A stretch of 20,173 nucleotides of DNA, taken from positions 1 to 20,173 of IMG/VR virus record IMGVR_UViG_3300035666_000202, one strand, 5' to 3'. The position numbers and the translations under genes were made by a program. Under the pieces are notes generated by a model. It saw only the letters and a list, made by a program, of their open reading frames with translations, searched no databases and was not told the DNA's origin. Below are positions 1 through 20,173 of the stretch, one piece after another. The first letter of the stretch is position 1. Every line of letters begins with the position of its first letter. The stretch comes from a virus.

Positions 1-1
1 C

Positions 2-166
2 ACAACGACGCTGACAGTGACCACTCCCCCGTATCAATGGCCGGTGACAGCCCCCTCAGCGGCTGGGCAAGTGCTGATCACGGACATAAACGGTAATCTA
101 AGTTGGGGCACAATTACTGCGACTGGGCAGTATGGACTTCCGTCCTATGCGTGGTTTTTGAGTTAA
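2..166 (+). CDS. C-terminal end of a phage virion (probably tail/fibre) protein, partial
   Basis: An open frame runs from the window edge to a TAA at 164-166 and gives about 54 residues, ending in ...GLPSYAWFLS. The fragment is rich in Thr, Pro, Gly and Ser and has short beta-like stretches (VLITDINGNLSWG), as in phage tail or fibre proteins. It lies directly upstream of two fibre-like genes on the same strand, which supports a structural role. The start is outside the window, so family and length cannot be judged. That it is the end of a real gene is fairly sure; the function is inferred from context. Confidence 0.6.
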   Translation, partial: TTTLTVTTPPYQWPVTAPSAAGQVLITDINGNLSWGTITATGQYGLPSYAWFLS

Positions 167-181
167 AAAAAATGAGGCAAT

Positions 182-1657
182 ATGGCAAAAGGATTTGTAC
201 TTGACAGTACATCAAAGTCTTTACAGGCAATGGCGGCGACTGATAGCGCACTCGTGGATTACGTCACAACATGGAGTGATAGCACCGCAACGTCATTCAC
301 CGAGGGTGCAACTGATGGACAAATTACCAGCACTACAGCAGCGGACATTACGCCAGCACCGGCGAGCAATGTCAGAAGAGTGATCAAGGGTTTAACGCTG
401 TATAATCGCGGATCGGCGGCAGAAGCAATTACGCTCAGTTACAGGAATGGCGCGTCTTCTCGTTTTATTACTCGCATCGTGTTAACAGCTGGGCAGGCGT
501 GGTCATTAGACGACACGACGACTATTGCCGCAACTACTACACCGGTGACATTAGTTTCGACTTATCGAAATTTAATAGTGAATGGCAATTTTCAAGTTGC
601 TCAACGGTCTAAAAATTACGCATCCGTATTGCCAAGTTTCACAACAACCGCAACGACGCTCATGCCGTTCACTACCGCCCACACAAACTACACATTTGAT
701 CGGTGGTTTTTGCTGCGACAAACAGCAACCGGCACCTTTAACGTCACACAGGCGTCTACCGTTTTCGGCACTGCTACAGGTGGAATAAATGATCTAGCCT
801 CTGGCACGGGAATTAAACTGGCAGTAAATGCAGTTAGCAAATTTGGCATTGCGCAAATAATCGAAAACAAAAACTGCGCACATTTGGCAGGCCAAAACGT
901 CACGCTGTCATTTAAGGCAAAGGCGGTTAATACAACATCAGGCGTCGGGAATCTGACATCGCTCAACTTTGCCATCCTTGCTTACAATGGTGCAACGGCA
1001 GACGCTGTTAATCGCTCGACGATAATAAATACAGCATCTTGGAACGCTACTGGAACCAATCCTACCTTGGGAGCTGGCTATTCCTACGTGCGAGACAATA
1101 GTCAATCGCTGTCAACTGACTGGCAGACGTTCTCAATATCCGCGCAATTGCCATCCTCTTTCAAAAATATTGGAGTAATGATCTGGTCAAATTCGACAGT
1201 AAATGCAACTGGCGATCACCTGCTTATTACTGATGTTCAGTTTGAGCCAGGATTAACTGCGACCAGTTTTGAGGTCATTCCACAAAGGGTTACTGAGGAT
1301 TTATGTCAACGATATTTTGTAATTTATCACGCCACAAGTAGCGGGATGCCGTACCCCGGAACGGGAACTTGGAATGGCCCTATATTTGAACATATTTTTT
1401 CATTGAGCGTTCCCATGCGAATTCCTCCAACATTTTTGGGAACGTTTCCAAGTGCATTTAAGACTAATTTTTTCAAAAATTACACGTTTACTGGGTCGTT
1501 TACCACTTTGGGAATTAGAGCAAGCTCTCTTATATTACGCGCAACGAGAGGCGCATTAACAACAACCAGTTCCGCGCCTAATGGCATAGATACGTTGTCG
1601 GACTTTGGAGCAGCCTCAACCGGAAATTCGTTCATTTCGTTTAACTCGGAGTTGTAA
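182..1657 (+). CDS. Tail fibre / receptor-binding protein with jelly-roll-like C-terminal module
   Basis: 491 residues. The N-terminal ~115 residues are Thr/Ala/Ser-rich and beta-like, probably for virion attachment. From about residue 130 the protein has a module recognisable in phage fibres: NLIVNGNFQVAQR, then YTFDRWFLL, FGIAQIIENKNC, VTLSFKAKAV, LLITDVQFEPG and a final LCQRYF. This resembles carbohydrate-binding (CBM-like) jelly-roll domains used for host-surface recognition, and the same module recurs in the next gene. The start at 182 follows GAGG. The stop TAA at 1655-1657 overlaps the ATG of the next gene by one base, and the last Glu codon contributes the GGAG ribosome site for it. 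Structural role is likely; the exact virion position (tail fibre, tip or head fibre) is not known. Confidence 0.75.
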   Translation: MAKGFVLDSTSKSLQAMAATDSALVDYVTTWSDSTATSFTEGATDGQITSTTAADITPAPASNVRRVIKGLTLYNRGSAAEAITLSYRNGASSRFITRIVLTAGQAWSLDDTTTIAATTTPVTLVSTYRNLIVNGNFQVAQRSKNYASVLPSFTTTATTLMPFTTAHTNYTFDRWFLLRQTATGTFNVTQASTVFGTATGGINDLASGTGIKLAVNAVSKFGIAQIIENKNCAHLAGQNVTLSFKAKAVNTTSGVGNLTSLNFAILAYNGATADAVNRSTIINTASWNATGTNPTLGAGYSYVRDNSQSLSTDWQTFSISAQLPSSFKNIGVMIWSNSTVNATGDHLLITDVQFEPGLTATSFEVIPQRVTEDLCQRYFVIYHATSSGMPYPGTGTWNGPIFEHIFSLSVPMRIPPTFLGTFPSAFKTNFFKNYTFTGSFTTLGIRASSLILRATRGALTTTSSAPNGIDTLSDFGAASTGNSFISFNSEL

Positions 1658-3309
1658 TGCCTACATATCAAACAGTTAGTGAAGATATTATTAAAGACGA
1701 TTCGGGCCGGCTTATTCCTGTCGATCCGCTTAACGCTGATTATCAGGATTATCTGGCGTGGGTAGCAGCTGGGAATACTGCAACAAACTTTAGTCCTCCA
1801 TTGAATACTGACAATATTTATATTTACGGCAATTTAAGCGTTGGAAATTCCGAGGTTTACGACGCGACAGATGGCAGTTTTCTTTACAACAACAATGGAG
1901 TCCTTGGGGAACGGGCGACAACAGGTTCATCAGCAGTCGTACTATCTCAGGGCGCAACAATTACCAATGCAACAATCAACACGCCAACCATAACGGGCAA
2001 TTTATATGTGGGCAGTACGCCATACCAAGGCGATGCAAACAGCGTTTTGACTGCGACTGGTACGGGTGTTGAATGGAATTTTTCGTCAGGCCTTGGCGAT
2101 GTCGTGCGCAATATCACGCCAACAATTACGGATTTAGCATTGGTTGGAGCGGTGATAGCCGATAACGGATACGGTCTACCAGGTCAAGTTTTGCAAGCTA
2201 TAGGAACGGGTGGAACTGGCGATCCATACAGTGTGCGATGGGTCAACCAGCGCGGTACAAGAAACGCTTTGATAAACGGTGATTTTGCTATTGATCAGCG
2301 AGTCAGGCCGGGTGACAGCATTACTCACGTGTCATCGTCAGTGTTCCCAAACAACGACGACGCTTATACGTTTGATCGATGGTATATCCTGTCAGACGGA
2401 AATAATCGAGTAGAGGTCAATCAGGAGACCAGTGATTTACCTGGCGAGCAGTATGATTATCAGCAGACTGGATGTAGATTGCGCGTCGTAAACACCAGCG
2501 CATCGGCGTTCAAGTTTGGGATAGCTCAAATAATTGAGCAAAGAAACTGCGTGGGCTTAATCGGCAAGCCAGTAACGCTATCGTTCAAAATCAAAGTTTC
2601 ATCAACAACAAAACTTGACAACATCAAAGTGGCAATCGTGGAGTGGACAGGCACGGCGGACACAGTTACAAGTGACATCGTTTCAACTTGGAACGCAGAG
2701 GGTACGAATCCGACCCTCATAACAAATGCCAGTTACGTAAACACTCCGGTAAATATAAATGCGCAAAATTCTTGGACTGAATACGGCACGACAAACGCGC
2801 AGCCATTTACAGGCACGGTCAGCGGTTCAGCGAAAAACTTGATCGTGTTTATCTGGTCTGATGTAACTGATACAACTGCTGGCGACTTTATTTACATCAC
2901 CGACGTGCAACTGGAGGCAGGTAGCGTCGCTACACCGTATGATCGACTGCCGATTGATGCACAGTTAGAGCGATGCTTGCGCTACACCTACGGTCTATGG
3001 CAGACGTCAGCAAATGCTCCGTTTGGCATAGGACTATGTACAGCTACGAATAAGTTTGACACCATTATCCCTTATCCCGTGCCGATGCGTGGTACTCCGT
3101 CCGCCACCTACTCAGCAGGCACGACGTTTCGAATTTACACGACTGCTTCTTTTGCAGGAAATACCATTGCGACATCGGCAATATCGCGGAACGCCTTGCA
3201 TATGCAGGCAACTCGAACAGCCGCCGATCTCACTTCCGGCACAGCTGGCCTATTTCAGGACGCAAACTCTGGTACTTTTGCCTACGTTGTCGTCTCAGCG
3301 GAGTTGTAA
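1657..3309 (+). CDS. Second tail fibre / receptor-binding protein, paralogous module
   Basis: 550 residues. Residues ~1-50 (ending DYQDYLAWVAAGN) match the start of the small protein at 3310-3540 (DYRDYLAWVALGN). A repetitive Thr/Asn/Gly-rich shaft follows (TITNATINTPTITGNLYVGS). From about residue 205 comes the same module as in the upstream gene: ALINGDFAIDQR, YTFDRWYIL, FGIAQIIEQRNC, VTLSFKIKV, FIYITDVQLEAG, ERCLRYTYGLW. Such modules bind surface sugars in phage adhesins. It ends in the same ...EL-stop with an embedded GGAG that serves the next start. The shared module suggests duplication or a two-component adhesin; specificity cannot be read from sequence. Confidence 0.75.
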   Translation: MPTYQTVSEDIIKDDSGRLIPVDPLNADYQDYLAWVAAGNTATNFSPPLNTDNIYIYGNLSVGNSEVYDATDGSFLYNNNGVLGERATTGSSAVVLSQGATITNATINTPTITGNLYVGSTPYQGDANSVLTATGTGVEWNFSSGLGDVVRNITPTITDLALVGAVIADNGYGLPGQVLQAIGTGGTGDPYSVRWVNQRGTRNALINGDFAIDQRVRPGDSITHVSSSVFPNNDDAYTFDRWYILSDGNNRVEVNQETSDLPGEQYDYQQTGCRLRVVNTSASAFKFGIAQIIEQRNCVGLIGKPVTLSFKIKVSSTTKLDNIKVAIVEWTGTADTVTSDIVSTWNAEGTNPTLITNASYVNTPVNINAQNSWTEYGTTNAQPFTGTVSGSAKNLIVFIWSDVTDTTAGDFIYITDVQLEAGSVATPYDRLPIDAQLERCLRYTYGLWQTSANAPFGIGLCTATNKFDTIIPYPVPMRGTPSATYSAGTTFRIYTTASFAGNTIATSAISRNALHMQATRTAADLTSGTAGLFQDANSGTFAYVVVSAEL

Positions 3310-3540
3310 ATGCCTCGATACAAATTGACTACAAATGGGTTTATTATTCGCGATGGTTCAACCTCGATTCCAATGGATTTATCGAATGGCGATTATCGGG
3401 ATTATTTAGCGTGGGTGGCTCTTGGCAATATTGCCGATCCGCCTGACGTTGAGGCCATCATTCCAGTTTTTCCAACTTTTGATGAACGCCTCGAGGCTCT
3501 CGAGCTGGTGACTGATATGCTGATGGATGGAGGCGCATGA
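3310..3540 (+). CDS. Small fibre-associated protein sharing the N-terminal anchor of the upstream fibre
   Basis: 76 residues. The first ~45 residues (RDGSTSIPMDLSNGDYRDYLAWVALGN) align with the N-terminus of the 550-residue fibre upstream, followed by a short tail ending in an acidic helix (FDERLEALELVTDMLMDGGA). It starts immediately after the previous stop, with CGGAG six bases before ATG. The sequence may be a truncated fibre copy keeping only the anchor, or a tail-assembly protein of the kind often found next to fibres. The anchor homology is seen directly; chaperone or assembly function is inference. Its stop overlaps the next ATG (ATGA). Confidence 0.7.
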   Translation: MPRYKLTTNGFIIRDGSTSIPMDLSNGDYRDYLAWVALGNIADPPDVEAIIPVFPTFDERLEALELVTDMLMDGGA

Positions 3541-3755
3541 TGATTGATCCGACCCCTGTATACCGTCGCACGTTGGCACGGTGGATTGCTGGCACAATGA
3601 CTATTCGTGAGGTGGAGTTGCTCACAAAAACAAAATGGCTGACGCGCGAGCAGGCTGACGACATCTACACGCACGATCGAGCGCGCACACCGCTTGTCAT
3701 TGCCGATCCGTACAGCCCCGAGATCGTCACCACGTACAGACTGGAGGCAGAATAA
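3537..3755 (+). CDS. Small phage protein, unknown, in fibre operon
   Basis: 72 residues, starting at an ATGA overlap with the upstream stop. Visible content: an Arg-rich N-terminus (YRRTLARWIAG) and a helical segment with TIREVELLTKTKWLTREQADDIY, which looks like a short DNA- or protein-interacting helix pair. No recognised family. It sits between fibre-related genes and overlaps its downstream neighbour by one base (TAATG), so it is co-translated with structural genes and may be an assembly or chaperone factor; that is inference. Confidence 0.65.
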   Translation: MMIDPTPVYRRTLARWIAGTMTIREVELLTKTKWLTREQADDIYTHDRARTPLVIADPYSPEIVTTYRLEAE

Positions 3756-4195
3756 TGGCACACGATCAGACACTGGCGGCAGACTCGCGCACCATTGCGT
3801 TATCACCGCTGACAAAATCAAACGTCTATTTGTGGCGGCTGGTGGCGGGTGATACCTGGGAGATCACGCGAGTTTACACAGGCCTGTCGGCAGGCGTGAC
3901 GATCAGCAAAGTTTACTGGACGGTGAAAGCGTCGGCGACCGATACGGATGCCGCGGCGATCTTTCAGGTTTCGATCACCGGCACCTCGACCGCAACCGGC
4001 CATATAATCGACGGCAATACGAACGGCAATTCGATCGAGCTGGCAGTGATTGCCAGCAAAACGCAGACCGCATTAATCACACCGGGGCAGGAGTACGTCT
4101 ACGATATTGTGGCAATTGATAGCAATGGCGGCGCGTACACGCTTGAACTTGGGACTATCTGCGCCCAGCAGGGTGTCACGATTGCCACGACATAG
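3755..4195 (+). CDS. Predicted beta-rich virion-associated protein
   Basis: 146 residues, mostly short beta-strand-like stretches (VYLWRLVAGDTWEITRVYTGL, TISKVYWTVKASATD, EYVYDIVAIDSNGGAYTLELGTICAQQGVTIATT) with no signal peptide or membrane segment. The composition fits a baseplate, tail-tip or decoration protein with an immunoglobulin- or BppU-like fold, but no motif proves it. It is the last gene of the rightward structural operon. The ribosome site GGAGG lies about 9 bases upstream within the previous gene, and a long hairpin follows 13 bases after the stop. Confidence 0.65.
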   Translation: MAHDQTLAADSRTIALSPLTKSNVYLWRLVAGDTWEITRVYTGLSAGVTISKVYWTVKASATDTDAAAIFQVSITGTSTATGHIIDGNTNGNSIELAVIASKTQTALITPGQEYVYDIVAIDSNGGAYTLELGTICAQQGVTIATT

Positions 4196-4208
4196 CCCCT
4201 AAAACGCA

Positions 4209-4247
4209 ATAGGACGGCCTACAATCGATTATTGCAAGCCGTCCTAT
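4209..4247. terminator. Hairpin between convergent transcripts
   Basis: Perfect 10-bp inverted repeat ATAGGACGGC (4209-4218) and GCCGTCCTAT (4238-4247), with a nested CAAT/ATTG stem inside the 19-base loop. It lies just past the rightward structural operon and before the end of the leftward operon, so it can act on both transcripts. There is no U tract on either strand, so intrinsic termination is not certain. Confidence 0.6.
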
Positions 4248-4282
4248 GGGTTAGTATGGCCAAACTGGCCACGCGCTTATCC

Positions 4283-4366
4283 TCAGAATCCTCCGCCGTC
4301 GCTTCCATCGTCTCTCGTCCACCATATCCACAGAAGCGCAGCGATAAATCCACCGACGATAATCAT
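4283..4366 (-). CDS. 27-residue single-span membrane microprotein
   Basis: Reads MIIVGGFIAALLWIWWTRDDGSDGGGF on the minus strand. One hydrophobic segment (residues 2-16) is followed by a positive then acidic/Gly-rich tail, suggesting a small inner-membrane protein. The start ATG overlaps the stop of the upstream secreted protein (ATGA), and a good GGAGGT lies seven bases before it inside that gene. It is the last gene of the leftward operon. Too short for family assignment; the strong ribosome site and overlap are the evidence that it is real. Confidence 0.55.
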   Translation of the reverse strand: MIIVGGFIAALLWIWWTRDDGSDGGGF

Positions 4367-4827
4367 CTTGCACCTCCGTTGCAGCCGTCGTTAAATGCCG
4401 ATTCCACGACGCGCACAAGCCACAATCCGAAATACGCGCGCTGCTGCGGGTTGCCGCTGATCGAGTACGCGCGCACGAGTCCACCCAGTGACATATTCGG
4501 CGCGTCGTCGTGCCACGCTGCCAACCGAATGTCACCGATGATCGGCGATCCGGCAATCGAGTATTGCACCGCAGCTGATGCGGACTCGTGCTGAAAAAAC
4601 GCATCACGCGATCCGCCGACGACGCGCAGGTATTGCACAGCGTCTACCGGCTGGAGGTATCCGTATGCTCTGCCCTGGACGATTACGGATCGGCGCAGTG
4701 GCTGCTGTGTGGTGATCGTCTCTGGCCGATAGACGCACACCGGCCCTCCAGGTGCGTCGAATGACTGAGCGTGGGCGGGAATAGCCAGTGCGACTATCAC
4801 GAGTATTGAAGCAATTATCAGTTTCAT
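4363..4827 (-). CDS. Secreted or periplasmic protein with signal peptide, unknown
   Basis: 154 residues from the ATG at 4827, chosen because AGGAGA precedes it and because this start gives a clean signal peptide: MKLIIASILVIVALAIPAHA, with AHA before QS as the likely signal peptidase I site. A longer upstream extension in the same frame is not used, since it would run through the neighbouring small gene. The mature part contains two Cys (CVYRPE and DGCNGG) that could form a disulphide. No family recognised. It sits among tiny membrane proteins at the distal end of the leftward operon, suggesting an envelope role such as exclusion or lysis control; this is inference. Confidence 0.65.
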   Translation of the reverse strand: MKLIIASILVIVALAIPAHAQSFDAPGGPVCVYRPETITTQQPLRRSVIVQGRAYGYLQPVDAVQYLRVVGGSRDAFFQHESASAAVQYSIAGSPIIGDIRLAAWHDDAPNMSLGGLVRAYSISGNPQQRAYFGLWLVRVVESAFNDGCNGGAR

Positions 4828-4847
4828 CGTTCTCCTGTTGTGGCCAT

Positions 4848-4931
4848 CTACCAGATAGCCAGAAAATAAACGAGTAGCGCGAGTCCTGTGCAAAAGAGAA
4901 AGATCGGGAGTGGATGCTCTTGTTTTGTCAC
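4848..4931 (-). CDS. 27-residue single-span membrane microprotein, GTG start
   Basis: Reads (V)TKQEHPLPIFLFCTGLALLVYFLAIW. After a short polar start, one hydrophobic helix (residues ~9-27) runs to the C-terminus. The GTG start overlaps the stop of the upstream gene (GTGA), and GGAGGT lies close before it. Such tail-anchored microproteins occur in phages as membrane-targeted toxins, exclusion or lysis regulators; no specific function can be claimed. It escaped ordinary length cut-offs. Confidence 0.5.
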   Translation of the reverse strand: MTKQEHPLPIFLFCTGLALLVYFLAIW

Positions 4932-5086
4932 GCGCCACCTCCGAATCTGAGCCAGCCCAGCCAACCGATGAGGGCCATCGTGACGAGCGCAAACAGTTTC
5001 CAGCCTGTGGTTTCGCTTTTCCGTGTTATCAGGAATAGCCCCAGTGGAAACGTCGTTGCCAGTAGATAGATGATCACGTAATCCAT
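4928..5086 (-). CDS. 52-residue two-span membrane protein
   Basis: Reads MDYVIIYLLATTFPLGLFLI, a TRKSETTGWK loop, then LFALVTMALIGWLGWLRFGGGA: two hydrophobic helices joined by a short charged loop. The ATG overlaps the previous TAA by one base (TAATG), and GGAGGTG lies 8 bases upstream inside the previous gene. It ends in a GTGA overlap with the next microprotein. The topology resembles small class II holins or antiholins, but size and topology alone do not prove lysis function. Confidence 0.55.
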   Translation of the reverse strand: MDYVIIYLLATTFPLGLFLITRKSETTGWKLFALVTMALIGWLGWLRFGGGA

Positions 5087-5223
5087 TAGCGCACACCTCC
5101 AAGCGTGGCAAGAATCGTCTGCCCTGCGATGATGCCGATAATGATGCCAATCCAGATCAACGTGCGCATCTGTATGCGAATCACGCGCTCTGGTTTCTGG
5201 TTGTTGTCGTTCTGTGTCTGCAT
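5086..5223 (-). CDS. 45-residue single-span membrane protein
   Basis: Reads MQTQNDNNQKPERVIRIQMR followed by the hydrophobic segment TLIWIGIIIGIIAGQTILATLGGVR. A polar, probably cytoplasmic N-terminus of 20 residues and one membrane helix. GGAGG precedes the ATG by six bases. It is the first of five overlapping small genes (5223 down to 4283) encoding membrane or exported products. Function unknown. Confidence 0.55.
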   Translation of the reverse strand: MQTQNDNNQKPERVIRIQMRTLIWIGIIIGIIAGQTILATLGGVR

Positions 5224-5257
5224 AATTGTCCTCCTGATTTTGTGGAGCCTGAAAAGC

Positions 5258-5312
5258 GTTTCAAACTCCGTTAATGAAACACGAAATCAAACACGAAATT
5301 TCGAACGTGTTT
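5258..5312. repeat. Direct and inverted repeats in an intergenic gap (operator candidate)
   Basis: AAACACGAAAT occurs at 5277-5287 and again at 5289-5299, a 12-bp period. The inverse CGTGTTT follows at 5306-5312, and GTTTCA (5258-5263) pairs with TGAAAC (5275-5280). The gap separates the microprotein cluster from the rest of the leftward operon. This could be an operator, a weak terminator or a processing hairpin. No convincing promoter hexamers were found with it. Confidence 0.4.
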
Positions 5313-5324
5313 AATTGCGCGCCA

Positions 5325-5606
5325 TCACTCCCCCTTCGCAGCTGCGATTGCAGCTCGTGCTTGGTCGAGTATGGTCGAATCCGCATACTCGATATTGTGA
5401 GTCACGCTGTCGTTACGCTCAATGAGGTAGAGCAATCGCTGCAACGCCTCCAGCATCAGCGGCGATGCTGCACATAACAGCGCATCTTTGCTGCTCGTGA
5501 CGTTGGCTACCAGCTTTTTGCCATTTTTCGCAAAGACGCCATATTCAACGGTGCGCACTATTTCGCGCTCAAACGGTTGTTTTACCACTTCCCACTTTTC
5601 CGCCAT
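5325..5606 (-). CDS. Conserved small phage protein, unknown
   Basis: 93 residues. The C-terminal part (LLCAASPLMLEALQRLLYLIE ... ILDQARAAIAAAKGE) is a helical pattern common in small early proteins of many tailed phages, with the usual 'xAxPxMLEALxxLL ... ARxAIxxA' layout. The N-terminal ~40 residues form a beta-like domain (WEVVKQPFEREIVRTVEYGVFAKNGKKLVANVTSS). The ribosome site GGGGGAG lies just before the ATG. No function is established for this type. Confidence 0.7.
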   Translation of the reverse strand: MAEKWEVVKQPFEREIVRTVEYGVFAKNGKKLVANVTSSKDALLCAASPLMLEALQRLLYLIERNDSVTHNIEYADSTILDQARAAIAAAKGE

Positions 5607-5614
5607 CGCTCCCC

Positions 5615-6241
5615 CTATGCACGCGCGGTCACAATGCCGCGCTGATCTTGGTATTTGCCCTGCCGGTCACCGTACGTGACAGCAGGACGCTCGTCGAGTG
5701 CAATCATCACCAGCTGGCCGATGCCCTCGTGCGCATATACGCGCATCGGTAGAGGCGTGGCGTTGGACAGCTCAAGCACAAGCTGGCCCGTCCAGCCGGG
5801 TTCAAGTGGTGTCGTGTTGAGGATGAGTCCGCACCGCGCATAAGTTGACTTGCCAATCACGAGCCCGAGATGATCATCAGGCATCGTGATGCGCTCGTGG
5901 CTTACGCCCAGCGCGTACGAGTGCGCCGGCAGTGTGTAGTAGGCATTAGATTTATTGTCGTGCTTTACTTCTAACGACGTCAAACATTGATCATCAAAAC
6001 GCTTTGGGTCAATGACCACGTTCTCAACAGCCGTAAACAGCTGCAGACCTGCCACGCTCAGCGACAGGTCATATCCTGCTGACGACGTGCCATAGCTGAT
6101 GACGCGCCTTGCCTCGACCGGACAAGGCCGACTAATACCATGCGTATAATCAGGCCTATGAGCTTCCCGCACCTGACCAGCGTGGAAAACGTTGAGGATC
6201 TGTGGCCCGTGCTGATGCCACCAATTGTCACTGCGGATCAT
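5615..6241 (-). CDS. dcd: dCTP deaminase
   Basis: 208 residues. It deaminates dCTP to dUTP, the first step toward dTMP. Family landmarks in order: SSAGYDL (53-59), GKSTYARCGL (130-139) containing the Ser132 and Arg136 equivalents of the active site, LEPGWTGQLVLELSN (146-160) with the catalytic Glu157, and GKYQDQRG (195-202) for nucleotide binding. Length is normal for Dcd (about 190-200). All key residues appear intact. A bifunctional deaminase/dUTPase is possible because no separate dUTPase is seen here. It starts at an ATGA overlap with the upstream gene. Together with ThyX (17100-17837) it would feed phage thymidylate synthesis. Confidence 0.92.
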   Translation of the reverse strand: MIRSDNWWHQHGPQILNVFHAGQVREAHRPDYTHGISRPCPVEARRVISYGTSSAGYDLSLSVAGLQLFTAVENVVIDPKRFDDQCLTSLEVKHDNKSNAYYTLPAHSYALGVSHERITMPDDHLGLVIGKSTYARCGLILNTTPLEPGWTGQLVLELSNATPLPMRVYAHEGIGQLVMIALDERPAVTYGDRQGKYQDQRGIVTARA

Positions 6242-6582
6242 CGCGCCTCCTGTGCAATAGCGGTCAGCTCGGTCACGATGTCAGGAGCCAACGCTATATA
6301 TGCGTGACTGTACATGCTGATTGCATCCAGCGTGTCCACTACGACGTCACCAGGATTCTCACTGGCCAAGATCGCGCGCGCAATCGCCAGCAGTGCGCGA
6401 TCACACTCCATCTGCGCCTGATTTACGGCATCAAGGAGTGCGTAGTATTTGGCAAGCTCGGCATCCCGGTTGGCGACCAATGCGTCCTGTGCAGTCTGCG
6501 ATTGCCGGTTGCCAGCGCGAGTCAATGCCTCAAGGATAAGGCGACACTGCGCGTATTGAGTGAAATCTGTTGCGTCAATCAT
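6238..6582 (-). CDS. Helical phage protein, unknown
   Basis: 114 residues, almost wholly alpha-helical and Ala-rich (ALLDAVNQAQMECDRALLAIARAILASENPGDVVVDTLDA). No Cys pair, membrane segment or known motif. The ribosome site AAAGGA is preceded by a GC-rich hairpin with a GCAA loop. It overlaps dcd by four bases, so the two are probably translationally coupled; whether it acts in nucleotide metabolism is unknown. Confidence 0.65.
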   Translation of the reverse strand: MIDATDFTQYAQCRLILEALTRAGNRQSQTAQDALVANRDAELAKYYALLDAVNQAQMECDRALLAIARAILASENPGDVVVDTLDAISMYSHAYIALAPDIVTELTAIAQEAR

Positions 6583-6594
6583 TTTTGTCCTTTC

Positions 6595-6612
6595 GGGGAG
6601 GTTGCCCTCCCC
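6595..6612 (-). promoter_or_regulatory. Intergenic GC hairpin with GNRA loop before a ribosome site
   Basis: Read on the minus strand, GGGGAGG (6612-6606), GCAA, CCTCCCC (6601-6595) forms a 7-bp stem capped by a GCAA tetraloop, directly upstream of the AAAGGA of the next gene. There is no U tract, so it is more likely an mRNA-stability or translation element than a terminator. Confidence 0.45.
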
Positions 6613-6625
6613 TGGTGGTGAATTG

Positions 6626-6886
6626 TTAATCGGTCACGTCCTCTGCGCGAACGCGCACCGCGCGACCATCGTAAGCCACGAGCCATGTCAGGTGATATGG
6701 GCCCATGTCATGGACTTTAGTGGCGACGGCTTCGCACTCCAGCAGTCCGTTGTGATCAGCTACGATATAGAGTCGTTCACCTTCGATGACATCCTGTATC
6801 GACCTGCCAGTTGGCACAGGCAGCTGAACTGCGCGCCCATTGGCAATGTGTCGACCAAAGATTGCGTGAGCTTGTTTGTTAGTCAT
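6626..6886 (-). CDS. Small phage protein, unknown
   Basis: 86 residues, mixed alpha/beta (RAVQLPVPTGRSIQDVIEGERLYIVADHNGLLECEAVATKVHDMGPYHLTWLVAYDGRAVRVRAEDV). The strand pattern suggests a small beta-barrel (SH3- or OB-like), possibly interacting with nucleic acid or protein; that is a guess. It overlaps the upstream gene by 8 bases within the leftward operon. Confidence 0.65.
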   Translation of the reverse strand: MTNKQAHAIFGRHIANGRAVQLPVPTGRSIQDVIEGERLYIVADHNGLLECEAVATKVHDMGPYHLTWLVAYDGRAVRVRAEDVTD

Positions 6887-7361
6887 ACATCATGTCATCT
6901 ACATCATTAGAATTTGCAGATGCGTAGTGCGGCTGTATTTTCGCACGAGCTGGAGTCGGACTAATATCTGATTCAGATTCCGTTTGGCTACATTGACGAT
7001 AATAACCAGGCATCATGAGTGCGTCTGCTATTTCTGAAACTCTGCATCCCAGCCTAGCAGCGCATAGATGCCTATAATGCAACTCAGTGCAGTAAAAGAT
7101 CCTTGCCCAATCCAAGCGAGTAAAAAACTGCGACCAATCTGAATTAAATGAAGGCACGTTTGGTGCTTTTAATACCAGATCCGTCATAGTGTCTAGGTAG
7201 GCTTCAAATTCGACGCGACTCGATCTCCACTCATTTTTCGGGGGGTAATTGAGATCGCGCATGTGCTGAAAACTTTGAAAAGTAGCGGTTGCTTTGATAG
7301 GGTCGTTTATCAACGACGTGCGCATAAATTCGCGCACGTCGTTTTGTGATTTTATTAGCAT
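6879..7361 (-). CDS. Phage protein, unknown, AT-richer than neighbours
   Basis: 160 residues. Contains aromatic-rich helical segments (WSQFFTRLDWARIFYCTELHYRHLCAARLGCRVSEIADALMMPGYYRQC) that include a possible helix-turn-helix (LGCRVSEIADAL), and ends in an acidic tail (NDVDDMMYD). Its base composition and codon choice look more AT-rich than the genes on either side, hinting at separate acquisition. The ribosome site GGGGAGGGCAA resembles the sequence before the 6582 gene. No family recognised. Confidence 0.65.
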   Translation of the reverse strand: MLIKSQNDVREFMRTSLINDPIKATATFQSFQHMRDLNYPPKNEWRSSRVEFEAYLDTMTDLVLKAPNVPSFNSDWSQFFTRLDWARIFYCTELHYRHLCAARLGCRVSEIADALMMPGYYRQCSQTESESDISPTPARAKIQPHYASANSNDVDDMMYD

Positions 7362-7385
7362 TATTGCCCTCCCCTGATAGTATGG

Positions 7386-8306
7386 TTAAAAAGTTGGCCC
7401 GGCGATGTCATCGGCGGGTGTGGTAGGCTCGTCGAATGCATGCCGGTCAGGCTGCCCGGCGCGCTCTGCCTCGAGCTGCTCAAGGCGGTTGCCGTAGCGC
7501 GTTATCAGCGTCTCCAGCTCCTTCGGCGAGAGCAGCCCGATAGAGTCGGTGGAGAGATCGGACAACTGCTGGCCGGTCATATTCGCGATGCCTTGCAGGA
7601 TCAGCGCGTCGGCAACGTCGTACCCAGCCAGCCCGTCGAGGATCTGCGAAAGCTGTTCGACCAGTCCGGTGTCAACTGCGGCCACAACAGGCGCAGGAGC
7701 CTCAGAAATGGCGCGTGGTGCTTTTTTGGGTGGCAATACTGGCATCGGTTCAGGCTGTACACCTGGTATTGTTTCCAGTTCGGTCTCATCCAGCAGACCG
7801 AGGCCGCAAATCGACAACGTGACGCGCCGCTTGGCTTTGGTCTCGCATTTCATAAGCGCGTTAGCCATCGCGTCATGGGTCAGCGGCTTGCTCGTGCCAT
7901 TGGTTTGAAAATATCGCTTGCCGCTCTTTTCTGCGGTTTTCCATTCACCGTTTTCTTTTGTCAGGGGCACCGCGCCGATGCTCTCATCAACGCGACCTGT
8001 GGCCGTGGTTGCCCGTGCGGTGACGACATACACGTCACCGACCTGCTCACGGCTGACAATCGTCAGCGATATGCCGTGAATTTGCCGGAGCTGGTCGGTG
8101 GCATCCTTGCGCGCGTAAAGGGTGAGTTTGCCGTCCAATTCAATGTATTGGAATGGCTGGGTCATGGGATTCAGGCCCACCGATCGGCAGACCTCCGAAT
8201 AGTACCGAGTGCGCTCCTCCGCAGTGAGCTTGGCTAGATCACCGCGCGTAATAACGCTTTCGATGATCTGGCCGGGTGTCGTGGGTGCTGTCATTGCTGT
8301 GCTCAT
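7386..8306 (-). CDS. Phage recombination/annealing protein candidate (RecT/Rad52-like)
   Basis: 306 residues from the ATG at 8306, placed by AGGAGG just upstream. Residues ~15-180 carry a conserved phage pattern: CRSVGLNPMTQPFQYIELDGKLTLYARKDATDQLRQIHGI, then VVTARATTATGRVDESIGAV, and MANALMKCETKAKRRVTLSICGLGLLDETELETI. The arrangement (SxGLNPxTxPF...KDATDQLR...A.MKxETKAKRR) resembles single-strand annealing proteins of the RecT/Red-beta and Rad52 superfamily in layout, and I recognise it as widespread in phages, but I cannot prove the fold. The C-terminal ~110 residues are low-complexity followed by a helical tail. A partner nuclease of the VRR type is on the other operon (13559-13984). Moderately sure of an early DNA-recombination role. 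Confidence 0.6.
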   Translation of the reverse strand: MSTAMTAPTTPGQIIESVITRGDLAKLTAEERTRYYSEVCRSVGLNPMTQPFQYIELDGKLTLYARKDATDQLRQIHGISLTIVSREQVGDVYVVTARATTATGRVDESIGAVPLTKENGEWKTAEKSGKRYFQTNGTSKPLTHDAMANALMKCETKAKRRVTLSICGLGLLDETELETIPGVQPEPMPVLPPKKAPRAISEAPAPVVAAVDTGLVEQLSQILDGLAGYDVADALILQGIANMTGQQLSDLSTDSIGLLSPKELETLITRYGNRLEQLEAERAGQPDRHAFDEPTTPADDIAGPTF

Positions 8307-8313
8307 AGTCCTC

Positions 8314-8481
8314 CTACCAGGTGCTGCGGCTGCGTCGCAGCCAGTCATTTATCAAATCTGCATTGTCGCGCCGGATAACGTCGTCCGGGGCGCGTTCTTC
8401 TCGATCGTCATCATCCTCGGGATAATCACGATCGAGATCGTAGTCGTCGTTGCGGATGTCGTCGTCGCTGTATTCCATCAT
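8314..8481 (-). CDS. 55-residue very acidic protein
   Basis: Reads MMEYSDDDIRNDDYDLDRDY and then PEDDDDREERAPDDVIRRDN, ending ADLINDWLRRSRSTW. Roughly a third of residues are Asp or Glu, with a basic C-terminal helix. GGAGG lies just before two adjacent ATGs (8481 and 8478), so the exact start is uncertain by one codon; longer extensions run into a terminator hairpin and are rejected. Its TAG stop is part of the ribosome site of the annealing-protein gene. Strongly acidic small phage proteins can be DNA mimics, but no such activity is shown here. Confidence 0.6.
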   Translation of the reverse strand: MMEYSDDDIRNDDYDLDRDYPEDDDDREERAPDDVIRRDNADLINDWLRRSRSTW

Positions 8482-8497
8482 ATCCTCCACGCAAGAA

Positions 8498-8527
8498 AAG
8501 CCACTCCGATCTACATCGAAGTGGCTT
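8498..8527 (-). terminator. Rho-independent terminator inside the leftward operon
   Basis: On the minus strand a 13-bp stem, AAGCCACTTCGAT (8527-8515) with ATCGGAGTGGCTT (8510-8498), one G-U pair and a GTAG loop, is followed by TTCTTG. This is a good intrinsic terminator placed 7 bases after the stop of the 8534 gene and before the acidic protein. It should reduce expression of distal genes unless antitermination or read-through occurs. Confidence 0.7.
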
Positions 8528-8533
8528 GAAAAT

Positions 8534-9004
8534 TTAGAAACTGTCCGTCTCGTCAGCCTCGCAGCCGACGAATCCAGCGTGACGGAACACGGCAACCTTG
8601 CGGACGCTGCCGTCCGGCTGCACCTGATCGACGCTTTCCCGGACGCTGAAAGCGTACACAGGCGTGATGCCGTGCGCACGAAGGGCGGACTCGAGCGGGG
8701 CCATCAGGTACGGCGCGCCGCCAATCATGGCGTATTCGAAGCAGTTAGCCTCAGTGTGGAGCGGCTCTCCGGCCCACTCCTGGGCGTACGGCAACGCTGA
8801 TTTTTCGCGCCAAATCGCGCAGCTCGCTATCTTGGCGATCTGCTGTGCCCGTTGCGCAACCTCGCTTGAGCTGGGCAGAGTCTCAAAGCTCAGGAGTGAG
8901 CGAATTTCCATGATCTGCTCTGGGGATAGTTCCCCGAAGGTCACTCCGGCGGCGATCTGCTCTGGAGTGGCGGTGTGCTGGGTAAGGTTGAGGATTCGGT
9001 TCAT
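8534..9004 (-). CDS. Conserved phage/plasmid protein beginning NLTQHTATPEQ, unknown
   Basis: 156 residues from the ATG at 9004, chosen for the upstream GGAG and because the conserved start MNRILNLTQHTATPEQIAAGV begins here. Other conserved stretches are FETLPSSSEVAQRAQQIA, FEYAMIGGAPYLMAPLESALRAHGITPVYAFSVRES and VQPDGSVRKVAVFRHAGFVG. I recognise the pattern as recurring in phage and plasmid genomes but know no established function; the alternating beta-alpha arrangement suggests a nucleotide-binding-like fold. It is the last gene before an intrinsic terminator. Confidence 0.7.
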   Translation of the reverse strand: MNRILNLTQHTATPEQIAAGVTFGELSPEQIMEIRSLLSFETLPSSSEVAQRAQQIAKIASCAIWREKSALPYAQEWAGEPLHTEANCFEYAMIGGAPYLMAPLESALRAHGITPVYAFSVRESVDQVQPDGSVRKVAVFRHAGFVGCEADETDSF

Positions 9005-9045
9005 TGTGATCTCCTGTTGTGGGGCCGTAGCCCCTGATAACTGCG

Positions 9046-9261
9046 TTAAAAAGGGATGTTCTCGTCGTCGCACCCTGACGCGATGTCAGGTGCGCATATC
9101 GGGCACGGTGTCTCTGACCAATTGACGCTGCCGTCAAATGCCAAGTATGTGGGGCCAACGATCACGCCATTGAGGCAATCCTCGTCAACGCACTGGCGCG
9201 TTGAGTCAAGCCACGCCTGGTATTCGAGCTGAATTTCAATCGGTTGTTCGTCCATCATCAT
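9046..9261 (-). CDS. Small Cys-rich (zinc-ribbon-like) protein
   Basis: 71 residues. Four Cys in two clusters (CVDEDC and CPIC, plus CDDE near the end) resemble a zinc ribbon. Three consecutive ATG codons (9261, 9258, 9255) follow AGGAGGA, so the start is uncertain by two codons. It is the first gene behind the promoter at 9292-9320. The function could be regulatory or structural zinc binding; not established. Confidence 0.65.
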   Translation of the reverse strand: MMMDEQPIEIQLEYQAWLDSTRQCVDEDCLNGVIVGPTYLAFDGSVNWSETPCPICAPDIASGCDDENIPF

Positions 9262-9285
9262 CGTCCTCCTGTAGTATTTGCTGAC

Positions 9286-9320
9286 AGGGCGATATTATGA
9301 CTACCGCCCTTATTTGTCAA
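9286..9320 (-). promoter_or_regulatory. Consensus sigma70 promoter with overlapping inverted repeat
   Basis: On the minus strand, TTGACA (9320-9315), a 17-base spacer, then TAATAT (9297-9292). An inverted repeat AGGGCG (9286-9291) / CGCCCT (9305-9310) brackets the -10 and could be an operator. The -35 region shares 20 identical bases (9314-9333) with the promoter at 11023-11051. Drives the zinc-ribbon gene at 9261 and downstream leftward genes. Confidence 0.8.
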
Positions 9321-9331
9321 CAAGAAAATAA

Positions 9332-9505
9332 CTACTTCTGCAACTTTTTCATTTCCGCCATATTGCTGGGTGTTACCGGAAAATGCCGAGCGACTCTGTC
9401 AATTGTCTCAACGATGATGTCCTCGTCCACCTGGTAAGCAACGATCCATCGGATCACGATAGAGGTTGTGCCATCAACTGGCCGCCATAAATTAATTGTA
9501 CGCAT
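9332..9505 (-). CDS. 57-residue small phage protein
   Basis: Reads MRTINLWRPVDGTTSIVIRW, IVAYQVDEDIIVETIDRVAR, HFPVTPSNMAEMKKLQK. The beta-strand-rich first half and helical end suggest a compact domain. Its ATG overlaps the stop of the upstream gene by one base (TAATG). Its stop lies within the conserved upstream block of the 9292-9320 promoter. No family recognised. Confidence 0.55.
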   Translation of the reverse strand: MRTINLWRPVDGTTSIVIRWIVAYQVDEDIIVETIDRVARHFPVTPSNMAEMKKLQK

Positions 9506-9954
9506 TATTTAACTCCCTTTGCCTGATAATTTGCGCGGTATTCGTCCTGTTTATGAAGGGTTTCACCCCATCCCATGGCTTTGCTAACGATCAACCGAAA
9601 AGCCGCTCGATAATTGTCAATGCGAAGAGGCTCAAGCGATCCATCAGGATTGCGCACATCGGCAACGTACAGATTGCATCCGCTGAACCCGCGAGTGAAA
9701 TACCGAGTACCACGAGTCCACTCAGAAACGGTGGTGACAGCCTCAGCCGACTTAAGCTGACCGAGAGTAGGTAACCCACAGTCAATCCCGCTTAGCCTGC
9801 GACGGTAGATGAACTCCATGATCTCATCGTAGGTGAGCAGCACGGGCTGTTCAGACTCTTCACGAGTCGGTCGCGTGGTATCGCGGAACAAGTCCCAAAA
9901 ATGAAGCCGGGTGACGTAATCGGTGAGGGTGAGCGTAGTGGTAATAGTTTTCAT
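9505..9954 (-). CDS. Phage protein, unknown
   Basis: 149 residues. Mixed fold with PVLLTYDEIMEFIYRRRLSGIDCGLPTLGQLKSAEA, then GTRYFTRGFSGCNLYVADVRNPDGSLEPLRIDNYRAAFRLIVSKA. The second half looks like a beta-sheet domain with conserved Gly/Asn turns. The AGGAGAAAAC ribosome site is part of a 50-bp leader repeated before the next gene upstream. No recognised function. Confidence 0.65.
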   Translation of the reverse strand: MKTITTTLTLTDYVTRLHFWDLFRDTTRPTREESEQPVLLTYDEIMEFIYRRRLSGIDCGLPTLGQLKSAEAVTTVSEWTRGTRYFTRGFSGCNLYVADVRNPDGSLEPLRIDNYRAAFRLIVSKAMGWGETLHKQDEYRANYQAKGVK

Positions 9955-9996
9955 GTTTTCTCCTGTAGTTGTGCGGTTTGCCGTCGGGCCGCTGGT
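9947..9996 (-). repeat. 50-bp repeated leader, copy 1
   Basis: Matches 10445-10494 at 47 of 50 positions. It contains the start codon and AGGAGA ribosome site of the 9954 gene and a GCGG/CCGC arm pair around CGACGG. The duplication gives two genes the same 5' region. Confidence 0.75.
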
Positions 9997-10008
9997 TGTG
10001 GTGGGTGA

Positions 10009-10452
10009 TTAGCGCGCAGCAATCCAAGCGCGTGAATCGTCGAGGTCTGCGGCTGACATATCCCCGCCGCCGACGCAATCCTCGCCATTGGCGCATCCGG
10101 TGTGGTACGCGACGTATTGACCGTCGGCAGGAATGCAATCTGAAGTCGGGTGAACATCGTTGAGGTTGACAGCTTCACGGCAAACTGGGCATTGTGGGGC
10201 AGTGACAACCGGAACCGCGATCGTTTCGCGGTGAGCATCTTTGCCGGCCTTGCCAGCACCGATTAGAATTTCTGTAACCTCGTCGGGAACCTCGACGCTG
10301 CAATCAAGCTGCCGATCACCGCGACGGGGCGCGATCTGCAAAAACGTCATATTGCCGTTGACGCGATAGCCTGCCCACCAGTTGGTGCAACCAGTACGAT
10401 TCCAACCTGCGTTACTCTGCTGACCTTTTGACGTGATATTGACTGTTTTCAT
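10009..10452 (-). CDS. Phage protein with C-terminal Cys/His cluster
   Basis: 147 residues. The N-terminal ~85 residues form a beta-rich domain (WWAGYRVNGNMTFLQIAP ... LDCSVEVPDEVTEILIGAG). The C-terminal part carries CPVC, later HTGC and DC, a plausible zinc site. MKT starts this protein and the 149-residue one downstream, and both share the same upstream 50-bp leader. Function unknown; a regulatory or nucleic-acid role is only suggested by the zinc-like cluster. Confidence 0.65.
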   Translation of the reverse strand: MKTVNITSKGQQSNAGWNRTGCTNWWAGYRVNGNMTFLQIAPRRGDRQLDCSVEVPDEVTEILIGAGKAGKDAHRETIAVPVVTAPQCPVCREAVNLNDVHPTSDCIPADGQYVAYHTGCANGEDCVGGGDMSAADLDDSRAWIAAR

Positions 10453-10494
10453 GTTTTCTCCTGTAATTGTGCGGCCTGCCGTCGGGCCGCTGGT
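10445..10494 (-). repeat. 50-bp repeated leader, copy 2, with perfect hairpin
   Basis: Differs from copy 1 (9947-9996) at three positions. The two adjacent changes complete a perfect hairpin on the minus strand, GCGGCC, eight-base loop, GGCCGC, just ahead of the AGGAGAAAACATG start region. Suggests a duplicated 5' UTR element under structural selection. Confidence 0.75.
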
Positions 10495-10500
10495 GGTTGT

Positions 10501-10956
10501 TTAGAGTCCAAGTAAGTGGCTTGGTTTTGTCCAGACTGGCTTGGATGAGTTGCTTGCGTAACTGCCCTGATAGCAGTCAGTCACGAGTACTGAGTCAAAC
10601 GCTGCCAATCGAGCGACAGCCTCGCCAAAGGCTGCGCGCGCCTCGTCAATCCGGGAGTCGGGCACTCCCGAAAACCTCGGGCAGGTGTACCAGATGCGCT
10701 CGCACTCTTTTTTGATGGCGGCAATCGCCATCAGCTCGTTTGCTTTTTTGGCGGAAATCTTGACTCCGCCCAGCACATACATATTTGAAATCGTCATCCG
10801 GCGAGTGAAAAGAACGGTGATTTGATACCAGCCACCATCGCATTCAATCGCAGTGCCCAACAGTGGGGCGGCAGCCGATTGCTCAAGCACGACGTTTTGA
10901 CCGCCAACGATCAGCTTGCTGTGCGCTTTTTTGTAATTGCTGGTTGCCATCTTCAT
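10501..10956 (-). CDS. First protein of the leftward early operon, unknown
   Basis: 151 residues from the ATG at 10956, which has GGAGA eight bases upstream; an upstream in-frame ATG adds ten residues but lacks a good site. Layout: basic N-terminus (MKMATSNYKKAHSKLIVGG), beta-rich middle (YQITVLFTRRMTISNMYVLGGVKISAKKA), then helices (DEARAAFGEAVARLAAFDSVLV). As the gene nearest the consensus early promoter it should be among the first and most abundant early products. Function unknown. Confidence 0.65.
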   Translation of the reverse strand: MKMATSNYKKAHSKLIVGGQNVVLEQSAAAPLLGTAIECDGGWYQITVLFTRRMTISNMYVLGGVKISAKKANELMAIAAIKKECERIWYTCPRFSGVPDSRIDEARAAFGEAVARLAAFDSVLVTDCYQGSYASNSSKPVWTKPSHLLGL

Positions 10957-11022
10957 TGTCGTTTCTCCTATTGTTCCGTCGTTCACACCGCCGTTGACCT
11001 CATTGCCCCCGTCGATGAATGG

Positions 11023-11064
11023 ACTATATGCCGAGTCGTTTTAGTTGTCAACAAGAAAATAACT
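11023..11064 (-). promoter_or_regulatory. Leftward early promoter
   Basis: On the minus strand TTGACA (11051-11046), a 17-base spacer, then TATAGT (11028-11023). Bases 11045-11064 are identical to 9314-9333, covering the -35 and the AT-rich tract upstream of it. The -35 lies in a TTGT-TG-ACAA inverted repeat that could be an operator. It should drive the long leftward operon from 10956. Confidence 0.8.
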
Positions 11065-11118
11065 GTACCTCAAAAAAAGATTTACTGTAAGCCTTTTCAC
11101 TTGGTTCTAATTTTCCTA

Positions 11119-11147
11119 TTGACACATTGGGCATCTACATGTAGGAT
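11119..11147 (+). promoter_or_regulatory. Rightward promoter with palindrome at the -10, predicted leaderless transcript
   Basis: TTGACA (11119-11124), 17-base spacer, TAGGAT (11142-11147). The palindrome CTACATGTAG (11135-11144) overlaps the -10 and may be an operator. The expected transcription start at about 11154-11156 coincides with the ATG at 11155, so the HTH gene mRNA would have no leader. Confidence 0.65.
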
Positions 11148-11154
11148 GGCAGCG

Positions 11155-11430
11155 ATGAACGACGAACTGATGACATCATCGCAGGCGGCAGAGCTGGCAG
11201 GGACGACACGCCAGAATATATTGGTCTGGCTGAAGGCCGGACACCTGACGGCTGTGCATGTCCTGCGCGGCGGTCAGCGTCGCCCACTATATCTATTTGC
11301 GCGACAGGCTGTGCTGACCGCTCGTGACACTACGGCGCGTCCGGGTGCGTTGCGATCCGCCAAGCCTGCTATTGCAGAGACACCGGCAACGGACGCTCAC
11401 CCGCAGCCCGAGGGGACGAAAGAACCCTAA
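11155..11430 (+). CDS. Small helix-turn-helix regulator (excisionase/MerR-like)
   Basis: 91 residues from the ATG at 11155. Residues ~7-35 (SSQAAELAGTTRQNILVWLKAGHLTAVHV) form a winged-HTH of the excisionase/MerR type used to select DNA sites. The C-terminal half is Ala/Pro/Thr-rich and probably disordered. It is the first rightward gene opposite the early leftward promoter, the position occupied by cro-like or excisionase genes in lambdoid phages. There is no Shine-Dalgarno; an ATG at 11146 overlaps the -10 and is unlikely. Probably a transcription regulator of this control region; direct targets are inferred. Confidence 0.7.
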   Translation: MNDELMTSSQAAELAGTTRQNILVWLKAGHLTAVHVLRGGQRRPLYLFARQAVLTARDTTARPGALRSAKPAIAETPATDAHPQPEGTKEP

Positions 11431-11441
11431 TTGCCGGGATC

Positions 11442-11476
11442 GGGGAGGCGGCAAAACGGTGGCCGATAGCCTCCCC
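11442..11476 (+). terminator. GC-rich hairpin after the HTH gene
   Basis: GGGGAGGC (11442-11449) pairs with GCCTCCCC (11469-11476) across a 19-base loop, 11 bases after the regulator's stop. There is no U run after it, so it may be a weak or factor-dependent terminator. Confidence 0.5.
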
Positions 11477-11485
11477 CCATCCTAT

Positions 11486-11515
11486 TTGACAGTTTGACTG
11501 GGCCGTTCTTTTTAT
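11486..11515 (+). promoter_or_regulatory. Possible rightward promoter
   Basis: TTGACA (11486-11491), 18-base spacer, TTTTAT (11510-11515), with TTTGAC repeated eight bases on. A transcript from here would run about 210 bases to the terminator at 11711-11735 and carry no good ORF on this strand. The -10 is weak, so this is tentative. Confidence 0.35.
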
Positions 11516-11525
11516 CGCTTTGGCA

Positions 11526-11681
11526 TCAAGGGATTTTGGTTACAGCACAACAGAGCGACCGGCGGTGATCCCGCAACCAGTCAATCGCCGCATTCCGGGG
11601 CAGGGTGCGGCAGGGATAGAGGCCGAGCCAATCGGGGTGCAACTCCCCGCTATCTCTTCCAACAATGCGTTGGAGTTTCAT
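11526..11681 (-). CDS. Possible 51-residue protein in the control region
   Basis: Reads MKLQRIVGRDSGELHPDWLG and continues to DWLRDHRRSLCCAVTKIP. GGAG lies nine bases before the ATG at 11681. No promoter was found for it and no family is recognised. It lies within the otherwise gene-free stretch 11431-11913, opposite a possible rightward transcript. It could equally be chance; kept as a low-confidence gene. Confidence 0.3.
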   Translation of the reverse strand: MKLQRIVGRDSGELHPDWLGLYPCRTLPRNAAIDWLRDHRRSLCCAVTKIP

Positions 11682-11709
11682 GGTTATTTTCTCCAATTGG
11701 TTCCACTGA

Positions 11710-11735
11710 AGGGGGAGCAATCCCCCTAATTTTTT
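11710..11735 (+). terminator. Intrinsic terminator with GCAA loop
   Basis: GGGGGA (11711-11716), GCAA, TCCCCC (11721-11726), extended by an A-T pair and followed by AATTTTTT. A compact rho-independent terminator that insulates the following promoter from upstream rightward transcription. Confidence 0.75.
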
Positions 11736-11743
11736 GCTATAAT
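11735..11743 (+). promoter_or_regulatory. Extended -10 promoter for the replication operon
   Basis: TGC followed by TATAAT (11738-11743), a perfect -10 with the TGn extension. No good -35 is present because the terminator hairpin occupies that place. Predicted start at about 11749-11751, exactly where the structured leader begins. Confidence 0.7.
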
Positions 11744-11748
11744 GTATC

Positions 11749-11900
11749 TGGCCGCTGGGGTGACGCCCGGCAACGGAGGCCACATGGGAAACTGGGCAAT
11801 ATCAACATCAATGAGCCTTTTGAGAAGGCGGGTCAGGCAACCGATAGGCCGTCAACCTATCACCAGTTTCCCACCTGCCCGTTTTCTCAAAGGGCTTTTT
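11749..11900 (+). ncRNA. Structured ~150-nt leader RNA with pseudoknot and attenuator potential
   Basis: Starts at the predicted transcription start and ends in a U run. Elements in order: TGGCC (11749-11753) pairing with GGCCA (11778-11782) around an inner GCTGGG/CCCGGC stem; L1 TGGGAAACTGG (11785-11795); L2 at 11815-11832 plus 11834-11837; hairpin GATAGG (11843-11848)/CCTATC (11856-11861); R1 CCAGTTTCCCA (11863-11873), perfect partner of L1; R2 at 11874-11895, pairing with L2 over 22 bp with one bulge and three G-U pairs. The order L1-L2-R1-R2 makes the two helices cross, an H-type pseudoknot. The L2:R2 helix followed by TTTTTG at 11896-11901 can also be an intrinsic terminator. Probably controls initiator expression; homology to a known RNA family is not recognised. 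Confidence 0.65.
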
Positions 11901-11927
11901 GTTTGGAGGTTACTTGAAGCTGACTAA
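11784..11927 (+). CDS. Possible 47-residue leader peptide overlapping the initiator start
   Basis: Reads MGNWAISTSMSLLRRRVRQP and ends LKGLFVWRLLEAD. GGAGG lies four bases before the ATG. The frame runs through the structured leader and stops at 11925-11927, 11 to 14 bases inside the initiator gene that starts at 11914. This arrangement matches leader peptides coupled to plasmid rep genes. The peptide itself is Arg-rich and shows no family, so the act of translation may matter rather than the product. Tentative. Confidence 0.4.
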   Translation: MGNWAISTSMSLLRRRVRQPIGRQPITSFPPARFLKGLFVWRLLEAD

Positions 11928-12837
11928 AATTCTTGGAAGTCCAATTGCCTTCCATCGATGCCTTGCAGAGCTGGCCGGATCCGTGACATCTGGATTGATG
12001 CTCAGTCAGGCCGTGTACTGGACGGGGAAGACGAAAGATCCGCAGGGATGGTTTTGGAAGACTCAGGATGAATGGTTTGAAGAGACCATGCTGAGTCGAA
12101 AAGAGCAAGAATCTGCTCGTCGTCGACTGCGTGAGATCACCTTTGAGGGCAAACCATTGTGGTGTGAGCAGCTGCGTGGCGTACCCGCAAAGCTTTATTA
12201 TCGAGTCGATATGGACATTCTTGAATGCCTTTTAACGGCAGATCAGCATGTCCAAAACGGTCAAGCCAGTATGCCCGAAATGGACATACTAGAAAGCCCA
12301 AAACGTGCAAGCAAGCAAGCCCAAAATGGGCATACATTCTTATTAGCAGAGACTACTACAGAGACTACTACAGAGACTACATCAGAGAGGGTGAGTGCGC
12401 GTGAGGCTTTGGTGATCTCGCAGGAGACGACACCAGCCAGACCGCACACACTGCAGGAGGAGGACGCTGTATCAATTGCAGTCAGCTTTTTTCCGCAAAT
12501 GGGGATCTGGCAACAGGAGCTGATTGCAAATGCAGACATCAGCAAGTTGCACATATGGCGACAGGTCATGCAGATATGGCGCGATCACAAGCACAGCCGC
12601 AACAACATTCACGGGATGATTGACAAGTATAATCGTTTCGAAACTCAAGATATTAGAGACAAGGAGTATCAGGCCAATGCAAAGAATGGAAATGGACATA
12701 AACGCGAATCGCACAACGAGCGCGCAGCTCGAGAGACCTTCAATCTCATCGCAAAACTCACAGGACAGGAAGGCGGCGATGATCGCCCTGATCCAGCAGA
12801 CTCGATCTTTAAGCTCCCTGCCGCTTTCGGCGGGTGA
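11914..12837 (+). CDS. Replication initiator (lambda O-like) with origin inside the gene
   Basis: 307 residues from TTG at 11914, preceded by GGAGGT; no ATG suits. Residues ~1-108 form a winged-helix DNA-binding domain (LTKILGSPIAFHRCLAELAG, LMLSQAVYWT, WFWKTQDEWFEETMLSRKEQESARRRL, LYYRVDMDIL) typical of phage O/DnaD-type initiators. A polar linker (~109-160, with VQNGQASMPEMDIL and ETTTETTTETTS) is encoded by the repeats at 12250-12384. The C-terminal part is helical (IWQQELIANADISKLHIWRQVMQIWRDH). It should bind the phage origin and recruit helicase with the next gene's product. Regulation by the structured leader is likely. Confidence 0.75.
   Translation: MKLTKILGSPIAFHRCLAELAGSVTSGLMLSQAVYWTGKTKDPQGWFWKTQDEWFEETMLSRKEQESARRRLREITFEGKPLWCEQLRGVPAKLYYRVDMDILECLLTADQHVQNGQASMPEMDILESPKRASKQAQNGHTFLLAETTTETTTETTSERVSAREALVISQETTPARPHTLQEEDAVSIAVSFFPQMGIWQQELIANADISKLHIWRQVMQIWRDHKHSRNNIHGMIDKYNRFETQDIRDKEYQANAKNGNGHKRESHNERAARETFNLIAKLTGQEGGDDRPDPADSIFKLPAAFGG
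12250..12341 (+). repeat. Four 23-bp iterons, candidate replication origin
   Basis: Units start at 12250, 12273, 12296 and 12319, exactly 23 bp apart. The first 17 bases of each fit GCCCAAAAyGkgCAwrC (units 2 and 4 match at 15 of 17, units 1 and 3 at 14 of 17). As 23 is not a multiple of three, adjacent units are read in different frames, so the similarity is at DNA level. They lie in the linker-coding part of the initiator gene, as lambda iterons lie in gene O. Confidence 0.8.
12349..12384 (+). repeat. Three 12-bp direct repeats next to the iterons
   Basis: GAGACTACTACA twice (12349-12360, 12361-12372), then GAGACTACATCA (12373-12384). They encode ETTTETTTETTS, and 12 is a multiple of three, so protein-level repetition is also possible. 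An AT-rich stretch (12334-12346) lies between them and the iterons. Confidence 0.75.
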
Positions 12838-13297
12838 TGAGCTGACGTTGGCGGTATCAACCTGGCTCGACGCTCTGGCCGAAGTGCCGGATCATTTGCT
12901 TGTCCCTGCTTGGCGACGTGCCACGAAAGACCACGACTGGTCGAGGTCATTTCCCGTGATGGCCATTCTTCCGGCATACAAAGCATTGATCCTTGAGGAT
13001 CGGGCTGCCAGAGAGAAGGCCAGCTACGCGAACAGCCGACGCGCTGACGACACCTACGCCTGCCGCTACTGCGACGACACTGGATACATGCCCGTCAAGC
13101 TGTACTGCGGATCCTTTGCCGACTGGCGATCGGCCCGACGCGCCTGCAATTGTGCCGCCACGCCAATCTCACAGCGGCTCCCGATCCCTGACATCACCGA
13201 CTGGGCGCGTGACGATCAGGGCGACTGGCTGCCTGCTCATTCTGGCGCATCGCTGCAATGCTGGTGTCTGTATTGCAAGAACGGGAGGAACCGATGA
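12779..13297 (+). CDS. Helicase-loader candidate with zinc-binding Cys cluster
   Basis: 172 residues from the ATG at 12779, with AGGAAGG upstream; it overlaps the initiator by 59 bases. The N-terminal half (LPLSAGDELTLAVSTWLDALAEVPDHLLVPAWRRATKDHDWSRSFPVMAILPAYKAL) is a helical bundle like those of phage helicase loaders/replisome organisers (lambda P, G39P type). The C-terminal half has CRYCDDTGYMPVKLYC, ACNC and CWCLYC, probably a zinc-binding region. Position right after an O-like gene is where lambda P lies. Family not proven; loader function is inferred from order and layout. Confidence 0.6.
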   Translation: MIALIQQTRSLSSLPLSAGDELTLAVSTWLDALAEVPDHLLVPAWRRATKDHDWSRSFPVMAILPAYKALILEDRAAREKASYANSRRADDTYACRYCDDTGYMPVKLYCGSFADWRSARRACNCAATPISQRLPIPDITDWARDDQGDWLPAHSGASLQCWCLYCKNGRNR

Positions 13298-13569
13298 ACG
13301 CATACCGGCACAACCAGATTATCCAGGTCACGACGGCCAGCGGATCACGCTTTTGCTATCGCGGCACGGTCGAGGCCATCAGAGAGCGCAGCAACGGCGC
13401 AGGCCTGATGGGATACTTCCACTACCAACAGTCCCAATGGCGCGTCCATCGTCTGGCCTGCGGGGAGTGGATGGGTGTTGATCAAGAGGGGCGACGAATT
13501 GCCATCACTCATTGGCTGCTTGATGAAGAGATCGAGCGCATTGGAGAGGGTGGAATGTATGACAAATAG
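13294..13569 (+). CDS. Small phage protein, unknown
   Basis: 91 residues from the ATG at 13294, with GGGAGG upstream and an ATGA overlap with the preceding stop. A beta-rich domain (QIIQVTTASGSRFCYRGTVEAI ... YFHYQQSQWRVHRLACGEWMGVDQEGRRIAITHWL) ends in an acidic helix. Looks like a small barrel. Located between replication and nuclease genes, so a DNA-metabolism accessory role is possible but unproven. Overlaps the next gene by 11 bases. Confidence 0.65.
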   Translation: MNAYRHNQIIQVTTASGSRFCYRGTVEAIRERSNGAGLMGYFHYQQSQWRVHRLACGEWMGVDQEGRRIAITHWLLDEEIERIGEGGMYDK

Positions 13570-13984
13570 AGTCACCTCGAAACGCTGGAAAACATCCACC
13601 AAAACGCGCCGCCTCGTGCCATCCGAACACGAGGAGCAAAGCGTGCTGATCCAGTGGGCGACACTCGCGCAGCCAAACCAGCCGGAGCTTGGCCTACTTT
13701 TTGCGATCCCCAACGGGGGGCATCGCCTGCCTTCGGTGGCGGTGGCGATGAAGCGCGAAGGTGTCAAAGCTGGCATCCCGGATCTGATGCTTCCCGTTGC
13801 TCGATGCGGATACCACGGGCTATTTCTGGAGATGAAAGCCGAATCTGGCAGCCTGTCACCAGAACAGCGACGCTGGCGCGATCTGCTTATCTCGCAGGGC
13901 TACGGCCACGCAGTTTGCTACGGTTTTGACGCTGCCCGACAGACGCTCGTGGATTACCTGGCTGACAATTGGAGGATCTCATGA
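13559..13984 (+). CDS. VRR-NUC family nuclease
   Basis: 141 residues from the ATG at 13559. Landmarks of the VRR-NUC (PD-(D/E)xK-type) fold: SEHEEQ (22-27) near the start, AIPNGGHR (49-56), REGVKAGIPDLMLPVA (67-81) with the metal-binding Asp75, GLFLEMKAESG (87-97) with the ExK pair Glu91/Lys93, and SPEQRRWRDLL (100-110) with the typical Gln. These enzymes cleave branched or single-stranded DNA; phage members are often stand-alone and short like this one, and may resolve replication or recombination intermediates. Active-site residues look intact. An extension upstream overlaps the previous gene and is rejected. Confidence 0.85.
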   Translation: MTNRVTSKRWKTSTKTRRLVPSEHEEQSVLIQWATLAQPNQPELGLLFAIPNGGHRLPSVAVAMKREGVKAGIPDLMLPVARCGYHGLFLEMKAESGSLSPEQRRWRDLLISQGYGHAVCYGFDAARQTLVDYLADNWRIS

Positions 13985-14682
13985 GGGTCTCCATTATCGT
14001 CGCCATGGATGAGGTTGGAACGATTGGCCAAAATGGCGAGCTGCCGTGGAAGCAGGCCGATGACCTGCGCGAGTTTGCACGGCTTACCCAAGGCCATCAC
14101 GTGATTATGGGGCGGCTGACGTGGGCATCGTTGCCGCCTGCCGGTTTACCTGGGCGATCGTTGATCGTCCTGACTGAGCACTACACCAAACTGGTTGAGG
14201 CGTCCGGCGCGATCGCCAAACCGTCACTCACCTCCGCGATCGACTACGCGCGAGAGCAGGGGGAGACGGAGTTATTTGTTGCCGGCGGTGCTGAGGTGTA
14301 CGCGCTGGCAATGGCCTACACCGAACGACTGTACCTGACGCGCATACACACGACGATCAAAGGCTTGAAACGCCTCAAATTTCCCGATTTTAAGCAACGC
14401 AATTGGCAGGAGGTCGAAAGCCGTGGCCCTCGTGCTGCGGACGACCGCAATCAGTACCGGTACACGTTTGGCGTGTACGATTGGAATCCTAGAGCATTTG
14501 CGGACAATGGCGCAGGGCGGCCAAAGCTCGAGCGTCCAACGATCGTCTGTCAGCTCTGCGAAAGAGTCGTCGTGTGCAAGTACCGACTACACACTGGCCG
14601 CGCGCCGCAAAAATACTGTTCAGTAACGTGCAAAAACGCTGCAAAAAAAGCGCAGAAAATCACAACATCAACTTGTAAGTAA
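13981..14682 (+). CDS. Dihydrofolate reductase with C-terminal zinc-finger extension
   Basis: 233 residues from the ATG at 13981, with GGAGGATCTC upstream and an ATGA overlap with the nuclease. Residues 1-168 are a DHFR domain: SIIVAMDEVGTIGQNGELPW (4-23), ADDLREF with the acidic catalytic position at about 27-28, HHVIMGRLTW (39-48), LIVLT, and LFVAGGAEVYALAMA (98-112). It reduces dihydrofolate with NADPH. The tail (169-233) is unusual: a basic stretch then CQLC (190-193), Cys199 and YCSVTCKNAAKKA (212-224), a likely zinc finger. Usual phage DHFRs are about 160-200 residues. The tail may bind DNA or a replication partner. Confidence 0.85.
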   Translation: MRVSIIVAMDEVGTIGQNGELPWKQADDLREFARLTQGHHVIMGRLTWASLPPAGLPGRSLIVLTEHYTKLVEASGAIAKPSLTSAIDYAREQGETELFVAGGAEVYALAMAYTERLYLTRIHTTIKGLKRLKFPDFKQRNWQEVESRGPRAADDRNQYRYTFGVYDWNPRAFADNGAGRPKLERPTIVCQLCERVVVCKYRLHTGRAPQKYCSVTCKNAAKKAQKITTSTCK

Positions 14683-14708
14683 TTCTTACCAGTTTAACGG
14701 AGGACGAT

Positions 14709-15542
14709 ATGGGCAATCTTTTCAATTTTGGGGATGCGATGAATCAGGAATCGCGCAATGGCAATAACGCAAAAAAGCTGCGTGAGGAGGCCGGCAAATT
14801 TGACCTTGCCGGCACTGGCGGATTTCTCGCGGTCGTGAAATACGCAGTGTTTGCGATCCTGGCATCGTTAAATTTTCACCTCTTCTACTCCCACATTCCC
14901 GGAGTGTGGGGCGTGGCTCTCGGTTGCGTGGCACTGCTTTTTGAGGCCTGCGCCATCTATTTCTGGAACAATCAAAACAAATCGGCAGGCAATCATCAGC
15001 GGTGGCTGCGGATCTTCGCAATCTCATTTACCGTGCTTTCGTTTGTCCACGGCTGCGCCGCTCTCTACCAGTTGTCAGAAGTCGGGCCGTCGATCGCTGA
15101 ACCCATCTACAATTACTCAAAATACGTGGCATTCCCACTGCTCTTCGGGGCGATGGTTTTTGCGGTTTGTGTCTTGCATTACGCCCACTGGTCAACCGCA
15201 ATAAACGAAGCGAGAGCCAACGCTGTAATGGCGATTGAGCAGGATCGGGCGCACCTGATGACCGAGAGCCTCGCCCTCGAGTCACAGGCACTGGTTGAGA
15301 ATGAGAAGCTCGAGTACTTTAAGCGCAAAGTCATTCTCGAGGAGAAACATGTCCAAGCGATTGAGGAGTTTGCCCGAGTAAAACAGCGTGGTTTGGCGGC
15401 AATCAACAACATCACTGACCCTGAGGTGCGACAGGAACTGTTCCAGTTGATTGGGCGCACTGCCACAGTTGCACCAGTGGCAAAACGCATTGGGATGTCG
15501 CCAATTGCCACTGACCCAAAAGACTCAGCCCCGACCGAGTAG
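14709..15542 (+). CDS. Four-span membrane protein with cytoplasmic coiled coil
   Basis: 277 residues, GGAGGACGAT before the ATG. Hydrophobic segments at about 38-60, 66-86, 99-122 and 138-160 place both ends in the cytoplasm. Residues ~163-235 are a long charged helix (NEARANAVMAIEQDRAHLMTESLALESQALVENEKLEYFKRKVILEEKHVQAIEEFARVKQ), probably a coiled coil. It is expressed with replication genes, so it might anchor replication at the membrane or act in exclusion; neither is shown. No family name recognised. Confidence 0.7.
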   Translation: MGNLFNFGDAMNQESRNGNNAKKLREEAGKFDLAGTGGFLAVVKYAVFAILASLNFHLFYSHIPGVWGVALGCVALLFEACAIYFWNNQNKSAGNHQRWLRIFAISFTVLSFVHGCAALYQLSEVGPSIAEPIYNYSKYVAFPLLFGAMVFAVCVLHYAHWSTAINEARANAVMAIEQDRAHLMTESLALESQALVENEKLEYFKRKVILEEKHVQAIEEFARVKQRGLAAINNITDPEVRQELFQLIGRTATVAPVAKRIGMSPIATDPKDSAPTE

Positions 15543-15569
15543 GCGGGGCGCACGAAGCGACGTCATTCA

Positions 15570-15608
15570 GTGGCAATCCTGACCGATACGCAGGTCAGGA
15601 TCTGCCAC
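15570..15608 (+). promoter_or_regulatory. Long intergenic hairpin built on the repeated hexamers
   Basis: GTGGCA plus ATCCTGACC (15570-15584) pairs with GGTCAGGAT, a bulged C, and TGCCAC (15593-15608): 15 bp with an eight-base loop. It lies in the 81-base gap before the 34-residue membrane protein and has no U tract. Could be an operator, an mRNA-stability element or a factor-dependent terminator. Confidence 0.6.
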
Positions 15609-15623
15609 ACGTGGGAGGCGAAA

Positions 15624-15728
15624 ATGAAGCTGGACAAATACGGGTGGGATCCGCAAGCGCGGTTTACTCTGGTGATAGTAGCGATCGGGCTGCTGGCTCT
15701 GATCATTCAGCGACTGATGGTGCAGTGA
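15624..15728 (+). CDS. 34-residue single-span membrane microprotein
   Basis: Reads MKLDKYGWDPQARFTLVIVA followed by IGLLALIIQRLMVQ. One hydrophobic helix (residues ~14-29) after a polar start. GGGAGG lies nine bases upstream, within a CCACACGTGGG repeat. Its stop overlaps the next gene's GTG (GTGA). Function unknown. Confidence 0.55.
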   Translation: MKLDKYGWDPQARFTLVIVAIGLLALIIQRLMVQ

Positions 15729-16066
15729 CTGCCACACGTGGCGACATTGAGATTGCCACAGGTGGCAATGAGCACGTGGCAAGCGTTGCCACTGCCCCGG
15801 AACCGCTTGCAGATCAACAGGATAACTCTGTGGCAATGGCCTTGCCACCGGACGATGCGAGGCTTACCATTGATCACGTCACGGCATCAAAAAACACCGT
15901 GGCAATTCGGCTGAGGTGGTCAGAGAAGCGCGACGATGGCAGCAGTCACCGCAAGGCGATCTACCTGCAACGGCTGCATCTACCAGTATTTGAGGCAATT
16001 TATGGAGGGGATTATGACAGTTTCAAAAAAGCAATCATCGAGCAGTGGCAAACAAGCAGTCAGTAA
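15725..16066 (+). CDS. Phage protein, unknown, coupled start
   Basis: 113 residues from GTG at 15725, chosen because it overlaps the preceding stop (GTGA); an earlier GTG at 15611 would cover the microprotein gene. The N-terminal ~55 residues are low-complexity and encoded by the TGCCAC/GTGGCA-rich DNA (GGNEHVASVATAPEPL). The conserved-looking domain follows: TASKNTVAIRLRWSEKRDDGSSHRKAIYLQRLHLPVFEAIYGGDYDSFKKAIIEQW. The boundary suggests that repeat expansion created or altered the N-terminus. Function unknown. Confidence 0.55.
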   Translation: MTATRGDIEIATGGNEHVASVATAPEPLADQQDNSVAMALPPDDARLTIDHVTASKNTVAIRLRWSEKRDDGSSHRKAIYLQRLHLPVFEAIYGGDYDSFKKAIIEQWQTSSQ

Positions 16067-16277
16067 CAGACTGGACAAACGCGAGCCATACGGGCCAATT
16101 TCCCACACGTGGGAGATACCTGGGGCACTCTACGAGATCCGGCAGCTGGCCTATGACGACGACTGCGACAGAATCAGGCCGCTGATCGAGTCGATCATCC
16201 AAGTCTCACAAGCTGACCCAACTGCGTGGCAACAGATCAAAAATGGAATGCCACACGTGGCAGCGGCGGTGGCATAG
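16014..16277 (+). CDS. Small phage protein, unknown
   Basis: 87 residues from the ATG at 16014, with GGAGGGG upstream; it overlaps the previous gene by 53 bases in another frame. Ser/Lys-rich start (TVSKKQSSSSGKQAVSNRLDKREPYG), then ISHTWEIPGALYEIRQLAYDDDCDRIRPLIESIIQVSQADPTAWQQIKNG, helical. Two CCACACGTGG repeats fall inside it (16103, 16251). No family recognised. Confidence 0.6.
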   Translation: MTVSKKQSSSSGKQAVSNRLDKREPYGPISHTWEIPGALYEIRQLAYDDDCDRIRPLIESIIQVSQADPTAWQQIKNGMPHVAAAVA

Positions 16278-16280
16278 ACT

Positions 16281-17081
16281 ATGGCAGACCAGATATCGAA
16301 CAAGCTCATCGTGGCAGGTTTTGCTCTCATCGACCAGAACCTGCCCGTTTTTACTCACTCAGCGTGGGAAGACCATGTGCAAGCGTGGTATGACGCAGAG
16401 AGGGAAGTCACAGAGCGGCGGTGGCAACAGGCGGCAATATGCGCGTCCATCGTCACGCATTACGGGGAAGGGGCGATCCAAGAGTTTGCAGCATCGGTCG
16501 GTTGCCACTATCAGCGAGTCTACGAATATCGCCGCGCTTATCAGCTTGCCACACGATTCTCCGATCGGCCGGAAAATCTCGAGTTCACTCATTTTGTCGT
16601 GGCATCGTCGTCACCGAACGCAGAACAGCTCATCGAGCAGGCGGCAGAACAGAGCCTGACTACTCGCCAATTGCGGCGGCTGGTGTCTGAGGAGTCCGCA
16701 CCGGCCATCGACGCTTCCCTTCCCGCGATCTCTCACGATCCACACGTGGCAACCCTATGGGGCGCATACGTGGCAGCAGGCAGCGCACTGGCGGCAATCG
16801 TGCCACTGACAGCCACGGCGATCAGCTACGCTAACGAGGAGGTGCGCTACATCCTCGAGCTTCCCGAACAGTCAGTGCAGGAGCGAATTGTGCAGACGAT
16901 CTCTCAGGGATACACCGAGGCTGATGCAATCGCAAAGGCTATCAATCAGGATCGTGATCGTGTGTTCGTGTGGCTCTCAAGGCTGGTTGAGCAGGGTGTG
17001 CTGACGATCCGCGAGCAGACCCTCGAGGAGCGCGCGCCGGGGGCACGGGGGCCAGCCCGGCACTATTACGAAATTGCATAA
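16281..17081 (+). CDS. DNA-binding protein with two HTH regions (ParB/DUF3102-like plus winged helix)
   Basis: 266 residues. Residues ~45-135 (RRWQQAAICASIVTHYGEGAIQEFAASVGCHYQRVYEYRRAYQLATRF ... SLTTRQLRRLV) contain a helix-turn-helix set like phage ParB-related or DUF3102-type proteins. Residues ~195-240 (VQERIVQTISQGYTEADAIAKAINQDRDRVFVWLSRLVEQGVLTI) look like a winged helix. Start codon has only a weak ribosome site. Its gene lies inside the TGCCAC/GTGGCA cluster, making it the obvious candidate to bind those sites as regulator or partition-like protein; binding is inference. Confidence 0.6.
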   Translation: MADQISNKLIVAGFALIDQNLPVFTHSAWEDHVQAWYDAEREVTERRWQQAAICASIVTHYGEGAIQEFAASVGCHYQRVYEYRRAYQLATRFSDRPENLEFTHFVVASSSPNAEQLIEQAAEQSLTTRQLRRLVSEESAPAIDASLPAISHDPHVATLWGAYVAAGSALAAIVPLTATAISYANEEVRYILELPEQSVQERIVQTISQGYTEADAIAKAINQDRDRVFVWLSRLVEQGVLTIREQTLEERAPGARGPARHYYEIA

Positions 17082-17099
17082 ACAGAACTGGAGGACGAG

Positions 17100-17837
17100 A
17101 TGGATCAGGACACGGAAATCAAAACATATGGCAGCGTGGAACTCGAAGAGCGGTGGGGCAGCGATGAGGACATCGCCCGACGTGCGCGCGTCTCGACGGG
17201 ATCAGAAAATAAAGGCAGGCTCAAAGATCGGCGGCTGCTCAGGACGCTGATCGAGAATGATCACGGATCCCCTCTCGAGCTGGCTGGCATCGTTTACCGG
17301 TTGCATATGCCGCTACACCTTGTAGCACAGATGCAGCGTCACCGGATGGCTTCGTATTCCCAGCGATCCGGGCGATATGTGGAAATGGGCCTGACGTTTC
17401 ATCGCCCCCACACGTGGCGCAAGCAGGGTGATAGCAATCGCCAGGTATCCGGGGGGCCGATCGACGATCAGGTATCGGCGATCAGTCTATTTATTGACGC
17501 CATCGCCGAGGCTACACACGCCTACACGCGACTTCTCGAGATGGGAGTGAGCAGAGAGCAGGCGCGGACGATATTGCCGCAATGCACCGAAACTGAGCTT
17601 TACGCGCAGTTCAATCTCCGATCACTGATGAACTTCCTTCGCCTTCGCACCGCTCCCGACGCACAAGGCGAAATGCGCACTTACGCAAACGCAATGGAGA
17701 TGATCTTTGCCACGCAGTTCCCGCTGACCTATCAGATCTATCGACTGGCGCAGAGTGTCGATGCTGACCTTGCCGACAATCGCCGCGAGTTGTGGCACAG
17801 TGGAATCGTTGATGTTGAAAACAGCGAAGGCGCGTGA
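17100..17837 (+). CDS. thyX: Flavin-dependent thymidylate synthase ThyX
   Basis: 245 residues, GGAGGACGAG before the ATG. It methylates dUMP to dTMP using FAD, NADPH and methylene-tetrahydrofolate. The ThyX signature RHRMASYSQRSGRY (80-93) matches RHRxxSxxxxSxRY fully. Other family regions: ARRARVSTG (26-34), ENDHGSPLELAGIVYRL (52-68), AQMQRHR, and ARTILPQCTETELYAQFNLRSLMNFLRLR with the conserved Arg-rich end. Normal length for the family. Last gene before the late leader. Together with dCTP deaminase it gives a dCTP-to-dTMP route, lacking a visible dUTPase. Confidence 0.93.
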   Translation: MDQDTEIKTYGSVELEERWGSDEDIARRARVSTGSENKGRLKDRRLLRTLIENDHGSPLELAGIVYRLHMPLHLVAQMQRHRMASYSQRSGRYVEMGLTFHRPHTWRKQGDSNRQVSGGPIDDQVSAISLFIDAIAEATHAYTRLLEMGVSREQARTILPQCTETELYAQFNLRSLMNFLRLRTAPDAQGEMRTYANAMEMIFATQFPLTYQIYRLAQSVDADLADNRRELWHSGIVDVENSEGA

Positions 17838-17838
17838 A

Positions 17839-17867
17839 TTGCAAAAAAGTTTTTTGCCTGATAGTGT
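17839..17867 (+). promoter_or_regulatory. Candidate late promoter with A/T palindrome
   Basis: TTGCAA (17839-17844), 17-base spacer, TAGTGT (17862-17867) with the TG extension at 17859-17860. The spacer contains the perfect palindrome GCAAAAAA-G-TTTTTTGC (17841-17857), an operator or terminator candidate for the upstream operon. The -10 is only half consensus. Confidence 0.45.
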
Positions 17868-17913
17868 AGCTATTGTACGACTAAGCGGTCGTGCTTTGAT
17901 GATACTCCAACTT

Positions 17914-17943
17914 GACGACCTCTTGTGGGTCGTCTTTTTTTTT
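17914..17943 (+). terminator. Strong intrinsic terminator before the lysis genes
   Basis: GACGACC (17914-17920), seven-base loop, GGTCGTC (17928-17934), then nine T. It lies about 45 bases after the possible promoter and 21 bases before the holin gene, so late genes would need read-through or antitermination from this side. Confidence 0.85.
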
Positions 17944-17964
17944 GAGGCAACGGAGACACTGGAA

Positions 17965-18171
17965 ATGGACAACGGAATATCAGTTTGGGTTAAGGGCCTT
18001 GTGGCCGCCATCGTTGGCGGTGCCGCAAACGCGATCACGGTAATCGTGGTCGATCCGATTAATTTCAATTTGGCGGAGGGCTTTGGGAAGGTCGGGCAGG
18101 TGGCCATTGTTGGTGCGCTGATCGCTGCCGCGGCATACCTGAAGCAGTCGCCCATCCCGGAGGTAAAGTAA
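17965..18171 (+). CDS. Holin-like two-span membrane protein
   Basis: 68 residues from the ATG at 17965 (GGAG nine bases before); in-frame upstream codons cross the terminator and are rejected. Segments VKGLVAAIVGGAANAITVIVV (~9-29) and VGQVAIVGALIAAAAYL (~43-59) are hydrophobic, joined by DPINFNLAEGFGK, and end in KQSPIPEVK. The Gly/Ala-rich pattern with the terminal LKQSPxP recurs in small phage membrane proteins before lysis or packaging genes, and size fits class II holins. The holin role is likely from topology and position but not proven. Confidence 0.6.
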   Translation: MDNGISVWVKGLVAAIVGGAANAITVIVVDPINFNLAEGFGKVGQVAIVGALIAAAAYLKQSPIPEVK

Positions 18172-18645
18172 ATGCGAACACTCCTCCTAACTGCCATCTT
18201 GGGGCTGTGCTTGGCCGGCGCGGGATGCGACAAGGGCAAAGAGCTGGCGAAGACGACATCCAGAATTGCCGGGTACATCGACACCGGCACACAGATCGTC
18301 GATCGTCAGACGGCTGCAGGCCGGATGAGCAAAGAGAGTGGCTTGGCCATCGCTGAGACATTGCTCAAGCTGAACGCGATCAATCAGCAGCTCATCGTTG
18401 AATCAAAGCAGTACATCCAGCCGGATGGCAATCTTGCCCTGCCGGAGGATGCCAAGTCGCGTTATGTTGCCCTGATCGGCACTGCAACCACGCTGACCAC
18501 TGGACTACTCACCGATCCACGCATTACCGCTCTGCCCGATGTCGAGCGACAGAAGTGGGTGGTATTCGTGACTGACCTGAGCGACACGTTCAAGTTGCTT
18601 GGCTCATTCATCAATAGTCGCAACAGCACGCAGGGGGGCAAATGA
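18172..18645 (+). CDS. Lipoprotein, lysis-associated
   Basis: 157 residues. Signal peptide MRTLLLTAILGLCLAGAGC with a lipobox-like LAGAGC (Cys19), so the mature protein should be lipid-anchored with DKGKELAKTT following. The body is helical (GRMSKESGLAIAETLLKLNAINQQLIVESKQYI ... WVVFVTDLSDTFKLLGSFINS). It begins immediately after the holin-like stop. Outer-membrane anchoring would suit an o-spanin, but it is longer than typical and not Pro-rich, so this is only a candidate. Confidence 0.65.
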   Translation: MRTLLLTAILGLCLAGAGCDKGKELAKTTSRIAGYIDTGTQIVDRQTAAGRMSKESGLAIAETLLKLNAINQQLIVESKQYIQPDGNLALPEDAKSRYVALIGTATTLTTGLLTDPRITALPDVERQKWVVFVTDLSDTFKLLGSFINSRNSTQGGK

Positions 18646-18821
18646 ACTTCATCAGCTTGCCGTCAATCATCAACGAGTTTATTTTGCTGGCGATCAAAGA
18701 GCTGCTCAGAGAGGGCGCGCGTCGTGGCCTTTCGTGCGTCGAGCTGCTCGATGAGGCCGAACAGCAGACGGCCATCAATGACGCAAATCTCAACGACCTG
18801 ATAGCCAGGCTGAAACAGTAA
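18642..18821 (+). CDS. 59-residue helical protein
   Basis: Reads MNFISLPSIINEFILLAIKE, LLREGARRGLSCVELLDEAE, QQTAINDANLNDLIARLKQ. An amphipathic first helix then charged helices. ATGA overlap with the lipoprotein; a GGGGGG run lies seven bases before the ATG and can serve as ribosome site. In the lysis/packaging block; function unknown. Confidence 0.6.
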   Translation: MNFISLPSIINEFILLAIKELLREGARRGLSCVELLDEAEQQTAINDANLNDLIARLKQ

Positions 18822-18830
18822 CCGCGACTT

Positions 18831-18900
18831 CCCCGGCATACGGGGTGTCTACTCGCAGGCGTAGAGCCTCGCGCCGGGGAGATGCGAGACCAGACACCCC
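18831..18900 (+). promoter_or_regulatory. Structured intergenic RNA with two exclusive hairpins
   Basis: CCCCG (18831-18835)/CGGGG (18841-18845) competes with GGGGTGTCT (18842-18850)/AGACACCCC (18892-18900). The larger stem continues as CTCGCA (18852-18857)/TGCGAG (18883-18888) around a GC-rich core. The gap separates two lysis-block genes. Possible switch, processing site or late-gene attenuator. Confidence 0.5.
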
Positions 18901-18917
18901 ACCAACAAAGGCCAAAA

Positions 18918-19163
18918 ATGATCCCCGAGAAAGTGACACCGATGGAGAAAGAGTACGTAGATGTAACAGTATCAAGCATCATTGCGCTGATGGGTGGTTG
19001 GCTGCTTAAGTCGTTTTTCACTCCATCGCGGAAAGAGGTTGACGAGATCCGGCAAGAGATGCGTCACCTTGTCACGACTCGCGCTTTTGACAAAGAGTTG
19101 AGCGGCATACAGGCAAGGCTTGACCGCATCGAGGACAAGATCGACAAGATCATTGATAAGTGA
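18918..19163 (+). CDS. Small membrane protein with coiled-coil tail (i-spanin-like)
   Basis: 81 residues from the ATG at 18918, with AAAGG six bases upstream; the earlier ATG at 18882 lies in a hairpin with a ribosome site too close. One membrane segment (VSSIIALMGGWLLKSFF, ~18-34) then a charged helix (RKEVDEIRQEMRHLVTTRAFDKELSGIQARLDRIEDKIDKIIDK) with heptad-like spacing. Membrane helix plus coiled coil is the plan of i-spanins and of XhlA-type lysis helpers. It could pair with the lipoprotein at 18172-18645. Lysis role inferred. Its stop overlaps the next GTG. Confidence 0.6.
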   Translation: MIPEKVTPMEKEYVDVTVSSIIALMGGWLLKSFFTPSRKEVDEIRQEMRHLVTTRAFDKELSGIQARLDRIEDKIDKIIDK

Positions 19164-19567
19164 CAGTTATGACAACAAAGAAGAAGGCTGCGAAATCAAA
19201 GGTCAGTAAACACCGCTCCCCGGTGCGACCATCCAATGAGCGTGTAGACGATGAAAAGCTGAAACAGGCTTTGCAAGAGTCAAACGGAAATATCTCACAT
19301 GCTGCCCGTGTTATGGGCATCTCACGCAACGCGATTCATCAGCACGTCAACGCCAATCCTGAGCTGAAGCAGATCCTCGACGACTCCCGGCAAACAATGC
19401 TGGACGAGGCCGAGAACGCGCTTTTGTCGGCCGTGCGCGAGAAACAAGGCTGGGCCGTATGCTTCACGCTGAAGACGATTGGTCAGGAGCGCGGATACAT
19501 CGAACGCGCCGACCAGAGCCACTCCGGAACCGTCGAGGTGATTATTCGTCGTGCAGACCGCAAGTAA
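19160..19567 (+). CDS. Terminase small subunit
   Basis: 135 residues from GTG at 19160 (GTGA overlap); ATG at 19169 is an alternative start. Basic N-terminus (TKKKAAKSKVSKHR), then an HTH (LKQALQESNGNISHAARVMGISRNAIHQHVNANPEL) that recognises the packaging site, and the helical oligomerisation part (ILDDSRQTMLDEAENALLSAVREKQGWAVCFTLKTIGQERGYIER) typical of TerS. It lies directly before the large subunit and overlaps it by 17 bases if that gene starts at 19551. Confidence 0.88.
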   Translation: MTVMTTKKKAAKSKVSKHRSPVRPSNERVDDEKLKQALQESNGNISHAARVMGISRNAIHQHVNANPELKQILDDSRQTMLDEAENALLSAVREKQGWAVCFTLKTIGQERGYIERADQSHSGTVEVIIRRADRK

Positions 19568-20173
19568 GACAATTGAACTGATATTGCCCTCTCTGCATCC
19601 GGCACAGCAACGGATCATCAATGAGGCGCGACGCTTCAACGTGCTCGCTTGTGGTAGACGCTTCGGTAAGACGACGCTGGGCATTGATCTGATCATCGAC
19701 AAAGCCCTTGACGGTTATCCGGTCGGCTGGTTCTCGCCGACCTACAAGATGCTTGGTGAAGTCTGGAAAGAGATCATCGAGACCACAAAACAACTGCAGA
19801 CGCGAGTGGCCAAACAGGAGCATCGGATAGAGCTGATCACCGGCGGTGTCATTGATTGCTGGTCGCTGGATGCCGCTGATAGTGTGCGTGGTCGCAAATA
19901 CGCACGGGTGATTGTGGATGAGGCCGCGATGGTGCCGAACCTGGGCGATGCATGGCAAGCTGCGATTCGACCGACACTGACTGACTATGAGGGCGACGCA
20001 TTCTTTCTTTCGACTCCAAAGGGCATCAACTTCTTCCACGAGTGCTACAGCAGGGGCGTAGACGGCACACAACCAGACTGGGCAGCGTGGCATTCGCCGA
20101 CGTTGGACAACCCGCACATCAAGCCAGCCGAAATCGAAGCGGCACGGCAGGAGCTACCAGAGCAGATCTTCCG
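19551..20173 (+). CDS. Terminase large subunit, partial (N-terminal ATPase part)
   Basis: 207 residues visible, continuing past the window. The frame opens after a stop at 19539-19541, and the first good start is GTG at 19551. Motifs: Walker A CGRRFGKTT (34-42), FSPTYKMLGEVWKEI (61-75), Walker B VIVDEA (120-125) with the catalytic Glu, and coupling motif AFFLSTPKG (150-158). These identify the motor that pumps DNA into the prohead; the nuclease domain lies outside. It overlaps TerS by 17 bases. Confidence 0.92.
   Translation, partial: MQTASKTIELILPSLHPAQQRIINEARRFNVLACGRRFGKTTLGIDLIIDKALDGYPVGWFSPTYKMLGEVWKEIIETTKQLQTRVAKQEHRIELITGGVIDCWSLDAADSVRGRKYARVIVDEAAMVPNLGDAWQAAIRPTLTDYEGDAFFLSTPKGINFFHECYSRGVDGTQPDWAAWHSPTLDNPHIKPAEIEAARQELPEQIF

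Follow-up and report, generated by a model that had tools for sequence, protein, structure and literature searches.

The DNA analysed here, referred to as the window, is a 20,173-base record of an uncultured virus from IMG/VR. Its gene order is lambda-like, with tail fibres, a leftward early block and a rightward replication operon whose first gene codes for an O/DnaD-like initiator (rep), ahead of the genes for ThyX and the terminase small subunit. A leader RNA lies at the head of this operon (Table 1), within which a terminator scan finds few strong terminators. A hairpin resembling a terminator, GACGACCTCTTGTGGGTCGTC with nine T behind it, is present at positions 17914-17934 within the predicted ORF 17755-18171 and may mark the end of the replication/ThyX operon. 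A 12-bp inverted repeat (AACGACGTGCGC...GCGCACGTCGTT, 7312-7343) is found close to the start of the leftward ORF 6879-7361.

Table 1. Elements of the leader region in the window
Feature	Position	Strand	Sequence and remarks
Extended -10 promoter	11735-11743	+	TGCTATAAT; predicted RNA start 11749-11750
5' hairpin	11749-11782	+	P1 UGGCC/GGCCA; P1b GCUGG (11754-11758)/CCGGC (11767-11771)
P1b conserved loop	11759-11766	+	RGUGACGC
UGACG of P1b loop	11761-11765	+	complementary to P3-loop CGUCA 11850-11854; putative kissing loops
47-codon leader ORF	11784-11927	+	GGAGG at 11775-11779; ORF not conserved in the family
H1 5' arm (pseudoknot helix)	11785-11795	+	TGGGAAACTGG; 8 of 11 pairs with two-sided changes
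P2 local hairpin	11815-11829	+	GCCUUU-UGA-GAAGGC; bases shared with terminator helix H2 (its lower 5' arm)
H2, whole helix	11815-11837 with 11874-11895	+	22 pairs, one bulged U (11833), three G-U pairs
P4 5' arm (upper H2)	11830-11837	+	GGG-U-CAGG; bulged U 11833
P3 hairpin	11843-11861	+	GAUAGG/CCUAUC, loop CCGUCAA; covaries
H1 3' arm	11863-11873	+	CCAGTTTCCCA; 11 perfect pairs with 5' arm; covariation
P4 3' arm (upper H2)	11874-11880	+	CCUGCCC
Intrinsic terminator	11881-11904	+	lower H2 3' arm GUUUUCUCAAAGGGC, U-tract UUUUUGUUU (TTTTTG at 11896-11901); covariation with P2 loop bases
Shine-Dalgarno (SD) of rep	11905-11909	+	GGAGG; outside all helices
Replication initiator, O-like/DnaD-like	11914-12837	+	TTG start; phrog_9773 E 6e-37, phrog_6493 E 7e-15

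Several of these elements had been described in an initial annotation made from the letters of this stretch, and they are present where it had placed them: the extended -10 ahead of a hairpin, the perfect 11-bp helix H1, the 22-bp helix H2 with one bulge, the interleaving of their arms as an H-type pseudoknot, the terminator at H2, and the 47-codon ORF with its GGAGG, whose TAA ends 14 bases into the initiator gene. To H1 and H2 the present analysis adds P3, the invariant complementarity between the P1 and P3 loops, and P2. Among 400 dinucleotide-shuffled versions of the region, a perfect helix of at least 11 pairs, the length observed, arises once and a bulge-free one of at least 18 pairs never (observed 21). 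The folding z-score of the leader region is -3.1. The comparative evidence for the leader helices is stronger than these shuffle and folding statistics.

Relatives of the leader and covariation of its helices

With the initiator protein as query, IMG/VR yielded five relatives, all of which carry the same RNA upstream. DNA patterns derived from the leader core extended the family to about 17 contigs with 16 distinct copies. The RNA is about 150 bases long, and usually 8-12 bases separate its end from the SD of an early-operon gene. A second initiator search yielded ten relatives, all ten in contigs already in the family, and relaxed patterns without fixed P4, P3 or loops found the same contigs only, so that the search alone does not account for the strong conservation of GGCGGGUCAGG...ACCUGCCCG. 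A 15-base H1 pattern matched 60 contigs, which were checked by the core pattern.

The leader appears to be previously uncatalogued, with no such family in Rfam. When Rfam 15 was run on the window, the leader and its relatives, no family reached the gathering score for the leader RNA, and at E<=10 only chance microRNA and SgrS models were obtained. Blastn comparisons of three leaders with phages, and of the window leader with plasmids, gave nothing meaningful. In a pattern scan of genome contigs, two of the matches listed (at least 119 places) have a nearby T-run, and these two lack all other features of the leader. The leader model R1 has no match in samples of 399 genomes of one phylum and 8 others, and homologues of Rep in cultured phages of Erwinia, Pseudomonas, Vibrio and Synechococcus are not preceded by the leader. 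No relative of the leader was thus found in the cultured phages, plasmids and bacterial genomes searched, the genome searches being samples.

Fourteen copies were aligned with MAFFT and covariation was counted across all of them. In this alignment 96.2% of the cells are paired, 18 pairs show two-sided changes, and the covariation score is 0.292 versus 0.04-0.07 for slid versions of the structure. Both helices are supported by compensatory changes: 8 pairs of H1 and 4 pairs of H2 have two-sided changes, and two trees give at least 11-19 coupled changes in H1 and 11-14 in H2. H1 falls into six sequence classes (UGGGAAACUGG, UGAUAAGCGC, UGGGAAGGG, GAAAGGGAA, AGGUAAACGA and UGAAAGGGAC); its 3' arm always matches the class of the 5' arm and ends 0-2 bases before P4. 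P1b has three pairs with two-sided changes and P3 also covaries, these counts being lower bounds for P1 and P3 because MAFFT misaligns their outer pairs in some rows. The UGACG of the P1b loop is complementary to the CGUCA or UGUCA of the P3 loop in all 14 aligned copies, four pairs being invariant and the fifth G-C or G-U. As only one of the five pairs varies, we can only infer that the two loops kiss.

The leader model scores 113-148 bits on the plus strand versus 24-34 on the other, on which the invariant G-U pairs would turn into A-C mismatches; the minus strand was therefore rejected as the functional one. It is close to certain that the leader RNA is real and structured. This adds a covariation-supported RNA, not in Rfam, located at the head of the replication operon in a group of phages.

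Genes behind the leader and the leader reading frame

The promoter of the leader is of the sigma70 type. In nearly all copies 5-7 bases separate the end of its -10 from P1, which would place the start of the RNA at P1. An SD is found after the U-tract in all copies but two (L075 and L089, where it is further away), whichever gene comes next. The next gene codes for initiators with two kinds of amino terminus or for other proteins. In L067 it codes for what we take to be a ParB-like/MT-A70 methylase and in L075 and L089 presumably for a SNF2-like helicase, and in L002 and L006 a small gene that we assume to be unrelated lies between the leader and rep, assignments made by reading the sequences and not from database matches; the gene behind the leader of L076 is not recognisable by such reading. 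One phage (L071/L086/L215) has two leader copies on the same strand of one operon, 2.6 kb apart, the one before a helicase gene and the other before rep. Because the leader precedes varied genes, and does so twice in one operon, the module consists of promoter, RNA and SD and is not a part of rep. Autoregulation specific to rep as its sole role was rejected, since the first genes vary.

In the two-copy phage the copies lie at L220:2232-2374 and 4835-4982. The bulged base of P4 is A instead of U in one relative copy, the first of these, which also has GUGACGA in the P1b loop. The initiators of L072, L083 and L006 have a carboxyl-terminal part in common with the window rep (DAVSIAL..FPQMGIWQQE...) and differ in their amino-terminal domains, which appears to reflect modular exchange of the latter.

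It is unlikely that the phages make the terminated leader for its own sake, as a stable small RNA acting in trans, with read-through into the operon being incidental. Its own promoter, strong terminator and highly conserved core would suit such an RNA, as would the larger distance to the next gene in L075 and L089, but the tight, fixed SD spacing of the other copies and the duplication of the leader before a second gene in L071 argue against it.

A start codon is located on the first pair of H1 in 9 of the 16 copies, and the frame is open in all nine; the other seven have no start codon, and three of them have an open frame. Copies with a start differ in the frame that passes through the conserved core (frames were read by hand), hence no peptide is conserved. 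The start absent from 7/16 copies and the differing frames led to rejection of the leader peptide as a conserved element and imply that leader translation is not the common mechanism of the family. Translation may matter in part of it. GGAGG precedes the leader start in the window, L002, L006 and L076, and the ORF ends at or just past the next start codon in L071, L076 and the window. Such features, together with the open frames of 9/9 copies with a start versus 3/7 without, favour attenuation by a leader peptide, in which ribosomes starting at the AUG on the first H1 pair would hold H1, P2 and H2 open. This mechanism is nevertheless improbable in view of the seven copies lacking a start codon and the differing frames and peptides; its outcome, for which our expectation is just as low, would be either that termination is prevented or that translation is coupled to the next gene.

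In IncI/IncB plasmids a leader RNA with a pseudoknot precedes the replication initiator and is combined with an overlapping leader peptide and an antisense RNA, a repY-repZ control reportedly described by Asano and Mizobuchi in 1998 (cited in PMC10724649). The initial annotation had seen the same logic in the window, in the combination of leader peptide, pseudoknot and rep gene. Under such control, translation of the leader would unlock the pseudoknot and allow translation of rep, with an antisense RNA as control. The likeness lies in a pseudoknot and an overlapping leader ORF before the initiator, which are found together in the window phage alone. The family differs in having no conserved peptide, in not being tied to rep (the first gene is often another one), in its unpaired SD and in the presence of a terminator instead. 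In the window, H1 ends 31 bases before the rep SD with the terminator arm between, and a promoter scan predicts no sigma70-like promoter on the minus strand near the leader from which an antisense RNA could start. A control of the repY-repZ kind is accordingly very unlikely, and what is retained of the earlier reading is a pseudoknot-capable leader with a terminator before the replication operon. Sequestration of the SD was rejected as well: the rep SD lies outside all helices, which leaves nothing for the pseudoknot to unmask. The competition that is conserved opposes a local hairpin to a terminator and points to transcription.

Competing folds of the leader

A terminator hairpin with a U-tract is present in every copy, with GGCUUUU in 16/16, the U-tract of the window being interrupted (UUUUUGUUU). 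The local hairpin P2 (GCCUUU-NNN-GAAGGC) is paired in all 14 aligned copies. Its loop bases covary freely with the 3' arm of H2, while the changes in its stem are one-sided and all compatible with P2, so that two-sided covariation of P2 is absent from the alignment. H2 contains two adjacent invariant G-U pairs opposite G's needed by P2, as expected if these G's must pair in P2 too.

The predicted energies of H1 (about -14 to -23 kcal/mol), P2 (-5 to -7) and lower H2 (-22 to -25) are comparable. In all 16 copies the nascent fold consists of H1 and P2, and nested folding at full length yields the H2 terminator, the exclusivity of H1 versus P4/H2 being partly built in because the folding program excludes pseudoknots. 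Folding of the growing transcript gives H1 a probability of at least 0.96 until the P4 arm is transcribed and P2 a probability >0.95 in most copies, or ~0.6 in L067 and L071/L086. According to A-form geometry, H1 stacked coaxially on full H2 requires ~88-96 A, whereas the linker reaches <=76-88 A in four members, whose linkers of 11-13 nt are too short for this arrangement. The pseudoknot with P2 requires 40-53 A and fits all eight members tested. This steric argument assumes coaxial stacking, and the 4/8 members with longer linkers are only strained or unhindered. The nascent and full-length folds, the strand shared by P2 and H2, and the geometry together suggest a terminator/antiterminator pair.

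We consider it rather likely that the leader is a cis-acting transcription attenuator of the early rightward replication operon, with the pseudoknot as antiterminator. Its folds probably decide whether the replication genes behind are switched on, since the knotted fold would compete with a transcription stop signal. On the emerging RNA, P1, P2 and P3 would form, the P1 and P3 loops would kiss and H1 would close, and the pseudoknot would be complete once CCUGCCC pairs with GGGUCAGG (P4). The stacked H1-P4-P2 would then hold P2 closed, so that the terminator stem cannot zip and RNA polymerase reads into rep. Were the pseudoknot unmade or pulled open, the 3' arm would invade P2 and form the 22-bp hairpin at the U-tract, stopping transcription with release of an RNA of ~150 nt. 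A small molecule, a protein, a ribosome or the speed of transcription might be the signal that acts on the pseudoknot. If this switch operates, phage replication would be licensed by an RNA fold and not by a repressor protein alone.

A fixed 5' structure, there to protect or insulate the mRNA and not to switch, could also account for a 5' terminal hairpin and very stable folds. It is scarcely probable, as the strand shared by P2 and H2 and the conserved kissing loops would then need another reason.

The attenuator reading has counterparts among bacterial riboswitches. The ZTP (pfl) riboswitch is a transcriptional ON switch in which the ligand stabilises a preformed pseudoknot; if not stabilised, a strand of the hairpin goes into the downstream terminator, which is the more stable fold (PMC7337938). 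In the leader, too, the pseudoknot would be an antiterminator preformed in the nascent RNA, and a hairpin strand is shared with an intrinsic terminator predicted to be the more stable fold. The leader differs by its pseudoknot helix of 7-12 bp, by the loop-loop contact to the 5' hairpin and by its location in a phage replication operon. In the guanidine-IV riboswitch a kissing loop hinders completion of the terminator stem (PMC11611296), a role that the kissing loop of the upstream fold may have in the leader, which possesses the long pseudoknot helix in addition. As far as sequence and folding logic go, the leader has terminator and antiterminator on one strand, with a pseudoknot and kissing loop in the antiterminator; Rfam gives no match to a conserved ZTP or guanidine-IV aptamer in it. 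The attenuator, if confirmed, would place a phage system beside the pseudoknot-antiterminator mechanisms of bacterial riboswitches. A riboswitch-like RNA in the strict sense, whose kissing 5' hairpin and long pseudoknot sense a signal and choose between terminator and antiterminator for the replication operon, is a more tentative proposition. The signal might then be a small molecule, a protein of the phage or of its host, or the condition of RNA polymerase in the infected cell, candidates that are put forward with similar reserve.

Control of phage replication genes by premature termination in a leader also has a precedent in the immunity of phage P4, where transcription terminates before the replication genes through the CI antisense RNA (PMC4825925). 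The leader would resemble P4 in this outcome, but its competing folds belong to one RNA and an antisense promoter is not predicted. The put RNA of HK022, like the leader, is a structured RNA behind phage early promoters (PMC9378689). Processive antitermination of this type, in which the folded leader would bind RNA polymerase and make it ignore its own and downstream terminators, would agree with the position of the leader directly behind an early phage promoter and with the finding that several relatives have, upstream of the leader, a further terminator just in front of an SD. We give it little weight: put has ~70 nt and two stem-loops without a terminator of its own, model R1 finds no match in positions 26000-40751 of HK022 (a limited test), the operon of the window has few strong terminators to be ignored, and a second copy in the same operon would be superfluous.

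Several minor features accompany the leaders. Upstream of the window leader, positions 11613-11656 can adopt a miniature tRNA-like fold with a 7-bp acceptor-like stem, a T-arm CGGGGTGCAACTCCCCG and TTCCA, and match weakly, under the gathering score, the model of the tRNA-like mascRNA. ARAGORN finds no tRNA before the leader and Rfam none in relatives other than L076, which has a tRNA match of 37 bits at 1714-1795, just before the leader; L005 and L075 have tRNA-like stretches before it when inspected by eye. In L003-L006, about 200-300 bases ahead of the leader, a strong terminator hairpin with T6-T7 immediately precedes a short ORF with its SD and ATG, and L071 has, near 5850, a strong hairpin with T6-T7 in the same terminator-then-SD order as the leader. 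Finally, L224 (before rep) and L225 (before a small gene ahead of rep) carry at about 4400-5000 the leader tail only (CTCAAAGGGCTTTTTG or similar), to which another hairpin, ACAGGTATATGAC...GTCATATACCTGT, is attached; this arrangement appears to be a remnant or a replacement of the leader.

Follow-up and report, generated by a model that had tools for sequence, protein, structure and literature searches.

A probable phage replication origin of 23-bp iterons and tandem 12-mers within the initiator gene

Introduction

The DNA studied here, referred to as the window, is the whole stretch of 20,173 nucleotides of the IMG/VR virus record IMGVR_UViG_3300035666_000202. A first-pass annotation made from the letters alone had pointed to four repeats within the gene of a replication initiator and had proposed them as a candidate origin. 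The locus raises the question whether these repeats are a signal in the DNA, which protein would read them, and where the strands would open. From the comparisons presented below, the four 23-bp repeats are very probably the sites where the initiator protein starts the copying of the phage DNA. We consider it highly probable that positions 12249-12388, which encode the linker of the initiator, are the replication origin, in which the iterons would be bound, residue 63 of the initiator would read the iteron core and the adjacent 12-mers would open. Sequence comparison showed that the repeats are kept at the DNA level, that they co-vary with the initiator and that iterons and 12-mers regularly occur together; from this we infer that the initiator binds, that the strands open, that loading takes place and that the region acts as an origin. 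The features of the locus are listed in Table 1.

Table 1. Positions of the features of the initiator locus in the window.
Feature	Position	Strand	Remarks
Initiator gene, O-like replication initiator	11914..12837	+	TTG start; GGAGG ahead, 11905-11909
Winged-helix DNA-binding domain (predicted)	11938..12207	+	residues ~9-98; AlphaFold2 model
Codon of Lys63, predicted specificity residue, start of recognition helix	12100..12102	+	mutual-information scan
Iteron 1, 15-bp dyad, centre 12256	12249..12263	+	12.9 bits, lowest motif score
Iteron 2, dyad centre 12279	12272..12286	+	19.1 bits
Iteron 3, dyad centre 12302	12295..12309	+	15.5 bits
Iteron 4, dyad centre 12325	12318..12332	+	13.8 bits
Tandem 12-mers GCAGAGACTACT / ACAGAGACTACT / ACAGAGACTACA and partial fourth	12346..12388	+	Tandem Repeats Finder, period 12, 93% matches
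C-terminal DnaD-like segment, approximate	12460..12648	+	phrog_6493 match; boundary inferred
Partner gene overlapping the initiator 3' end, start uncertain	12720..13297 (ORF 12620-13297)	+	ORF position kept in relatives

The initiator gene and its surroundings

In profile searches the initiator protein matches phrog_9773, annotated as 'replication initiation O-like', over residues 2-281 (E 4.5e-37) and phrog_6493, a DnaD-like helicase loader, over residues 10-274 (E 6.7e-15). The former family is also matched by every N-terminal domain in the alignment (63/63). The TTG start of the gene aligns with the ATG of four relatives (L002-L005). A search of the PDB by sequence gave zero matches for the protein, as did a search of Rfam for the initiator region, and hits to PF15780, PF10660 and similar Pfam families were discarded as chance. 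The AlphaFold2 model of the winged-helix domain (mean pLDDT 89) has helices at residues 51-58 and 62-74 and wing strands at 83-88 and 93-98. The iteron linker lies between this N-terminal domain and the C-terminal part, and its peptide is recognisable across relatives as MAESAK..CTNPPN..DGGKRQ..TETTTE.

The location of the partner-gene ORF is conserved in L003, L005 and L006, and the C-terminal half of its product is Cys-rich. It has no PHROG and no credible Pfam match, so that its function is judged from position, by which the product is possibly a helicase-loader partner. The mosaic relative L006 has the same C-terminal part and partner gene together with another N-terminal domain, which comes with repeats of its own.

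Just upstream of the initiator gene, at 11739-11905, a structured RNA leader is found, composed of a hairpin, a long terminator-like stem with a T-tract and a 9-bp pseudoknot. In a comparison of eight sequences, the window and seven viral loci, pairing is kept in 98% of cells, and both sides have changed in 16 of 48 pairs. The leader is found ahead of this initiator, of another initiator and of a gene resembling a helicase, and searching it against Rfam gave zero matches.

The iteron array in the window

The units begin at 12250, 12273, 12296 and 12319, a spacing of exactly 23 bp, which bears out the array as first described. At this fixed register the 17-bp cores of the four units share 76 of 102 pairwise identities, while 20,000 synonymous recodings of the initiator gene averaged 53.7 and reached at most 74 (p = 5e-5). 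The strongest periodicity between 15 and 40 bp in the whole window is the lag of 23 at 12244 (p < 5e-4 by codon-order shuffling). Units 1 to 4 are read in frames 2, 1, 0 and 2, so only the outer two share a frame, as had been stated, and a single DNA repeat, translated in three frames, makes up the linker protein. The earlier argument that protein repeats do not cause the periodicity likewise stands, since 23 is not a multiple of three, three frames are used and recoding gives the p value above.

Two points of the earlier description need changing. The repetition of the 17-bp core is real; a 15-bp dyad of the form TGnnn..AAA..nnnCA describes the functional unit better. Placement of the initiator on one face of the DNA, as had been suggested, does not hold strictly, since 23 bp correspond to 2.19 turns at 10.5 bp per turn and successive sites are rotated by about 69 degrees.

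Over the 20-kb fragment covered by the origin analysis, GC skew is positive from about 11.5 kb, a weak sign change which coincides with the switch in gene orientation and therefore carries little weight for the position of an origin.

Iterons in related genes

Relatives were pooled from viral contigs (5), phage records (45), viral loci (80) and bacterial loci (80), giving 110 non-redundant genes; the 80 viral loci were taken among the matches listed and are a sample, not a census. An array with a period of 21-24 bp is present in 103 of the 110 whole genes (p < 0.05 against codon-order shuffling), in 94 of them at exactly 23. A motif search of the relatives returned GNWTGSNSRAAWSCNSCAANCW, with the dyad centre at column 11. 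Neighbouring matches to it are spaced by exactly 23 bp in 214 of 260 cases and by 22 bp in another 22, and they start in all three frames (116/105/89). Alignment of homologs, which had been named as a check of the proposal, thus gave 23-bp periodicity kept although codons and core letters differ. L003 and L021 have the register, the four units and the frames of the window in other letters, and the register of L004 and L005 is also that of the window.

Homologs keeping the protein linker while lacking the DNA repeats would speak against an origin here, and no clear case was found among the 110 genes; seven fall short of p < 0.05, several of which still have units by motif. Eleven relatives considered as iteron-free controls had to be rejected, since their 23-bp arrays were found further 3', behind an inserted HNH or second wHTH domain, and consequently there is no true iteron-free homolog set. 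In L074, L075, L081, L091 and L106, as judged by eye, an inserted HNH-like domain separates the wHTH domain from the iteron linker. In L116, L119, L120, L123, L153 and L176 there are apparently two wHTH domains, with 23-bp arrays and no 12-mer; L123 seemingly carries two iteron types in tandem.

Residue 63 and the iteron core

A blind mutual-information scan of each N-terminal residue against each iteron column, covering 84 genes, was won by a wide margin by residue 63, with z = 26, 22 and 17.5 for columns 16, 15 and 7; columns 7 and 15 are dyad-related. In the AlphaFold2 model residue 63 opens the recognition helix (62-74). Within the scan, Lys63 goes with GCCC..GGGC, Arg63 with ..CGCC (the Arg63-type iteron being GGCGGAAAGCGCC) and Tyr63 with GCGGAAAACCAGC, and Ser63 or Thr63 often with GCAGG..CCYGC. 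Within one gene the core letters change in all units together.

The co-variation survives a control for relatedness by matched N-terminal identity. At an identity of 0.4-0.6 the cores differ by 0.26-0.30 between genes that share residue 63 and by 0.60-0.63 between genes that do not, and the junction and flanking columns hardly differ between the two kinds of pairs. A natural experiment is given by L050 and L056 (Arg63) compared with L070 (Tyr63), which are 77-78% alike elsewhere: the core has been exchanged in all units and the junctions have been kept. Given this co-variation, the initiator would bind the repeats through its own winged-helix domain, making them a predicted iteron origin inside the gene. 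A specificity code of one residue between initiator and iteron would predict incompatibility and would make orthogonal origins testable.

The 12-mer element

Directly 3' of the iterons lies a second array, absent from the first-pass annotation, with the repeat unit ACAGAGAYTACW in three copies. The profile of the element is [A]CAGAGA[Y/A]TAC[W], with CAGAGAnTAC as the conserved run. Of 99 genes, 94 have at least one copy following the iterons and 88 have two or more, mostly 12 bp apart. Measured from the centre of the last dyad, the first 12-mer lies 15 bp away in 40 of 87 genes and 21 bp away in the window.

The 12-mers encode TETTTE. Of the Glu codons inside them 197 of 215 are GAG, versus 1045 of 2128 outside, and in 2.9 million viral contigs a synonymous control pattern (GAG to GAA) gave 2 matches versus at least 120 for the real one. 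In 14 genes the copies are not all in one frame, owing to spacings of 10, 11, 13 or 14 bp, and two of these genes use all three frames. Judged from these sequences, the constraint on the 12-mer is one acting at the DNA level.

When the 12-mer pair was the sole query of a blind search, 62 distinct initiator-like genes came back, and 61 of the 62 have a 21-24 bp array just upstream; the matches include genes without detectable similarity to the N-terminal domain of the window type. Among the named carriers are phages of Staphylococcus, Bacillus, Geobacillus, Klebsiella, Acinetobacter, Burkholderia, Vibrio and Synechococcus; the hosts of phages with the element include Proteobacteria, Firmicutes and Cyanobacteria. 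The element is apparently undescribed: none of the titles found in the open-access literature points to a phage origin with this 12-mer. The combination of a 12-mer pair with a 21-24 bp array would make origins in phage and prophage genomes findable from sequence alone.

GC content is lowest over the 12-mers, although modestly so (-0.11 on average relative to the locus), and they are therefore no classical AT-rich tract. By inspection, the profile contains TnnT spacings and CTACTA, with TnnTnnT on the bottom strand. The element is missing from the six relatives with duplicated wHTH, in which iterons are present, and lambda, P22 and phi80 have no clear copies either; it is thus not needed by every origin of this kind.

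The 12-mer probably marks strand opening or helicase loading. More tentatively, and with slightly more doubt than confidence, we propose that in tailed-phage origins ACAGAGAYTACW may serve very widely as an element for single-strand recognition or for loading. A conserved partner would read it, and for this reason it would stay fixed across phages of Proteobacteria, Firmicutes and Cyanobacteria while the double-strand iterons diversify with their initiator. The reader may be the DnaD-like part of the initiator, the host helicase or primase, or DnaA.

Plasmid pBSG3 (L308:690-840), and also L311, carries an iteron-like array with 12-mers of the Bacillus phage PM1 type and no intact initiator gene; on this and related small Bacillus plasmids the combination is possibly a stolen or decoy phage origin. 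Two 4.6-kb Acinetobacter plasmids (L309:1201-1236, L310:1201-1236) have 12-mer-like copies, at a place where no gene is annotated, after an iteron-like inverted repeat.

Proposed mechanism

In the model that we propose, the initiator would occupy the four dyad-symmetric iterons 23 bp apart through its winged-helix domains, which probably act as dimers, with residue 63 of the recognition helix reading core bases in both half-sites. The turn of about 69 degrees per dimer would suit wrapping of the complex better than a flat arrangement. This nucleoprotein complex would then melt the DNA at the neighbouring ACAGAGAYTACW repeats, where the DnaD-like C-terminal part and/or the product of the neighbour gene would load the replicative helicase together with the host machinery. 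With a conserved element exposed beside the iterons, DNA opening and helicase recruitment become directly testable in phages of distant hosts.

Alternative explanations

Chance similarity or a recent local duplication as the source of the array would be in keeping with there being only four imperfect units in the window, and is refuted by the register shared with L003, L021, L004 and L005 and by the family-wide statistics; we give it practically no weight. It is also very improbable that the repeats are a by-product of selection on a repetitive protein linker. The linker peptide is indeed similar between relatives and synonymous recoding retains part of the periodicity, but a period that is not a multiple of three, with units in three frames, refutes this as a full explanation. 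Against it stand also the recoding result in the window (p = 5e-5), the asymmetry between GAG and GAA, the 14 genes with 12-mers in different frames and the finding that the corresponding linker of pSK41 is dispensable (PMC5703833).

A role of the initiator-binding repeats in autoregulation or copy control, with the origin elsewhere, would be served equally by all the points in favour of binding, and the strong RNA and terminator structures upstream point to regulated expression of the initiator. However, about 330 bp inside the gene is a poor place for a promoter-operator, 12-mers nearly always follow the array, and Bacillus plasmids retain array and 12-mers without the intact gene. The same layout is moreover a known origin in lambda and pSK41 (PMC5703833), and we regard this explanation as improbable. 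A further possibility leaves the origin in place and changes the role of the 12-mers, which would not open but serve, for example, as primase start sites or as the site of a host factor on duplex DNA. Each 12-mer has CTG on the bottom strand and CTA or TTA on the top strand, trinucleotides which are primase start sites, and GC content is only modestly low over the element. The Rep protein of pSK41 binds DnaG (PMC5703833). Since the 12-mers lie at a preferred distance right after the iterons, in the position of the lambda unwinding tract, and the CAGAGAnTAC run exceeds the length of a primase site, this role seems unlikely, though it deserves to be kept in mind. The preferred reading is thus that of an origin with bound iterons and 12-mers that probably open or load.

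Comparison with known origins

The first-pass annotation had likened the locus to lambda, whose origin lies within gene O, and as to mechanism the comparison is apt. The lambda iterons, at 39034-39118 in O, are four units in mid-gene, 20/24/23 bp apart and followed by the melting region, a layout like that of the window, where a dyad-symmetric array is likewise present inside the initiator gene; the origins in P22 gene 18 and phi80 gene 15 are of the same kind. The lambda iteron core CCCTCAAAACGAGGG resembles the GCCCAAAACGGGC-type core of the window, and lambda O occurs as dimers (PMC7466680). In contrast to lambda, the spacing in the window family is near-constant at 23 bp, the 12-mers take the place of the AT-rich unwinding tract beside the iterons, and the N-terminal domain is unrelated by sequence to that of O. 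The family of phage replication protein O (PF04492) gave no match for the window protein and one among 63 relatives (E 0.075). A search for the 12-mer gave one weak match in lambda (8.2 bits, p = 0.075) and none in P22 and phi80. The lambda site, TCAGAGAATTCT (L300:764-775, lambda 39163), lies in O just past the AT-rich tract and may be a relic or chance.

RepA_N replicons (pSK41, pTZ2162) and the RepA of PLE satellites have a DnaD-like winged-helix N-domain and Rep boxes or iterons whose inverted halves flank an A-tract (PMC5703833, PMC7145576). In pSK41 four Rep boxes lie centrally in rep, where the origin encodes a dispensable linker, and swaps of N-domain and origin occur in nature, as in pPR9 (PMC5703833). 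Initiator-binding repeats in the centre of rep correspond to the predicted layout in the window and its relatives. None of 63 relatives matches the RepA_N domain PF06970 at E <= 0.1. The structures 4pql, 4pt7, 5kbj and 4pta are among the closest fold neighbours of the modelled domain (Z 8.0-8.3, rmsd 2.7-3.0), a weak similarity tied with unrelated winged helices.

Repeated single-strand motifs are known at the unwinding sites of bacteria and plasmids (PMC10797057), and DnaD reads TnnT pairs in oriC of Bacillus subtilis (PMC10201434). The DnaD Recognition Element and the DnaA-trios are short repeated single-strand motifs of this sort, and CTACTA in the 12-mer is the complement of a DnaA-trio (PMC10201434). 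As a full account of the 12-mer they were rejected, since CAGAGA, its most conserved part, fits neither. By analogy, then, the predicted origin of the window works like ori-lambda and pSK41, being by sequence a member of neither.
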